This document shows, in pieces, positions 1 through 64,000 of a DNA stretch of 64,000 nt (positions within the stretch are counted from its first letter, which is position 1; every line of letters starts with the position of its first letter). The DNA is taken from the NCBI RefSeq assembly GCF_026410505.1, contig NZ_JAPMIU010000003.1, forward strand, positions 124,001 to 188,000, in the 5' to 3' direction. The position numbers and the translations under genes are program-made. This stretch comes from Frateuria hangzhouensis. GTDB taxonomy: Bacteria > Pseudomonadota > Gammaproteobacteria > Xanthomonadales > Rhodanobacteraceae. Under the pieces are notes generated by a model. The model saw nothing but the letters and a program-made list of their open reading frames with translations, was not told the origin of the DNA and made no database searches.

Positions 1-1671
<1,671 letters not shown>

Positions 1672-1832
1672 GGGAACTCCTGTAACGATGCGGGCGATGC
1701 GGGGTTGGCATCGGGGCGAAGGGACGTATCGACGTCCAGGGCGCGCGCACAGGCGTGGGTGTCGCGTGGGGTCCATGCGCGCCTCCGGCGCAGGCTACTC
1801 CCGGCGATCGGGCGCTGCCAAGGCGCGCGCCA

Positions 1833-1860
1833 TTGAAATCGGGACGGCTGACTCGATAAT
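1833..1860 (+). promoter_or_regulatory. Putative sigma-70 promoter for the FmdB-like gene
   Basis: TTGAAA at 1833-1838 and GATAAT at 1855-1860 are separated by 16 bases, about 45 bases before the zinc-ribbon gene. The match to the housekeeping consensus is good for so GC-rich a sequence. Read by eye only. Confidence 0.5.
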
Positions 1861-1904
1861 GCGCACCAGTGGATTACAGGGCTTCGCGCCCGGAGTTTTC
1901 GCCC

Positions 1905-2201
1905 ATGCCCATCTATGAATTCGAATGTGCCCAGTGCGGGCACCGTTTCGACCGCCTGCAGAAGCTGTCCGACCCGGACCCGGCCGCCTGCCCGTCCTGT
2001 GATGCGCCACGGGTGCAGCGCAAGTTGAGCGCGCCCTCGTTCCGCCTGGCCGGTAGTGGCTGGTACGAGACCGACTTCAAGAAGGACGGGGACAAGAAGC
2101 GCAACCTGGCTGGCGACGGCGAGGCCAAGGCCGCCGCGCCGGCGCCCGCGGCCGCCCCGGCGCCGGCCAGCGAGAGCAAGCCCGCGGCAAGTAGTGACTG
2201 A
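1905..2201 (+). CDS. FmdB-family zinc-ribbon protein
   Basis: A 98-residue protein that begins MPIYEFECAQCGHRFDRLQK, the hallmark of the FmdB/CxxC zinc-ribbon family. The first pair CxxC is at residues 8-11 and the second (CPSC) near 29-32, which would bind one zinc ion. The tail from about residue 70 is low-complexity Ala/Pro and probably disordered. The role of the family is not firmly known; regulatory or nucleic-acid-binding functions have been proposed. The ATG at 1905 is preferred over an in-frame ATG 36 bases upstream because the family starts with MPIYEF/Y. It lies directly upstream of aspS, a neighbourhood commonly seen for this family, and may share transcription with it. Confidence 0.9.
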   Translation: MPIYEFECAQCGHRFDRLQKLSDPDPAACPSCDAPRVQRKLSAPSFRLAGSGWYETDFKKDGDKKRNLAGDGEAKAAAPAPAAAPAPASESKPAASSD

Positions 2202-2422
2202 TCGCGCAGCGCTTCCACTTCGCATGCTTGCGCAAGCTACGCTCAGCGCGAACCGATCTTTCTGAAACCCGTTGAAACCGTGAGCCCTGAGCGCAGGCCG
2301 CCGGCCGGAGTCGAAGGATCCGGCCGGCACCGGCCGGCGCGAGCCATCTGCGGCGAGCGCGGATGCTAAAATCGCCCGTTCGCACGCCTCAATCGGCACC
2401 ATCCCCCGGAGTTTCGCTTCCT

Positions 2423-4177
<1,755 letters not shown>

Positions 4178-4186
4178 CCGGAATCC

Positions 4187-4254
4187 GTAAGGTGGGCTTC
4201 AGCCCACCTTGCGCCCCCGCCGCACACCCCAAGGTGGGCTGAAGTCCACCCTAC
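4187..4254. repeat. Family A palindromic repeat (copy A1)
   Basis: Two head-to-head arms, GTAAGGTGGGCTTCAGCCCA and the converse ending GAAGTCCACCCTAC, separated by a C-rich spacer. Each arm is itself a hairpin (GGTGGGCTtcAGCCCACC). It fills the gap between aspS and the lipase gene. Related copies in this window lie at 9007, 20364, 24247, 32047, 35409 and 52751. Confidence 0.9.
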
Positions 4255-4267
4255 GACAGGCAGCGCC

Positions 4268-4897
4268 ATGCCCGACCAGATCATCCTGCTGCACGGCCTG
4301 TGGATGCGCGGCTTCGCGCTGGGCCTGCTGCACAAGCGGATGGCCGAGGCGGGCTTCGCGGTCGACCGCTTCGACTACATGAGCGTGGTGTCCTCGCAGG
4401 AGCGCATCGTCGAACGCCTGCATTCGCGCATGCAGCGCCATGCGCCCGGTCCCGTGCACCTGGTCGGCCACAGCCTCGGCGGCCTGCTGGCGTTGCAGGC
4501 CTGCCGCGAGGCGGCCGACCTGCCGCCGGGGCGGATCGTCTGCCTCGGCTCGCCGGTCAAGGGCAGCGCCGCGGCGCGCGGCTTCGCCGGTTTCGGCCAG
4601 GGTGGCGAGGCCCTGCTGGGACACAACCGCGCGCTGCTCGAACACGGCATGGAGTGTTGGGAGGGTGCACGCGAGGTGGGCATGATCGCCGGCCGCGTGC
4701 CGATCGGCCTGGGCGCCATGCTGGCGCACATGGAAGGAGAACACGATGGCACCGTGGCGGTTGCCGAGACGCAACTGCCCGGCCTTGCTGACCATTGCGT
4801 GGTGGAAACCAGCCATACCGGGCTGGTGCTATCGGCCGACGTGGCCCGCCAGACGGTGCATTTCCTCCAGCACGGCCATTTCGCCCCGGCCTTGTAG
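4268..4897 (+). CDS. Alpha/beta-hydrolase, lipase-like
   Basis: A 209-residue alpha/beta-hydrolase with no signal peptide. The oxyanion-loop motif IILLHGLW is at residues 5-12, the nucleophile elbow GHSLGG puts the catalytic Ser at residue 69, a candidate acid is the Asp in EGEHDGTVAV, and the candidate His is in the ETSHTGL motif near the C-terminus. It resembles the small PGAP1/triacylglycerol-lipase-like hydrolases; the substrate is unknown. The stop codon TAG is formed by the first bases of the family B repeat that follows, so the end of the protein is set by the repeat. Confidence 0.85.
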   Translation: MPDQIILLHGLWMRGFALGLLHKRMAEAGFAVDRFDYMSVVSSQERIVERLHSRMQRHAPGPVHLVGHSLGGLLALQACREAADLPPGRIVCLGSPVKGSAAARGFAGFGQGGEALLGHNRALLEHGMECWEGAREVGMIAGRVPIGLGAMLAHMEGEHDGTVAVAETQLPGLADHCVVETSHTGLVLSADVARQTVHFLQHGHFAPAL

Positions 4898-4969
4898 GAG
4901 CCCACTTGTGGGCGATGCTTTTCCTGCGGCACCAGAGCAAGAGCATCGCCCACAAGTGGGCTCCCACAA
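4893..4969. repeat. Family B palindromic repeat (copy B1)
   Basis: TTGTAGGAGCCCACTTGTGG and its inverted partner ending TGGGCTCCCACAAG enclose a short centre with mirrored GCGATGCTTTT and GAGCATCGCC. It overlaps the end of the lipase gene, whose TAG stop lies at 4895-4897. As RNA it would fold into a long hairpin and could end transcription or protect the 3' end. Other copies: 10158, 17428, 22693, 25173, 40663, 51172, 62826, with halves at 16568 and 52719. Confidence 0.92.
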
Positions 4970-5047
4970 GGACTCGGTCGTGCGTTGTGGGCGGACTGCC
5001 CGGTTGGAGTAAAATCGCCCGCTTGTCCATTGTTCAGGTTTTCCCCC

Positions 5048-5770
5048 ATGGGTAGAGGCCCGTCCATCGAAGGTCGCAAGAATGCCGAAGACGCCAAGCG
5101 CGCCAAGGTGTTCACCAAGCTGATCCGCGAAATCACCGTCGCCACCCGCGCCGGCGTTGCCGACCCGGCCGCCAACCCGCGCTTGCGCGCGGCGGTGGAC
5201 AAGGCGCTGTCGGCCAACATGACCAAGGACACCATCGAGCGCGCGATCAAGCGCGGCTCGGGCGCCGAAGGTAGTGGCGAGGAGCTGCGCTACGAGGGCT
5301 ACGGCCCGGGCGGCGTGGCGATGATCATCGAGTGCTTCACCGACAACCCGACCCGCACCGTGGCCGACGTGCGCCACGCGCTGACCCGGCACGGCGGCAA
5401 CCTGGGCACCTCCGGCTCGGTGGCGTTCCAGTTCAATCGTTGCGGCGAGCTCACCTTCGCAACCGGAGGCGACGAGGCGGCCGAGGAAAAGGTGCTGGAA
5501 GCGGCACTGGAAGCCGGTGCCGACGACGTCGTCAACGAGCACGGCGAAAGCACGGTGATCTGCGCGCCGGAAAACTTCGAAGCGGTGCAGCAGGCATTGG
5601 CCGACGCCGGTCTGGAATCGCTGCACGCCGGTGTCGGCATGCGCGCGAACAATCGCGTGGCGGTGCCCGACGACGTGCTGGAGCCGCTCAATGACCTGCT
5701 CGATCGCCTCGATGCGCTGGACGACGTGAGCGAGGTCTATCACAACGCCCTGCTGCCGGCTGATGGGTAG
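5048..5770 (+). CDS. yebC: YebC/PmpR-family protein
   Basis: A 240-residue member of the YebC/PmpR/TACO1 family, described in different organisms as a DNA-binding regulator and as a factor aiding translation of difficult peptides. The family N-terminus [20 protein letters not shown], the [20 protein letters not shown] segment and the [20 protein letters not shown] core are all present. The start at 5048 is the family start. TAAAATCGCCCG at 5010-5021 resembles a -10 region plus downstream bases. The gene sits directly upstream of ruvC, its classic neighbour, and its last codons overlap the ruvC start by 8 bases. Confidence 0.96.
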
Positions 5771-6365
5771 CAGGGGCGCCGGGGACCAGGGAACGGGGGA
5801 CGGGGAACGGCAGGATCGCGCGCCGCTTCCCGTTCCCCGTCCCGCATCCACGCGCATCCTTGGCATCGACCCGGGCAGCCAGCGCACCGGCGTGGGCATC
5901 ATCGACGTGGACGCGGCGGGCAAGCTCACGCACGTGTTCCACGGTGCGTTGGCGGTGGCCGGCGAAGCGACGTTCCCGTTGCGCCTGAAACGCATCTTTG
6001 ACGGGCTGGTGGCCATCATCAGCGAACATCAGCCGGCCGAGTGCGGCATCGAGCGGGTGTTCATGGCGCGCAATCCGGATTCGGCGCTGAAGCTCGGCCA
6101 GGCGCGCGGCGCGGCGATCTGCGCGGCGGCGGCCCGGGGCCTGGCGGTGCATGAGTACGCGCCCACCGAAATCAAGCAGGCGGTGGTCGGCAGCGGCCGC
6201 GGCGACAAGACGCAGGTGCAGCACATGGTGGGCGTGCTGCTGGGCCTCAAGGGACCGTTGCAGCCGGACGCAGCCGATGCGCTGGCGATCGCGGTCACCC
6301 ATGCGCACACGCGTGCCAGCCTGGCGCGCGTGGGCATTCCCCGTACGGCCTGGAGACGGCGATGA
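5763..6365 (+). CDS. ruvC: Holliday junction resolvase RuvC with repeat-derived N-terminal extension
   Basis: Endonuclease that cuts Holliday junctions brought to it by RuvAB. The enzyme proper begins near residue 30 ([18 protein letters not shown]). The acidic active site is complete: Asp36, Glu97 (GIERVF), Asp169 and Asp172 ([10 protein letters not shown]). The first 28 residues are not part of the family; they are encoded by a GC-rich inverted repeat lying between yebC and the conserved domain. No ATG, GTG or TTG occurs in frame between 5763 and the conserved start, so the extension is apparently translated, unless a non-standard codon is used. First gene of ruvC-ruvA. Confidence 0.95.
5796..5843. 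repeat. Family D inverted repeat inside the 5' end of ruvC
   Basis: GGGACGGGGAACGG at 5797-5810 is the exact reverse complement of CCGTTCCCCGTCCC at 5830-5843 (14/14 bases), with a 19-base centre. A partial direct copy (GGGACCAGGGAACGGG) lies just before it. The element sits in the coding sequence of the ruvC N-terminal extension. Such G-rich/C-rich palindromes are common intergenic repeats in this group of bacteria. Confidence 0.85.
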
Positions 6366-6961
6366 TCGGACGACTGCGCGGCATTCTGGTTTCCAAGCAG
6401 CCGCCCTGGCTGCTGGTCGACGTCGGTGGCGTCGGCTACGAGCTGGAGGCGCCGATGTCGACCATCTACGACCTGCCGCAGACGGGCAAGGAAGTGACCC
6501 TGCTCACCCACTACGCGGTCAAGGAGGACAGCGTCGCGCTGTACGGCTTCGGGCGCGAGGACGAGCGCGCGCTGTTCCGCAACCTGCAGAAGGTTTCCGG
6601 TATCGGCGCCAAGATCGCGCTGGCGGTGCTCTCGGGTGTCTCCACCGCCGATTTCGCGCGGCTGGTGCAGGCCGGCGACGTGGTCGCGCTGACCAAGATC
6701 CCCGGCATCGGCAAGAAGACCGCCGAGCGTATCGTCGTCGAATTGCGTGACCGCGTCGAAGGTCTGGGTGTGCGCCTGCCGGGCGCTTCCGGTGCGGCCG
6801 CCGGCGCGCCGCTCGATCCGGCGGGCGAGGCCACCGTTGCCCTGCAGCAATTGGGCTACAAGCCCGCCGAAGTCACCCGGCTGGTGCAGAAGGTCGCCGC
6901 CGAGGGCGATGACGCCGAAAGCATCATCCGCAAGGCGCTGCGCGCCGCGCTGGGTGCGTGA
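6362..6961 (+). CDS. ruvA: Holliday junction DNA helicase subunit RuvA
   Basis: Tetrameric junction-binding protein that loads RuvB rings for branch migration. At 199 residues it has the normal length. The N-terminal OB domain ([20 protein letters not shown]) is followed by two helix-hairpin-helix motifs ([15 protein letters not shown] and [16 protein letters not shown]), an Ala/Gly-rich linker, and the flexible C-terminal RuvB-contacting domain ending in [13 protein letters not shown]. The start overlaps the ruvC stop by 4 bases, so translation is probably coupled. Confidence 0.98.
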
Positions 6962-6984
6962 GCCGGATGCAGGAACGAGTGGAC

Positions 6985-8901
6985 ATGAACGACACCAACC
7001 GCGACGCGCCGCCGCCCGCCGACAGCGGCGAGCAGCTGCACGGCGCCAAGGGCGCGCTGATCCTGGGCGCCATCGGCGTGGTGTTCGGCGACATCGGCAC
7101 CAGCCCGCTGTACACGCTGGCCGAAGTGTTCCGCCCCGAGTACGGGCTGCATCCGTCCGAAAGCACCGTGCTGGGCGTGCTCTCGCTGGTCACCTGGTCG
7201 CTGATCTCGGTGGTGGCGATCAAGTACGTCACGCTGGTGATGCGCGCGGACAACCGTGGCGAGGGCGGCATCATGGCGCTGATGACCCTGGCCCAGCGCG
7301 CGGTCGGCGGCTCGCCGGCGGCTCGGCGCGTGGTGATGCTGATGGCGCTGCTGGGCGCGGCGCTGTTCTTCGGCGATGGCGTGATCACGCCGTCGATCTC
7401 GGTGCTCTCGGCGGTGGAGGGCCTGGAAGTGATGGCCCCATCGCTGGAGCACTGGGTGGTGCCGCTGGCGGTGGTCGTACTGCTGTTCCTGTTCTGGCTG
7501 CAGCGGCACGGCACGGCCAAGGTCGGCGCGCTGTTCGGGCCGGTGATGGCGATCTGGTTCCTTACTCTGGCGGTGATCGGCGTGTGGAACATCATCCAGG
7601 CGCCGGAGGTGCTCAAGGCGCTGTCGCCCTGGTACGCGGTGCGCTTCTTCGCCTCGCACGGGTCGATCTCGTTCGTGGCGCTGGGCGCGGTGGTGCTGTG
7701 CGTGACCGGCGCCGAGGCGCTGTACACCGACATGGGCCACTTCGGTCGCTTCCCGATCCGCGCGGCCTGGTTCTTCTTCGTGCTGCCCTCGCTGTTGCTC
7801 AATTACTACGGCCAGGGCGGGCTGCTGCTGCACGAGCCGGAAGCGGCGGAAAACCCGTTCTTCCACGCGGTACCCGAGTGGGCCGGCTACCCGATGATCG
7901 TGTTGGCCACGGCGGCCGCGGTGATCGCTTCGCAGGCGGTGATTTCCGGTGCGTTCTCGGTCACCCGCCAGGCAATCCAGCTGGGCTTCGTGCCGCGCAT
8001 GCAGGTGGTGCATACCTCGCGCGAGGCGATCGGCCACATCTTCCTGCCGTGGGTGAACCGCGCGCTGATGGTGATGGTGATCCTGACCGTGGTCGGCTTC
8101 GGTTCGTCCAAGGCGCTCGGTGGCGCCTACGGCATCGCGGTGACCGGCACCATGGCCATCGATACGCTGCTGGTGATGCTGGTGGCCTGGCGCATGTGGA
8201 AGTGGAGCCTGGCGGCGGTGATCCCGCTTACGCTGGCGCTGCTGTGCGTGGACCTGGCCTTCTTCGGCGCCAACACGCTGAAGATCCCCGACGGCGGCTG
8301 GTTCCCGCTGGTACTGGGCCTGTTCCTGTTCGCCACCATGACCACCTGGCGCCGCGGCCGCGAGCTGGTGGTGCGCGAGATCAAGCAGGGCGGGCTGGCG
8401 CTGGCGCCGTTCATCGAGAACATGGCCGAGCACCCGCCGCTGCGCGTGCCCGGCACGGCGGTGTTCCTGGCCGGCAACCAGTCCGCGGTGCCGCACGCGC
8501 TGTTGCACAACCTCAAGCACAACAAGGTGTTGCACGAGCGCAACGTGATGCTGACCGTGCAGGTGCTGGAAACGCCGGTGGCCGAGGCCGAGGAGCGCAT
8601 CGAGATCACGCCGATGGACGGGGGCTTCTACGGGCTGGAGCTGCGCTTCGGCTTCGCCGAGGACCCCAACATCCCGCAGGCGCTGTCGCTGTGCGGCCGC
8701 GAGGGGCTGGCGTTCGACCTGATGGACACCACCTTCTTCCTGTCGCGCGAAACCATCGTCGCCGACGTGCGCCGCCCCGGCATGGCGCTGTGGCGCGACA
8801 AGCTGTTCGTTTTCCTGTCGCGCAACGCGTTGCCGGCCACGGCGTTCTTCCAGATCCCCGGCAACCGGTTGATCGAGCTGGGCGCGCAGGTGGAGATCTA
8901 G
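6985..8901 (+). CDS. kup: Kup-type low-affinity potassium transporter
   Basis: KUP/HAK/KT potassium:proton symporter of the inner membrane, 638 residues. The diagnostic GVVFGDIGTSPLYTL motif starts the first membrane segment, followed by about 12 hydrophobic segments up to residue 440, then a hydrophilic cytoplasmic C-terminal domain. The start at 6985 (MNDTNRDAPPP) is preferred because AGGAACGAG lies just upstream; an ATG at 6967 and a GTG at 6958 are in frame. It lies between ruvA and ruvB, separating the usual ruvAB pair, and is probably co-transcribed from the ruvC side. Confidence 0.96.
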   Translation: MNDTNRDAPPPADSGEQLHGAKGALILGAIGVVFGDIGTSPLYTLAEVFRPEYGLHPSESTVLGVLSLVTWSLISVVAIKYVTLVMRADNRGEGGIMALMTLAQRAVGGSPAARRVVMLMALLGAALFFGDGVITPSISVLSAVEGLEVMAPSLEHWVVPLAVVVLLFLFWLQRHGTAKVGALFGPVMAIWFLTLAVIGVWNIIQAPEVLKALSPWYAVRFFASHGSISFVALGAVVLCVTGAEALYTDMGHFGRFPIRAAWFFFVLPSLLLNYYGQGGLLLHEPEAAENPFFHAVPEWAGYPMIVLATAAAVIASQAVISGAFSVTRQAIQLGFVPRMQVVHTSREAIGHIFLPWVNRALMVMVILTVVGFGSSKALGGAYGIAVTGTMAIDTLLVMLVAWRMWKWSLAAVIPLTLALLCVDLAFFGANTLKIPDGGWFPLVLGLFLFATMTTWRRGRELVVREIKQGGLALAPFIENMAEHPPLRVPGTAVFLAGNQSAVPHALLHNLKHNKVLHERNVMLTVQVLETPVAEAEERIEITPMDGGFYGLELRFGFAEDPNIPQALSLCGREGLAFDLMDTTFFLSRETIVADVRRPGMALWRDKLFVFLSRNALPATAFFQIPGNRLIELGAQVEI

Positions 8902-8924
8902 GCCCTTGGCGCCGCCACCCCGGC

Positions 8925-8952
8925 GCAGCCGGGGGAGAGGGTTGGGGAGAGC
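8925..8952. repeat. Degenerate family C repeat fragment
   Basis: CCGGGGGAGAGGGTTGGGGAGA, 24 bases after kup, is a fragment of the GGAGAGGG..GGGGTGAGGGG type seen in full at 36.0, 56.2 and 59.3 kb. It is too short to be sure that it belongs to the same lineage. Confidence 0.5.
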
Positions 8953-9006
8953 GGGAGGCCTTTGCTCTGGTTTCCAGGCTTGTTTCTCCCGCGCTGGCAT
9001 GGCGTC

Positions 9007-9071
9007 GTAGGGTGGGCTTGGGCCCACCGTCGTTCTCGCGAGGAGGTCCGGTGGGCTGAAGCCCACCCTAC
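9007..9071. repeat. Family A palindromic repeat (copy A2)
   Basis: GTAGGGTGGGCTTGGGCCCA and the inverted arm GGTGGGCTGAAGCCCACCCT face each other in the kup-ruvB gap. The left arm carries TT to TG/GG changes in its loop. It ends 31 bases before the ruvB start. Confidence 0.9.
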
Positions 9072-9102
9072 GGGTCTTTTGCCGGCCTGCCATAATGGCC
9101 GC

Positions 9103-10146
9103 ATGACCGAAGCGCGCATCATCACCCCCGCCGCCCAACTCGACGACGAGGCGCTGGAGGCCTCGATCCGGCCGCAGCGCCTGGCCGAGTACCTGGGCCA
9201 GCAGGCGGTGCGCGAGCAGCTGTCGATCTACATCGAAGCGGCCCGCAGGCGCGGCGGTGCACTGGACCATGTGCTGATCTTCGGCCCGCCGGGCCTGGGC
9301 AAGACCACGCTCAGCCACGTCATTGCCAACGAACTGGGCGTCAATATCCGATCGACCTCCGGTCCGGTGCTGGAGCGCGCCGGCGACCTGGCCGCGCTGC
9401 TGACCAATCTCGAGAAGAACGACGTGCTGTTCGTCGACGAGATCCACCGACTCTCGCCGGTGGTGGAAGAGGTGCTCTATCCGGCGATGGAGGACTTCCA
9501 GATCGACATCATGATCGGCGAAGGCCCTGCCGCGCGCTCGATCAAGCTGGACCTGCCGCCGTTCACGCTGATCGGCGCGACCACGCGTGCGGGTTTGCTT
9601 ACCGCTCCGCTGCGCGACCGCTTCGGCATCGTGCAGCGGCTGGAGTTCTATTCGGCCCAGGAGCTGACCTCGATCGTGCGGCGCTCGGCGCGGATCATGG
9701 CGATCGACTGCGAAGTCGAGGGTGCGGCCGAGATCGCGCGCCGCTCGCGCGGCACTCCGCGCATCGCCAACCGCCTGTTGCGGCGCGTGCGCGACTACGC
9801 CGAGGTGCGCGCCGGCGGCCGGATCACGCTGGAAGCGGCGCAGGCGGCGATGACCATGCTGAAGGTCGATGCCGAAGGCTTCGACGAACTGGACCGGCGC
9901 ATGCTCGCCACCATCATCGAGAGTTTCGACGGCGGTCCGGTTGGCGTCGAGTCGCTGGCCGCGGCGTTGTCCGAGGACCGCGGCACGCTGGAGGACGTGG
10001 TCGAGCCCTACCTGATCCAGCAGGGATTTCTGATCCGCACCGCGCGCGGGCGCATGGCCAGCGCCAAGGCCTGGCGGCACCTGGGCCGCAATCCGCCGCC
10101 GCGGCAGGCGATGGTGGGGGACATGTTCGAAGGCGGCGAAGGCTGA
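9103..10146 (+). CDS. ruvB: Holliday junction branch migration ATPase RuvB
   Basis: Hexameric AAA+ motor that drives branch migration with RuvA; 347 residues. Walker A is GPPGLGKTT with Lys67, Walker B is [10 protein letters not shown], sensor 1 is LIGATTRAG and the arginine finger region is LRDRFG. The C-terminal winged helix ends LGRNPPPRQ. The start at 9103 ([12 protein letters not shown]) fits the family; upstream codons run into the family A repeat. Repeats on both sides suggest it may be transcribed from its own promoter, which I could not place. Confidence 0.97.
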
Positions 10147-10157
10147 TCGGCGCTCCC

Positions 10158-10233
10158 TTGCAGGGGCCCGCCTGCGGGCGATGCTTTTGCGATCGATCGA
10201 CGAAGAGCATCGTCCGCAAGCGGGCTCCTACAA
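10158..10233. repeat. Family B palindromic repeat (copy B2)
   Basis: TTGCAGGGGCCCGCCTGCGG and the inverse arm GCAAGCGGGCTCCTACAAG between ruvB and ybgC. The central bases show GCGATGCTTTT mirrored by AGAGCATCG. The arms carry compensating changes (CCACTTGTGG replaced by CCGCCTGCGG), which keep the hairpin. Confidence 0.9.
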
Positions 10234-10306
10234 GAGCCGCGACGATTTGAACCTGGGGCCGCCAACCAGCATGCTCTCCCGGTTCACCGCCAAACCGCGA
10301 GCCTCC

Positions 10307-10723
10307 ATGTCCCCGACCGCCCCCTTCGCCTGGCCCGTCCGCGTTTACTGGGAAGACACCGATGCCGGCGGCGTGGTCTACCACGCCAGCTACCTGCGCT
10401 TCCTGGAGCGCGCCCGTACCGAATGGCTGCGTGCGCAGGGCGTGGACCAGTCGGCCTTCCGCGAGGCCACCGGGCTGGCCTTCATGGTCCGCGCGATGGA
10501 GCTGGACTTCCTGCGGCCGGCCCTGCTGGATGATGAATTGTCGGTGACGGTCGCCGTCAAAGCATGGCGTTCAGCCAGTATCCTGTTCGATCAAGCGATC
10601 GGCCGGGCGGACGGCACGGAGCTGGTCCGCGCCCAGGTGCGGGTCGCCTGCGTGGATCTGAACCGCATGCGCCCGGCGCCGATCCCGGCCGATCTCACTC
10701 CCGGCCTCGCCCCCAAGACCTGA
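10307..10723 (+). CDS. ybgC: Tol-Pal-associated acyl-CoA thioesterase YbgC
   Basis: Hot-dog-fold 4-hydroxybenzoyl-CoA-thioesterase-like enzyme of 138 residues. It is the standard first gene of tol-pal operons and is thought to act in phospholipid-linked acyl metabolism. The family signature VYWEDTDAGGVVYHASYLRF contains the catalytic Asp. The start at 10307 (MSPTAPFAW) is the best fit; an in-frame ATG at 10271 would add 12 unconserved residues. Followed 22 bases later by tolQ. Confidence 0.93.
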   Translation: MSPTAPFAWPVRVYWEDTDAGGVVYHASYLRFLERARTEWLRAQGVDQSAFREATGLAFMVRAMELDFLRPALLDDELSVTVAVKAWRSASILFDQAIGRADGTELVRAQVRVACVDLNRMRPAPIPADLTPGLAPKT

Positions 10724-10745
10724 GCTTTCTGGAGAGCCCCAAGCC

Positions 10746-11432
10746 ATGAACGGTGGATTGAACATTTTCAAGCTGGTGGCCGAGGCCAGCCTGCCCGTAC
10801 AACTGGTGATGCTGCTGCTGCTGGTGTTCTCCTTCCTGTCGTGGGTCATCATCCTTCGCAAGTACACGCAGATGAAGGCGGCGATGGAGAACGCCGAGGC
10901 GTTCGAGGAGCGGTTCTGGTCCGGCGGCGACCTGGCCGGCCTGTTCCGTGAGGTCAGCGGCCGCGGCGCCGACAACGGCGGCATGGAAACCATCTTCGAA
11001 TCGGGCTTCCGCGAGTTCGCCCGCCAGCGCCAGCGCAAGACGCACGACATGCGCGTGGTGATGGAAGGCACCGAGCGCGCGATGCGCGTGGCAGGAACCC
11101 GCGAGATCGGCGGGCTCGAACGCAACCTGGAATTCCTCGCCAACGTCGGTTCGATCAGCCCGTACATCGGCCTGTTCGGCACCGTGTGGGGCATCATGGG
11201 TGCCTTCCAGGGCCTGGGCGAGGTCAAGGACGTCACCATTGCCGTGGTCGCCCCGCACATCTCCGAGGCGCTGATCGCCACCGCCATGGGCCTGTTCGCC
11301 GCGATCCCGGCGGTGTGGGCCTACAACCGCTACGCCAACAAGGTCGAGCGCGTGGCTTCGCGCTACGAGGTCTTCCAGGAGGAGTTCTCCTCCGTGCTGC
11401 AGCGGCAGATCCAGACCGACGAAGCGATCTGA
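10746..11432 (+). CDS. tolQ: Tol-Pal inner-membrane protein TolQ
   Basis: MotA/ExbB-type proton channel subunit that, with TolR, powers TolA during outer-membrane constriction at division. At 228 residues it is of normal length. Three membrane segments are visible: near residues 15-36 (LPVQLVMLLLLVFSFLSWVI) and two in the second half (VGSISPYIGLFGTVWGIMGA and ISEALIATAMGLFAAIPAVW). The GTVWGIM motif is family-typical. Followed by tolR after 13 bases. Confidence 0.97.
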   Translation: MNGGLNIFKLVAEASLPVQLVMLLLLVFSFLSWVIILRKYTQMKAAMENAEAFEERFWSGGDLAGLFREVSGRGADNGGMETIFESGFREFARQRQRKTHDMRVVMEGTERAMRVAGTREIGGLERNLEFLANVGSISPYIGLFGTVWGIMGAFQGLGEVKDVTIAVVAPHISEALIATAMGLFAAIPAVWAYNRYANKVERVASRYEVFQEEFSSVLQRQIQTDEAI

Positions 11433-11445
11433 CGAGGGCAAGCCC

Positions 11446-11887
<442 letters not shown>

Positions 11888-11901
<14 letters not shown>

Positions 11902-12829
11902 GGGCACCTCCACGGCGGTCCTGCTCTCCGCCGTATTGCACCTTGGCATCGTCGGCTTCCTCGCGCTGGCGATCGTGCCGTGCTCGTTCTACGAGAGCAT
12001 GTTCAGCGCGCTGCACCTGCCGGCGAGCTGGAACCCGATCACCTGTTCCAAGCCGTTGCAGCTGCAAGGCCCGGTGATCGAGGCCACGTTGATTGGCGCC
12101 ACCGGCACGCCGCCGCCGAAGGCGATCAAGAAAGCCAAGCCGGTGCCGACCATCCCGCCGCCGCCGACCGTTACGCCGCCGGACATCAAGACGCCCCCGC
12201 CGGAGATCAAGACCCTGCCGCCGCCGCCGGAGCATCCGGACGTCGTCGATCAGGAGAAGATCGTGGCCGAGGCGCTGGAAAAGGCCGAGCAGGCCAAGAA
12301 GGAGCAGGAAGAGAAGCAGCGCCAGCGCCAGGCCGAACTGGATGCCCAGGCAGCCAGGAAGAAGGAAGAGCAGAAAAAGCAGCTCGACGCCCTGTTCGCC
12401 AAGATGGATGCGGCCGCCGCCGCGCGCCAGAAAGCGGAAAACCGCGCCAAACAGGCCAGGCAGCAGTTGGAGGACCTGAAGGACGCCAAGGACGAGGGTG
12501 AGGCGGACCTGCCGCGCGCCGCGCAACGCCAGACCGGCAACAACGCCCAGAACAGCTCGCTCACGGACCAGTATCAAGCGGCCATTCAGAATGCGGTCAC
12601 GCCCAATTGGTTACGTCCGGATAACATGCCGGATGTTCCATGCACGGTGCATATCGTCCAGATCATCGGGGGCGATGTGATGAGTGCGAAGGTCGATCCC
12701 AGCTGTCCGTACGACGAGGCCGGCAGGCGCTCGATCGAAAATGCCGTGCTCAGAACCAAGACTTTGCCGTACAAGGGGTTCGAGAGCGTATTCAGTCGCG
12801 AACTGACCCTTACCTTCAGGCCGCAGTGA
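11888..12829 (+). CDS. tolA: Tol-Pal protein TolA
   Basis: Links the TolQR motor to TolB and Pal across the periplasm. The 313-residue protein has one N-terminal membrane helix (VLLSAVLHLGIVGFLALAIV), a Pro-rich stretch near residues 75-120, a long Lys/Glu/Ala/Gln coiled coil near residues 125-210, and a globular C-terminal domain (VTPNWLRPDNMPDVPCTVHI..) of the TonB/TolA type with a conserved cysteine pair. All expected parts are present. Confidence 0.95.
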
Positions 12830-12836
12830 GACCTTC

Positions 12837-14153
12837 ATGCCCAGATTGAAATCGCTCTTCGCCCTTGCCGTGCTGTGCCTGGCCGCGCTGGTGGCTGGCC
12901 CCGCGGGTGCGCAGGCGCTCAACGTGGACATCGTCGGTGGCGTCAAGACGGCCACGCCGATCGTGGTGGTGCCGTTCGCCCAGCAGGGTGGCGCGCCTCT
13001 GCCCACCGACGTGGCTGACGTCATCCGCAACGACTTCAACCGCTCGGGGAAGTTCCGCGCGCTGGCCAGGAGCGAGATCGTCGAGTCGCCCTCGCGCGGG
13101 GCCGACATCAAGTTCGCCACCTGGCGGTTGCTCAAGCAGGACTACATCACCGTCGGCCGCATCAGCGACGCCGGTGGCGGGCTGCTGCGGATCGAATACG
13201 AGCTGTGGGACGTCAACAAGCAGCAAAGCCTGCTCTCGCAGGCGTTTACCGCGCCAGCCGGCGACCTGCGCGGCGTGGCCCACCAGATCGCCGATCAGAT
13301 CTACGAGAAGATCACCGGCGTGCGCGGCGCCTTCTGGACCCGCATCGCGTACATCACCGCCGTGGGCCTGGGCAACAACACCACCTATTCGCTGATCGTG
13401 GCCGATTCGGACGGCTACAACCCGCAGGTCGTGGCCCGCTCGCGCGAGTCCCTGCTGTCGCCGTCCTGGTCGCCGGACGGTACCAAGATCGCCTATGTCT
13501 CCTTCGAGAGCGGCAATTCGCAGGTCTACGTGCAGGACATCACCACCGGCTCGCGCCAGCTGGTCGCCGCGCACAAGAAGGGCATCAACGGCGCGCCGGC
13601 CTGGTCGCCGGACGGCAGCAAGCTGGCCGTGTCGCTGTCCTACGTGGGCAACCCGGAGCTGTTCGTGATCGACATGGCCACGCGCAAGGAAACGCGCATG
13701 ACCAACAGCCTGTCGATCGACACCGAGCCGACGTGGGCGGCCGATGGCCAGACCATCTACTTCACGTCCGACCGTTCCGGCCGGCCGCAGGTCTACCAGA
13801 TGCCTGCCGGCGGCGGCTCGCCTACCCGCATCAGCTTCGACGGCCAGAACAACGCCAATGCCGACATCAGCTACGACGGCAAGCTGATCGCGATGGTGCA
13901 GGGCAATGGGAACGTGTATCGTATTGCCATTATGGATCGCAGTCTGGGTGGGCAGGTGCGCTTCATCTCGCCCGGTCCGATTGACGACTCCCCGAGCTTC
14001 GCACCGAACGCCAGCATGTTGTTGTACGCGGCTACCGAAGGGCGCCGTGGCGTGCTGTATGCCGTTTCGGCCGATGGCCAGGTCCGCCAGCGCCTCGTGC
14101 TGTCCGACGGGGATGTACGCGAACCGGCCTGGGGGCCGTACCGGCAGCGTTGA
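12837..14153 (+). CDS. tolB: Tol-Pal periplasmic beta-propeller TolB
   Basis: Periplasmic protein that shuttles between TolA and Pal; 438 residues. The signal peptide probably ends at AGPAGAQA. An N-terminal domain (NVDIVGGVKTATPIVVVPFA) is followed by a six-bladed propeller with repeated WSPDG and YDG motifs (SPSWSPDGTKIAYVS, APAWSPDGSKLAVS, DTEPTWAADGQTIYFTSDRS). It begins 7 bases after tolA. Confidence 0.97.
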   Translation: MPRLKSLFALAVLCLAALVAGPAGAQALNVDIVGGVKTATPIVVVPFAQQGGAPLPTDVADVIRNDFNRSGKFRALARSEIVESPSRGADIKFATWRLLKQDYITVGRISDAGGGLLRIEYELWDVNKQQSLLSQAFTAPAGDLRGVAHQIADQIYEKITGVRGAFWTRIAYITAVGLGNNTTYSLIVADSDGYNPQVVARSRESLLSPSWSPDGTKIAYVSFESGNSQVYVQDITTGSRQLVAAHKKGINGAPAWSPDGSKLAVSLSYVGNPELFVIDMATRKETRMTNSLSIDTEPTWAADGQTIYFTSDRSGRPQVYQMPAGGGSPTRISFDGQNNANADISYDGKLIAMVQGNGNVYRIAIMDRSLGGQVRFISPGPIDDSPSFAPNASMLLYAATEGRRGVLYAVSADGQVRQRLVLSDGDVREPAWGPYRQR

Positions 14154-14410
14154 GTTTTTTAATTCCGTTGGGCGCGAAAGCGTTCCGGCGGAATGCCCAT
14201 GGAGCGGGCCGAAACGGCGCTTCGGCGTCATTTCGCTTCTGGTGGGCGCCGCCAAGGCGTCCAGCCAATCGGTTGCCAGGCGCGATGAGCATCTGGCCCG
14301 GGTTACACCAAGCGTCATACAACAAGCCGGCCCACCGGCGAACACCGTCCCGTAACCGCAATCGTTATTGACTGTCGGAACTCAAACCCCGTTTTGAAGG
14401 AACGTCACCC

Positions 14411-14920
14411 ATGAATAAGACCGCACGCGTCGCCCTGGTCGCCCTGCTCTGCATCGGCGCAGCCGCTTGCTCCAAGAAGCAGGAAGTCAAGCCGCAGCCG
14501 CCCCAGCCGGAGCCGCAGCCGCAGACCCAGCCGGTGCAGGAAAGCAACAAGTACACCCCGGCCGATCTCGACACCGACGCCTGCCTGCGCCAGCGCGTCG
14601 TGTACTTCGATTTCGACAAGACCGAGATCAAGCCCGAGTTCCAGGAAATCATGGCTTGCCACGCCAAGTACCTGCAGGACCGCCCGGAAGCCCACCTGCG
14701 CCTGGAAGGCAACACCGACGAGCGTGGCACCCGCGAGTACAACCTGGGCCTCGGCGAGCGCCGCGGCAACGCCGTCTCCGACGCGCTGCAGGCCAACGGC
14801 GGCTCGGCCAGCCAGCTCGAAGTGATCTCCTACGGCAAGGAAAAGCCGGTGTGCCGTGAGCACAACGAGGACTGCTGGAGCAAGAACCGCCGCGTCGAGA
14901 TCGTTTACACGGCGAAGTGA
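14411..14920 (+). CDS. pal: Peptidoglycan-associated lipoprotein Pal
   Basis: Outer-membrane lipoprotein anchoring the Tol system to peptidoglycan; 169 residues. The lipobox is IGAAAC with Cys18. A Pro/Gln linker follows, then an OmpA-like domain (VYFDFDKTEIKPEFQEI..) with the diaminopimelate-binding NTDERGTREYNLGLGERRGN motif. Two more Cys pairs occur (ACLRQ, ACHAK, VCREH, DCWSK). The 257-base gap after tolB contains no gene I can support and may hold an extra promoter (TTGACT at 14368), though no good -10 box was seen. Confidence 0.97.
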   Translation: MNKTARVALVALLCIGAAACSKKQEVKPQPPQPEPQPQTQPVQESNKYTPADLDTDACLRQRVVYFDFDKTEIKPEFQEIMACHAKYLQDRPEAHLRLEGNTDERGTREYNLGLGERRGNAVSDALQANGGSASQLEVISYGKEKPVCREHNEDCWSKNRRVEIVYTAK

Positions 14921-15783
14921 TGAAGACCGCACTGGCTAAGCGTTTCACGGCCAGGCTCGGCATGGCGGGCGCGATTGCGTCCGCCATGCTCGTTGCCGTT
15001 CCGGCTTTGGCACAGAACTCCCGCCTGAGCCTCGCCGATCGCGTGGCACGACTGGAGCAGCAGGCGCAGGCGCAGGCGCAGAACCAGGGCGGCGTCGGCA
15101 TGGTCAACCAGGTGCAGCAACTGCAAGCGCAGGTGCAGCAACTGCAGGGCCAGGTCGAAGAGTTGCGCCACGAGCTGCAGCAGTTGCAGGATAAGGGCAA
15201 GGCGCAGTACATCGACCTCGATTCGCGGCTGGGCCGCCTCGAGGGCAACGGCGCCGGCATGAATACCCCGGCCGCGGGTGGCAGCACCCCGGCTTCTTCG
15301 GCTTCGGCCGCGAGTGCGCCGACACCGGCCAGCGCGGGCACCGCCGCCGCTCCGGCCAGCGCCGCCAGCGCGCCCGCCGCGGCCCCCGATGCGAACGCCC
15401 AGGCGGCCTACGACTCGGCCTTTCAGGCGTTGCGCGGTGGCGATTATGCGCAGGCCTCGCGTGGCTTCCGCAGCTTCATCCAGCAGCACCCGGACAACAC
15501 GCTCACACCCAACGCCTGGTACTGGTTGGGCGAGTCCTATTACGTGACGATGAACTACCCGGTGGCGCTGGAAGCCTTCCAGCGGTTGCTGGCGCAGTTC
15601 CCGCAGAGCGAGAAGGCGCCCGACGCGCTGCTCAAGGTCGGCTACAGCCAGCTCGAGCTCAAGCAGACCGATGCCGGCAAGGCCACGCTGCAACAGGTCG
15701 CCAGCAAGTATCCCGATTCCCGCGCCGCCAGCCTGGCGCAGGAACGCCTGCGCCGACTGCAGCTGCAATCGGCGATTCGCTGA
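14920..15783 (+). CDS. cpoB: Cell-division coordinator CpoB (YbgF)
   Basis: Periplasmic protein that couples the Tol system to penicillin-binding-protein activity at division; 287 residues. Signal peptide to about ALAQN, then a Gln-rich trimerising coiled coil (residues 40-105), an Ala/Pro/Ser linker, and C-terminal tetratricopeptide repeats (AYDSAFQALRGGDYAQASRG, PNAWYWLGESYY, PDALLKVGYSQLELKQTDAG). The ATG at 14920 shares its A with the pal TGA stop; a GTG codon 3 bases earlier is also in frame. Confidence 0.94.
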   Translation: MKTALAKRFTARLGMAGAIASAMLVAVPALAQNSRLSLADRVARLEQQAQAQAQNQGGVGMVNQVQQLQAQVQQLQGQVEELRHELQQLQDKGKAQYIDLDSRLGRLEGNGAGMNTPAAGGSTPASSASAASAPTPASAGTAAAPASAASAPAAAPDANAQAAYDSAFQALRGGDYAQASRGFRSFIQQHPDNTLTPNAWYWLGESYYVTMNYPVALEAFQRLLAQFPQSEKAPDALLKVGYSQLELKQTDAGKATLQQVASKYPDSRAASLAQERLRRLQLQSAIR

Positions 15784-15794
15784 AGTTCGTGGTG

Positions 15795-16478
15795 ATGAGT
15801 AGTGACGCGGGCGCGACGCCCGCCGTGACGGTGCCGGCCGAGCGCCTGCGCATCACCGAGATCTTCCACTCGATCCAGGGCGAGGCCGACGCGATCGGCT
15901 GGCGCACCGTGTTCGTGCGCCTGACCGGCTGTCCACTGCGCTGTACCTGGTGCGATACCGAATATTCGTTCTACGGCGGCGGCTGGCGCGCGATCGAGGA
16001 GATCGTGGCCGAGGTGGCTTCCCATGGCGCGCACCACGTCTGCGTCACCGGCGGCGAACCGTTGGCGCAGAAGCGCTGCCCGATCCTGCTGCGCAAGCTG
16101 TGCGACGCCGGCTACGAGGTGTCGCTGGAAACCTCCGGCGCGCTGGACGTTTCGGTCGTCGATCCGCGCGTGCGCAAGGTGATGGACTTGAAAGCGCCCG
16201 ACTCCGGCGAGAGCGCGCGCAACCTGTGGAGCAACCTCGAGCACCTGTTGCCGCACGACCAGATCAAGATCGTCATCGCCAGCCGCGCCGACTACGAATG
16301 GGCGCGCGGCGTGGTCGCCGAGCACGGGCTGGATCGCCGCTGCATGGTGCTGTTCTCGCCCGTGCACGGCGCGGTGCAGCCGCGCGAGCTGGCCGAATGG
16401 ATCATCGAAGACCGCCTTCCGGTGCGTTTCCAGATGCAGTTGCACAAGCTGCTGTGGAACGACGCGCCGGGGCATTGA
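15795..16478 (+). CDS. queE: 7-carboxy-7-deazaguanine synthase
   Basis: Radical SAM enzyme that makes 7-carboxy-7-deazaguanine on the way to queuosine; 227 residues. The iron-sulfur motif CxxxCxxC reads CPLRCTWC, preceded by the substrate-side segment IFHSIQGEADAIGWRTVFVR. The SAM-binding glycine motif is CVTGGEPLAQ. The start at 15795 is the ATG of two GTG and one ATG in a row. It follows cpoB by 11 bases and precedes queC. Confidence 0.96.
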   Translation: MSSDAGATPAVTVPAERLRITEIFHSIQGEADAIGWRTVFVRLTGCPLRCTWCDTEYSFYGGGWRAIEEIVAEVASHGAHHVCVTGGEPLAQKRCPILLRKLCDAGYEVSLETSGALDVSVVDPRVRKVMDLKAPDSGESARNLWSNLEHLLPHDQIKIVIASRADYEWARGVVAEHGLDRRCMVLFSPVHGAVQPRELAEWIIEDRLPVRFQMQLHKLLWNDAPGH

Positions 16479-16567
16479 AGCTCTTCGCCACCCTGCTTGC
16501 AGGCGGTCGGGACGCGGGTGACGCCTTTCGTGACGATTACCGGCACTCACGGTGGGCGAGCGCGCCA

Positions 16568-16596
16568 GAAGCATCGCCCACAAGTGGGCTCTCAAG
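16568..16596. repeat. Half of a family B repeat (B3)
   Basis: GAAGCATCGCCCACAAGTGG followed by GCTCTCAAG is one arm of family B in the 256-base gap between queE and queC. The other arm is missing. A C-rich/G-rich inverted repeat (CCTCCCTGCAAGCAGGGGAGG region, 16640-16660) lies beside it. No gene was seen in the gap. Confidence 0.75.
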
Positions 16597-16734
16597 GGAG
16601 GGCGGGCCGCCGCCGGTTGACGAGGCAGCCCTCCCCATCCTCCCTGCAAGCAGGGGAGGGTGCTCATGCACCGTGGCCTGTGACGCCGCGTGTGCTTTCC
16701 GGCCGGTGACCGGCCGTACCAAGGAAACCCTCCC

Positions 16735-17415
16735 ATGTCCCAACCCATCTCCCGCAAGGCCGTCGTGCTCGTCTCCGGCGGCATGGACTCGGCCGTCGTC
16801 CTCGCCATCGCCCGCGAACAGGGCTTCGGGGTGCACGCGCTGAGCGTTGCCTATGGCCAGCGCCACAGCTCGGAGCTGGAGGCCGCCAAACGCGTCGCCG
16901 ATAAGCAAGGCGCGATCGAACACAAGACCGTGCAGGTCGACCTGCGCAGCATCGGCGGCTCCGCGCTCACCGCCGACATCGAGGTGCCGGAGCAGGGCGG
17001 CGACGGCATCCCCGTCACCTACGTGCCGGCGCGCAACACCATCATGCTGTCGATTGCGCTGGGCTGGGCCGAGGTGCTGGGCGCGAACGACATCTTCTGC
17101 GGCGTCAACGCGGTGGATTATTCGGGCTATCCCGATTGCCGCCCGGCCTTCATCGACGCCTTCGAACAACTGGCCAACGTGGCCACCAAGGCCGGCGTGG
17201 AGGGCGCCGGCCTGCGCATCCATGCGCCGCTGATGCGCATGAGCAAGGCCGACATCGCCCGCGAAGGCCAGCGGCTGGAAGTGGATTTCGGGCAGACGGT
17301 GAGCTGTTACCAGGCCGACGCCCAGGGCAGCGCCTGCGGCCACTGCGACGCCTGCCACCTGCGCGCCGAAGGCTTCCGCGCCGCAGGGATTGCCGATCCC
17401 ACCCACTACGTCTGA
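16735..17415 (+). CDS. queC: 7-cyano-7-deazaguanine synthase
   Basis: ATP-dependent enzyme that converts 7-carboxy-7-deazaguanine to preQ0; 226 residues. The PP-loop is [12 protein letters not shown] near the N-terminus. The C-terminal zinc site is CxxxxxxxxCGHCxxC ([20 protein letters not shown]). The start at 16735 (MSQPISRKA) fits the family. Together with queE and the YhhQ-like transporter at 36.3 kb it shows that the cell both makes and probably salvages queuosine precursors. Confidence 0.97.
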
Positions 17416-17427
17416 CGCCGGAGCGCC

Positions 17428-17500
17428 TGTAGGAGCCTACTTGTGAGCGATGCTCTTGTCGCGCCTGGAAAAAGCATCGCCCACAAGCGGGCTCCTACAA
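17428..17500. repeat. Family B palindromic repeat (copy B4)
   Basis: TGTAGGAGCCTACTTGTGAG and the inverse arm CACAAGCGGGCTCCTACAA between queC and the tRNA promoter. It probably helps to end queEC transcripts before the tRNA gene. Confidence 0.9.
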
Positions 17501-17510
17501 AAGCGCGGGA

Positions 17511-17539
17511 TTGTGCGGCCCGCAGGCAAACACTAAAAT
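17511..17539 (+). promoter_or_regulatory. Promoter of tRNA-Lys
   Basis: TTGTGC at 17511-17516 and TAAAAT at 17534-17539 are spaced by 17 bases, placing transcription start about 10 bases before the tRNA. The bases after the -10 box (CGTCCGTTCG) resemble those downstream of the TAAAAT boxes before aspS and yebC. Confidence 0.65.
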
Positions 17540-17555
17540 CGTCCGTTCGCTTGAT

Positions 17556-17631
17556 GGGTCGTTAGCTCAGTTGGTAGAGCAGTAGACTTTTAATCTATTG
17601 GTCCCGGGTTCGAGTCCCGGACGACCCACCA
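17556..17631 (+). tRNA. tRNA-Lys (anticodon TTT)
   Basis: A 76-base cloverleaf: acceptor GGGTCGT pairs with ACGACCC, the D arm is GCTCAGTTGGTAGAGC, the anticodon loop CTTTTAA gives anticodon TTT, and the T arm has GGTTCGAGTCC. The 3' CCA is encoded. It is a well-known integration site for islands, but the downstream sequence here shows no integrase. Confidence 0.98.
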
Positions 17632-17639
17632 GTGACATC

Positions 17640-17667
17640 AAGGGCTTGCAGCGATGCAGGCCCTTTT
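17640..17667 (+). terminator. Rho-independent terminator after tRNA-Lys
   Basis: GGGCTTGCA (17642-17650) pairs with TGCAGGCCC (17655-17663, one G-T pair) around a GCGA loop and is followed by TTTT. It lies 10 bases after the tRNA. Confidence 0.85.
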
Positions 17668-17752
17668 CGTTGCATGGCGTCGGCAAGGCTCCTGTCTGGA
17701 AGCTCCGCCGGCCGGGGGAGGCCACGCGAAGGCTTCGCGTGGCCCGGTTTCT

Positions 17753-18031
17753 TCAGCGAGCCATTCCCGCAACTTTGTCCTCCGTTTCGATCGCCCCTTC
17801 GTGGGGCGAATACTGCTTGATCGGCTTGTCCGGTGCCGATACCGATGCCAACGGGCAGAACCGCAGACACACCCGATACCTGGTGTCGCAGTCGGTGGCA
17901 CCCGAAGCCACACAACCTTCGTAGGCCGGAACACAGCTACTGCAGTTGGGCTGAGCCACGGCGGGCGAGGCCGAGAAGAAGGAACCGGCAACGGCCAACG
18001 CGATGGCCGAACAGGTAAGTCGCAGATTCAT
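17753..18031 (-). CDS. Small secreted cysteine-rich protein, unknown function
   Basis: 92 residues with a clear signal peptide ending SASPAVAQ. The mature part has six cysteines in about 40 residues (CSSC, EGC, DCDTRYRVC, RFC), followed by a charged, Cys-free tail. The pattern suggests a small disulfide-stabilised or metal-binding periplasmic protein. GGGAG lies about 8 bases before the ATG. It is divergent from the threonine aldolase gene and convergent with tRNA-Lys. I do not recognise a family. The 241-base gap upstream (18032-18272) holds no other gene. Confidence 0.7.
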   Translation of the reverse strand: MNLRLTCSAIALAVAGSFFSASPAVAQPNCSSCVPAYEGCVASGATDCDTRYRVCLRFCPLASVSAPDKPIKQYSPHEGAIETEDKVAGMAR

Positions 18032-18272
18032 GGTACGTCTCCCTGATGCTCCTCAATTGGAGCGGCTCCATGTTCCGCTTGCGCACGCCCTTTCCAATGT
18101 GTTCCAAGGCTCCAAATGCCTGTAGGGCAACCCTGAAACTACGTGAAGCAACCGTGAAAGACGGCTTGCCCGGCCCCCGCATGGCGAAATACCGCATGTG
18201 CATTGGAGGCGAGCGGCTTGCCGACAGCGCGGTCGGGCGCCAAGCTGCGATTTTGAGCTCTCGAGGTGAAAT

Positions 18273-19295
18273 GTGGACTGGGTGGACCTGCGCAGCGATA
18301 CCGTGACCCGGCCCACGCCCGCCATGCGCGCCGCGATGCTGGACGCGCCCGTGGGCGACGACGTCTACGGCGAGGACCCGACCGTCAACGCGCTTCAGCA
18401 GCGGCTGGCCGACGAGCTGGGTTTCGAGGCCGGGCTGTTCGTGCCCAGCGGCACGCAATCCAACCTGCTGGCGCTGATGTCGCACTGCGAGCGCGGCGAC
18501 GAGTACATCGTCGGCATGGATGCGCACACCTACAAGTTCGAGGGCGGCGGGGCGGCGGTGCTCGGTTCGATCCAGCCGCAGCCGATCGTGCAGGACGCCG
18601 ACGGCTCGCTGCCGCTGGAGCGCGTGGCTGCGGCGATCAAGCCAGTCGACCCGCACTTCGCGCGCACGCGCCTGCTGGCGCTGGAAAACACCTGGCACGG
18701 CCGCGTGCTGCCCACCGGCTACCTGCGCGAGGCGAGCGACTTCGCGCGAAAGCATGGCCTGGCGCTGCATCTGGACGGTGCCCGCCTGTACAACGCGGCG
18801 GTGGCCTCCGGCATGCCCGCGCGCGAGATCGCGCGGCGGTTCGACAGCGTCTCGGTATGCCTGTCCAAGGGGCTGGGCGCGCCGGTTGGTTCGGTGCTGG
18901 TCGGCTCAGAGGCGTTGGTCGACAAGGCACGGCGCTGGCGCAAGGTCACCGGCGGCGGCTGGCGCCAGGCCGGCCTGCTGGCGGCGGCGGGCCTGCATGC
19001 GCTGGACCATCACGTCGCGCGGCTGGCCGACGACCACGCCCGCGCCGCCACGCTGGCCGGGCAACTCGAAGCCATGCCGGGCCTGCGCCTGCTCGGCCAG
19101 CACACCAACATGGTCTTCGTCGAAGTGCCGGCCGAACGCCTGCGCGAGCTGGACGCGCACCTGCGCGAAGCCCGCATCCGCATCAGCATCGGCTACCTGC
19201 CCACGCTGCGGCTGGTCACGCATCTGGACGTGGACGATGCCGGCATCGAGCGCACCGTGCAGGCATTCGCCGCCTTCTTCCACGCGCAACGCTAG
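18273..19295 (+). CDS. ltaE: Low-specificity L-threonine aldolase
   Basis: PLP enzyme cleaving threonine or allo-threonine to glycine and acetaldehyde; 340 residues. Typical parts are [16 protein letters not shown] at the N-terminus, [16 protein letters not shown], and the PLP lysine Lys199 in [12 protein letters not shown]. The start is a GTG at 18273 ([11 protein letters not shown]) with GAGGTGA just upstream; no in-frame ATG is available before the conserved region. Could be annotated beta-eliminating lyase, but the length and motifs favour LtaE. Confidence 0.93.
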
Positions 19296-19328
19296 ACTTC
19301 GCTTACCCGAAGGAAAAGGACGTTCCTG

Positions 19329-20318
19329 ATGAAACCGACCTGCATGCTGGCCCTCATCCTCACGCTCGGATTCGGGCCACTGCCCGCCGCCATGGCGCAG
19401 ACACCGCCGGCCGACACCAAACCGTTCGCCTTCGATCGATCCGCCGCGCAGGACTCCACGCCGGCGGTCTGCGCCTTTCCCGGACTCACGCTGCCGGCCC
19501 AGGCGAAGGTCTTCGCCGCGGGCGCGTACGGCGGCAGCCGGCAGGCGTGGCAGATCGACGACAGCGGCCACGAAGCCACGCGGATGGATGTGGTCGCCAA
19601 CCAGCCGCAGGCGCCGGTGGTGCTGATGCTGGGCAGTTACGAGCCGACCGTCTGGAATGTCGGCTGGACGCCGGGGACGCGCATCCTGGCGGTGCTGCTC
19701 AGTGGCTACCACCGCCAGGTGATCACCGGCCTGCCGGCCAGCGTGCCGGTGCTCGTCAGCAGCTACGACAACAAGGGGCCGTGCGGCTACTTCTACGTCT
19801 CGGGCGAACGGGCCAAGCGGCTCAACCCCATCGCGCGCCAGGTGTTCGGGCAGGCGGTGGACATGCTCTACCTGGCACACGAGGGCAGGGTGGTGATCGG
19901 CGATCCGCTGCCCCCGGGCGTGGCGCTGGTGACGGACCGCAAGGCCCGCGCGCCCGAATCGTTCCGCCGGCCGGACTCGCAACTGGCCGGTCCGGCGGGC
20001 CTGGAGCAGGCGGTGCGCGACGGTTACCTGCGTCCGGCCACCCGGGCCGACGTCGACGCCTGGTTCGTCGCGTTGCAGGCGAGCCCGCGGCACGACGACG
20101 TGCCGCCGATCGCCGGTGGCGCGCCGCGGCGGCATATCAGCATGATCCGCGGCTACGTGGTGCTGAAGGATTACACGCTGCCGCCGGGCCTGTACGGGGC
20201 GAATTCGGCGACCTTCTTCGTGCCCAGGGGCGTGCCGCGGCCGCGGGGCGTGCTCGGCCACTCGACGCTGTACGACTTCAACACGCTTGCCTGCAGCGGC
20301 GTGGCCTGCAAGCTCTGA
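19329..20318 (+). CDS. Secreted protein of unknown function
   Basis: A 329-residue protein with a signal peptide (MKPTCMLALILTLGF..AMAQ) and no membrane segment after it. The central part (VLMLGSYEPTVWNVGWTPGT, ILAVLLSGYHRQVITGLPAS) reads like a beta-rich periplasmic domain. Six Cys are present including the signal peptide. AAGGAAAAGGA precedes the ATG, and the gene follows ltaE by 33 bases, so both may be on one transcript. I do not recognise a named family. A family A repeat follows. Confidence 0.8.
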   Translation: MKPTCMLALILTLGFGPLPAAMAQTPPADTKPFAFDRSAAQDSTPAVCAFPGLTLPAQAKVFAAGAYGGSRQAWQIDDSGHEATRMDVVANQPQAPVVLMLGSYEPTVWNVGWTPGTRILAVLLSGYHRQVITGLPASVPVLVSSYDNKGPCGYFYVSGERAKRLNPIARQVFGQAVDMLYLAHEGRVVIGDPLPPGVALVTDRKARAPESFRRPDSQLAGPAGLEQAVRDGYLRPATRADVDAWFVALQASPRHDDVPPIAGGAPRRHISMIRGYVVLKDYTLPPGLYGANSATFFVPRGVPRPRGVLGHSTLYDFNTLACSGVACKL

Positions 20319-20363
20319 GGATCATCCCGGACCTGCACGGCCGACAAACGGCGCCTTTTCCGC

Positions 20364-20431
20364 GTAGGGTGGGCTTCAGCCCACCATGCCAGTTGCGACG
20401 AGGCCCAAGGTGGGCTGAAGCCCAACCCGAC
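20364..20431. repeat. Family A palindromic repeat (copy A3)
   Basis: GTAGGGTGGGCTTCAGCCCA and the inverse arm AAGGTGGGCTGAAGCCCAAC lie between the convergent secreted-protein gene and the depolymerase gene, in the position of a two-way terminator. Confidence 0.92.
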
Positions 20432-20440
20432 GTGACTACG

Positions 20441-21682
20441 TCACGCGGCCGCGCGGATGAAGTCGCGCACCTGCGGATAGACCGTCTCGCGCCAGCGCCG
20501 GCCGCTGAAAATGCCGTAATGCCCAGCGCCCTCGATCATCTTGTGCGCGCGTCGCTTCACCGGGATGCCGCTGCACAGCGCGTGCGCCGCCTCGGTCTGG
20601 CCCAGGCCGGAGATGTCGTCCAGCTCGCCCTCGATGGTCAGCAGCGCGCTGCGCGAGATGGCGCCGGGATCGACCCGTTCGCCCGCCACGTCCCACAGCC
20701 CGCGCGGCAGCAGGCATTGCTGGAAGACGGTGCTGATCGTGTCCAGGTAATAACCCGCCGGCATGTCCAGCACGGCGTTGTATTCGTCATAGAAGCGGCG
20801 ATGTGCGTCGGCGTCGTCCAGGTCGCCGCGCAGCAGGTCCAGGTAGAAATCCCAGTGCGAGGACAGGTGCCGGCCGGGGTTCATCGCGACGAAGCCCGCG
20901 TGCTGCAGAAAGCCCGGATAGACCTTTCGGCCGCGGCCCGGATAGTTGGCCGGCACCGTGTGGATCAGGTTGGCCTCGAACCAGGACAACGGCTGGGTGG
21001 TCGCCAGGTCGTTGACGCTGGTGGGGCTGCGGCGCGGGTCGATCGGCCCGCCCATCATCACCAGGCTGCGCGGCGTTTCCTCGCCGCGCGCGGCCATCAG
21101 CGACACCGCCGCCAGCACCGGCACGGTCGGCTGGCACACCGACACCACATGCAGATCGCGCGCACCGAGGTGGCGGATGAACCGCTCGATGTAGCCGACG
21201 TAGTCGTCCAGCCCGAACATGCCCGCTTCGGCCGGCACCATGCGCGCGTCGACCCAGTCGGTGACGTAGACCTCGTGGTCGCGCAGCAATGTGCGCACGG
21301 TATCGCGCAGCAGCGTGGCGTGGTGTCCCGAAAGCGGCGCCACCAGCAGCACCGCCGGCTGGCGCTGCATCGCCTCGATCGCCGCCGGGTCGTCGCTGTA
21401 GCGCTTGAAGCGCCGCAGCTGGCAGAACGGCAGTTCGAGCGCGACCTGTTCCACCACCGCCACCGAGCGCCCGCCGGCCTGGATCTCGTGGATGCCGAAG
21501 GCGGGCTTCTCGTAGTCCTTGCCGAGCCGGTACATCAACTCGCAGCCGGCCGCCCAGCGTGCCGCGCCGGGCCATTGCGCCAACGCGCTTCCCGGCTCGC
21601 TGAACATCTTCGCGCTGGCTTGCGCGAAGTAGCTCATCGGGCCCAGGAAGGCGCGTTGCCACTCGTGGAGTTGATAGAGCAT
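20441..21682 (-). CDS. phaZ: Intracellular poly(3-hydroxybutyrate) depolymerase
   Basis: 413-residue alpha/beta-hydrolase matching the intracellular PHB depolymerases (PhaZ1 type of Ralstonia). The N-terminus MLYQLHEWQRAFLGPM is typical. The lipase-box equivalent is SVCQPTVP with Cys183 as nucleophile, as in that family, which uses Cys instead of Ser. Candidate acid and base residues are in IEGELDDISG and MIEGAGHYGIFSGRRW. The ATG at 21682 is chosen over a TTG 21 bases upstream. The enzyme would mobilise stored polyhydroxyalkanoate; no PHA synthase is in this window. Confidence 0.92.
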   Translation of the reverse strand: MLYQLHEWQRAFLGPMSYFAQASAKMFSEPGSALAQWPGAARWAAGCELMYRLGKDYEKPAFGIHEIQAGGRSVAVVEQVALELPFCQLRRFKRYSDDPAAIEAMQRQPAVLLVAPLSGHHATLLRDTVRTLLRDHEVYVTDWVDARMVPAEAGMFGLDDYVGYIERFIRHLGARDLHVVSVCQPTVPVLAAVSLMAARGEETPRSLVMMGGPIDPRRSPTSVNDLATTQPLSWFEANLIHTVPANYPGRGRKVYPGFLQHAGFVAMNPGRHLSSHWDFYLDLLRGDLDDADAHRRFYDEYNAVLDMPAGYYLDTISTVFQQCLLPRGLWDVAGERVDPGAISRSALLTIEGELDDISGLGQTEAAHALCSGIPVKRRAHKMIEGAGHYGIFSGRRWRETVYPQVRDFIRAAA

Positions 21683-21875
21683 GGCGGGAGGATGCGTGGG
21701 CAAAGCGCCATTCTAGTGGCTTTGTGCCGCAAATGTTGCGGTGCGGCAAGGCGGCCCATCGACTTCGCCGCTGCGTGCCTACGCTCGGGATGAACGGTGA
21801 AAGGAAGCCGCTCGCGTGTGAGGGAAAACCGTTCGCGTTGAGCGTAGCCCGAAGGGCGAAGTCGAAACGCCGGCC

Positions 21876-22640
21876 TCAGGCGCCAGGGGAGCTCGCGCCG
21901 GCCATGCGCCGGCAGACCAGCAACACCTCGTCCACTCCTTCCACCTCCGGCAGACCCTCGCGCCACTGCAGCGGCTTCTGGAACCTGAGCCCCAGCGGCA
22001 TGAAGACCCGGTTGTACCACCACATCGCGCGCTCGCGTCGATGGGTGAGGAACCATTGCCCCAAATCCAGCAGGCGCGAGGATTTCGGCTGCATGCCATA
22101 GACCGCGCTGCGCTCCAGCGCGAATCCGTGCGCGGCGAGCCTGGCCTCGATCGCGTCCGGCTCGTAGCGGCGGCAATGGCCGACGAACTCGTCGAAGGCG
22201 GTCCACGCGTGCGCGTGCAACGGCACTGACAGCAACAGCGTCGCGCCTGGCGCGGCGACCCGTGCCAGCTCCCTCAGCGCACCGTCGTCATCGGCCACGT
22301 GTTCGAGGATGTCGAACGCGCAGACCAGGTCGAACTGCGCATCGGCGCAGGGCAGGGCGCCGATCATGCCGTGCGTGGCATTGGCCCCTCTGGCGCGCAG
22401 CTTGGACAGCGCGGCATGGCTCAGATCGACGAAGCAGGTGCCCTCCAGCGGCAGGCGCGGGCGCAGGCCGGGCGCCACCTCGAGCCGGCGCGGGGCGGCG
22501 GCGGCCAGTTCACGCAGCAGGGGCCAGGTGTTGAAGCGCTCCGGATCGACCAGCCGCGCTTGCGCCCACAGCGCCTCGTAGAACCCGCGGTTGACGCGGA
22601 GCAGTTCGGCATCGCTGCGGGTGGGTGCGGAGGTGGCCAT
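21876..22640 (-). CDS. Class I SAM-dependent methyltransferase
   Basis: 254-residue methyltransferase of the type-11 kind. The SAM-binding region is less conserved than usual: motif I appears as RLEVAPGLRPRLP, the second strand as CFVDLSHAALSKL, and the acidic motif as FDLVCAFDILEHVADDDGAL. The C-terminal half (HRRERAMWWYNRVFMPLGLR) is aromatic-rich and may contact membranes or lipids. The start at 22640 has AAGG 7 bases upstream; a GTG 6 bases earlier is in frame. Substrate unknown. It follows the RDD gene after a family B repeat. Confidence 0.82.
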   Translation of the reverse strand: MATSAPTRSDAELLRVNRGFYEALWAQARLVDPERFNTWPLLRELAAAAPRRLEVAPGLRPRLPLEGTCFVDLSHAALSKLRARGANATHGMIGALPCADAQFDLVCAFDILEHVADDDGALRELARVAAPGATLLLSVPLHAHAWTAFDEFVGHCRRYEPDAIEARLAAHGFALERSAVYGMQPKSSRLLDLGQWFLTHRRERAMWWYNRVFMPLGLRFQKPLQWREGLPEVEGVDEVLLVCRRMAGASSPGA

Positions 22641-22692
22641 GCACACCTTTTACAGCAAGCGCGGCCGCCCCGGGTGTGAACCCGCCGCCCTT

Positions 22693-22770
22693 CGCAGGAG
22701 CCCACTTGTGGGCGATGCTCTTCGGGCAGCTGGCGAGGAAAGGCATCGCTCACAAGTGGGCTCCTACAAG
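22693..22770. repeat. Family B palindromic repeat (copy B5)
   Basis: CGCAGGAGCCCACTTGTGGG and the inverse arm CTCACAAGTGGGCTCCTACA between the methyltransferase and RDD genes, both on the reverse strand. Confidence 0.92.
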
Positions 22771-22776
22771 GGCCGG

Positions 22777-23277
22777 TCAGATCCGGCGCACCTCGGTGCC
22801 TGCGAGCAGGTCATGCACCGCCCGCCGCCGACGATCGAACAGCGCCGGCGCGAACCACAGCGCCCAGCCGACCAGCACTGCCCAGATCGCGCCACGCAAT
22901 CCCAGCCACGGCGCCAGTCCGAGCAGCAGTAGCGGCAACGCCGCGGCGATCACCCGCCGCAACGCCTGGCCGAACACCAACATGCCACCGTCGCCAGCAA
23001 CCACGCGGATGCGCCACGGCCGCATGCCCAGCGTCTGCCCGCCACGCATCCACGAGGCGACGAAGTAAGCGGCCACCACCAGACCCTGCAGCGGCTGGTA
23101 CCACCATGCGATCGCCGTGTGCGCGCCGGTGGCGATCAGCCGGCCGCCGGTGGCCAGCTGGCACAGCAGCCCCACCACCATCACGATCGCCACCACCGCG
23201 AGCAGGTCGTAGACCAGTGCGGTGAGGCGTCGCCATAGCGGGCAGGGCAGGGAAGCGGCGTGGGCTGGTGGGGTCAT
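22777..23277 (-). CDS. RDD-family membrane protein
   Basis: 166-residue inner-membrane protein. The family pattern starts with an Arg and Asp around the first helix (PLWRRLTALVYDLLAVVAIV) and continues with WWYQPLQGLVVAAYFVASWM, GQTLGMRPWRIRVVAGDGG and a last membrane segment (AIWAVLVGWALWFAPALF) before DRRRRAVHDLLAGT. Function is generally unknown; transport has been suggested for some members. The start at 23277 lies 46 bases from the divergent xerD start, so the two genes share a short promoter region. Confidence 0.88.
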   Translation of the reverse strand: MTPPAHAASLPCPLWRRLTALVYDLLAVVAIVMVVGLLCQLATGGRLIATGAHTAIAWWYQPLQGLVVAAYFVASWMRGGQTLGMRPWRIRVVAGDGGMLVFGQALRRVIAAALPLLLLGLAPWLGLRGAIWAVLVGWALWFAPALFDRRRRAVHDLLAGTEVRRI

Positions 23278-23323
23278 CGGCGTTTCGCTTGCGCCCGCCG
23301 GCAACCGCGGCGAGCATCTGTAC

Positions 23324-24235
23324 ATGCAGGAAAAGAGCGCAAGTATCGCCGAAGCCGACCAGCGCAGCATCGCGGCCTTCCTCGAGCGGGTCTGGTCGGA
23401 GGACGGATTGGCCGACCGCACCCTGGAAGCGTATCGGCAGGACCTGGAAGGACTGGCGCGCTGGCTCGCCACGCGCGGACGCAGCCTGTCCACGGCGCGG
23501 CGCGAGGATCTGTCGGCCTTCCACGGCAGCCAGCCGGCCGCGGTGCGCTCGATGGCCCGGCGCCAGTCGACCTTCCGCCGCTATTACGGCCACCTGGCCC
23601 GCGACACCCCCGGGTTCGAAGATCCGACCCTGCTGATCGAGCGCCCGCGGATGCCGCGCAGCCTGCCCAAGGCGCTGGCCGAGCGCGAGATCGAGGCGCT
23701 GCTGGCCGCGCCCGATCTCACCTCCACCCTGGGCCTGCGCGACCGCGCCATGCTGGAGCTGATGTACGCCTCGGGCCTGCGCGTCTCCGAGCTGGTCGAC
23801 TTGCCGCTGGCCGCGCTCAACACCCGCCAGGGCGTGCTGCGGATCACCGGCAAGGGCGGCAAGGACCGGCTGGTGCCGGTGGGCGAGGTGGCGCTGGAGC
23901 GCATCGAGGCCTACCTCGCCGACGCGCGGCCGCGACTGGCCAAGGGCCGCCAGCCGGTAGCGTTGTTCCTCAGCCAGCGCGGCGAAGGGATGACCCGCCA
24001 GATGTTCTGGACCCTGGTCAAGCGCCACGCGCTGGCGGTCGGCATCGAGGGCAAGCGCATCTCCCCGCACGTGTTGCGCCATTCCTTCGCCACCCACTTG
24101 CTCAACCACGGTGCCGACCTGCGCGTACTGCAACTGCTGCTGGGCCACGCCTCGCTCAGCACTACGCAGATCTACACGCTGGTGGCGAAGGACGGCCTGA
24201 AGCGCCTGCACGCCAAGCATCATCCCCGCGGCTGA
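23324..24235 (+). CDS. xerD: Site-specific tyrosine recombinase XerD
   Basis: Resolves chromosome dimers at dif with XerC; 303 residues. The N-terminal SAM-like core-binding domain is followed by the catalytic domain with the full active site: Arg153 (GLRVSEL), Lys177 (TGKGGKDR), His249 and Arg252 (HVLRHSFATH), His275 (LGHASLSTTQ) and Tyr284 (IYT). XerD is preferred over XerC because of the family ending KDGLKRLHAKHHPRG. The start at 23324 (MQEKSASIAE) fits the family length. Confidence 0.95.
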   Translation: MQEKSASIAEADQRSIAAFLERVWSEDGLADRTLEAYRQDLEGLARWLATRGRSLSTARREDLSAFHGSQPAAVRSMARRQSTFRRYYGHLARDTPGFEDPTLLIERPRMPRSLPKALAEREIEALLAAPDLTSTLGLRDRAMLELMYASGLRVSELVDLPLAALNTRQGVLRITGKGGKDRLVPVGEVALERIEAYLADARPRLAKGRQPVALFLSQRGEGMTRQMFWTLVKRHALAVGIEGKRISPHVLRHSFATHLLNHGADLRVLQLLLGHASLSTTQIYTLVAKDGLKRLHAKHHPRG

Positions 24236-24246
24236 TGAGCATCGGC

Positions 24247-24300
24247 GTAGGGTGGGCTTCAGCCCACCGCGGCGGGCTGCTGGGCTGAAGGCCACCCTAC
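24247..24300. repeat. Family A palindromic repeat (copy A4)
   Basis: GTAGGGTGGGCTTCAGCCCA and the inverse arm TGGGCTGAAGGCCACCCTAC with a short centre, between xerD and the dsbC-like gene. Confidence 0.92.
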
Positions 24301-24390
24301 GGGGTGTGCGGAAGTGACAACCGCGCCAGCCCCGCTGTGCCAGAATCGGCCTGATCGCCGCTTTCCCCCACGCGGCCACGAGGTTTCCCG

Positions 24391-25164
24391 ATGTTCAAGA
24401 AGCTTTCCGCCGCGCTGCTCGCCAGCGCCTTCGCGCTCGCCGCCTGCGCCGCCGATCGCCAGGACGCCGTTGCCGCCGCTGGCGCGGCCGACCCGGCCGC
24501 CGAACAGGTCGTGCGCAGCGCACTGCAGAAGCTCGCCCCCGGCGTGCAACTGGACGAAATCTCGCCCGCGCCGCTGCCGGGCTTCTATCAGGTGATCGCC
24601 TCGGGCCAGCTCGTCTACGTCAGCACCGACGGCAAGTACATGCTCAATGGCGACCTGGTCGACCTGGGCGTGAAAGAGAACCTCAGCGAGCGCGCCTGGG
24701 CCGCGTTCCGCAAGAACCAGCTGGCCAAGGTGCCAGCATCCCAGCGCATCGTGTTCGCGCCGCCGAACCCCAGGTACACCGTCACCGTGTTCTCCGACGT
24801 CAACTGCGGTTACTGCCGCATGTTTCATTCGCACATCGACCAGCTGAACGCCGAAGGCATCGCCGTGGAGTACCTGGCCTGGCCGCGCGAGGGCCTGGCC
24901 ACCACCGCTGGCGACCCCACCGAGACCTACAAGGAAATGGTTTCGGTCTGGTGCGCGCCCGACCGCAAGGCCGCCTTCACGGCCGCCAAGCAGGGCAAGG
25001 CCCCCGAGCCGGCCACCTGCCCGAACCCGGTCAAGGACGAATTCGACCTGGGCGTGAAGCTGGGCGTCACCGGCACGCCGATGATCGTCGGCCCCAACGG
25101 CATGGTGCTGGGCGGCTACGTGCCGCCGGACAAGCTGCTGAAAATGCTCCAAAAGGGCGGCTGA
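24391..25164 (+). CDS. dsbC: DsbC-type periplasmic disulfide isomerase
   Basis: 257 residues. N-terminal signal with a possible lipobox (FALAAC, Cys19), a DsbC dimerisation domain (residues 40-110), and a thioredoxin domain with the active site CGYC at residues 139-142 (FSDVNCGYCRMFH). The cis-Pro loop is GVTGTPMIVGPNG. A second Cys pair (VWCAP, TCPNP) corresponds to the structural disulfide of DsbC. It would correct wrong disulfides in exported proteins. It could instead be called DsbG; the CGYC motif favours DsbC. Confidence 0.92.
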   Translation: MFKKLSAALLASAFALAACAADRQDAVAAAGAADPAAEQVVRSALQKLAPGVQLDEISPAPLPGFYQVIASGQLVYVSTDGKYMLNGDLVDLGVKENLSERAWAAFRKNQLAKVPASQRIVFAPPNPRYTVTVFSDVNCGYCRMFHSHIDQLNAEGIAVEYLAWPREGLATTAGDPTETYKEMVSVWCAPDRKAAFTAAKQGKAPEPATCPNPVKDEFDLGVKLGVTGTPMIVGPNGMVLGGYVPPDKLLKMLQKGG

Positions 25165-25172
25165 TCCGCTTT

Positions 25173-25247
25173 TTGCAGGGGCCCGCTTGCGGGCATGCTC
25201 TTCCGCATCCGTCCAGAAGGGCATCGCCCGCAAGCGGACTCCTACAG
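25173..25247. repeat. Family B palindromic repeat (copy B6)
   Basis: TTGCAGGGGCCCGCTTGCGG and the inverse arm GCAAGCGGACTCCTACAG between dsbC and purL. One base is missing from the usual GCGATGCT on the left side. Confidence 0.88.
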
Positions 25248-25335
25248 GGTCCGGAAGGGTGAGGGCGGCGTGGATGGGCCGCCTGGCGGCATCGGGTAGA
25301 ATGGGCGTTTCCCGCTTCGCGCCGAATCCCCCCGC

Positions 25336-28300
25336 ATGATCGCTTTCGACGGGCAGAGCGCCCTTTCGCCGTTTCGCCTGGATCGCCTGAACGCCCGTCT
25401 CGACGCGGTATACCGCGGTGCGCGGGTACAGGCTTCCTGGTTCGTCTACGTGCTGGATGCCGACCACACCCCGGAAGGCGCCGAGCGCAAGCGCCTGCTC
25501 GAGGTGCTGGAGGCCAGGGATGCCGCGCCCGAACCCGCCACGCTGTGGACGGTGCCGCGGCTGGGCACGATCTCGCCGTGGTCGAGCAAGGCCACCGACA
25601 TCCTGCATGGCGCCGGCTTCGACGCGCGCCGCGTCGAGCGCGGCGTCGCCTGGCAGGTGGCCGGCCTGCCGGATGCCGGTACGCCCGGGTACGCCGCGGT
25701 GACGGCGGTCCTGCACGATCCGATGACCGAATCGGTGCTGGCCGACCTGGCCCAGGCGCAGGGGCTGTTCCTGGCCGGCTCGCCGGGTGAGCTCGTGCAC
25801 ATCGAACTGGGCGGCGATCCGCGCGCCGCGCTCGCCGCCGCCAACGCCCGCCTGGGCCTGGCGCTGGCCGAGGACGAGATCGACTACCTCGCCGAGTGCT
25901 ACGCCGAACTCGGCCGCGACCCGAGCGACGCCGAGCTGTTCATGTTTGCGCAGGCCAACTCCGAGCATTGCCGCCACAAGGTGTTCAACGCCAGCTGGAC
26001 AATCGACGGCGAGGCACAGGACAAGAGCCTGTTCGCCATGATCAAGCACACCCACCAGTGCTCGCCGGCGCACACGCTGTCGGCCTACAAGGACAACGCG
26101 GCGGTGATCGAGGGCCACCCTGGCCAGCGCTTCTTCACCGACGGCCAGGGCATCTGGCGCCAGCACGACGAGCAGGTCGATTACGCGATCAAGGTCGAGA
26201 CGCACAACCACCCGACCGCCATCGCACCCTGGCCGGGCGCGGCCACCGGCGCCGGCGGCGAGATCCGCGACGAGGGCGCCACCGGCCGCGGCGCGCGGCC
26301 CAAGGCCGGCCTGAGCGGGTTCTCGGTGTCCGACCTGCGCATCCCCGGCGCGGCCGAGCCGTGGGAAGTGGACCGTCCGCTGCCGCCGCGCATGGCCAGC
26401 GCCTTCGAGATCATGCGCGACGGCCCGCTCGGCGCGGCCGCGTTCAATAACGAGTTCGGCCGCCCCTGCCTGGGCGGCTATTTCCGTACCTACGAACATG
26501 AAACCGGCGAAGCGGGCGTGCGCCGCGGCTACGACAAGCCGATCATGATCGCCGGCGGCCTGGCCAATATCCGCCGGGACCATGTCCAGAAGCGCGAGCT
26601 GGAGGCCGGCCACGCGGTGATCGTGCTGGGCGGCCCGGCGATGCTGATCGGCCTGGGCGGCGGCGCGGCCTCCTCGGTGGCCTCCGGTGCGTCCAGCGCG
26701 GAACTCGACTTCGCCTCGGTGCAGCGCGACAACGCCGAGATGGAGCGGCGCTGCCAGCAGGTGATCGACAGTTGCTGGATGCGCGGCGAGCACAATCCGA
26801 TCGTCAGCATCCACGACGTCGGCGCCGGCGGCCTGTCCAACGCGATTCCGGAGATCCTCAACGACGCCGGCGTCGGCGGCGAGATCGACCTCTCCAAGAT
26901 CCCCTGCGACGATCCCTCGCTCTCGCCGATGCAGGTGTGGAGCAACGAATCGCAGGAGCGCTACGTGCTCGGCATCGCGCAGGAAGACCTCGCCGAATTC
27001 GAGGCCTACTGCCAGCGCGAGCGCTGCCCCTACGCCGTCGTCGGCACCGCGACCGCCGAGCGCATATTGCGCGTGCGCGATCCACGCCGCGACCTGACCG
27101 TCATCGACCTGCCGATGGACGTGCTGTTCGGCAAGCCGCCGCGCATGCACCGCGACGCGCAGCGCATCAAGCCGCGCGTGGACCTGCTGCCGGACCTCTC
27201 CGGCATCGGCATGGACGAGGCGGTGCAGCGCGTGCTGCGCCTGCCCACGGTGGGCAGCAAGAGCTTCCTGATCACTATCGGCGACCGCACTGTCGGCGGC
27301 CTGAACCATCGCGACCCGATGGTCGGCCCGTGGCAGGTGCCGGTGGCCGACTGCGCCGTGACGCTGACCGACTTCGACGGCTACCAGGGCGAGGCGATGG
27401 CGATGGCCGAGCGCGCGCCGGTGGCGCTGCTCTCCAGCGCCGATGCCGCGCGCCTGGCGGTGGGCGAGGCGATCACCAACCTGGCCGCCGCGCCGATCGA
27501 AAACCTGGGCGAGATCCGCCTGTCGGCCAACTGGATGGCCGCGGTCAACCATCCGGGCGAGGACGCCGCCCTGTTCGACGCGGTCAAGGCCGTTGGCATG
27601 GAGCTGTGCCCCGCGCTGGACATCGCCATCCCGGTCGGCAAGGACTCGCTCTCGATGCAGACCGTGTGGCAGGACGGTGAGCAGCCGCAGCGCACGGTGG
27701 CGCCGGTATCGCTGGTCATCACCGGTTTCGTCCGCGTCGATGACGTGCGCCGCACGCTCACGCCGCAGCTCAAGCTCGACCGGGGTGATTCGGACCTGTG
27801 GCTGCTCGACCTGGGCGCCGGCCGCGACCGCCTGGGCGGCTCCGCGCTGACTCAGGTGTTCAACCGCTCCGGTGGCGTGCCGCCGGACCTGGACGATCCC
27901 AGGCGCCTGCGCGCGCTGTTCGAACTGGTGCAGGAAGCCAACCGCGCCGGACTGGTGCTGGCCTACCACGACCGCTCCGACGGCGGCGTGCTGGTGACCC
28001 TGCTGGAGATGGCGTTCGCCGGCCACTGTGGCCTGGAGCTCCATCTCGATGGCTGGGCGGACGCGACCCTGCGCGCGCTCTTCAACGAGGAGCTCGGCGC
28101 CGTGCTGCAGGTGGCCAGCGCCAACCGCGAGGCGTTCGAGGCGCTGCTGGTCAAGCACAGCCTGGCCGGCATGAGCCACCGCATCGGTCGGCCCAGGGAA
28201 AAGCTCGGCATCAAGCTCTACCTGGGCAACGAAAGCGTGTTCAAGTGGAACTGGACGCAGTTGTTCGGCGCCTGGAACCACGCCAGCCACGCCATGCAGC

Positions 28301-29196
28301 GCCTGCGCGACAACCCCGCCAGCGCCGATGCCGAGCAGGAGTGGCGCCTGGACGACGCCGATCCGGGCGTCAGCCCCAAGCTGTGCTTCGATCCGGCCGA
28401 GGACATCGCCGCACCGTACATCGCCAAGGGAGCGCGCCCGCGCGTGGCGATCCTGCGCGAGCAGGGCGTCAACGGCCAGGTCGAGATGGCCGCGGCGTTC
28501 ACCCGCGCCGGCTTCGAGGCGGTCGACGTGCACATGTCCGACCTCGCTGCCGGTCGCCACAAGCTGGCCGACTTCCGCGGTTTCGCCGCCTGCGGCGGTT
28601 TCTCCTACGGCGACGTGCTCGGCGCCGGCCGCGGCTGGGCCACCTCGATCCTCTACAACGAGGCGATGCGTGAGCAATTCGAGGCGTTCTTCAACGACCC
28701 GTCGAAGTTCGCCCTGGGTGCCTGCAACGGTTGCCAGATGCTCTCGCAGCTCAAGGACATCATCCCCGGTGCCAGGCACTGGCCGAAGTTCGTGCGCAAC
28801 GCCTCCGAACAGTACGAGGCGCGCCTTGCCACGCTCGAGGTGCTCGACTCGCCCAGCCTGTTCTTCAAGGGCATGAACGGCTCGCGCATCCCGGTGGCGG
28901 TGGCGCACGGCGAAGGCCGGGTCAGCTTCCCCTACGCGTGCAGCCCGTCCAAGGCGCAGGCGGCGGTGCGTTTCGTCGACAACCGCGGCAAGCCCACCGA
29001 GAACTACCCGCTCAACCCGAACGGCTCGCCCGGCGGCCTGGCCGGCTTCACAGCCGCCGACGGCCGCGTGACCATCCTGATGCCGCATCCAGAGCGCGTG
29101 TTTCGCAGCGTGCAGCTGAGCTGGCACCCGGATACCTGGGGCGAGGATTCGCCGTGGATGCGCATGTTCCGCAACGCGCGGGCGTGGTGCGGCTGA
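25336..29196 (+). CDS. purL: Phosphoribosylformylglycinamidine synthase
   Basis: Fourth step of purine synthesis: FGAR + Gln + ATP to FGAM. The 1286-residue protein is the large single-chain form usual in gammaproteobacteria. An N-terminal domain and linker precede the two-part synthetase core ([59 protein letters not shown]). The C-terminal glutamine amidotransferase has the nucleophile in GACNGCQML, with the His/Glu pair near [21 protein letters not shown] at 25297-25307 may be its -10 region. The start at 25336 agrees with the family. Confidence 0.98.
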
Positions 29197-29370
29197 GGGC
29201 TTGACCTGGCACACGGTGACGCAACCGGTTGCTGACATCCCGCACCGGCGCACGCGGTAAGGTCGGCGCATGTCGCGTGCCAAGAGCCTCTGCCTGCCAC
29301 CAGTCCCCGTCGACGCGCTGCGGACGGGTCGCTTTCCCGACGCGGCCGGGAGAGCGGGAACAGGCGTGCC

Positions 29371-30069
29371 ATGACGCTGTCGCGCAGGCGTTGGTTCTAC
29401 GCGCTGGCCTGGCTGCTGGCGCTGGTCGTGCTGCCGTGGTGGCTCGGCCTGCCGCTGTTGCTGGCGATCGCGGCGGCGCTGCTGTTCGCCGCCGAGCGGC
29501 TGGAACGCCATGCGCCCGTGTTGCGGCTGGCCCTGCGCTGGGGGTTGCCGGGCGTGCTGCTCGCGCTGCAGCGGGGGCTGGGCGGCGATGCCTTCGCCTG
29601 GGCGATGGCCCTGTTGGGAGCCCTGGCCGGCTTTACCCTGCTGGCCGGACTGGAGGCCTGGCTCGATCGCGGGCGGCGCGAGAAGGTGGCCCAGCCGGAA
29701 CTGCGTGACTGGCCCAGCCTGGCATTGGCCCCGATCGGCCCAGCGGTGGCGGTGGTCGAACTGCGACCCCCCGAGTGGTCGGAGGGCGTGTGCCCGGATC
29801 CGCTTGGCGGCGAAGCGCACTGGCAGGCCGGCTGTTTCGTGCTGCCCGACGGCGCCACGGTCGAGCGCGTGCAGCCGCGCGCGGCGTTCAGTCCCGACGG
29901 CCGCTGGTTCGTCGCGCGTACCTCGCGCGGCGTCGTGCTGGTCGACCGCGATCACCGTCGCAGCCATCGCCTGCGCGGCTGGGAACTGTGCGGTTGGCAC
30001 GAGGGGCCCTGGTTCGTCAGCGGGTCTGGACCGGCGATGGCCTGGCGTGAAGTCCTCGGTCAACACTGA
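29371..30069 (+). CDS. Membrane-anchored protein of unknown function
   Basis: 232 residues. Three hydrophobic segments occupy the first half (ALAWLLALVVLPWWLGLPLL and on to residue 40, LALRWGLPGVLLALQ, WAMALLGALAGFTLLAGL). The second half is soluble and ends in a propeller-blade-like stretch (AAFSPDGRWFVARTSRGVVL). The family was not recognised. Codon use is like its neighbours, and downstream genes run in the same direction. The 174-base gap from purL holds no gene. Confidence 0.7.
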   Translation: MTLSRRRWFYALAWLLALVVLPWWLGLPLLLAIAAALLFAAERLERHAPVLRLALRWGLPGVLLALQRGLGGDAFAWAMALLGALAGFTLLAGLEAWLDRGRREKVAQPELRDWPSLALAPIGPAVAVVELRPPEWSEGVCPDPLGGEAHWQAGCFVLPDGATVERVQPRAAFSPDGRWFVARTSRGVVLVDRDHRRSHRLRGWELCGWHEGPWFVSGSGPAMAWREVLGQH

Positions 30070-30161
30070 CCGGCGGCGCAGGATCCCGTCCGAACGTGGG
30101 TGACAGGCACTGGCAAGCCCTGCCGGTTCTCCCAACCTCGCCCCTCCCGCATACTTGTCAG

Positions 30162-31052
30162 GTGTCCACTCCCATCCCCCTCGCAAACCACCTGCCCGTC
30201 AGCGTGATCGTGGTCTGTGCCGACAGCGGGCCTTCCCTGCGCGACTGTGTGCAGCGGGTGCTCGACAGCACGGTGCCGCTGGAGCTGATCCTGATCGACA
30301 ACGGCTCGACCGACGCGGTGCCGTCGTCGATCGAGCAGGCGCACGCGCACGATCCGCGGCTGAAGGTGATCTACAATCACGCCAACCTCGGCTTCGGTCC
30401 GGCGGTGAACCGTGCCGCCGCCGTGGCGACCGGCGAACACCTGCTGGTGCTCAATCCCGATTGCCTGCTCGAGCCGGACACGCTGACCCGCATGCTGGAC
30501 ACGCTCGACGAACACCCCGAGGCGGGCATCGTCGGCGCCGTGGTCTGCGCTGCCGACGGCACGCCGGACCCTGCCTCCTACCGGCGCGACCCGCTGCTGC
30601 GCCACGCGCTGGCGACACTGCTGGGCGCGCGCGGAGGCATGAACATCGACGGCGCGATCCCGGCGCAGGTGGTGGATGCCGAGGCGGTGTCCGGTGCGCT
30701 GATGCTGCTGCCGCGCAAGGTGTTCGAACGCCTCGGCGGCTTCGACGAAGCCTACTTCCTGCATTGCGAGGACCTGGACCTGTGTCGCCGCGCGCGCGAT
30801 GCCGGCCATGCGGTGCTGCTCGCCGGCGACGTGCGCGTGCTGCACGGCAAGGGCGGATCGAGCCGGCACCGGCCGGTGTTTGTCAGCCGCCACAAGCACC
30901 GCGGCATGTGGCGCTGGTTCCGCAAGTTCGACCCGGCCGCGCGCAACCCGCTGGTCGCCGGCGCCGTGTGGGTGGGCATCTGGGCGCATTTCGTGATGCA
31001 GGTGCCCGGCCAGTGGTGGCGCCTGGCCCGGGCGTTGCGCCGCGCCGCGTAA
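30162..31052 (+). CDS. Family 2 glycosyltransferase (rhamnosyltransferase-like)
   Basis: Inverting GT-A enzyme of 296 residues. The nucleotide-sugar fold is seen in VSVIVVCADSGPSLRDCV and LILIDNGSTDAVPSSI, the metal motif as LLVLNPDCLLEPDTL, and the acceptor/catalytic region as FDEAYFLHCEDLDLCRRARD. The C-terminal RHKHRGMWRWFRKFD and a hydrophobic stretch suggest membrane association. It resembles WbbL-type enzymes of lipopolysaccharide or exopolysaccharide synthesis; acceptor unknown. The start is uncertain: GTG at 30162 is chosen because the conserved part begins 12 codons later; a GTG at 30096 is in frame. Confidence 0.87.
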   Translation: MSTPIPLANHLPVSVIVVCADSGPSLRDCVQRVLDSTVPLELILIDNGSTDAVPSSIEQAHAHDPRLKVIYNHANLGFGPAVNRAAAVATGEHLLVLNPDCLLEPDTLTRMLDTLDEHPEAGIVGAVVCAADGTPDPASYRRDPLLRHALATLLGARGGMNIDGAIPAQVVDAEAVSGALMLLPRKVFERLGGFDEAYFLHCEDLDLCRRARDAGHAVLLAGDVRVLHGKGGSSRHRPVFVSRHKHRGMWRWFRKFDPAARNPLVAGAVWVGIWAHFVMQVPGQWWRLARALRRAA

Positions 31053-31066
31053 CGCGTCCTTCGCCC

Positions 31067-31969
31067 ATGATCGACGCGCATCGCCCACGCACGCTTGCCG
31101 CCACCGCTGGCCTGGTCCTGCTCACCGCGGTGTGGGGCTCGACATTCGTGCTGATCAAGGACGTGGTCGAACGCATGCGCGTGGTCGACTTCCTCGCCGT
31201 GCGATTCAGCGTCGCGGCCGTGGTGATGCTGGTGTTCCTGGCACGCCCGGTGTGGCGGCTGGAGCGCCGGCAACTGCGGCGCGCGCTCTTGCTGGGCGTG
31301 GTCTATGGCGCCGGCCAACTGCTGCAGACCTGGGGCCTGAAGCTGATTTCGCCGAGCGTCAGCGGCTTCGCCACCGGCATGTATGTGGTATTCACGCCGA
31401 TCCTCGCCTGGTTGCTGCTGCGCGAACGGATCGCCGGCGTGGTCTGGCTGGCGGTGGCGCTGGCCACCGGCGGGCTCGCGCTGCTGTCGTTGCGTGGCGT
31501 GTCGGTCGATGCGGGCGTGTGGCTGACGCTGGCCTCCGCCGCGATGTACGCGCTGCACATCGTGGGCCTCGGGCGCTGGTCGCGCGAGGCGGACGCCCTC
31601 GGCATGTCGGTGGTGCAGGTGGTGGCGATCGCGGTGGTCTGCCTGCTGGCCACTGTGCCGCGGGGGCCGTCGCTGCCGCCGGACGGTGCGGCCTGGCTGG
31701 CGGTGCTCTACATGGCGCTGGTCGCCGGCGCCGGCGCCATGCTGATGCAGACCTGGGCCCAGGCGCACCTGCCGCCCGCGCGCGCGGCGATCGTGATGAC
31801 CACCGAGCCGGTGTTCGCCGCCGGCTTCGCCGTCGCGCTGGGCGTGGATGCCTTGAACTGGCGCATGCTGGCCGGCGGTGCGCTGGTGCTGGGGGCGATG
31901 TATCTGGTGGAGCTGGCGCCCAAGCGCGCCGTGGCGTTACCGGCCGAAGGGCTGCATCACGAAGTCTAG
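31067..31969 (+). CDS. EamA/DMT-family transporter
   Basis: 300-residue inner-membrane protein of the drug/metabolite transporter superfamily with ten hydrophobic segments in two EamA repeats. The first repeat opens LVLLTAVWGSTFVLIKDVVE and contains LKLISPSVSGFATGMYVVFT; the second contains MLMQTWAQAHLPPARAAIVM and TTEPVFAAGFAV. Substrate unknown; such exporters often move amino acids or nucleobases. It follows the glycosyltransferase by 14 bases. Confidence 0.9.
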   Translation: MIDAHRPRTLAATAGLVLLTAVWGSTFVLIKDVVERMRVVDFLAVRFSVAAVVMLVFLARPVWRLERRQLRRALLLGVVYGAGQLLQTWGLKLISPSVSGFATGMYVVFTPILAWLLLRERIAGVVWLAVALATGGLALLSLRGVSVDAGVWLTLASAAMYALHIVGLGRWSREADALGMSVVQVVAIAVVCLLATVPRGPSLPPDGAAWLAVLYMALVAGAGAMLMQTWAQAHLPPARAAIVMTTEPVFAAGFAVALGVDALNWRMLAGGALVLGAMYLVELAPKRAVALPAEGLHHEV

Positions 31970-32046
31970 CGGCCCCTCGCAGGAGCGCCTCTGTGCGCGA
32001 CCGTCAACCATCCGGCCACGCCCGGGCGCGGGTCGCCAGTGGGAAC

Positions 32047-32105
32047 GTAGGGTGGGCTTCAGCCCACCATCCCGGCGGCGTGCGGTGGGCTGAAAGCCGA
32101 CCTAC
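32047..32105. repeat. Family A palindromic repeat (copy A5)
   Basis: GTAGGGTGGGCTTCAGCCCA and the inverse arm GGTGGGCTGAAAGCCGACCT lie between the convergent EamA and ybdD genes. Flanking AGGAGCGCCTCTGTGCGCGA at 31981 and its rough inverse around 32163-32190 form a wider, weaker inverted repeat. Confidence 0.9.
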
Positions 32106-32200
32106 GAAGGATCTTGCAGAACGCACCCTGTGCATGACCGCACGGGCGGCCATGCGGCCCGTGGTCGCGCACAGGGCGCTCCTACACAAAGCCCCGCGCG

Positions 32201-32395
32201 TCAGCAGCAACGCCCGCCGGTGCCCTTGTAGCGCGCTTCCTGCCGCTCGCGGAAGAACGCCGCGTAGCTCGGCACCGGCCGCTCCGGATGATGCTCGTGC
32301 AGGTGCCGGACGTAGGTGTCGTAGTCGGGCACGCCGCAGCACAGCCGCGCCGTCTGCACGGCGCGCGCCCAGGCAGCCCGCAGCCAGCGCTTCAT
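32201..32395 (-). CDS. ybdD: YbdD/YjiX-family small protein
   Basis: 64 residues with the family sequence VPDYDTYVRHLHEHHPERPV and ending FFRERQEARYKGTGGRCC. These small proteins are encoded after CstA-type transporters and have been reported to be needed for their transport. Here its start overlaps the cstA stop by 4 bases. Two terminal cysteines may bind metal. Confidence 0.92.
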   Translation of the reverse strand: MKRWLRAAWARAVQTARLCCGVPDYDTYVRHLHEHHPERPVPSYAAFFRERQEARYKGTGGRCC

Positions 32396-34473
32396 GGCGC
32401 ACTCCCGCTGACCGCATCCAGCGGCACGTACGGCTCCTCGTGCGCGGTGGGATGGTTGATGCGCCAGGCGCGCACGATCGTGCGCAGGCCGAACGCCACC
32501 ATGGTCAGCACCAGCAGCATGAACAGCGCGGTGAGTCCCGCGTCCACGTAGTTGTTGGTGACGATGCGCTGCATCTCGGCCACGTCCTTCGCCGGCGCCA
32601 GCAGCTTGCCCTCGGCAGCCGCGGCAGCGTACTTCTGCGCGGCGGCGGTAAAGCTGATCGGCCCGACCAGCTTGTCGTACCCGGCCGCCAGCGTGCACAC
32701 GATCAGCCAGATCGCCGGCACGCCCGGCACCCACACGTACCGCTCGCGCTTGAGCTTCACCACCACCACGGTCGCCAGCATCAATGCGATCGCCGCCAGC
32801 ATCTGGTTGGCGATGCCGAACAGCGGCCACAACGTGTTGATGCCGCCCAGCGGATCGACCGCGCCCTGGTAGAGGAAATAGCCCCACAGCCCGACGCAGA
32901 TCGCCGTGGCCAGCAGGTTGCCCGTCCACGACTCGGTCTGCTGCAGCGGCTTGTGGATGAGCCCCGCGATCTCCTGGATCATGAACCGCCCCACGCGCGT
33001 GCCGGCGTCCACCGTGGTGAGGATGAACAGCGCCTCGAACAGGATCGCGTAGTGGTACCAGAACGCCATCATGCCGCCGCCGGGAATGATCTCGTGCAGC
33101 AGCCGCGCCATGCCCACCGCCAGCGTCGGCGCACCGCCGGCGCGCGAGAGCACGCTGGCCTCGCCGATGTCTTTCGCCGTTTGCGTGAGCTGGTCCGGCG
33201 TGACCACGAAGCCCCACTGGCTGATCGTCTGCGCCGCCTGTTCGGCAGTGGTGCCGATCAGCGCCGCCGGCGAGTTCATCGCGAAGTACACGCCCGGATG
33301 CAGCGAGGCGGCCGCAACGAGCGCCATGATGGCTACGAAGGCCTCCATCAGCATGCCGCCGTAGCCGATCATGCGCGCCTCGCCCTCGCTGGCGAGCAGC
33401 TTCGGGGTGGTGCCCGAGGCGATGATCGAATGCCATCCCGACACCGCGCCGCAGGCGATGGTGATGAACAGGAAGGGGAACAGGTTGCCGGCGAACACCG
33501 GTCCGGTGCCGTCGATGAAGCGCGTCACCGCGGCCATCTGCAGCATCGGCGCGGCTAGAAAGATCGCCAGCGCCAGCAGCCCGATCGTGCCGATCTTGAG
33601 GAAGGTCGACAGGTAATCGCGCGGCGCCAGCAGCAGCCACACCGGCAGCACCGAGGCGCAGAAGCCGTAGGCGATCAGCAGCCATGCCAACGCCTTGGCG
33701 TCGAAGTCGAACAGCGGCGCCAGCGTGGCCGACTCGGCCACGTGACGGCCGAACCAGATCGACGCCAGCAACAGCACCAGCCCGATGATCGACACCTCCA
33801 GAATCCGTCCCGGCCGCAGCCAGCGCAGGTAGACGCCCATCAGCAGCGCGATCGGGATCGTGGCGGCCACGGTGAAGGTGCCCCACGGGCTGTGCGTGAG
33901 CGCCTTGACCACCACCAGCGCGAGCACCGCCAGCACGATCATCATCAGCACCAGCACGCCCAGCATGGCGATGATGCCGGGCACGTGGCCCAGTTCCTCG
34001 CGCAGCATGTGCCCCAGCGAGCGCCCGTCGCGGCGCAGCGACAGCGCCAGGATCATGAAATCCTGCACCGCCCCGGCGAACACCACGCCGAACAGGATCC
34101 ACAGCGTGCCCGGCAGATAGCCCATCTGCGCCGCCAGCACCGGCCCCACCAGCGGCCCGGCGCCGGCGATGGCAGCGAAATGGTGGCCGAACACCACCCA
34201 CTTGTCGGTCGGCACGTAGTCCAGCCCGTCCGGGTGGCGCATCGCCGGCGTGGCGCGCGTGGGATCGAGTTCGAGCACGCGGTGCTCGATGAATTTGCCG
34301 TAGAAGCGGTAACCGATCACGAACACGGCAATTGCCGCGGCAACCAGCCAGATCGCGTTGATCGGCTCGCCTCGTCGCAATGCCACCACGCCCAGGCACC
34401 AGGCGCCGACGACGGCGATGGCAATCCACAGCAGCTTGCCCGCGGGACTGGGCGGAACGGCGGCGCTACGCAT
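32392..34473 (-). CDS. cstA: CstA-family carbon-starvation transporter
   Basis: 693-residue polytopic inner-membrane protein of the CstA/BtsT family, which imports pyruvate (and has been linked to peptide uptake) during carbon limitation. Conserved stretches include GYRFYGKFIEHRVLELDPTR, PTDKWVVFGHHFAAIAGAGP and LVGPVLAAQMGYLPGTLWIL. Around sixteen hydrophobic segments follow. AGGAGA lies 6 bases before the ATG at 34473; longer upstream frames are non-coding. It forms an operon with ybdD. Confidence 0.95.
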   Translation of the reverse strand: MRSAAVPPSPAGKLLWIAIAVVGAWCLGVVALRRGEPINAIWLVAAAIAVFVIGYRFYGKFIEHRVLELDPTRATPAMRHPDGLDYVPTDKWVVFGHHFAAIAGAGPLVGPVLAAQMGYLPGTLWILFGVVFAGAVQDFMILALSLRRDGRSLGHMLREELGHVPGIIAMLGVLVLMMIVLAVLALVVVKALTHSPWGTFTVAATIPIALLMGVYLRWLRPGRILEVSIIGLVLLLASIWFGRHVAESATLAPLFDFDAKALAWLLIAYGFCASVLPVWLLLAPRDYLSTFLKIGTIGLLALAIFLAAPMLQMAAVTRFIDGTGPVFAGNLFPFLFITIACGAVSGWHSIIASGTTPKLLASEGEARMIGYGGMLMEAFVAIMALVAAASLHPGVYFAMNSPAALIGTTAEQAAQTISQWGFVVTPDQLTQTAKDIGEASVLSRAGGAPTLAVGMARLLHEIIPGGGMMAFWYHYAILFEALFILTTVDAGTRVGRFMIQEIAGLIHKPLQQTESWTGNLLATAICVGLWGYFLYQGAVDPLGGINTLWPLFGIANQMLAAIALMLATVVVVKLKRERYVWVPGVPAIWLIVCTLAAGYDKLVGPISFTAAAQKYAAAAAEGKLLAPAKDVAEMQRIVTNNYVDAGLTALFMLLVLTMVAFGLRTIVRAWRINHPTAHEEPYVPLDAVSGSAP

Positions 34474-34606
34474 AGGCGTCTCCTGGCGGATGGCGCAAGA
34501 GTCGCCCCGGCCGCCGCGGGGGTCAATGCGCAAGGAGTGAATCCGCCGCATGCCGCCCGCGGCAAGGCCACGTACACTGCCGGCACCACTTCCGCGGAGA
34601 CCGATC

Positions 34607-35389
34607 ATGCCCCTGCGTTTTCGCCACGGCCTGTGCGCCCTGGCGCTGGCCGCCGCCGTGGCTCCGGTCGGCGCCGCCAGCGGCCAGTTCGAGGATCTGC
34701 TCAAGCAGCTCAAGCAGGGCCGCCATGCCCAGGATGCGGACCGCGCTGCCAACCTGCCCAGCAGCGACATCGCCGCCGGCCTGAAAGAGGCGCTCGCCAA
34801 GGGCACCACGCATGCGATCAATGCGCTGGGCCGCAAGGACGGTTTCTGGAGCAACGCCAAGGTGCGTATTCCGTTGCCCGGCAAGCTGCAGCAGCTGGGC
34901 GACCTGGCGCGCCAATTCGGCCAGGGCGCCAGGGTCGATGCCTTCGAGCTCAGCATGAACCGCGCCGCGGAGAAGGCCGTGCCGCAGGTGGCCGACATCT
35001 TCGTTGACGCCATCCGCAAGATGACGCTGCAGGATGCCCGCGGCATCCTCACCGGCGGCGACCACGCGGCGACCGACTTCTTTCGCCGCGTCGCCGGCGA
35101 CACGCTGGCCGCGCGCATCCATCCGATCGTTGCCCAGGCGACGCAAAACGTCGGCGTCACGCGCAAGTACAAGGCGCTCACCGCGGCTGAAGGCAACGGG
35201 CTGGGCGGCGTGCTCGGCGCGCTCGGCGGCAGCGAGGACAAGCACAACCCGCTGGACCTGGACGACTACGTCACCGCGCAGACGCTCGATGGGTTGTTCA
35301 CCATGATCGGCGAACAGGAGCAGGCCATCCGCAAGAACCCCGCCGCCCGCACCACCGAACTGCTGAAGAAGGTTTTCGGTAGCCGCTAG
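34607..35389 (+). CDS. DUF4197 exported protein
   Basis: 260 residues with a signal peptide (LCALALAAAVAPVGAASG). The mature part is helical and matches the DUF4197 pattern: IAAGLKEALAKGTTHAINAL, DGFWSNAKVRIPLPGKLQQL, EKAVPQVADIFVDAIRKMTL, DARGILTGGDHAATDFFRR and the ending LDGLFTMIGEQEQAIRKNP. The role is not known; it is probably periplasmic. Divergent from cstA. Confidence 0.88.
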   Translation: MPLRFRHGLCALALAAAVAPVGAASGQFEDLLKQLKQGRHAQDADRAANLPSSDIAAGLKEALAKGTTHAINALGRKDGFWSNAKVRIPLPGKLQQLGDLARQFGQGARVDAFELSMNRAAEKAVPQVADIFVDAIRKMTLQDARGILTGGDHAATDFFRRVAGDTLAARIHPIVAQATQNVGVTRKYKALTAAEGNGLGGVLGALGGSEDKHNPLDLDDYVTAQTLDGLFTMIGEQEQAIRKNPAARTTELLKKVFGSR

Positions 35390-35408
35390 GGTTTCGTGGC
35401 GGCGGTCC

Positions 35409-35433
35409 GGTGGCGGGCTGAAGCCCACCCTGC
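35409..35433. repeat. Half of a family A repeat (A6)
   Basis: GGTGGCGGGCTGAAGCCCAC followed by CCTGC is a right arm with a 3-base change. No left arm was found in the 102-base gap before def. Confidence 0.7.
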
Positions 35434-35491
35434 TTGCAATTGGCTGTCCCGCCCGCAGTCCTGATACGAGCCACCAAACCGCGAGGCCCCG

Positions 35492-36028
35492 ATGATCCGC
35501 GACATCCTCAAGATGGGCGACCCACGCCTGCTCCGCATCGCCCCCGCCGTGCCCGCCGGGATGATCGGCAGCGCCGAGTTGCACGAACTGATCCAGGACA
35601 TGTTCGACACCATGGAAGCCGCCGGCGGCGTCGGCCTGGCCGCGCCGCAGATCGGCGTGGACCTGCAACTGGTGATCTTCGGCTTCGATCGGTCTGACCG
35701 CTATCCGGACGCCCCGGCGGTGCCGCGCACGATCCTGCTCAACCCGCTCGTGACGCCGGCGTCGCAGGACATGGAAGAAGGCTGGGAAGGCTGCCTCTCC
35801 GTGCCCGGCCTGCGCGGAGTGGTGAGCCGTTTCACCCTGATCCGCTACCAGGGCATCGATCCGAAGGGCGAGCCGATCGACCGCACCGCCGAAGGCTTCC
35901 ATGCGCGCGTGGTGCAGCACGAATGCGACCACCTGATCGGGCGCCTGTACCCCTCGCGCATCACCGATTTCTCCAGGTTCGGCTTTACCGACGTGCTGTT
36001 TCCGGACATGGATCCCGCCGGCGACTAA
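35492..36028 (+). CDS. def: Peptide deformylase
   Basis: Removes the N-formyl group from new proteins; 178 residues. All three family motifs are present: [10 protein letters not shown] (residues 45-54), EGCLSVPG with metal ligand Cys101, and HECDHLIG with His143, Glu144 and His147. It lacks a neighbouring fmt gene here, which suggests that it may be one of several deformylases in the genome. Confidence 0.96.
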
Positions 36029-36044
36029 CCGCGACGCCTTGTTC

Positions 36045-36290
36045 CCGCTCCCCTCCGGTGAGAGGGCCGGGTGAGGGGGCGGGGCTCGCGAAGATGCCCC
36101 TCGTGCGAAAAGCCAAAGGCGTGATCTTCCCGCTGGCGACTGACCCCGCGCTTTGCGCCCTCTCCCCGCCGGGGAGAGGGCCGGGGTGAGGGGCCGGGGC
36201 TCGCGAAGATGCCCCTAGTGCGAAAAGCCAAAGCGCCATTCCCGCCAGCGCATTCCCTCTCCCCAATTTTCTCCCCGAAGGAAGAGGGAG
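36045..36290. repeat. Cluster of three family C repeats
   Basis: Fills most of the 320-base gap between def and yhhQ. Three degenerate units of CCCTCTCCCC..GGGGAGAGGG with GGGGTGAGGGG occur at about 36047, 36160 and 36252. The first two are each followed by the same flank, GCTCGCGAAGATGCCCCT then GTGCGAAAAGCCAAAG. No gene was found. Confidence 0.85.
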
Positions 36291-36348
36291 CCAAAGGCTT
36301 GCCTCTTCCCGCTCCGGTTATCCTCTGTCTCCACGCCAAGGGGGCCCC

Positions 36349-37104
36349 ATGCAACCATCCGCACCCGCCGCGCCAATGCGCGGCTTCCGCTATTACGACC
36401 TGCTGGTCGGCGGCATGGTCGCCGTGCTGCTGTGTTCCAACCTGATCGGCCCGGCCAAGGTCTGCACCATTACGCTGCCGGTGCTGGGCGCGCTGTCCTT
36501 CGGCGCCGGCAACCTGTTCTTTCCCGCCAGCTACATCTTCGGCGACGTGCTCACCGAGGTGTACGGCTACGCCCGCGCGCGGCGCGCGATCTGGGCCGGT
36601 TTCGGCGCCATGGTCTTCGCCACCGCCATGTCGCAGGCGATCATCCACATGCCGCCAAGCCCGACCGAGCCGTTCAACGCGCAACTGCAGCCGGCGCTGG
36701 AGGTCGTCTTCGGAGGCACCTGGCGCATCGCGCTGGCCTCGATCGTCGCCTACTGGCTGGGCGACTTCACCAACTCCTTCGTACTGGCACGCATGAAGGT
36801 ATGGACGCGCGGGCGCCTGCTGTGGACACGCACCATCGGTTCGACCCTGGTGGGGCAGGGCGTGGACAGTCTGACCTTCTACCCGATCGCCTTCACCGGC
36901 ATCTGGGAGGGCCAGACCATCCTCAAGGTGATCGCCTTCAACTGGGCGATGAAGGTGGCGGTGGAGGTGGTGTTCACGCCACTGACCTACGCGGTGGTGA
37001 ATTTCCTGAAATCCCGCGAAGGCGTGGACACCTACGACGAGCACACCCACTTCACTCCTTTCAGCCTGAAGGACGAAGGCGTGCTGCGCGCGCCTGGGCA
37101 CTGA
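36349..37104 (+). CDS. yhhQ: Queuosine-precursor transporter, YhhQ family
   Basis: 251-residue inner-membrane protein of the VUT/YhhQ family, which imports preQ0/preQ1. Six or so hydrophobic segments are visible, with the conserved GAGNLFFPASYIFGDVLTEV, YARARRAIWAGFGAMVF, WLGDFTNSFVLARMK and RTIGSTLVGQGVDSLTFYP. The link to queE and queC at 16 kb is functional, not positional. Transcription continues to the next gene after 23 bases. Confidence 0.93.
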   Translation: MQPSAPAAPMRGFRYYDLLVGGMVAVLLCSNLIGPAKVCTITLPVLGALSFGAGNLFFPASYIFGDVLTEVYGYARARRAIWAGFGAMVFATAMSQAIIHMPPSPTEPFNAQLQPALEVVFGGTWRIALASIVAYWLGDFTNSFVLARMKVWTRGRLLWTRTIGSTLVGQGVDSLTFYPIAFTGIWEGQTILKVIAFNWAMKVAVEVVFTPLTYAVVNFLKSREGVDTYDEHTHFTPFSLKDEGVLRAPGH

Positions 37105-37127
37105 CCACACGAACCAGGGGGAATGAC

Positions 37128-38417
37128 ATGGTGGACGAACAGGCGCTGCAACAGGCGCGGGCCGCCCTGGCGGGCGCGCGGGAAAAGCTCGACAAGTTGC
37201 GCAACATCGATCCGTACTTCATCGATCTGTCCCTGCGCGAGAACCCGGTCGGTTCCTGCCTCGGGCAGACGCTGGAGCAGAAGCTGCGCATTCTGCCGCT
37301 GCTGCGCGAGTTCGGGTTCCAGCGCATCCAGCTCGGCACGCTCGACTACGCCCTGCCGGACGAGCCGGAGGTCGACGACGACCTGATGGCCTACCTGCGC
37401 GACCACGGCATCGACATGACCGGCTGCTCGGCGTTCACCGCGATCGGCCTGGCTGGCGAGGACGGCAGCTTCACCCCGGATCCCTCGCAGCTGAAACTGC
37501 GCAACTACGGTGTACCCAACACGCTGCACGAGATCTACCTAAGCCCGCTCGGCATGCAGGGCAACTACGACCTGCCGACCCTGCGCCGCAGCCTGCCGGC
37601 CAGCATCCGCTGGTTGCACGAGCACGTCCGCGGCGACCACGGCGGCGCGCCGGACATCTACATCAATATCGTCGACGGCTGCGACGCCCTGATGGAATCG
37701 CCCGAGGTGGTCGCCGAGATCCTCACGCTGCTTGCCGATCAGCCGATCACCGGCGTTTCCATCGAGGACGACCGCGGCACCTACCTGCCGTTCCAGGTCG
37801 GCGCCGTGGTCGCCGCGGCGCGCGCCTTCCTGCCGCCGCCGCTGAAGCTGCTGGTGCACGTGCACGCGGGCGGCGGTTTCGAGAACGCGTCGGTGATCGA
37901 GGCGCTGCTCAACGGCGCCGACGGCGTGTGGGGCGGATTGCCCAAGCGCGCGGCGATCATCGGCCACGCCTCGCTCGGCGAGCTGATCGCCAACCTGGTG
38001 CGCATTGGCAATCCGCACATGAACGCCTACCGGCTCGATCGCCTGCTGCCGCTGGCCACCGATCTGCAGCAGATGGATGAGGGCGGTCCGGTGCCCGAGG
38101 ACCTGCCGATCCTGGGCAGCAACGCCTACCGCCTGACGCTGAGCTTCTTCCGCCAGCGCGCCGACCGCTTCATGGACCTGCCCCCGGAAGCGATCGGCGG
38201 GCACTATGGCTACCGCATCTGCCCGCTGGTCAGCGACGGTCCGGTCATCGCCGGGCGCCTGGCCGAAGTCACCGGTGAGCCGGCCGAACGCTTCGAACCT
38301 GACCTGACCGAACGCATGATCCGGCTGATGCGCCGGGATCTGCGCGCCGGACACCGCACCGACTACGACCGCCCCGATGAACTCCTGGCACTTATGGCGC
38401 GGGCGAAGCAGGTCTAG
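37128..38417 (+). CDS. Divergent DRE-TIM metallolyase-like enzyme
   Basis: 429 residues. The sequence reads as a TIM barrel of the isopropylmalate-synthase/HMG-CoA-lyase superfamily, but diverged. The first-strand motif DxTLRDG appears as DLSLRENPVGS. The metal-binding HxH is in LLVHVHAGGGFENASVIEAL, followed by GADGVWGGLPKRAAIIGHAS where the family has the gAG..ERaGNasleE region. ISLADTxG appears as GVSIEDDRGTYLP. Substrate is unknown. The ATG at 37128 follows AGGGGGAATGAC. It could be a decarboxylating or acyl-transferring enzyme; I would not name it more closely. Confidence 0.6.
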   Translation: MVDEQALQQARAALAGAREKLDKLRNIDPYFIDLSLRENPVGSCLGQTLEQKLRILPLLREFGFQRIQLGTLDYALPDEPEVDDDLMAYLRDHGIDMTGCSAFTAIGLAGEDGSFTPDPSQLKLRNYGVPNTLHEIYLSPLGMQGNYDLPTLRRSLPASIRWLHEHVRGDHGGAPDIYINIVDGCDALMESPEVVAEILTLLADQPITGVSIEDDRGTYLPFQVGAVVAAARAFLPPPLKLLVHVHAGGGFENASVIEALLNGADGVWGGLPKRAAIIGHASLGELIANLVRIGNPHMNAYRLDRLLPLATDLQQMDEGGPVPEDLPILGSNAYRLTLSFFRQRADRFMDLPPEAIGGHYGYRICPLVSDGPVIAGRLAEVTGEPAERFEPDLTERMIRLMRRDLRAGHRTDYDRPDELLALMARAKQV

Positions 38418-38480
38418 AATCCCGATTCAATGCGTGAAGGCCAGCCGGGCCGTCGCGCGCCATCCGGAGGGGGCCGGATC

Positions 38481-39443
38481 ATGAACACCACTGAAGACCA
38501 GGTCGAGCTGGACAGCGCCGTCTACAAGACGCTGCTCGAATCGACGCGCGCCATTCCCTGGAAGATCGACTGGGCGAGCACGCGCTTCGCCTACATCGGA
38601 CCGCAGATCGAGGGCCTGCTGGGCTGGTCGCAGGACAGCTGGGCCACCGTGCAGGACTGGGCCGAGCGCATCCACCCGGACGACCGCGACCGCGTGGTGC
38701 AGTTCTGCATCGCCCAATCGCAGGCCGGCGTGGACCACGAGGCGGACTACCGCGCGCTGACCTGCGAGGGCGACTACGTGTGGATCCGCGACGTCGTGCA
38801 CGTGGTGCGCAAGGACGACGGCACGGTCGATGCGCTGGTCGGTTTCATGTTCGACATCAGCGAGCGCAAGCGCGCCGAGGAACAACTGCTCAAGCTGCAG
38901 CGCGAGCTGACCGAGCTGTCCTTTCGCGACGGCCTGACCGGCGTGGCCAATCGCCGCCGCCTGGACGCCTTCCTCGATGCCGAGTGGACCACCGCCTGCC
39001 GCGAGCGCAAGCCGCTGTCGCTGGTGCTGGCCGACATCGACTGCTTCAAGGAATACAACGACTGCTACGGGCATCTGGCCGGCGACGCCTGTCTCAAGCG
39101 CGTGGCCGGGCTGATGGACGCCACGGCGGTACGCGGGCGCGGCCTGCTGGGCCGCTTCGGCGGCGAGGAGTTCCTGCTGGTGCTGCCCGATACCGATGCG
39201 GCGGCCGCGCGCGAACGCGCCGAACGCTGCCTGGCCAGGCTGGCCGAGGCACGGATTCCCCACGAGCGCTCGAGTGCCGGCGCGGTACTGACGGTCAGCC
39301 TCGGCGTCGCCACGCTGGTGCCCGAACCCGGCGACGACCTGGTGGCTTTCCTCGAAGCGGTCGACCGTTGTCTGTACCAGGCCAAGGCTGATGGCCGCAA
39401 TCGCGTGGTCGCCCTGGAGGATGCGTCGGCTTCCCATGCCTGA
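38481..39443 (+). CDS. PAS-GGDEF diguanylate cyclase
   Basis: 320 residues: one PAS domain (YIGPQIEGLLGWSQDSWATV .. IHPDDRDRV) with its C-terminal motif (VGFMFDISERKRAEEQLLKL), a short coiled linker, and a GGDEF domain (FRDGLTGVANRRRLDAFLD) with active-site FGGEEF. It should make cyclic di-GMP in response to a signal sensed by PAS. The allosteric RxxD site before GGEEF is absent (RGRG), so product inhibition through it is unlikely. No membrane segment. GGAGG lies 10 bases before the ATG at 38481; an in-frame ATG at 38430 is less likely. Confidence 0.93.
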   Translation: MNTTEDQVELDSAVYKTLLESTRAIPWKIDWASTRFAYIGPQIEGLLGWSQDSWATVQDWAERIHPDDRDRVVQFCIAQSQAGVDHEADYRALTCEGDYVWIRDVVHVVRKDDGTVDALVGFMFDISERKRAEEQLLKLQRELTELSFRDGLTGVANRRRLDAFLDAEWTTACRERKPLSLVLADIDCFKEYNDCYGHLAGDACLKRVAGLMDATAVRGRGLLGRFGGEEFLLVLPDTDAAAARERAERCLARLAEARIPHERSSAGAVLTVSLGVATLVPEPGDDLVAFLEAVDRCLYQAKADGRNRVVALEDASASHA

Positions 39444-40626
39444 GCCGGCGGCCGAGCAGGTGCCCGCGACGGGGCCAATCGCATCCGGCGTTCACCGCAA
39501 CGCCGGCATCGACCTGCTGCGCGGGCTGGCGATCGTGTTCGTGCTGCTCAACCATCTCGGCCTGCCGATGCGGATCCCGCTCAAGGCTTCCGCGCTGGCC
39601 GACATGCTGCCGGTGCGTCTGCTGCAGGCGCTCAACTACAACGGCTACGAAGCGGTGTTCGTGTTCTTCGTGATCTCCGGCTTCCTGATTGCCGGCAACG
39701 CGCTGCAGCGCTGGGGCAGCCTGGCGCGCATCGAGTTGAAGGCGTTCTACGCGCGCCGCTTCGCCCGCATCGTGCCGTGCCTGCTCGCGCTGCTGGCGGT
39801 GCTCGCCGTGCTGCATGGCCTGGGCACGCAGGACTACGCCATCCATCGATCCGGCCAGTCGCTGGGCGGCGCCGTGCTGGCCGCGCTGGGCCTGCACCTG
39901 AACTGGTACGAAGGCCGCACCGGCTACCTGCCGGGCAGTTGGGACGTGCTGTGGTCGCTGTCGATCGAGGAGGTGTTCTACCTGGGCTTTCCGCTGGCGT
40001 GCCTGCTGGTGCGGCGCACCCGGGTGCTGGTGCCGCTGTTGCTCGCGCTCGCGTTGTCGCTGCCGTGGACGCGCGCGGCGCTGGAGGGCAACGGGATCTG
40101 GCAGGAGAAGGCCTACCTTCCCGGCATGGCCGCGATCGCCACCGGCGTGCTGGGCGCGCTGTGGCTGGCCGGCAGCCGGCTGTCGCCGCGCAGCTGCCGC
40201 GTCCTGCGCTGGGCCGGCGCGCTGGGCCTGGCCGGCGCCACGCTGGGCGGCCACTGGCTATGGCCACTGCTGCACGAGGGCGTGATGCTGTTGCTCACCG
40301 GCTCGACGCTGGCCCTGCTGGCCGCCTTCCGCATCGAGCCGCCACGGGTGCCGGCCCCGCTGCGCTGGTTGTGCAGCTGGGGCCGGCTCAGCTACGAGAT
40401 CTACCTCAGCCACATGTTCGTGGTGTTCGCCATCACGCGGATGTATCGCTGGAGCGGCGCCGATGCGCGCACGGGTTTCCTCTGGTACCTGCCCGCATTC
40501 GTGCTGTGCTGGGCGCTGGGCGCACTGGTCATGCGCTGCTGGTCGATGCCGTGCGAGCGCTGGCTGCGCGACCGCTGGCTGCGGCCCGCGACGATCCCGG
40601 TCGACGTGGCGTACCCGGCGCGCTGA
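39436..40626 (+). CDS. Membrane acyltransferase 3 family protein
   Basis: 396-residue integral membrane O-acyltransferase. The signature NAGIDLLRGLAIVFVLLNHL near the N-terminus, VFVFFVISGFLIAGNAL, FYARRFARIVPCLLALLA and WSLSIEEVFYLGFPLACLLV are all diagnostic, and about ten hydrophobic segments are seen. Such proteins acetylate or acylate lipopolysaccharide, exopolysaccharide or related sugars. The start is uncertain: ATGs at 39391, 39421 and 39436 are in frame; the last overlaps the GGDEF stop by 8 bases and needs no long unconserved leader. Confidence 0.88.
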   Translation: MPEPAAEQVPATGPIASGVHRNAGIDLLRGLAIVFVLLNHLGLPMRIPLKASALADMLPVRLLQALNYNGYEAVFVFFVISGFLIAGNALQRWGSLARIELKAFYARRFARIVPCLLALLAVLAVLHGLGTQDYAIHRSGQSLGGAVLAALGLHLNWYEGRTGYLPGSWDVLWSLSIEEVFYLGFPLACLLVRRTRVLVPLLLALALSLPWTRAALEGNGIWQEKAYLPGMAAIATGVLGALWLAGSRLSPRSCRVLRWAGALGLAGATLGGHWLWPLLHEGVMLLLTGSTLALLAAFRIEPPRVPAPLRWLCSWGRLSYEIYLSHMFVVFAITRMYRWSGADARTGFLWYLPAFVLCWALGALVMRCWSMPCERWLRDRWLRPATIPVDVAYPAR

Positions 40627-40662
40627 CCGGCCGCAGGCCGGAGCGGTTGCCCAACGCGGCCG

Positions 40663-40740
40663 TTGTAGGAGCCCACTGGTGGGCGATGCTCTTGTTCCGA
40701 TGCCGGCCGAAAAGCATCGCCCACCAGTGGGCTCCTACAA
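40663..40740. repeat. Family B palindromic repeat (copy B7)
   Basis: TTGTAGGAGCCCACTGGTGG and the inverse arm CCACCAGTGGGCTCCTACAA: nearly perfect arms with compensating T to G and A to C changes relative to B1. Confidence 0.93.
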
Positions 40741-40909
40741 GGGTTCGAGGGCATTCGGGCTTGCCTGCAAGGCACCCCGCCGTGGCCGCCATGGCTTATC
40801 GCGATGAGCCGGCCTTCAGCCTGCCGTGAAGGGCTGCGCCCGCCCCGCAGACCACTTCTCGACGGCCCGGGGCGCAGGCTTGGAAATCCGTCCGGCCTCT
40901 GGAGCCATC

Positions 40910-41515
40910 ATGCTTTCCGCCTTCGGCCTCAACTGCACGCTCAAGCGCGGCGACCAGCCGTCCTCGACACAGAAGCTGCTCGACCAGGTGCTGCGCGCGC
41001 TCGACAGTTACGGCGTCGGCACCGCCTACGAGCGCGCGGTCGACCACGACATCAAGCCCGGGGTGTCGACCGACGAAGGTCCGGGCGATGCCTGGCCGGC
41101 GATCCGCAAGCGCATCGACCAAGCCAATATCTTCGTACTGGCCACGCCGATCTGGATGGGGCAGCCCTGCAGCGTCGCCAAGCGCGTACTCGAACGGCTG
41201 GACGCCGTGTTCGGCGAGATCGACGAACACGGCATCTACCCGACCTTCGGCAAGGTCGCCATCGTCAACGTGGTCGGCAACGAGGACGGCGCCCATCACG
41301 TCACCGCCGAGCTCTACCAGGCGCTGGCCGACGTGGGCTTCACCATCCCCGGCGGCAGCTCCAGCTACTGGGTGGGCGAGGCCATGCACAAGAAGAACTA
41401 CATCGACCTGGAGCAGACGCCCAAGGCATTGGCCGGCGCGATCCAGACGCAGGCCTGCAACGCCGCGCACCTGGCGAAACTGCTGCAGGAAAGCCCCTAT
41501 CCGCCGACCCGCTAG
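40910..41515 (+). CDS. Flavodoxin-fold NAD(P)H-dependent FMN reductase
   Basis: 201 residues. The N-terminal strand LSAFGLNCTLKRGDQPSSTQ replaces the usual GSxRxxSxT FMN-binding loop, followed by FVLATPIWMGQPCSVAKRVL (the typical TPIYxGxPS loop) and VVGNEDGAHHVTAELYQALA. Likely a quinone or azo reductase or a WrbA-like protein; electron acceptor unknown. GGAG stands 6 bases before the ATG at 40910. Monocistronic, with a repeat upstream. Confidence 0.85.
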   Translation: MLSAFGLNCTLKRGDQPSSTQKLLDQVLRALDSYGVGTAYERAVDHDIKPGVSTDEGPGDAWPAIRKRIDQANIFVLATPIWMGQPCSVAKRVLERLDAVFGEIDEHGIYPTFGKVAIVNVVGNEDGAHHVTAELYQALADVGFTIPGGSSSYWVGEAMHKKNYIDLEQTPKALAGAIQTQACNAAHLAKLLQESPYPPTR

Positions 41516-41604
41516 CCTTTAAACAGCCAGCCTGGACGACCAAGCCGGCCGATCCCTTGCGCGGGAGCGGCAGCGTCATGGCCGGTGGTCGCACGCGCGG
41601 AGCG

Positions 41605-41967
41605 TCAATCCCCATCGAACGACAGCTCGAACGACGTGTAGAAGGGCGTCGGCCAATGGCCCGCCAGTCCGGTGTCGGCCAGCCGCTCGCGCACGCATTT
41701 GGCGAACGTCGTCTGGCCCTTCAGCCAGCTGCCTGCCGTCGAGCCATCGGGATTGAGCGACAGCACCACCGTGAAGCGGGACAGTTCGGCGGAGGGGTTG
41801 GCGCAGGCCTTGACCGCCTCGTCCAGTGCGTGGCGCTGCGCATCCAGAAGCTGCGACAGCTCGAGGCGGCCCAGGTTGGCCTCGTTGCGGTCCGCCAGCG
41901 CCTTGGCCTGGGCAAAATCCAGCTGCGGCGCCGCCAGCAATGCTGCAAAAACAAATCCGGCAAGCAT
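41605..41967 (-). CDS. Small exported protein, unknown function
   Basis: 120 residues with a short hydrophobic leader (MLAGFVFAALLAAPQLDFAQ). The mature part has two cysteines (VKACANPSAE, FAKCVRERL) and a C-terminal pattern FTVVLSLNPDGSTAGSWLKG .. FYTSFELSF that recalls the TolA/TonB C-terminal fold; this likeness is weak and not a family call. AGGAGG lies 6 bases before the ATG at 41967, which makes it a likely real gene. Confidence 0.72.
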   Translation of the reverse strand: MLAGFVFAALLAAPQLDFAQAKALADRNEANLGRLELSQLLDAQRHALDEAVKACANPSAELSRFTVVLSLNPDGSTAGSWLKGQTTFAKCVRERLADTGLAGHWPTPFYTSFELSFDGD

Positions 41968-42071
41968 CCTCGTCCTCCTGATTCAGTAGCGTGTGGATGT
42001 CCGGCATCACACCACAGCTGGCCCGCGTCGTGGGGCAGGGCCGGTTCCGCCGGCGGATCGAGCGCGCTGCC

Positions 42072-43382
42072 TCAGTACGGGTACGGCAGCGTGACCAGGC
42101 GGCGGGTGTCGCGGTAGGCCCTGGTCAACAGACGCCGGTCCGCGGCATCGCCCAGGCTGAACTCGCGCAGCGCGCGCCCGTCGTCGTGCCGCAGGTCGCG
42201 TGGAATGCCGAGGTCGACGATCCGAGCATGGCCATCGACGAAGGTCAGCACTTCGGCCCGCGCTTCGTCACTGTTGACGTCGACCGCGATCACGCGGCCG
42301 CCATGCAGGCGCCGGATCTTTTCGACCAGGGTATGCGCAACCACGATCGTGCCGGCCTGGAAATGCCGCAGCACCCGCGCCACTTCCGCATCGGTGGCCT
42401 GCGGATACCGGCCCTCCATCGCGCGGAAGTAGCCGCGGTACTGGGTAACCCCGGTCGGCGCGAGCACCGCGTCCAGCGGCGCCGAGCGCGCCCGGGTGCC
42501 GACCGGTCGCGTCCAGTAGCCGCGCATCGCTGCATTGAGCTGTTCGATCGACAGGCCGGTGCCGGCCACCTGCGGGCCGATGCCGCCGTGCACGAACAGC
42601 ACCGGCCCGAGCTTCAACGCCACCGGCTGCTGGCGCAGCCAGTGGCCGATCACGGTGTCCTGCGCGAACGCCCGTGCATAGCCGCCCATGCGGTTGAGCG
42701 CGTAGATGTGTTCGGCGTGCGCGCGTGACGGATTGGTGCGCAGCATGTACTGCTCGTGATTGCCCAGCACCACGTGCACCGCGCCGCCGGCCCGCTGCGC
42801 TTGCGCCGCGAGATCATGCAGGCGCCAGAGCACGCCGAACACGTTGCGGCCGCGATCGACCGAATCGCCCAGCACTACCAGCTGCCCGGCGCCATAAACC
42901 CAGTCGCCGGCCGCACCGACCACGCCGAGCCGCACCAGCGCCCGCTCGAGGAACGCCAGGTTGCCCTCCAGGTCACTCAGCACCACCAGCCGTGCGGGCA
43001 TCGGGCCGATCGCCGCGGGCACCGCCGGGTCCGCCAGCTCGAAGTCGTGGCGGCGGCCGGCACACTCGATCCGCAATACCGGCGCCGTACCGCGGGCGCG
43101 GTGGACGCGGTCCTCGCAGAACCACGTGGCCGACCACGCGCCATCGCCATCCCGGCGCACGATTGGCCCATCGAGAAAGCCGGGTAGCACCACCCCGTCG
43201 CGATCGCCCACGAACACGGGGAACGCCGCATCGCCCACCAGCAACGGCACGCGCAGGCGGGTCGGCGCGCCGCGCGCGGTGGTTTCCACCGTGGCGCACG
43301 ACACCAGCGCCAGCGCGGCCAGGCCCACGACGAGCGCCAACGCGGCGAGAACGAACAGCGATCGTTTGACAATCCTTGCCAT
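42072..43382 (-). CDS. Calcineurin-like metallophosphoesterase, probable lipoprotein
   Basis: 436 residues. A membrane-spanning leader ends LALVSC, a possible lipobox (Cys29). The phosphatase motifs are in order: VVLSDLEGN (metal Asp, with Glu in place of the usual His), VVLGDSVDRG, VVLGNHEQYM, IVVAHTLV and FVHGG. The order and spacing resemble Shewanella-like PPP-type phosphatases. Probably a periplasmic phosphoprotein or phospho-ester phosphatase. Divergent from nothing nearby; the aspartic protease gene lies upstream on the same strand. Confidence 0.87.
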   Translation of the reverse strand: MARIVKRSLFVLAALALVVGLAALALVSCATVETTARGAPTRLRVPLLVGDAAFPVFVGDRDGVVLPGFLDGPIVRRDGDGAWSATWFCEDRVHRARGTAPVLRIECAGRRHDFELADPAVPAAIGPMPARLVVLSDLEGNLAFLERALVRLGVVGAAGDWVYGAGQLVVLGDSVDRGRNVFGVLWRLHDLAAQAQRAGGAVHVVLGNHEQYMLRTNPSRAHAEHIYALNRMGGYARAFAQDTVIGHWLRQQPVALKLGPVLFVHGGIGPQVAGTGLSIEQLNAAMRGYWTRPVGTRARSAPLDAVLAPTGVTQYRGYFRAMEGRYPQATDAEVARVLRHFQAGTIVVAHTLVEKIRRLHGGRVIAVDVNSDEARAEVLTFVDGHARIVDLGIPRDLRHDDGRALREFSLGDAADRRLLTRAYRDTRRLVTLPYPY

Positions 43383-43472
43383 GGGAAACGCTCCTTGCTG
43401 ACCACCGGCGTGGTCCCCGCGCCTGAGGCTACTGCCTCAGCAAGCCCGGAAGCAGTGCCAGTGGTCGTGGGG

Positions 43473-43500
43473 TCGGCCACCGGTACCTCCCGGTGGCCGA
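43473..43500. terminator. Strong hairpin between the protease and phosphatase genes
   Basis: TCGGCCACCGG (43473-43483) pairs with CCGGTGGCCGA (43490-43500) over an 6-base loop, directly after the protease stop. No T-run follows on either strand, so it may be a pause or mRNA-stability element rather than an intrinsic terminator. Confidence 0.45.
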
Positions 43501-43505
43501 TCGGG

Positions 43506-44420
43506 CTACTTCGACAGTTCGGCCCACGCGCGCCCGTCGGCAAGGTCGATCGTCAGGACGAGCTTGCGTATCGTGCCGATGCCCAGTTGGCCGTCGTAGA
43601 TCATCGGCCGCAGCTGGACGCTGGCCGCGACCTTGCCGAGCCCGATCAGATCGATATCCAGCGACTCCTGCTTGTCTTTCGGCAGCTTGATGCCGAGCTG
43701 GCCGGCCGCGTGCGGCGAAAGGAACGTCGGCCCGTTGTTGCCCGAGTCGACCTGCAGCCACAACGTGCCGGTCTGCGCGCGCGCCTGCAACAGCACATTC
43801 ATGCTGCCGCTCGCCTCGGTCACGACCCGGGCCGTGACAGGCTGCATCGAGCGCGTGCGGGCACGCGCACTCGCGGGTGTCTCCACGACGATGCGGTCGT
43901 GCGCGTAATCGAGCGTGACGATCCGCCCCTTGAACGACGACAGCCCGACCAGGCCGCCGATCGTCGGCGGCATGGGCACGTCACGCCCGGCCTTGCGCGC
44001 GTGTTCCACCTGCTTCCTGATCAGGCCCATCAGATCGAACACGCCGACCTCGTCGGTCGTCTCGTAGGCGCCGATCCGCAGCGCCACCGGGCCGCAGCGC
44101 TTCTCGGTGATCTTCTCGCCATCCGCACGAAAGCCGGTCACCTGGCCGAACGGCGTGCACCCCAGCGTATCGGCCGCCTCGGGAGTCACCACGGTGAGGC
44201 CGCCGCCGGTATCGAACAGGAACGGAACCGTCTTTCCGCCCATCGTCACGGCCACCGTTTTCAGCGGCGTATCCGCGTAGGGTTCCAGCGGCAGCACGAT
44301 GGACTGGGACGAGCCGGTAGCGCCGGGGGCAGCTTGCGCGTGGGTCTGCGGCGCCAAGCCGAGCGCGGCGGCCGAGAAGAACAGAACAATGGCCCGGTAG
44401 GCCGTATCACGCTTGGTCAT
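43506..44420 (-). CDS. Exported retropepsin-like aspartic protease with two lobes
   Basis: 304 residues with a signal peptide (VLFFSAAALGLAPQTHAQA). Two aspartic-protease half sites occur in one chain: VPFLFDTGGGLTVV near residue 65 and LWLQVDSGNNGPTFL near residue 222, each with the D-T/S-G triad. Flap-like Gly-rich turns follow each (GGLVGLSSF). It would act in the periplasm; the substrate is unknown. AGGAAAG lies before the ATG at 44420. A longer frame upstream contains no signal peptide. Confidence 0.83.
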   Translation of the reverse strand: MTKRDTAYRAIVLFFSAAALGLAPQTHAQAAPGATGSSQSIVLPLEPYADTPLKTVAVTMGGKTVPFLFDTGGGLTVVTPEAADTLGCTPFGQVTGFRADGEKITEKRCGPVALRIGAYETTDEVGVFDLMGLIRKQVEHARKAGRDVPMPPTIGGLVGLSSFKGRIVTLDYAHDRIVVETPASARARTRSMQPVTARVVTEASGSMNVLLQARAQTGTLWLQVDSGNNGPTFLSPHAAGQLGIKLPKDKQESLDIDLIGLGKVAASVQLRPMIYDGQLGIGTIRKLVLTIDLADGRAWAELSK

Positions 44421-44540
44421 TCGCTTTCCTGGTTCCTCAGTGGAACGCGGAATGTTATCGCGATAACGCATTCGTCCCGGCGCGGGGTCGAGGCGGGGAA
44501 AGCGCACTCGACCTGCGGGCGCTGCCGCACCTGCAGTTGG

Positions 44541-44780
44541 TCAGCGCGTGCGCCGATCGCTTTCCTCGCCACCAGGGCCATATGCGGATGGCCAGACGAT
44601 GGCCTGCGCAACGATAACCTGCTCGCCGTCGAAGGTTGCCGCGGGCGAGCCATGAAGCCGGTAACCCAGCGCCAACGCTTCGCTCACCCTGTGACAGAAC
44701 CGCGCGTCATCCGGACCGGTGAGGATGCGATAAACCGGCAGCCCTTCCGGCGGATGTGCCGGGATTTCTCGTGACGGCAT
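44541..44780 (-). CDS. DUF1737 small protein
   Basis: 79 residues. The DUF1737 core is easily seen: YRILTGPDDARFCHRVSEAL, followed by GYRLHGSPAATFDGEQVIVA. Function unknown. The start at 44780 (MPSREIPAHPP) has AAGG about 9 bases upstream; an ATG at 44828 is also in frame. Confidence 0.82.
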   Translation of the reverse strand: MPSREIPAHPPEGLPVYRILTGPDDARFCHRVSEALALGYRLHGSPAATFDGEQVIVAQAIVWPSAYGPGGEESDRRTR

Positions 44781-44882
44781 GACGTTGACCTTGGCAGCGT
44801 GCAGTGGATTTTCGGGCAATCGACGCATGAATCAGGCCGATCCGTTCGCGGTGGGCGGTGGAACGTCCGGCCGGATCACCGC

Positions 44883-45587
44883 TCAGACATTGGCCGAGGC
44901 CATATCGGTGCGCCCGGGCTCCACCGGCCGCGGCGCACCGATGCCCTTGATGAGCAGCCACAGGCCGAGCGCGATTTCAAACGCGAGCATCGGCAGCCAC
45001 ATAAGCGATGCGAACCGGGCAGAAACGAGGCCCGCAAGCTGCGCCGGGAGGCCAGCGACGAGAAGGACGGAGGCAACCACCCCCAGCCAGGCGAGCACGG
45101 CTGGAATCATGCGCCCGCGTAGGAAGAGATAGGCAAAGAGCGCGCTGCCTACCGCGAAGAACAGCGCGGGTATGGCGCTGTCATCCCGAAGCAGATACCC
45201 GGCCAACGCTTGCGCGGCGCCTGCTGCCGGCCGCTCGGGGCCGCTGGCGGTCGCGACCCACAGAAGAGCCAGGTTCGCTGACACGGAAACGCCACACAAC
45301 GCGCCTTCGGTCAGGCGACAGGCCATGGCGAGCATCGCCACATCAGGATCCTGCTCGCGCGTGATGGCATGGAGCGTTACCGCCAGTATCAACGCCGCGA
45401 AGGCTTGAACAAGCGCAAGCAGGATCACCAGGTGCATGCCGCCGGCATGCGCCGAGATCGCCGCCAGCCTCATCGCCGTGCTCCCGGTGCCGGCAACGCG
45501 TTCAAAGATGACCATGCTGGCCATCGTCGCCGCGATGTAGGCCAGAAAGGTAAAGCCGGCGATTCTCGCAGTCGTTGCTCGGGTCAT
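44883..45587 (-). CDS. DUF4386 membrane protein
   Basis: 234 residues with six or seven hydrophobic segments. The N-terminus ARIAGFTFLAYIAATMASMV, the Arg/Glu-containing loop (MLAMACRLTEGALCGVSVSA) and YLFLRGRMIPAVLAWLGVVA match the DUF4386 pattern. Function is unknown. It stands alone; the 103-base gap to DUF1737 shows no terminator. Confidence 0.85.
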   Translation of the reverse strand: MTRATTARIAGFTFLAYIAATMASMVIFERVAGTGSTAMRLAAISAHAGGMHLVILLALVQAFAALILAVTLHAITREQDPDVAMLAMACRLTEGALCGVSVSANLALLWVATASGPERPAAGAAQALAGYLLRDDSAIPALFFAVGSALFAYLFLRGRMIPAVLAWLGVVASVLLVAGLPAQLAGLVSARFASLMWLPMLAFEIALGLWLLIKGIGAPRPVEPGRTDMASANV

Positions 45588-45749
45588 TCCGGACTCCCTT
45601 CCAGTTGGGTCAAACGTTGCGGCCAGGCGGCAGCGACACCGTCCGCCTTGACCTTGGTGTCAGGCAGCATACCTCCAGCTGCTTGGGTTCAGCCGAAGGT
45701 AGCCGCGCAGGAGGATGGACGGTCGGCCGCCTTGGCTTGTCGGGCTGAT

Positions 45750-46142
45750 CTACCCCACAAAGTGATCATCCGCGTGACGATCACGCTCATATCGTCGTTC
45801 GAGCGGAAACGGCGGCAACCAGGCTTCGCGACGAATGGTCCAGCTTTCGTAGGTGGGTATCAGTTGGTTCGGGGCATCCAGCGATCCCAGATGCACCTCG
45901 ATCTCGTCTGCGCTACGCGCAAAAACGGAGGAGCCGCAGCGGGGACAGAAGAACCGACCGGCGTAATCGCGCGTCTCCCCTTCGATCGTTACCGCGTCCT
46001 GGTGGAACACTGCCGCGGCGTAAAAGAGCGCGCCGTGGTGCTTGCGGCAATCCAGGCAATGGCAGAGACCGACCCGGAAAGGTGGCCCCGAAGCCACGAT
46101 CCGCACCTCACCGCACATGCAGCCGCCGGTCAATTGATCCAT
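45750..46142 (-). CDS. GFA/CENP-V-family zinc protein (first copy)
   Basis: 130 residues. The three Cys motifs of the glutathione-dependent formaldehyde-activating fold are complete: GGCMCGEVRI, LCHCLDCRKHHG and RFFCPRCGSSVFARS. This fold binds zinc; whether this protein acts on formaldehyde-glutathione is not shown. A second, more distant copy is encoded at 46839-47270 on the same strand. The 162-base gap to the DUF4386 gene contains only A/T-richer sequence with no gene. Confidence 0.9.
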   Translation of the reverse strand: MDQLTGGCMCGEVRIVASGPPFRVGLCHCLDCRKHHGALFYAAAVFHQDAVTIEGETRDYAGRFFCPRCGSSVFARSADEIEVHLGSLDAPNQLIPTYESWTIRREAWLPPFPLERRYERDRHADDHFVG

Positions 46143-46153
46143 GCGAGGTCCTC

Positions 46154-46771
46154 TCAGGCAGAAGGGTCCGGGTCTGGCGCAGTCTCCTGCACGGCGCCGG
46201 CGTGGCCGTGCTGCGAAGCCGCGGGACCCGGGCGAGGCGTTGGCGACACCTTCGTCGTACTGCAATGGACGCCGGAAAAGCCGATGCCCCAGGCCCAGTT
46301 CGCCGCGGTGCATCGGATCAGTGATGGCCCGGAGCCGGAAACCGCGACCTCCAGCCGGATGAGGATCTCTTCATCGCGGCATTGCCAATTGAATGCAGTG
46401 GGGGTCGTGATCAACCTGCGGCCGCCAACCTCGAGGCTGTCAATGGACACGTAACCCGAGCCCATGCATGCGCCTGCATCCGACGGATAGACCCTGAGTT
46501 TCGCAACTACGGTAGTCGATTCGAGCGGGCAGGTCAGCTCGTGGGTACCGTGGGGTACCTTGGAAAACCCATCCTCGCGCGGTACGGCCCCCTTGTCTTC
46601 GGAGCTCAGCTCAACCACAGGGGCTATGACAAAGGTGCCCCGAGTTCCGTCACACCGGGTCGCGGCTCCCACGATGCCCCAGTCCGCGCGTGCGCAGAAC
46701 GACAGCAGTAAAAAAGCGATGCCGCTCAGGATGCGTGGAAATGGCATGAGACGTGGGACGTGCTTGCTCAT
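46154..46771 (-). CDS. Exported protein of unknown function
   Basis: 205 residues from the ATG at 46771. The signal peptide (ILSGIAFLLLSFCARADW) is followed by a Cys-containing beta-rich domain (GIVGAATRCDGTRGTFVIAP, HELTCPLESTTVVAKLRVYP, FNWQCRDEEILIRLEVAVSG) and a Pro-rich C-terminus that runs into the leader of the GFA gene, 11 bases on. Start alternatives at 46747 and 46810. No ribosome-binding site is convincing, so the call rests on the leader and Cys pattern. Confidence 0.6.
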   Translation of the reverse strand: MSKHVPRLMPFPRILSGIAFLLLSFCARADWGIVGAATRCDGTRGTFVIAPVVELSSEDKGAVPREDGFSKVPHGTHELTCPLESTTVVAKLRVYPSDAGACMGSGYVSIDSLEVGGRRLITTPTAFNWQCRDEEILIRLEVAVSGSGPSLIRCTAANWAWGIGFSGVHCSTTKVSPTPRPGPAASQHGHAGAVQETAPDPDPSA

Positions 46772-46838
46772 GCGGCCCGGCAGCCAGACGCTGCGCTCAA
46801 GATGCGGCAAGCCCGACCGCCTGGGAGGGCCCCGTCAG

Positions 46839-47270
46839 TCACTTGTAGTCATTGACGAGGGCTCCGTCAGAGGAGGCCTGGTACTGCGGGAGGCTGTCCG
46901 TGATCTCGTAGAAGTCGCATTTCTCGCCTACGAAGATGTGCCCGATGGTGCGGAGTCCTGTTGGTCCATCCAGCGATCCCGCAATGATCCCCGTGGCATC
47001 CAGATCAAAAGGCTCCCAGAACAGACTGGATCCACACACGCGGCAGAAGCCGCGCTGGGCGATCTCCGACGTTTTGTACCAGGCCAGGCCACTGTCGCAA
47101 GTGATTGTGATGTTGACCTTTCGCGCCTTGGAGTGGGGGCCAAAGTTGCCGTGCAGGCGCTGACACATGCTGCAGTGACAGTTGACCACGTCACGCAAAG
47201 GACCTTTGACCTCATAGCGAACTGCCCCGCAAAGGCAACCTCCCGTCGTGATGCTTTGATCTTCAGTCAT
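46839..47270 (-). CDS. GFA/CENP-V-family zinc protein (second copy)
   Basis: 143 residues with TGGCLCGAVRYEVKGPL, NCHCSMCQRLHGNFGPH and RGFCRVCGSSLFWEP as the zinc/GFA motifs, and the family ending (GTSLDGPTGL-like region GIIAGSLDGPTGLRTIGHIF). AAGG lies 8 bases before the ATG at 47270; an ATG at 47288 is in frame. It shares only the fold with the first copy and is not a recent duplicate. It adjoins the IS30 remnant. Confidence 0.9.
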   Translation of the reverse strand: MTEDQSITTGGCLCGAVRYEVKGPLRDVVNCHCSMCQRLHGNFGPHSKARKVNITITCDSGLAWYKTSEIAQRGFCRVCGSSLFWEPFDLDATGIIAGSLDGPTGLRTIGHIFVGEKCDFYEITDSLPQYQASSDGALVNDYK

Positions 47271-47349
47271 CTCGGAACCTTCCATCACCTAGCACCTGGG
47301 GTAAACCGCGCCGCGAAGCGGCGTCACCTTGGACGAACTGTTGGGCGCC

Positions 47350-48060
47350 GCAGGTCGACGAACCAGGTGCAACACCCGTGGCGCCCGAAAGAGAAGGGGT
47401 GAGCTGGCAGACTGGAGGGGATCACTCCGGCAAGAGACGATCCCTCATGTGCCACCAGCTCACCGAGCAGGAACGATACACGCGTGGGCGTTCTACGACG
47501 ACAAGGCTCGTCGCTGCGCATCATTGCCAGATCCTGGAGAGGCATTCGAGCACGATCAGCCGTGGGATGCACCGCAACGCCTGCCACGCCAACGATGATG
47601 CATATCGGCCAAGCAAGGCGCAGGAAGGGACCGGCGGCAGGCGACAGGCGCTCACGCAGCGTGCGCCAACACGACCAGGCCATCTACGAAGCGATCGAAG
47701 GCTTGCTGCAGGACAAACAGTGCAGCCCCGAACGGATCGCCAACTGGTTGAGGTTCACCGGTGCGGCCCGGATCAGCTACATGTGCGCGAGGATGCCAGG
47801 TACGGCGGTGTGCTCTGGCTCTCACTGCCGCAAGGAGGCAAACGTCGGAGCAAACGTACCTTCGGGCCGGAAAAGCGTGGGCGCCTGCAAGGCAACCGAT
47901 GATCGACACCCGGCCGGACGCGCGCCTACCGCACCGGTCCTGGCAGCACGGGAGCAACGAAAACTTTAACGGTCGCCTGCGCCAATACGTACCCAAGCGC
48001 CGCAGCTTGGCCCATCTACAGGAATCACTCGGGGGCGTTGCACCTTGAGTGTTAATTCAC
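47350..48060. mobile_element. Decayed IS30-family insertion sequence
   Basis: Terminal inverted repeats are still visible: AGGTGCAACACCC at 47365-47377 and GGGCGTTGCACCT at 48033-48045 (12 of 13 bases pair). The outer few bases are too diverged to place exact ends. The length of about 700 bases is well short of a normal IS30-type element (about 1.1-1.2 kb), in line with an internal deletion in the transposase. Confidence 0.75.
47447..48048 (+). pseudogene. IS30-family transposase remnant
   Basis: Pieces of one transposase are spread over three frames. In order they are: LTEQERYT (N-terminal helix-turn-helix), LRRQGSSLRIIARSW, STISRGMHRNACHANDDAYR, IYEAIEGLLQDKQCSPERIA, VREDARYGGVLWLSLPQGGK, and the C-terminal PHRSWQHGSNENFNGRLRQY. 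Several frameshifts separate them. The DDE core between MIDTRPDARLP and HRSWQHGSNEN is missing, so the protein cannot be active. Confidence 0.85.
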
Positions 48061-48289
48061 CCCCCAAATCGGGGCATATGCACCCGATGGTTGGCTGCGG
48101 CTGACCCGAGGTCAAGCCGCCGAATTTCCTTATGAGTCCAAGGTTGCGGCGCTGGTCGGTAGGTCCTCGGCTCATCCGCGGGTCCGGTGCATATTGCGCA
48201 AAACGAGGCGCTAAGTTTTATGCGCCTGTAAGTGCAGGAATAAACCGTATGGTGGGCGGAAGCGGTTTCTTGCCGCCGCCGGGGCTGGC

Positions 48290-50542
48290 TCAGAGCAGGC
48301 GCAGCAGCTCCTTCATCAGCGGCAGCCGCCGCACGCGGACGGCGCTGGCGCGGAAGACGGCGTTGGCCAGGGCGGGGGCGGCGGTGGGCATGGCCAGGAA
48401 GCTGGCGCCGGTGGGGGCGCGGTCGTTGGGAACGGTGATGACTTCGACGTCGTTGGGGAGCTGGGCCATGCTGGCCAAGGGGTAGTCCTGGAGGCTCTGT
48501 TGCCGGACTTGGCCGTTCTTGTAGGTAATCGCCGGATTCAACGCATTGGAGAGGGCGTCGAGGGTAGCGCCGGCGACCTGGCCCTGCAGGCCCAGTGGGT
48601 TGATCACGCGGCCGACGTCGACGGCGCAGACCACGCGCACGATCTCCAGCTTTTCGCCGTGCACGGCCGCCTCGATGGCGTGGGCGACGTAGGCGCCGTC
48701 GATGTGCCAGCAGGCCACGCCCATGCCGTTGACGTTGTGCAGCCAGTTTTTCCACTCGACGCGGTCGGTGACCAGCTTGAGCACGTTGAGCAGCCGGCCG
48801 ACGTCGAGCATGCGGCGGCCGCCGAGCGGAATCTGCCGTGCTTCGCCGAGCAACCGCAGCCGCGTGACCAGTGGGTCTTCGCGCAGGGTGTGGGCGATCT
48901 CGTCGATGAAGCTTTCCACCGCGAACGCATTGGTAACGTGCGGCTCGCCGCGGAAGGGCCCGCGTGGCATCGCCGAGGCCAGGCTGTACCAGTCGCTGCG
49001 ATAGTTGGGGACGAGCCCGGCGGGAAGCTGCTCGGCGCTGATCTCGGACGTCCACAGGCGGTCGGCGGCGGTGCCGCGGCCGCTGAGCGCCGAGGCGCTG
49101 GCCAGGCGCTGGTCCCACGCGATGACCTGGCGCTTGCGCCCGATGATCGCCTTGATCTTGTGCACCGTGCCGGAGCGGTAGTAGTCGTGGGCAAGGCCCT
49201 GCTCGCGCGTCCACATCAGGCGCACGGGCTTGTCGACGGCCTTGGCCAGCATCACCGCCTCGGCGACGTAGTCGTGGTCCAGCCGGCGACCGTAGCCGCC
49301 GCCCACCCGCGGCACTTCGATGGCGATCCGGTCGGCGGCCAGGCCGGTCAGGCGCTGCACCACCGCCCAGGCCTGCTGCGGCGCTTGGGTCGGCACCACC
49401 AGGCTGGCCTGGTCCTTGTCCAGGCGCACCAGGCAATTCATCGGCTCGGGCGTGGCATGGGCCAGCCAGGGCTGCACGTAGGTGGCTTCCACGCGGCGCG
49501 CAGCCTTGCGGCCGGCGGCGGCGAGGTCGCCTTCGTCGCGCACGCGCGTGGTCGGCGCGCTGTCGGTGTCGAGCAGGGCGATCGCCCTGGCTTCGAGCTT
49601 GGCGCTGTCCTCGTCGGCGCTGTGCGCGCCCGGCTTCCATTCGAGCTTGAGTTCGGCAAGGCCGCGCAGCGCCGCCCAGGTGTTCTCCGCGAGCACGGCC
49701 ACGGCCGGTGCAATCGCGGTCTGGCCGGGCGGCACGTCGGCCTCGGGGTTGATCGGCATCACCTTGACCACGCCCTTGATGGCCAGCGCGGGCGCGGTCT
49801 CGATGCTGGCCAGGCTGCCATCCGGCCAGGGGCACTGCGCCAGCACGGCGACCAGCGCATCCGCGTAATGGGTGTCGATGGCATAGCGGGTGCGGCCGGT
49901 GACGATGTGGCGTGCATCGACATCGCCGGCGGGATGGCCGATCAGCGTGTAGCGTTGCGGCGGCTTCAGCGGCAGCGGCGCGGCGGGCGGGTCGATCTTG
50001 CTGGCCGCCTCGACCAGGCTGCCATACGGAAAGCGGCGGCCGTCGGGCGTCACCACCACGCCGGACTCGCAGCGCAGCCGGTCGGCGGCAAAACCCAGGC
50101 GCCGCGCGGCGGCCTGGGTGATCAGCCAGCGCGCCAGCGCGCCGGCCTGGCGCAGGTCGGCCCACGCGGCGGGAATCGAATCGCCGGTGCCGCTGCGCTG
50201 GTGGCCGTAGATCCACACCGGCTTGCCGTCTTTGGCTTCCACGCCCAGGCCCAGCGGCATCACGGTGACACGGGTCCAGTCGGCGTCCAGCTCTTCGGCG
50301 ATGATGCGGGGCAGCGAGGTGGCGGTGCCGGTGCCGGTATCCGGGTCGCGCGCGCCGATCAGCACGTTGCCCTCGCGGTCGATGCGCACGTAGGCGCCGA
50401 GCTGGCCGAAATCATCGCCGAGCATGGCCGGCGGAATCGGCACCTCGGCATCGGCATGGCCGATACCCACCACCAGCGCACCGGCGGTGCCGGCCAGCAC
50501 CTGCAGGAAGCGCCGGCGCGACAGCTGCACGCGCCCGCTCAT
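48290..50542 (-). CDS. Xanthine-oxidase-family molybdopterin subunit (IorB-like), active-site Glu missing
   Basis: 750 residues. The Tat signal RRRFLQVLAGTAGALVVGI fits periplasmic export of a cofactor-loaded enzyme. The fold is that of isoquinoline 1-oxidoreductase beta subunits: DADWTRVTVMPLGLGVEAKD, VGGGYGRRLDHDYVAEAVML and NAFAVESFIDEIAHTLREDP. Near the C-terminus, where the family has GVGEP followed after about eight residues by ALANA, this protein reads GASFLAMP..ALANA, placing Phe715 where the catalytic Glu should be. The N-terminal MGQG motif reads TGTG. Either the protein has lost hydroxylase chemistry or it uses another base. The 241-base gap toward the IS remnant holds no gene. Confidence 0.85.
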   Translation of the reverse strand: MSGRVQLSRRRFLQVLAGTAGALVVGIGHADAEVPIPPAMLGDDFGQLGAYVRIDREGNVLIGARDPDTGTGTATSLPRIIAEELDADWTRVTVMPLGLGVEAKDGKPVWIYGHQRSGTGDSIPAAWADLRQAGALARWLITQAAARRLGFAADRLRCESGVVVTPDGRRFPYGSLVEAASKIDPPAAPLPLKPPQRYTLIGHPAGDVDARHIVTGRTRYAIDTHYADALVAVLAQCPWPDGSLASIETAPALAIKGVVKVMPINPEADVPPGQTAIAPAVAVLAENTWAALRGLAELKLEWKPGAHSADEDSAKLEARAIALLDTDSAPTTRVRDEGDLAAAGRKAARRVEATYVQPWLAHATPEPMNCLVRLDKDQASLVVPTQAPQQAWAVVQRLTGLAADRIAIEVPRVGGGYGRRLDHDYVAEAVMLAKAVDKPVRLMWTREQGLAHDYYRSGTVHKIKAIIGRKRQVIAWDQRLASASALSGRGTAADRLWTSEISAEQLPAGLVPNYRSDWYSLASAMPRGPFRGEPHVTNAFAVESFIDEIAHTLREDPLVTRLRLLGEARQIPLGGRRMLDVGRLLNVLKLVTDRVEWKNWLHNVNGMGVACWHIDGAYVAHAIEAAVHGEKLEIVRVVCAVDVGRVINPLGLQGQVAGATLDALSNALNPAITYKNGQVRQQSLQDYPLASMAQLPNDVEVITVPNDRAPTGASFLAMPTAAPALANAVFRASAVRVRRLPLMKELLRLL

Positions 50543-51066
50543 GCCTGCGCTCCGGCGGCCCGCTTGATGGCGCGGCGCACGCGCGTCTGGCAGCCGCAGC
50601 GGCAGCGGTTGGGCAGCTTGTCGATGTCCTCGTCGGAGGCCTTGGGCTTGCGCGTGAGCAGGTCGATGCCGGCGATCAGCCAGCCGGCGGTGCAGTAGCC
50701 GCAGCCGATCGCGTCCTCGTCGATAAAGGCCTGCTGCAGCGGGTGCAGGCCGCCGTCGGCGCGGGCCAGGCCTTCGACCGTGGTGACGCGCGCATCGACC
50801 AGCTTGGCCATCGGCCATGTGATGGCCGGCACGGCCTTGCCGTTCACCAGCACCAGATCGTAGCCGTCCTTGCCCTGGGCGTCGCCGACCTTGGTGCCGG
50901 TCAGCCGCAGCACGTCGCGCAGGTACCACAGCAGCGGCATCAGGGGATCGCCGGTGTGCTTGAAACGCTCGCCGTTGACGATCAGGTCGATGCCCTCGCG
51001 CACCGGTTCCGGCGTGATGTCGCCGGTGGTGGCGGCGGGCAGGCCCTGGGCTTGCGCTTGCGGCAT
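50539..51066 (-). CDS. IorA-like iron-sulfur subunit lacking the first cluster's cysteines
   Basis: 175 residues. The overall pattern is the small 2Fe-2S subunit of the xanthine oxidase family. The C-terminal cluster motif is intact (GCGYCTAGW with Cys122 and Cys125; RCRCGC with Cys155 and Cys157). The N-terminal ferredoxin-like motif should read GxKxGC....CGAC; here it reads GTKVGDAQGKDGYDLVLVNG, with Asp62, Asp67 and Asp70 at the positions of the three cysteines, and no Cys for the fourth. It overlaps the large-subunit start by 4 bases, so the two are co-translated. No cytochrome c subunit gene is adjacent. Confidence 0.85.
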   Translation of the reverse strand: MPQAQAQGLPAATTGDITPEPVREGIDLIVNGERFKHTGDPLMPLLWYLRDVLRLTGTKVGDAQGKDGYDLVLVNGKAVPAITWPMAKLVDARVTTVEGLARADGGLHPLQQAFIDEDAIGCGYCTAGWLIAGIDLLTRKPKASDEDIDKLPNRCRCGCQTRVRRAIKRAAGAQA

Positions 51067-51171
51067 CGGGGCGTCTCCATGCGTGGGACGCCTATTGTGG
51101 CATCGCCCAGGTGATGAGGCAGCCGTCGGCAGGCGCGGTATTCAGCCGAGGGCAGCGGTGCGGCGTGCACC

Positions 51172-51250
51172 TGCAGGAGTCCCGTTGTGGGCGATGCTTT
51201 TTGCGGTGCCATCAGGCGCAAGGGCATCGCCCACAAGCGGGCTCCTGCAA
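51172..51250. repeat. Family B palindromic repeat (copy B8)
   Basis: TGCAGGAGTCCCGTTGTGGG and the inverse arm CCACAAGCGGGCTCCTGCA in the 218-base gap between the APC permease gene and the iron-sulfur subunit gene. Confidence 0.9.
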
Positions 51251-51284
51251 AAAACGTCGCACGAAGGGAGTTATTCGAGGTTCC

Positions 51285-52604
51285 CTACAGGGGATTTCGA
51301 ACCGACAGCCGCCGCCAGGCGTAATAGACCGGCACGCCGGCCAGCATGATCAGCACGCCGATGCCGGCGTTGCGCGGGTTGTCGCGCATGGTAGCCACCA
51401 CCACCGCGGCGGTGGCGGCGACGAACAGCAGCGGCAGCAGCGGGTAGCCGGGTACGCGGAAGACCACCGTGCCGGCATCGTGGCGGCGATACCAGAACAG
51501 CGTCGCCACGCCCACCGCGCAGGCCAGCCAGTCGCCGAAGGTGGCGTAGTCCAGCAGCGCGCCGTAGCTGCCCGACAGCGCCAGCACGATCGCCCAGCCG
51601 GCCAATGCGGCCAGCGCCACGTTGGGCGTGCGGTAGCGCGGGTGCAGGTGCGCCACGGCGCGGAAGAACAGGCCATCGGCGCCCATCACCTGCAGCACGC
51701 GCGCGCCGGCCACCAGCGTGATGTTGCAGAAGCCCAGCGTGGAAATGGCAATGCCCAGTGCCATCAGCCGCGCACCCACCGGGCCGAACATGCGGTCCAT
51801 CACCTCGGCCGCCGGCGCCGTGCTGGCGGCCAGCCCGTCGTGGCCGAGCACGGCCAGGTAGGCCAGGTTCACCAGCGCGTAGGCACCGATCACCAGCAGC
51901 ATGCCGATCACCAGCGCGCGCGGCAGGTTGCGTTGCGGCGCATCGACTTCGCCGGCCAGGTTGTTGAGGTAGGTAAAGCCCGAATAGGCGAACAGCACCG
52001 GCAGCGCCGCGCCCATGAAGCCCACGCCGGCGCGCGCCGGATCGGCCGCCAGCGCCGCCGGCGCATGCGCCCCGGCCAGGTACAGCCCGCACGCCACCAG
52101 CACCGACACGGCCAGCAGCTTGAGCAGCGCGAACAGGTTCTGCACCTGCGCGCCGAGCCTGAGCCCGAACAGATTGATCAGCGCCACGAACACCAGCGCG
52201 CCGACGGTCAGCGGCAGCGCCGCGGTCGCGGGCAGCGCGAAGGCCGCCACCGTATAGCTGGCGAAGATCGTGGCCACCGCCGCGGTCGAGCCGGAGTAGA
52301 TCACCAGCAGCATGGTCCAGCCGAACAGGAAGCCGGCCAGCGGCCCGAACGCTTCGCGCAGGTAGACGTAGATGCCGCCGGCTTGCGGCCGTCGCGCGCC
52401 GAGTTCGGCGTAGCACAGCGCGCCGATGAGCGTGAGCAGGCCCGCGCCGATCCACACCAGCAGCAGCGCCAGGCCCGACCCGGTGCGCTGCGCGGCGATG
52501 CCGGGGTTGAGGAAAATGCCGCCGCCGATGACGCCGCCGACCACGATCAGCGCGGCGTCCCAAGGGCCCAGGCTGCGCCGGTAGCCGTCTGTCTGGTTGC
52601 TCAT
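51285..52604 (-). CDS. APC-superfamily amino acid permease
   Basis: 439-residue inner-membrane transporter with about twelve hydrophobic segments. The first contains the substrate-loop glycines (LIVVGGVIGGGIFLNPG), and ELGARRPQAGGIYVYLREAF and AYSGFTYLNNLAGEVDAPQR are typical of LAT/APC-type exchangers. Substrate not deducible. The start at 52604 (MSNQTDGYRRSL) has AGGGGA upstream; the frame continues upstream without a better start. Confidence 0.9.
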   Translation of the reverse strand: MSNQTDGYRRSLGPWDAALIVVGGVIGGGIFLNPGIAAQRTGSGLALLLVWIGAGLLTLIGALCYAELGARRPQAGGIYVYLREAFGPLAGFLFGWTMLLVIYSGSTAAVATIFASYTVAAFALPATAALPLTVGALVFVALINLFGLRLGAQVQNLFALLKLLAVSVLVACGLYLAGAHAPAALAADPARAGVGFMGAALPVLFAYSGFTYLNNLAGEVDAPQRNLPRALVIGMLLVIGAYALVNLAYLAVLGHDGLAASTAPAAEVMDRMFGPVGARLMALGIAISTLGFCNITLVAGARVLQVMGADGLFFRAVAHLHPRYRTPNVALAALAGWAIVLALSGSYGALLDYATFGDWLACAVGVATLFWYRRHDAGTVVFRVPGYPLLPLLFVAATAAVVVATMRDNPRNAGIGVLIMLAGVPVYYAWRRLSVRNPL

Positions 52605-52718
52605 GCGTTGCCGGTCCCCTGGAAGAGGGCGGGAGCATCCCTGTTGCGCGCGGGTTGGGCAAGCGCCGCCGGCATCACCGTAGGTTATCTCGAAGAGCTC
52701 CCTCATCGTGCGACGCTT

Positions 52719-52818
52719 TTGTAGGAGCCCACTCCTGCAGTGGGTTCCCCGTAGGGTGGGCTTCAGCCCACCATGGCGGAACCGCTGCGCCAGAGCGGTG
52801 GGCTGAAGCCCACCCTAC
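52719..52818. repeat. Half family B repeat joined to a complete family A repeat (B9 + A7)
   Basis: A left arm of family B (TTGTAGGAGCCCACTCCTGC at 52719) is followed after 12 bases by a full family A element (GTAGGGTGGGCTTCAGCCCA at 52751 to CCCACCCTAC at 52818). The CTA at 52815-52817 of the right arm is the TAG stop of the phzF-like gene read on the other strand. This shows that the two families can insert next to each other. Confidence 0.9.
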
Positions 52819-53705
52819 GCGCCGGCGATATCGTCGAGCCTGAGTGTGCCGCGCACGCCGATGGCGCAGTGGCCGCCGATGGTGACCGTGCCGGAGCCCT
52901 GGTCCACGTTGACCTCCACGCGACCGTCCCGGCCCACTTCGCGGCCCTGGTTGGCGATATAGCGGCTGCCGTAATGCGCCAGGTTGCCGGTGTGGCGCAG
53001 CAGCGCGCCGATCGCCGCGTTGGCGCTGCCGGTGACCGGGTCTTCCGGGATGCCGTCGGCCGGGCAGAAGGCGCGCACCGCCATCGCCGCGTCACCGCCG
53101 GCTTCGGTGCCGAACACGCTCACGCCGACCGCGGCGTGCGCCTCACACAGCGCGGCGATGGCGGAAAGATCGGGCGCCAGCGTGCGCACCGCGGGCGCGG
53201 CGGCGAGGTCGCAGACGATCCACCGCGGTCCGTTGTCGATGGCGTGCACGGCGCCGGGGCGCAGGTCGAGCTTCAGCGCGCGGCCCAGCGCGGCGGCCAG
53301 CGCCTCGTCCACGGTTTCGATGCGCGCGGGCGGTGCCTGGACGTGGATGGCGCGCGTGGCCCCTTCGCCCTGCACGGTCACCGGCAGCAGCCCGGCGGCG
53401 CACTCCTGCACCAGTTCGCCTTTGAGCGGCACGCGGCCGGCCTCGATCGCCGCATAGGCGCTGCCGACGCTGGGATGCCCGGCAAACGGCAATTCCTGGC
53501 GTGGGGTGAAGATGCGCACGCGGTAGTCGGCATCCGGGCGCGTGGGGCGCAGCAGAAAGGTGGTTTCGGAGAGGTTGGTCCAGCGCGCGATGCGCTGCAT
53601 CGCCGGCCCGTCCAGCGCGTCGGCGCCGATCACCACGGCCAGCGGGTTGCCCTCGAGCAGGCGCGCGGCGAATACGTCCAGTTGCAGGAAGTCGAAGGTA
53701 GGCAT
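52815..53705 (-). CDS. PhzF-family isomerase/epimerase-like protein
   Basis: 296 residues. The N-terminus FLQLDVFAARLLEGNPLAVV, the catalytic-Glu region TNLSETTFLL, IFTPRQELPFAGHPSVGSAY and GIPEDPVTGSANAAIGALL are all diagnostic of the PhzF fold. Real PhzF acts in phenazine synthesis; most members in other organisms, including this one with no phz genes near, have unknown substrates. Its stop codon is supplied by a family A repeat arm. Confidence 0.93.
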   Translation of the reverse strand: MPTFDFLQLDVFAARLLEGNPLAVVIGADALDGPAMQRIARWTNLSETTFLLRPTRPDADYRVRIFTPRQELPFAGHPSVGSAYAAIEAGRVPLKGELVQECAAGLLPVTVQGEGATRAIHVQAPPARIETVDEALAAALGRALKLDLRPGAVHAIDNGPRWIVCDLAAAPAVRTLAPDLSAIAALCEAHAAVGVSVFGTEAGGDAAMAVRAFCPADGIPEDPVTGSANAAIGALLRHTGNLAHYGSRYIANQGREVGRDGRVEVNVDQGSGTVTIGGHCAIGVRGTLRLDDIAGA

Positions 53706-53844
53706 CGGTCGCAGGCTCGTGGAGGGCAGTGCGTGAGTGTAGGTGATCCCCTACAGCACGAACCCGTCCCGCAGCTTTAGAATGCGCGCCGCCCGGCACG
53801 CCCCGCCGGGTTCACACACAAGACAAAAAACAGGGATTCATCGC

Positions 53845-54477
53845 ATGAACAAGATTCTGACCGTCGCCCTCGGCGCGGCGTTGGCCGCTGCCTCCGCTTC
53901 GGCTGCCGCCGCCGGTTCCAACGGCGCGTTCTTCGTCAACGCCGGCGTGGGCCAGTCGCAGTACCACGTCGGCCACACCGACGGCCTGGGCTACAAGCTC
54001 GAAGACAAGGACACCGCCGTGGCGGCGCGCTTCGGCTACGCCTGGAAGCTCGGCAACGGCTTCGACCTGGGTGTCGAGGGCGGCTACGCCGACCTGGGCA
54101 AGCTGGTGGCCAAGGCCAACGACGGCGTCACGTTCGCCAAGTCCGACCTGAGCACCAAGGGCTGGCTGCTGGGCGGCAACGGCAAGTATCACTTCGAGAA
54201 GAACTGGTATCTGTCCGCGCGCGCCGGCTGGTACCACGCCGAGCAGAAGGCCCGGGCGTTCGTCGTCGACGTCGAAAGCGGCGAAACGCTGGGCTACGGC
54301 AGCGCCGACGCCGATGGCGACGGCTGGTACGGCGGCGTGGGCGTGGGCTACGACTTCGCGCCGAACTTCAGCATGGGCCTGAACTACGACAACTACCACG
54401 CCAAGGCCGAGACCGACGGCGTGACCGACGAAGGTAGTGTGGGCGTGTTCTCGCTCAGCGCGGAATTCCGCTTCTGA
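53845..54477 (+). CDS. Outer-membrane beta-barrel protein, small OmpA/OmpW-like
   Basis: 210 residues with a signal peptide (KILTVALGAALAAASASAAA) and alternating strands typical of an eight-stranded barrel (AFFVNAGVGQSQYHVG, DTAVAARFGYAWKLGN, WYLSARAGWYHAEQKA, GWYGGVGVGYDFAPNFSMGL). It ends in Phe-Arg-Phe, the usual outer-membrane C-terminal signal. Ligand or role unknown. A terminator follows 98 bases later. The ATG at 53845 is preferred over in-frame codons upstream that lack a leader. Confidence 0.88.
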   Translation: MNKILTVALGAALAAASASAAAAGSNGAFFVNAGVGQSQYHVGHTDGLGYKLEDKDTAVAARFGYAWKLGNGFDLGVEGGYADLGKLVAKANDGVTFAKSDLSTKGWLLGGNGKYHFEKNWYLSARAGWYHAEQKARAFVVDVESGETLGYGSADADGDGWYGGVGVGYDFAPNFSMGLNYDNYHAKAETDGVTDEGSVGVFSLSAEFRF

Positions 54478-54575
54478 TCGACCGGGGCGACGGCCGGCCC
54501 GTCGCCCCACCCACGTCGACACCTGGATGCTCAGCGCCTCATGCTTTTTCAGGACAGGCGCATCCGGGTTTCCCT

Positions 54576-54607
54576 GCAACGGCCGCCCAGCGCGGCCGTT
54601 GCTTTTT
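54576..54607 (+). terminator. Rho-independent terminator after the barrel gene
   Basis: GCAACGGCCGC (54576-54586) pairs with GCGGCCGTTGC (54592-54602), a perfect 11-base stem over CCAGC, followed by TTTTT. It is the best intrinsic terminator in the window. Confidence 0.93.
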
Positions 54608-54634
54608 GTCCGGTCCGGTCGGCTGCGGCACAAT
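54606..54634 (+). promoter_or_regulatory. Putative promoter of the fumarase gene
   Basis: TTGTCC at 54606-54611 and CACAAT at 54629-54634, spacing 17. It overlaps the T-run of the preceding terminator and lies 54 bases before the fumarase ATG. Confidence 0.5.
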
Positions 54635-54687
54635 AGCCGGCTTGTGTGCCGCGCAAGGCGGCGCTTTCGAAGCCAGACAAGCCGCCC

Positions 54688-56202
54688 ATGACCACCATCA
54701 AGCAAGACGACCTGATCCAGTCCGTTGCCGACGCGCTGCAGTACATCAGCTACTACCATCCGGTCGACTACATCCAGAGCCTCGCCGCCGCGTATGAGCG
54801 CGAGGAGTCGCCCGCCGCGCGCGATGCGATGGCGCAGATCCTGATCAATTCCCGCATGGCCGCCGAGGGCCATCGCCCGCTGTGCCAGGACACCGGCATC
54901 GTCACCGTGTTCCTGAAGGTGGGCATGAACGTGCGCTGGGACGCGACCCTGAGCCTGGAAGACATGGTCAACGAGGGCGTGCGCCGCGCCTACCTGCATC
55001 CGGACAACAAGCTGCGTGCCAGCGTGCTGGCCGACCCGGCCGGCAAGCGCAGCAACACCCGCGACAACACCCCGGCGGTGATCAACATGTCGATCGTGCC
55101 CGGTGACACGGTGGACGTGATCGTGGCGGCCAAGGGCGGCGGCTCGGAAGCCAAGAGCAAGTTCGTCATGCTCAACCCGTCCGACTCGATCGTCGACTGG
55201 GTGCTCAAGACCGTGCCGACCATGGGCGCCGGCTGGTGTCCGCCAGGCATGCTCGGCATCGGCATCGGCGGCACCGCCGAGAAGGCGATGCTGCTGGCGA
55301 AGGAATCGCTGATGGAGCACATCGACATCCAGGAGCTGATCGCGCGCGGGCCGTCCAGCCGTGTCGAGGAGCTGCGCATCGAGCTGTACGAAAGGGTCAA
55401 TGCATTAGGGATAGGCGCGCAGGGCCTGGGCGGCCTGACCACCGTGCTGGACGTCAAGATCAAGGACTACCCGACCCATGCGGCCAACCTGCCGGTGGCG
55501 ATGATCCCCAACTGCGCCGCCACCCGCCACGCGCACTTCGTGCTCGACGGCTCCGGCCCGGTGATGCTCGATCCGCCGTCGCTGGAACACTGGCCCAAGC
55601 TCACCTACGACGCCTCCAAGGGCCGGCGGGTGAACCTGGACGCCATCACCCGTGAGGAGGTGGCGAGCTGGAAGCCTGGCGAGGTGCTGCTGCTCAACGG
55701 CAAGCTGCTGACCGGTCGCGACGCCGCGCACAAACGCATCGTGGACATGTTGAACAAGGGCGAGCCGCTGCCGGTCGACTTCAAGGGGCGCTTCATCTAC
55801 TACGTCGGCCCGGTCGATCCGGTGCGCGACGAAGTGGTTGGCCCGGCTGGCCCCACCACCGCCACGCGCATGGACAAGTTCACCGACCAGGTGCTCGAAC
55901 AGACCGGCCTGCTGGGCATGGTCGGCAAGGCCGAGCGCGGTCCGGCGGCGATCGAGGCCATCAAGAAGCACCGTTCGGTCTACCTGATGGCCGTGGGCGG
56001 TGCCGCTTATCTCGTGTCCAAGGCGATCAGGGCTTCGCGCGTGGTCGGCTTTGCCGATCTCGGGATGGAGGCGATCTACGAGTTCGAGGTCAAGGACATG
56101 CCGGTGACGGTGGCGGTCGATTCCTCGGGCAGCTCGGTGCACCAGACCGGGCCGAAGGAATGGCAGGCGCGGATCGGCAAGATCCCCGTCCTTATCGAAT
56201 AA
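54688..56202 (+). CDS. fumA: Class I (iron-sulfur) fumarate hydratase
   Basis: Hydrates fumarate to malate in the TCA cycle with a 4Fe-4S cluster; 504 residues. Cluster cysteines are in RPLCQDTGIVTVF, GAGWCPPGMLGIGIGG and IPNCAATRHAHF. The C-terminal domain (GPAGPTTATRMDKFTDQVLE) completes the single-chain form. The start at 54688 (MTTIKQDDLIQ) is conserved. FumA or FumB cannot be told apart; the oxygen-labile enzyme suggests that another fumarase may exist elsewhere. Confidence 0.96.
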   Translation: MTTIKQDDLIQSVADALQYISYYHPVDYIQSLAAAYEREESPAARDAMAQILINSRMAAEGHRPLCQDTGIVTVFLKVGMNVRWDATLSLEDMVNEGVRRAYLHPDNKLRASVLADPAGKRSNTRDNTPAVINMSIVPGDTVDVIVAAKGGGSEAKSKFVMLNPSDSIVDWVLKTVPTMGAGWCPPGMLGIGIGGTAEKAMLLAKESLMEHIDIQELIARGPSSRVEELRIELYERVNALGIGAQGLGGLTTVLDVKIKDYPTHAANLPVAMIPNCAATRHAHFVLDGSGPVMLDPPSLEHWPKLTYDASKGRRVNLDAITREEVASWKPGEVLLLNGKLLTGRDAAHKRIVDMLNKGEPLPVDFKGRFIYYVGPVDPVRDEVVGPAGPTTATRMDKFTDQVLEQTGLLGMVGKAERGPAAIEAIKKHRSVYLMAVGGAAYLVSKAIRASRVVGFADLGMEAIYEFEVKDMPVTVAVDSSGSSVHQTGPKEWQARIGKIPVLIE

Positions 56203-56228
56203 AGCCGTGCGCGAAGCGCACCCCATCG

Positions 56229-56488
56229 CCTCCTCTCCCCTCCGGGGAGAGGATTGAGGTGAGGGGGACAAGGCTTGCCATAAACCGCTTTGCTTCCTCT
56301 CTCCTCCGGGGAGACCCGAGGTGAAGAGCCAAGACTCGCGAGAAGCCGCTCTGCTTCCTCTCCCCTCCGGGGAGAGGACCGAGGTGAGGGGCCAAGGCTT
56401 GCGGGGAGCCAGATCGGAGCGACGCCTGTAGCAAGGCCGAGGCAAGAGCGCCCCCACACCCCAACCCTCTCCCCGGGGGGAGAGGGGG
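56229..56488. repeat. Array of four family C repeats
   Basis: Between fumarase and lysC-lysA four degenerate units of CCTCTCCCCTCCGGGGAGAG with (G)AGGTGAGGGG occur at about 56229, 56295, 56356 and 56458, the last in reverse orientation. Units are about 60-100 bases apart and not identical, so this is not a CRISPR. The remaining 133 bases to the gene hold the operator-like palindrome and the leader. No gene was found. Confidence 0.88.
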
Positions 56489-56512
56489 CTGATCCGGTGC
56501 GCTTGTGGCAAT

Positions 56513-56530
56513 TGGATGTCTAAACGTCCA
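56513..56530. promoter_or_regulatory. Operator-like palindrome upstream of lysC-lysA
   Basis: TGGATGT and ACGTCCA are inverted with one mismatch over a CTAA centre. It also reads as two tandem 8-mers (GGATGTCT AAACGTCC), each 6 of 8 to the MetJ box AGACGTCT. It is 92 bases before the start codon, in an A/T-richer spot. Whether MetJ or another regulator binds is an inference. Confidence 0.35.
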
Positions 56531-56621
56531 TATATTGCCCTCAAAAAGCCATTGCATTCGCCGTACCGCAGCGCAACACTGGCGCGATCGCCTTTCTCGC
56601 CACCCCTGCAATGGAGCCCCC

Positions 56622-59255
56622 GTGACCCCGCAAAACCCCGCGCCGCCGCCGGCGGACGCGCCCGTTCCAGACAAGCCCTGGATCGTGATGAAGTTCGGCG
56701 GCACGTCCGTCGCGACGCTGCCGCGCTGGCAGAACATCCGTGAGCTGATCGCCGCCCGCCGCGCCGAGGGCGCCCGCGTGCTGGTGGTGGTGTCCGCGCT
56801 CACCGGCATCACCGACGCGCTCAAACAGCTTTGCGTCGAGGGCAACGGGGACAAACGCGGGGCGGCGGCCGGCGCCATCGCGCAACGCCACCACGACCTG
56901 CTCGGCCACATGCAGCTGCCGCTGCCGGACGCGCTCGCCGCGCATCTGGATGAGCTGGCGCGGCTCGCCGTCGCCGGTCCGGCGACGGCGGGCGAGCTGG
57001 CCTGGGCCGCGCAGGTGCAGTGCCATGGCGAGCTGATGTCCAGCACGCTGGGCGCGGCTTACCTAACCGCCAGCGGCCTGCCCACGCAATGGCTGGATGC
57101 GCGCCAATGCCTCTCCGCCGTCGCGCTGCCGAACCAGAACGAGCGCACGCGGGTGCTGTCGGCCACGGTCGAGGCGCGGCCCGATGCCGCGTTCGCGGCC
57201 CGGTTGGCCGCACTGGGCGAGGTGTTCATTACCCAGGGTTTCATCGCGCGGGACGAACAGAGCCGCACGGTGCTGCTCGGCCGCGGCGGCTCGGACACCT
57301 CCGCGGCGTATTTCGGTGCGCTGCTCAAGGCCCGGCGCGTCGAAATCTGGACCGATGTCGCCGGCATGTTCACCGCCAACCCGCGCCAGGTGCCTGGCGC
57401 GCGGCTGCTGTCGCGGCTCGATTACGAGGAAGCCCAGGAGATCGCCACCACCGGCGCCAAGGTGCTGCATCCGCGCTGCCTGTCGCCGCTGCGCGAGCCG
57501 CGCGTGCCGCTGCTGATCAAGGACACCAATCGGCCCGAGCTCGACGGCACGGTGATCGGCCCGGAGGTGCGCGAGCACGCGCCCAGCGTCAAGGCGATCA
57601 GCGCGCGCAAGGGGCTGACGCTGGTCTCGATGGAGTCGGTCGGCATGTGGCAGCAGGTCGGCTTCCTCGCCGACGTGTTCGCGCAGTTCAAGAAGCACGG
57701 CCTGTCGGTCGACCTGATCGGCTCGGCCGAGACCAACGTGACCGTGTCGCTGGATCCGACCGAGAACCTGCTCGATTCGGATGCGGTGGCGGCGCTGGCC
57801 ACCGACCTGGCCAAGGTCTGCCGGGTCAAGGTGATCGCGCCCTGCGCGGCGATCACCCTGGTCGGCCGTGGCATGCGCTCGATGCTGCACACGCTGTCCA
57901 ATGTCCTGGCGGAGTTCGGGCAATTGCGCGTGCACCTGATCTCGCAGTCGTCGAACAATTTGAACCTCACCTTCGTGGTCGACGAGACGGTGGTGGACGA
58001 GCTGCTGCCGCACCTGCACGACCTGCTGATTGCCGCCGGCGCCTTGCGCACCGACGACAGCGCGTTGTTCGGACCGAGCTGGCAGGCGCTGTACGGCAGT
58101 GGCGAGGCGGCGACGGCGCCTGCCGCCTGGTGGCGCGGCCCGGCCGAACGCGAACAGCTGCTGGCGCTGGCGCAGGAAGCCACCCCGCGCTACGTCTACC
58201 ACCTGCCCACGGTGCGCGCGCAGGCGCAGGCGATGCGCTCGCTGGGCGCGGTCGACCGCCTGCATTACGCGGTGAAGGCCAACACCCATCCGGCGATCCT
58301 GCGCGTACTGGCCGCCGAAGGCTTCGCCTTCGAATGCGTCTCGCCGGGCGAGCTGGAAACGGTGGCCGGCATCGTTCCGGCCGCCGCGCCGTTGCTGTTC
58401 ACGCCCAACTTCGCGCGCCGCGGCGATTACGCGAGAGCGCTGGCGACCCGCGCGACCATCACCCTGGATGCGCTGTTTCCGCTGGAGCATTGGGGCGAGC
58501 TGTTCCGCGGCCGCGAGATCGTGCTGCGGGTGGACCTGGGCCGTGGGCTGGGCCATCACGAGAAGGTGCGCACCGGCGGCAACGGCAGCAAGTTCGGCCT
58601 GCCGGTGGAACAACTGGACGCCTTCTTGCGCCTGGCCGACGCGCACCAGGCGACCGTGCGCGGCCTGCACGCGCACCTGGGCTCGGGCGTACTCGATCCG
58701 AAGCACTGGGGCGAGGTCCATGCGCAACTGGCGAGCCTGGCCGAGCGGATCGGCAGCGTGGCCTACCTCAACATCGGCGGCGGCCTGGGCGTGCCCTCGC
58801 ATCCCGGCGAGGCGCCGCTGGACATGGCGGAACTCGACCGCCTGCTGCGCGAGGTCAAGGCGGCGTACCCGCATTACCAGCTCTGGATGGAGCCGGGCCG
58901 CTACCTGGTGGCCGATGCCGGCGTGCTGCTGGCGCGGGTGACGCAGACCAAGGGCAAGGGCAACTTGCGCTACCTGGGCGTGGATGCGGGCATGGACAGC
59001 CTGATCCGTCCCGCCCTGTACGACGCCTGGCACGAGATCGTGAACCTCTCGCAACTGGAGGCGCCGGCGGAGGCGCTGTACCAGGTGGTCGGGCCGATCT
59101 GCGAGTCGGGCGACGTGCTGGGCACGGACCGCCGCCTGCCCGAAGCGCAGGAGGGTGACGTGATGCTGATCGCGCAGGCCGGGGCGTACGGCAAGGTGAT
59201 GGCGTCGCGCTACAACCTGCGCGAAGAGGCGGACGAGGTGATTCTGGTGGACTGA
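56622..59255 (+). CDS. Bifunctional aspartokinase / diaminopimelate decarboxylase
   Basis: A single 877-residue chain that carries the first and the last step of lysine synthesis. Residues 15-470 are an aspartokinase (IVMKFGGTSVATLPRWQNI, VLLGRGGSDTSAAYFGALL, YEEAQEIATTGAKVLHPRC) with two ACT domains (VSMESVGMWQQVGFLADVF, LISQSSNNLNLTFVVDETV). From about residue 495 follows a PLP decarboxylase with Lys552 in LHYAVKANTHP, GGGLGVPS and MEPGRYLVADAGVL; it ends SRYNLREEADEVILVD. The GTG at 56622 has GGAG 5 bases upstream. This fusion (often called LysA in Xanthomonas) is typical of Xanthomonadales. No lysine riboswitch was seen. Confidence 0.95.
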   Translation: MTPQNPAPPPADAPVPDKPWIVMKFGGTSVATLPRWQNIRELIAARRAEGARVLVVVSALTGITDALKQLCVEGNGDKRGAAAGAIAQRHHDLLGHMQLPLPDALAAHLDELARLAVAGPATAGELAWAAQVQCHGELMSSTLGAAYLTASGLPTQWLDARQCLSAVALPNQNERTRVLSATVEARPDAAFAARLAALGEVFITQGFIARDEQSRTVLLGRGGSDTSAAYFGALLKARRVEIWTDVAGMFTANPRQVPGARLLSRLDYEEAQEIATTGAKVLHPRCLSPLREPRVPLLIKDTNRPELDGTVIGPEVREHAPSVKAISARKGLTLVSMESVGMWQQVGFLADVFAQFKKHGLSVDLIGSAETNVTVSLDPTENLLDSDAVAALATDLAKVCRVKVIAPCAAITLVGRGMRSMLHTLSNVLAEFGQLRVHLISQSSNNLNLTFVVDETVVDELLPHLHDLLIAAGALRTDDSALFGPSWQALYGSGEAATAPAAWWRGPAEREQLLALAQEATPRYVYHLPTVRAQAQAMRSLGAVDRLHYAVKANTHPAILRVLAAEGFAFECVSPGELETVAGIVPAAAPLLFTPNFARRGDYARALATRATITLDALFPLEHWGELFRGREIVLRVDLGRGLGHHEKVRTGGNGSKFGLPVEQLDAFLRLADAHQATVRGLHAHLGSGVLDPKHWGEVHAQLASLAERIGSVAYLNIGGGLGVPSHPGEAPLDMAELDRLLREVKAAYPHYQLWMEPGRYLVADAGVLLARVTQTKGKGNLRYLGVDAGMDSLIRPALYDAWHEIVNLSQLEAPAEALYQVVGPICESGDVLGTDRRLPEAQEGDVMLIAQAGAYGKVMASRYNLREEADEVILVD

Positions 59256-59261
59256 GGCAAG

Positions 59262-59595
59262 AGCGGCCCCTCACCCCAGCCCCCTCCCCGGAGGGGAGAG
59301 GGAGCCGCTCTCGCGAGGTAGAGACGTTCGGCCGAGGCTCCGTTTTTAGCGCCCTCTCCCCCGGGGAGAGGACCCACATCAAGCGACACCGCACCTGCTC
59401 CCTCTCCCCTGCGGGGAGAGGGCTGGGTTGAGGGGCCGCTCTAGTGAAGGACCCACATCAAGCGACACCGCAGCTGCTCCCTCTCCCCGACGGGGAGAGG
59501 GCTGGGGTGAGGGGCCGCCCTAGCGAAAGACTCACATCAAGCGACACCGCTCCTGCTCCCTCTCCCTGCGGGGAGAGGGTTGGGGTGAGGGGTCG
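59262..59595. repeat. Array of about five family C repeats
   Basis: Fills the 386-base gap before the DUF559 gene. Units built on CTCCCTCTCC..GGGGAGAGGG with GGGGTGAGGGGCCGC, and joined by direct repeats of GACCCACATCAAGCGACACC (or GACTCACATCAAGCGACACC), start at about 59264, 59349, 59397, 59474 and 59553. The spacer copies are almost identical, which points to recent local amplification. Confidence 0.9.
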
Positions 59596-59641
59596 CTTTA
59601 GCGAAAGACTTACCCAAAGCTGAGTTTCAAGGATGAAACGC

Positions 59642-60040
59642 ATGAACGTGGACCGGGCGCGCGGACTGCGCCTTGGTATGACCGATGCGGAGCAGGCGCT
59701 CTGGTACCGCCTGCGCAACCGCCAACTGGATGGCTGCAAATTCCGCCGACAGCACGAGATCGACCGCTATGTCGTGGACTTCGCCTGCACCGAGCGGATG
59801 CTGGTGGTGGAACTCGACGGCGGCCAGCACCAGGAACAACAGGACTACGACAATGCACGCACGCGCTACCTCCAGGCCAAGGGCTACCGCGTGCTGCGTT
59901 TCTGGAACAATGACGTATTGACGAACATCGAGAGCGTGCTTGAGGTGATGATGGAGGTTCTGGCGAGCCCCGGCCCCTCACCCCAGCCCTTTCCCCGGAG
60001 GGGAGAGGGAGCACGGCTTGCCGGAGAGATTGACGAATGA
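59642..60040 (+). CDS. DUF559 nuclease-fold protein with repeat-encoded C-terminus
   Basis: 132 residues. The DUF559 core (restriction-endonuclease-like, Vsr-related fold) is plain: MTDAEQALWYRLRNRQLDGC, KFRRQHEIDRYVVDFACTER and LVVELDGGQHQEQQDYDNAR, with the Asp, Glu and Gln-His of the predicted metal site (DF, ELDGGQH). The end of the core is VLRFWNNDVLTNIESVLEVM. Residues from about 109 on (ASPGPSPQPFPRRGEGARLA) are a translated family C repeat. AAGGA lies 8 bases before the ATG at 59642; an ATG at 59633 is in frame. The stop overlaps the murL ATG by 4 bases. Confidence 0.9.
   Translation: MNVDRARGLRLGMTDAEQALWYRLRNRQLDGCKFRRQHEIDRYVVDFACTERMLVVELDGGQHQEQQDYDNARTRYLQAKGYRVLRFWNNDVLTNIESVLEVMMEVLASPGPSPQPFPRRGEGARLAGEIDE
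59971..60011. repeat. Family C repeat inside the DUF559 gene end
   Basis: CGGCCCCTCACCCCAGCCCT then TTCCCCGGAGGGGAGAGGG. The unit is read through as the last 20 or so codons of the DUF559 gene. With the array upstream, the gene is bracketed by the same repeat. Confidence 0.9.
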
Positions 60041-61389
60041 CCACCATTCAGCCCCGCCTTACCCAGGTCTTCCGTTTCGTTCGCTGCAACTACGCCGACG
60101 GAATGGCCGAACTGGCCTACGCCTTCGACCAGGGCGAGGAAATGGTCGAGCGCATCCGCTTCCCGGACGCGCCCCCGCTGCCGGCCGAACGCCGGCAGGC
60201 CTTCGATGCGGCGCTCAAGCTGCTGCACCTGGTCGCCGGCGTGAGCTACTACAAGGCCGGCGTGCCGCCGCGGATCGAGGTCGAGCCGCTGGACGGGCAG
60301 ACCGCCGACCTGTGCGAAGCGCTGTACCTGCACGGCCTGGCCGAGTTCGCCTACCGCAACGGCCTGGACCTGCGCGGCCGCATCGCCTTCCCGCGATCTG
60401 CTCCCCTCCGGAGTGAGGCGCCGCTCGTGCGGAAGGCTCCCGTGCTGGATCTCCCCGAACGCACCCTCATCCCCATTGGCGGCGGCAAGGATTCGCTGGT
60501 CGCCGTCGAGGCGATCAAGGCCATCGGCGGCGAGGCGACCGCGGTGTGGATCGGCAACTCGCCGCTGATCGCCGCCTGTGCCGAGCGCACCGGATTGCCC
60601 ACGCTCAACATCCAGCGCGAACTCTCGCCCGTGCTGTTCGAGCTCAACCGCCTGGGCGCGTGGAACGGCCACATCCCGGTGACCGCGGTGAACTCGGCCA
60701 TCCTGGCCGTGGCCGCGATCCTCTACGGCTACGACTCGATCGCGTTCGCCAACGAGCGCTCGGCCTCGGCCGCCACGCTGGAATACGAAGGCCAGCAGGT
60801 GAACCACCAGTGGAGCAAGGGCTTCGCCTTCGAGGCGATGCTGTCGGAATGGCTCCATTCGCACGTGGCCGCGGATCTGGACTACTGCTCGCTGCTGCGG
60901 CCGTATTCGGAGCTGGCGATCACCCGCGCGTTCGCCCGGCTCACCCCGTACTTCGATGCGTTTTCCAGCTGCAACCGCAACTTCCGCATTCTCGGCCCCC
61001 GGCCGGTCGACCGCTGGTGCGGGCAATGCCCGAAGTGCCATTTCGTGTTCCTGGCGCTGGCGCCGTTCCTGCCCAAGCCGCGGCTGCTGTCCATCTTCGG
61101 CCGCAACCTGCTGGACGACGAAAGCCAGGCGGCGGGTTTCGACGCGCTGCTGGAATACCAGGATCACAAGCCGTTCGAGTGCGTGGGCGAGGGGGCCGAG
61201 GCGCGTGCGGCGATGCATGCACTGAGCCAGCGGCCGGAATGGCAGGAGGACGCGCTGGTCGCGCGCTTCATCCGCGAGATCCTGCCGCAGCTCGATCCGG
61301 CGCAACTGGCGCTGGAACCGTGGCTGGAGCCGTCCGCCGAACATCGCGTGCCCGCCCGGTTGCGATCCGCGCTGGAGGCGCTCGGCTGA
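60037..61389 (+). CDS. murL: UDP-MurNAc-L-Ala-L-Glu epimerase MurL
   Basis: 450 residues. In Xanthomonas, MurL epimerises the terminal L-Glu of UDP-MurNAc-L-Ala-L-Glu to D-Glu with ATP, replacing glutamate racemase. The PP-loop-like IPIGGGKDSLVAVEAIKAIG near residue 145 and the Cys cluster WCGQCPKCHFVFLALAPF near residue 327 are visible. Between GRIAFP and VLDLPERTLIP lies a linker RSAPLRSEAPLVRKAP that resembles translated family C sequence. The gene is followed at once by murD2. The name rests on the recognised protein family and on this pair. Confidence 0.85.
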   Translation: MTTIQPRLTQVFRFVRCNYADGMAELAYAFDQGEEMVERIRFPDAPPLPAERRQAFDAALKLLHLVAGVSYYKAGVPPRIEVEPLDGQTADLCEALYLHGLAEFAYRNGLDLRGRIAFPRSAPLRSEAPLVRKAPVLDLPERTLIPIGGGKDSLVAVEAIKAIGGEATAVWIGNSPLIAACAERTGLPTLNIQRELSPVLFELNRLGAWNGHIPVTAVNSAILAVAAILYGYDSIAFANERSASAATLEYEGQQVNHQWSKGFAFEAMLSEWLHSHVAADLDYCSLLRPYSELAITRAFARLTPYFDAFSSCNRNFRILGPRPVDRWCGQCPKCHFVFLALAPFLPKPRLLSIFGRNLLDDESQAAGFDALLEYQDHKPFECVGEGAEARAAMHALSQRPEWQEDALVARFIREILPQLDPAQLALEPWLEPSAEHRVPARLRSALEALG

Positions 61390-62747
61390 TGCGCATCGCC
61401 GAGCTGGCCGGCCAACGCGTGGCCATCTGGGGCTTCGGGCGCGAGGGCAGGGCGGCGATCGCCGCCCTGCGCGGGCGGCTGCCGCAGTTGCCGCTCACCT
61501 TGTTCTGCGGCAGTGCCGAAGTCGCCGCCGCGCAGGCGTTCGATCCCGCGCTGCAGGTGCGTGGCGAGGAGCCCGATGCCGCCGCGCTGGGCCACTTCGA
61601 CGTCGTGGTGAAGTCGCCCGGCATCTCGGCCTACAAGCCGGCGCTGCTGGCGGCGCAATCGGGTGGCACGCATTTCACCTCCGGCACCGCGTTGTGGTTC
61701 GCCGAGCGCCCGCAGGCGCCGGTGGTCGCGGTCACCGGTACCAAGGGCAAGAGCACTACCACGGCTTTGATCGCCCACCTGGCGCGTTCCCTGGACGTGC
61801 GCACGGCGCTGGCCGGCAACATCGGGCTGCCGCTGCTGGAACTGCTCGATGCGCAGGCCGGGCTGTGGGCGGTGGAACTGTCCAGCTTCCAGACCGGCGA
61901 GGCCGGGCCGGTGCCGCTGGGCGTGTTCACCAGCCTGTACGAGGAACACCTGGACTGGCACGGCTCGCGCGAGCGCTACCTGGCCGACAAGCTCAAGCTG
62001 GCCGGCGTCGCGCGCACGTTGCTGGTCAACGGCACGCAAGAGGCCCTGCTCGAGCGCACGGCCGCGCATCCCGATCGCGTGCTGTTCGGCGTACCGCAAG
62101 GCTGGCACGTGCACGAGGGTTTCATCTGCCGGTCGGCCGAGCGCCTGTTTGCCGTGGACCAGTTGCCGGTGCCGGGCGATCACAACGCGCTCAACGCGTG
62201 CGCCGCACTTGCCGCGCTGGAGGCGATGGGCCACGACGCGCGGACTGCCGCGCCGGCGCTGGCGCATTTCCACGCACTGCCGCACCGGCTGCAACCCCTG
62301 GGCGAACGCGACGGCCGGCAGTGGATCAACGACTCCATCAGCACCACGCCGCAGGCCACGCTGGCGGCGCTGGCGAGCCTGGCCGGGCGTGCGGTGACGG
62401 TGATCGTCGGCGGCCACGACCGCGGCCTGGACTGGACGGATTTCGTCGATGCGGTGAGCGATCAGCCCAGCCTGGCGATCGTGGCGCAGGGTGCCAGTGG
62501 ACCACGTATCGCCGCGGCGCTGGGCGAGGCGCAGGCGATCGGCGAGCTCGCACTGGTCGCCACGCTGGCCGACGCGGTCGAGCGGGCACGCGCACTGACA
62601 CCGACCGGCGGCGTGGTGCTGCTGTCGCCCGGCGCGCCCAGCTTCGACCAGTTCCGCGACTACGCCGAGCGCGGCCGCCGCTTTGCCGAACTGGCCGGCT
62701 TCGACGGGCAGGCGATCAGCGGGATCGAAGGCCTGGGCGTGAGCTAG
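61389..62747 (+). CDS. murD2: UDP-MurNAc-L-Ala:L-Glu ligase MurD2
   Basis: 452-residue Mur ligase that adds L-Glu (rather than D-Glu) to UDP-MurNAc-L-Ala, giving the substrate for MurL. N-terminal domain MRIAELAGQRVAIWGFGREG, ATP loop VAVTGTKGKSTTTALIAHLA, the Mur-ligase motifs AVELSSFQTGEAGPV, LPVPGDHNALNACAALAALE and WINDSISTTPQATLAALASL. The ATG shares its A with the murL TGA stop. A classical murD may also exist elsewhere; the pairing with murL is what supports the MurD2 call. Confidence 0.87.
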   Translation: MRIAELAGQRVAIWGFGREGRAAIAALRGRLPQLPLTLFCGSAEVAAAQAFDPALQVRGEEPDAAALGHFDVVVKSPGISAYKPALLAAQSGGTHFTSGTALWFAERPQAPVVAVTGTKGKSTTTALIAHLARSLDVRTALAGNIGLPLLELLDAQAGLWAVELSSFQTGEAGPVPLGVFTSLYEEHLDWHGSRERYLADKLKLAGVARTLLVNGTQEALLERTAAHPDRVLFGVPQGWHVHEGFICRSAERLFAVDQLPVPGDHNALNACAALAALEAMGHDARTAAPALAHFHALPHRLQPLGERDGRQWINDSISTTPQATLAALASLAGRAVTVIVGGHDRGLDWTDFVDAVSDQPSLAIVAQGASGPRIAAALGEAQAIGELALVATLADAVERARALTPTGGVVLLSPGAPSFDQFRDYAERGRRFAELAGFDGQAISGIEGLGVS

Positions 62748-62825
62748 CCAGGTTCGTTGCCTGGCTCTTCGCGGGTCAGCCCGAGAACGGCGCTCCGTCC
62801 GCCAACGCATCGGGCCATGTATGCA

Positions 62826-62903
62826 TGTAGGAGCCCACTTGTGGGCGATGCCTTTTGGCCGGCATCCGAGCTGAGAGCATCGCCCACAAGTGGGCTCCTA
62901 CAA
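62826..62903. repeat. Family B palindromic repeat (copy B10)
   Basis: TGTAGGAGCCCACTTGTGGG and the inverse arm CCACAAGTGGGCTCCTACAA, close to the consensus. It stands between the convergent murD2 and KGG genes. Confidence 0.93.
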
Positions 62904-62983
62904 GGTTCGATTCAGCGGGTCTACTCGAGGTCACCTGCAAGGGCATCGACCAGCCCCGGCGGCCACCCGCAGTCGCGACGAGG

Positions 62984-63271
62984 CTACCCTTCCGACTCAC
63001 GCCCCTTGTTCACCAGATCGCGCACGCGATGGCCACCCTTGGTGCCCAGTTCCGAGTAGCCCTGAGGCCCCAGTTCCTCCTTGCGCGCTTCGCCGCCCTT
63101 CTTGCCGAGCGCCGAATAGCCCTCCGGTCCGAGCTGTTCCTTGCGGGCCTCGCCGCCCTTCTTGCCCATCGCCGAGTAGCCCTCGGGACCGAGCTGGCTC
63201 TTGCGGACCTCGCCGCCGCGCTGGCCGGCTTCGCGAACGCTCATGTCGCCGGAGTTCTTGTTGCTTGCCAT
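62984..63271 (-). CDS. KGG-repeat stress protein, 95 residues
   Basis: Very hydrophilic LEA-like protein. After SVREAGQRGGEVRKSQLGPE it carries repeats of the form LGPEGYSxxGKKGGEARKEx (three copies), ending with KGGHRVRDLVNKGRESEG. This is the KGG (con-10/YciG) stress-protein motif. Such proteins rise in stationary phase or drying in other bacteria. GAGG lies 8 bases before the ATG. Last gene of a three-gene reverse operon. Confidence 0.92.
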   Translation of the reverse strand: MASNKNSGDMSVREAGQRGGEVRKSQLGPEGYSAMGKKGGEARKEQLGPEGYSALGKKGGEARKEELGPQGYSELGTKGGHRVRDLVNKGRESEG

Positions 63272-63333
63272 GGTGGTACCTCGTCATCAGCAATGGTGTG
63301 GAAGGGCGCTGCTTTTCTTGGTGGTCGCGGGGG

Positions 63334-63540
63334 CTATCGCTCGTTGCCGTAGCCCTTCATCACTTCCTGCGGACCGCCGTACTTCTCGTCGGGCAAGTTG
63401 CGGATCTCCTGCATCACCTCGTCCGGCGCGCTGTTGCGGCGGGCGCACTCGATCAGGTCCTGTTTGTCGGCCGGGTAGTCGACGCCGCTCAGGTATTGCT
63501 GCACGTTGGCCGGCGAATGGCCTCCTACGCCTCGTGTCAT
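63334..63540 (-). CDS. DUF2795 small protein
   Basis: 68 residues with the DUF2795 pattern SPANVQQYLSGVDYPADKQD, LIECARRNSAPDEVMQEIRN. Small helical protein of unknown function. GGAGAG lies before the ATG. It stands between two KGG genes, with gaps of 62 and 19 bases, and is probably co-transcribed with them. Confidence 0.9.
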   Translation of the reverse strand: MTRGVGGHSPANVQQYLSGVDYPADKQDLIECARRNSAPDEVMQEIRNLPDEKYGGPQEVMKGYGNER

Positions 63541-63559
63541 GGTGTTCTCTCCGCGGTGG

Positions 63560-63886
63560 TTATTCGTTGCCTTCGGATTCCTTGCCCTTGTTGATCAGGT
63601 CGCGCACGCGGTGCCCGCCCTTGGTGCCCAGCTCGGAATAGCCTTCCGAACCGAGCTGTTCCCTGCGGGTCTCGCCGCCTTCGCGGCCGATGTCGCTCAT
63701 CGCGTTGGGGCCGCGCTGCTCGCGCAGCGCTTCGACGCCCTGGTGCCCGAGATGCGAATAGCCTTCGGGACCGAGCTGTTCCTTGCGTGCCTCGCCACCC
63801 CGTTGACCGGCTTCGCGCACGCTCATGTCGCCCCTGCCTCGGGCGTGGCTGGACGGTGTCCGGTTGTTGTGCTCGTTGTGTGCCAT
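63560..63886 (-). CDS. KGG-repeat stress protein, 108 residues
   Basis: Paralogue of the 95-residue protein: SVREAGQRGGEARKEQLGPE, then three KGG-like repeats (LGHQGVEALREQRGPNAMSD, IGREGGETRREQLGSEGYSE) and the same ending GTKGGHRVRDLINKGKESEG. GGAG stands 7 bases upstream. Probably the first gene of the operon, whose promoter would lie at 63890-64000; nothing more can be called in that 114-base end stretch. Confidence 0.92.
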   Translation of the reverse strand: MAHNEHNNRTPSSHARGRGDMSVREAGQRGGEARKEQLGPEGYSHLGHQGVEALREQRGPNAMSDIGREGGETRREQLGSEGYSELGTKGGHRVRDLINKGKESEGNE

Positions 63887-64000
63887 GCGATTCTCCGGGG
63901 TGTGCGGGGACGGTGTTCAAGGGACGCCCGCCTGGCGGGCAAGGTTCGGGTTGCAACCGGTGTGCCAGTGGCGAGCGCGCCACGCCGGGCCATTTCAGGG

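Follow-up and report, generated by a model that had tools for sequence, protein, structure and literature searches.

The IorAB-like gene pair in the window (the whole 64,000-nucleotide stretch of DNA analysed here) probably encodes a protein free of the molybdenum cofactor (Moco), descended from a dehydrogenase of the xanthine-oxidase family (IorAB/AldFGH type) that Tat exports to the periplasm. As judged from sequence comparison, the complex would hold no molybdenum and would have taken on a new role, in catalysis, redox sensing or the binding of a ligand. Because the pair is kept by selection in soil bacteria without Moco genes, despite its lost cluster and catalytic residues, it probably has a new job. 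Comparison of homologues indicates that the catalytic Glu, the pterin-loop Gln, a small-subunit Gln, and the distal Cys were replaced stepwise. Here, "distal" denotes the N-terminal cluster and "proximal" the C-terminal cluster; the xanthine-oxidase literature often names the C-terminal, Moco-proximal cluster Fe/S I. The pair and its parts are as follows.

50539..51066, minus strand: small subunit, IorA-like, 175 aa, with an N-terminal ferredoxin-like part that lacks the cluster Cys and an intact C-terminal [2Fe-2S] domain
50857..50898, minus strand: former N-terminal (distal) cluster loop, residues 57-70, GTKVGDAQGKDGYD, with Asp62, Asp67 and Asp70 at three Cys sites
50821..50823, minus strand: residue 82, Ile, the fourth lost Cys site
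50596..50706, minus strand: residues 121-157, with Gly121 and the proximal [2Fe-2S] ligands C122, C125, C155 and C157
48290..50542, minus strand: large subunit, IorB/AldF-like, 750 aa, whose ATG overlaps the small-subunit stop (ATGA)
50447..50542, minus strand: Tat (twin-arginine) signal, LSRRRFLQVLAG..., matched by TIGR01409 at 16.9 bits (cut-off 16.7)
50327..50347, minus strand: pterin-binding loop, residues 66-72, DPDTGTG, in which the Gln of (E)MGQG is Thr71
49283..49303, minus strand: GGGYGRR loop, residues 414-420, kept (F417 to Y)
48380..48409, minus strand: former catalytic loop, residues 712-721, GASFLAMPTA, with Phe715 at the Glu site

Matches to PF01799, PF02738, and PF20256, all above their cut-offs, identify the pair as homologous to the small and large subunits of the xanthine-oxidase family. 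In the small subunit, the Pfam search (E <= 0.01) detected Fer2_2 (PF01799) at 70.2 bits and reported no N-terminal Fer2 model. The best solved relatives of this subunit are 5y6q_A and 8gy3_B (aldehyde oxidase and aldehyde dehydrogenase), and Asp62, Asp67, and Asp70 align without gaps to the three distal-cluster Cys of solved small subunits. The fourth distal Cys, found at position 82 in Cys-bearing relatives, is Ile82 in the window protein, while Cys122, 125, 155, and 157 are all present. The initial annotation of this DNA had read the small subunit in just this way, with three in-register Asp for Cys, the fourth Cys gone, and the C-terminal cluster intact, and its view that the usual electron path is broken was judged right; it was incomplete in that it included neither the changes in the partner subunit (Glu and pterin-loop Gln) nor the absence of Moco genes from the host. 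It had also raised the possibility that close homologues carry the normal Cys. The three distal Cys are in fact missing in all 24 of the closest named-record loci (L032-L055; 22 from Rhodanobacter, Dyella, and Frateuria, one "Lysobacterales bacterium," and one "Proteobacteria bacterium"), which rules out a sequencing error or a unique mutation, and they are present in all 56 more distant named-record loci (L056-L111).

The large subunit retains detectable MoCoBD_1 (97 bits) and MoCoBD_2 domains, and both the good MoCoBD_1 score and the kept GGGYGRR loop count against a Moco-free reading. We take the position of residue 715 to be that of the catalytic Glu of the G-x-G-E loop, residue 71 to correspond to the Gln of the pterin-binding MGQG loop, and the Gln at small-subunit residue 121 to have a functional role, as in known enzymes. 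The closest solved large subunit is that of the aldehyde dehydrogenase 8gy3, presumably from an acetic acid bacterium, which aligns over window residues 4-743, including a Tat-like N terminus (E 4.6e-52); its small subunit aligns over window residues 40-174. Whereas 8gy3 has GLGEPG, EMGQ, and the distal Cys, the window pair has GASFLA, DTGT, and no distal Cys (PTGLGEPG versus PTGASFLA across the catalytic loop). We then placed these differences in a large-subunit alignment of 162 rows, with a reference set of 16 Glu-bearing family members and 4 outgroups (n=20). Residue 715 is E in 20/20 reference rows and F in 87/88 derived rows (L in 1/88), and residue 71 is Q in 20/20 reference rows and T in 87/88 derived rows (R in 1/88). 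More broadly, 176 positions are conserved in at least 85% of the 20 reference rows, and 24 of these are each kept by fewer than half of the derived rows, including Q71, G119, S120, F417, W530, P533, G714, and E715; several of the 24 presumably sit in loops lining the Mo site, as in known enzymes. Conversely, 37 residues count as fixed among the derived rows (96% or more) and occur in at most 15% of the 20 reference rows, and many of these are found already in the intermediates described below.

Typing across the family covered 164 loci from 162 of 197 genomes, with a derived class of 90 loci in 89 genomes and 14 genera. The N-terminal Cys set is missing in all 90 derived loci, and the C-terminal set is complete in 89, the last being cut before its second half. 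The residue immediately preceding the first proximal Cys, 121, is Q in 15/17 Glu-bearing loci, M or L in 23 intermediates with a GEG pterin loop, and G in 90/90 derived loci. Residue 129 is likewise Q in 15/17 Glu-bearing loci and W in every derived locus, and 81 of the 90 carry an extra Cys159.

The Asp triad itself is minor: it is not a conserved unit, and only Asp70 is invariant in the clade. In the 90 derived loci, the residues counted at position 62 are G71/D10/S8/R1 and those at position 67 mainly G47/N22/S9, with D6, whereas every locus has D at position 70. The initial annotation had proposed a search for homologues sharing the three Asp; DDD was found in only four genomes, all of the window's genus (4/88 derived tree rows), and the other two sampled genomes of that genus (G005 and G074) read GGD. 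On the tree, Asp62 accounts for 4 changes and Asp67 for 3 within the derived clade, and the genetic code allows Gly to become Asp by a single base change. The earlier suggestion that the replacements were selected rather than products of decay therefore divides: the Cys loss is in register, common to the clade, and accompanied by purifying selection, but the triad is no selected unit, given these separate changes and the Gly found at both positions in two species of the same genus. It had further been suggested that the DxxxxDGxD spacing binds a metal such as calcium. Such a selected site has in its favour the four genomes, all of a single genus, that carry the three Asp in register, and the invariant Asp70, but Asp62 and Asp67 are missing from most of the clade, Gly occupies both positions in G005 and G074, and the former distal-cluster loop differs in length among loci. 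Since only Asp70 is invariant, a D-x4-D-G-x-D site is not conserved even in the genus, and we consider selection for calcium binding very unlikely. Asp70 probably caps the emptied ferredoxin loop.

To order the changes, we used trees built without the two changed loops, one by FastTree (162 large subunits) and one by a quick IQ-TREE run (59-row subset). Both gave the same ladder, from forms with GQG, Cys, and mostly Glu, through forms with D(N/C)GEG, Cys, and an altered Glu loop (GASV, GASI, GAST, or GATG), to the derived clade with GTG, GASF, and no distal Cys. The last two steps have support of 99-100 in both trees, while the deepest forks are partly unresolved (92-94); the derived clade itself has local support of 99 in the 162-row FastTree and an SH-aLRT of 100 in the 59-row IQ-TREE. 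Relatives that still have the Cys already have a changed Glu, which indicates at the sequence level that the Glu was altered before the Cys were lost. In the full tree, distal-Cys loss maps to 3 changes with the untyped G077 counted as lacking Cys and to 2 without it, the second being G004, and in the 59-row subset to 1 change. The distal-Cys loss of the derived clade is one event at the base of a clade of 14 genera. The Glu state changes 7 times, or 8 with G077 scored as Glu. This GEG row (small subunit untyped) reads GASE, with Glu in place, and counts against a Moco-free reading.

Two further forms were seen among these relatives. In the GEG loci (L125, L126, L129, L136, L137, L143, and others), the pterin-loop Gln is Glu, GQG having become GEG in 24/24 rows, as if the carboxylate had moved across the pocket; G077 has both Glu. 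The L159 locus (G004, genus g5) holds a related pair without the distal Cys and most of the proximal Cys, in a genome with MoaC and MoeA, and is a separate degenerate form. A derived form outside the family was also considered and set aside: in a class-wide sample of 369 genomes, just two matched at E <= 1e-38, the window's own and one more from its family, to which the derived form seems restricted.

The Moco pathway was then examined in the hosts. MoaA, MoaC, and MoeA were not found in the window's genome, which is 99.94% complete. Among the 197 family genomes, MoaC is present in 149 and MoeA in 150, and both are missing in 43. This set includes every genome sampled from the window's genus, six in number with the window's own, and six of its members are assembled in a single contig (G017, G023, G031, G039, G046, and G069). 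MoaA is missing in the same 43/43 and present in 8/8 family controls. The XdhC-type insertion chaperone (XdhC_CoxI) is missing in 42/43, as well as in 2/8 of the Moco-making controls. Separately, in G063 (contig C12, ~23971-27941), an XdhC gene lies near a second MoCoBD_1 match, yet this genome is without MoaA, MoaC, and MoeA.

The pair is nevertheless kept in 42 of the 43 Moco-less genomes, 31 with the derived form and 11 with Cys, the exception being G071. Most of the 43 encode a single MoCoBD_1 protein (one in 36, two in 5, and none in 2, namely G071 and G074, whose pair sits at a contig end). The Glu loop is readable in 41 of the 42 (G074 is cut by the contig end), and Glu715 occurs in none of them; six of the 41 read GAED, with acidic residues kept in the loop. 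The loss of the cofactor and that of the cluster do not closely track each other, because 11 Moco-less genomes keep the Cys, six of them with GAED. Each of the 18 Glu715 loci belongs to a genome that has MoaC and MoeA. A tree-aware test for association between Glu state and Moco state, with no more than five starred independent pairs, gave no significance (median p 1). What carries the argument is that the pair is kept without Moco, rather than a correlation between Glu and Moco. The Moco state changes 20 times on the tree, 15 of them inside the derived clade; like the counts for Glu, these do not separate gain from loss.

These distributions bear on the alternative that the derived pair has remained a molybdoenzyme whose active site is unusual, with electrons exiting directly from the proximal cluster, and that it stands idle in the Moco-less genomes. 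MoaC and MoeA are encoded in the host genomes of 58 of the 90 derived loci, so the pair may bind Moco there; the retained GGGYGRR loop and the MoCoBD_1 detection are consistent with it as well. Against this, the pair is kept in nearly every Moco-less genome, purifying selection acts on it in the two Moco-less derived sets examined, and the Glu and the pterin-loop Gln are missing in 88/88 derived large subunits. We regard a persisting molybdoenzyme as unlikely.

The pair is under purifying selection. In the Moco-less genus g1, median pairwise dN/dS is 0.21 for the small-subunit N half, 0.16 for its C half, and 0.15 for the large subunit; in the Moco-less genus g18, the medians are 0.62, 0.15, and 0.28, with one pair at 1.17 in the N half. 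Three Moco-making derived groups fall at 0.07-0.21 (N half), 0.08-0.14 (C half), and 0.09-0.13 (large), and two Cys-bearing GEG groups at 0.18-0.21, 0.07-0.10, and 0.11-0.17. The corresponding values are 0.12, 0.15, and 0.17 in a Moco-less GAED group and 0.13, 0.08, and 0.13 in the Glu-bearing g25 group. For the g1 neighbours described below, dN/dS is 0.08-0.21 (permease) and 0.20-0.32 (PhzF). Constraint on the pair is thus like that on the adjacent genes, and in g1 it is similar to that in Glu-bearing or Cys-bearing relatives; in g18 the N part is relaxed. The export signal also persists, as an RR-x-F motif occurs near the large-subunit N terminus in 89 of the 90 tree rows without distal Cys (G004 and the untyped G077 included), and TatC was found in 9/9 genomes tested.

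A decaying remnant would account for the lost cluster and active-site residues, for the relaxed N half in g18, and for the assembly of L127 (G055, outside the derived clade), in which the large subunit is split in two reading frames, perhaps by a genuine break, perhaps through a fault in the assembly. Such decay is extremely unlikely, however, for a pair that is present in 89 genomes of 14 genera with low dN/dS in the sets examined, 37 fixed residues that are rare in Glu-bearing forms, and a kept Tat motif.

Two genes lie upstream of the pair in the window.

51285..52604, minus strand: APC amino-acid permease, directly upstream of the pair on the same strand
52815..53705, minus strand: PhzF-like protein, upstream of the permease and a neighbour in part of the loci

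Neighbours were located by tblastn, with a permease match defined as at least 300 aa, upstream, on the same strand, and within 250 bp. By this definition the permease is upstream of the pair in 45/62 loci (27/38 plus 18/24 named records, some genomes being counted twice); L033 was left out of this count since its match is an 87-aa fragment. The permease stands beside Glu-bearing, intermediate, and derived forms alike, which supports vertical descent in place. Such adjacency could mean that the pair is an ancillary periplasmic pseudoenzyme of the permease, comparable to 4F2hc, the catalytically dead partner of animal SLC7 transporters. However, the Glu-bearing forms show the same adjacency, which thus predates inactivation, and of 29 genomes searched, 10 (G136, G023, G094, G173, G022, G116, G069, G181, G146, and G105) carry a derived pair without a close permease orthologue, showing just a second permease of 56-61% identity. 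This weakens an obligate pairing with the APC permease, and on this gene-order evidence we consider a role as permease partner quite unlikely. A cytochrome c partner was considered too, and a simple GC3-based gene call found no CxxCH protein beside the pair in the window or in 14 loci.

Returning to a Moco-free, exported pair with a new function, we infer that the complex would fold around one [2Fe-2S] cluster and would be exported in the folded state via Tat, with hydroxylation of substrate given up. Counting against this reading, along with the MoCoBD_1 score, the GGGYGRR loop, and G077 mentioned above, are the 58 derived loci whose hosts have MoaC and MoeA, the non-significant tree-aware test, the loose coupling of cofactor and cluster loss, the relaxed N half in g18, the XdhC gene of G063, and the lack of XdhC in 2/8 controls. 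The remodelled, conserved pocket (Phe715, Thr71, Gly121, and Trp129) may then serve another ligand or a structural or redox-sensing contact. That the product is a binding or redox-sensing pseudoenzyme seems to us an even prospect, and likelier than a new enzyme with another cofactor, which is possible though doubtful. For the clade as a whole, the chances appear balanced that a Mo hydroxylase became a Moco-independent, exported one-cluster heterodimer, its emptied pocket now accommodating a new ligand or cofactor, and that this heterodimer was kept while the Moco pathway came and went.

A comparable case is NuoG of complex I, a molybdoenzyme-fold subunit that has kept its Fe-S clusters and lost Mo cofactor binding. 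Unlike the window pair, NuoG is in the DMSO reductase superfamily and has a known respiratory role. Closer in layout is the Pseudomonas simiae deoxyribose dehydrogenase, described as IorAB-like, Mo-dependent, and encoded in an operon with a cytochrome c gene (PMC6365646). It resembles the window pair in its iorAB-like two-subunit layout and in a large subunit with a potential Tat signal, and it is suspected to be periplasmic (PMC6365646). It differs in that the window pair and 14 loci have no CxxCH neighbour and the window's host lacks the Moco genes tested. Orphan molybdoproteins of Moco-less genomes have been surveyed and belong mostly to the DMSOR and XO families (PMC6147048). Like them, the window pair is made up of XO-family proteins whose host genomes lack a full Moco pathway. 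That survey leaves errors, relics, and Mo-independent forms undistinguished, raises Mo-independence as a possibility, and reports no significant sequence-level features (PMC6147048), whereas here a specific clade shows stepwise losses in the active site, the pterin loop, and the cluster. Among the matches listed from the open-licence literature, titles and abstract openings gave no description that we recognised as this pair.

The clade thus gives sequence marks for orphan molybdoproteins (GAGE to GASF, GQG to GTG, Gly for Gln ahead of the proximal cluster, and distal-cluster loss), along with stepwise intermediates and a pair that persists through repeated changes in the Moco pathway. In Rhodanobacter, Dyella, Frateuria, and their relatives, the loops of a protein annotated as MoCoBD/IorB should be checked before it is called a molybdoenzyme.

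A few features around the pair were noted by eye. Just downstream of the large subunit, translations of window positions 47378-48050 resemble a broken IS30-type transposase, and GC-rich short inverted or repeated segments at 51160-51260 and 52720-52820, either side of the permease gene, resemble interspersed palindromic repeats. Farther along, two proteins like those of the glutathione-dependent formaldehyde-activating (GFA) family are encoded on the minus strand, one at 45750-46313, seen by eye, and one at 46839-47288, checked with Pfam.
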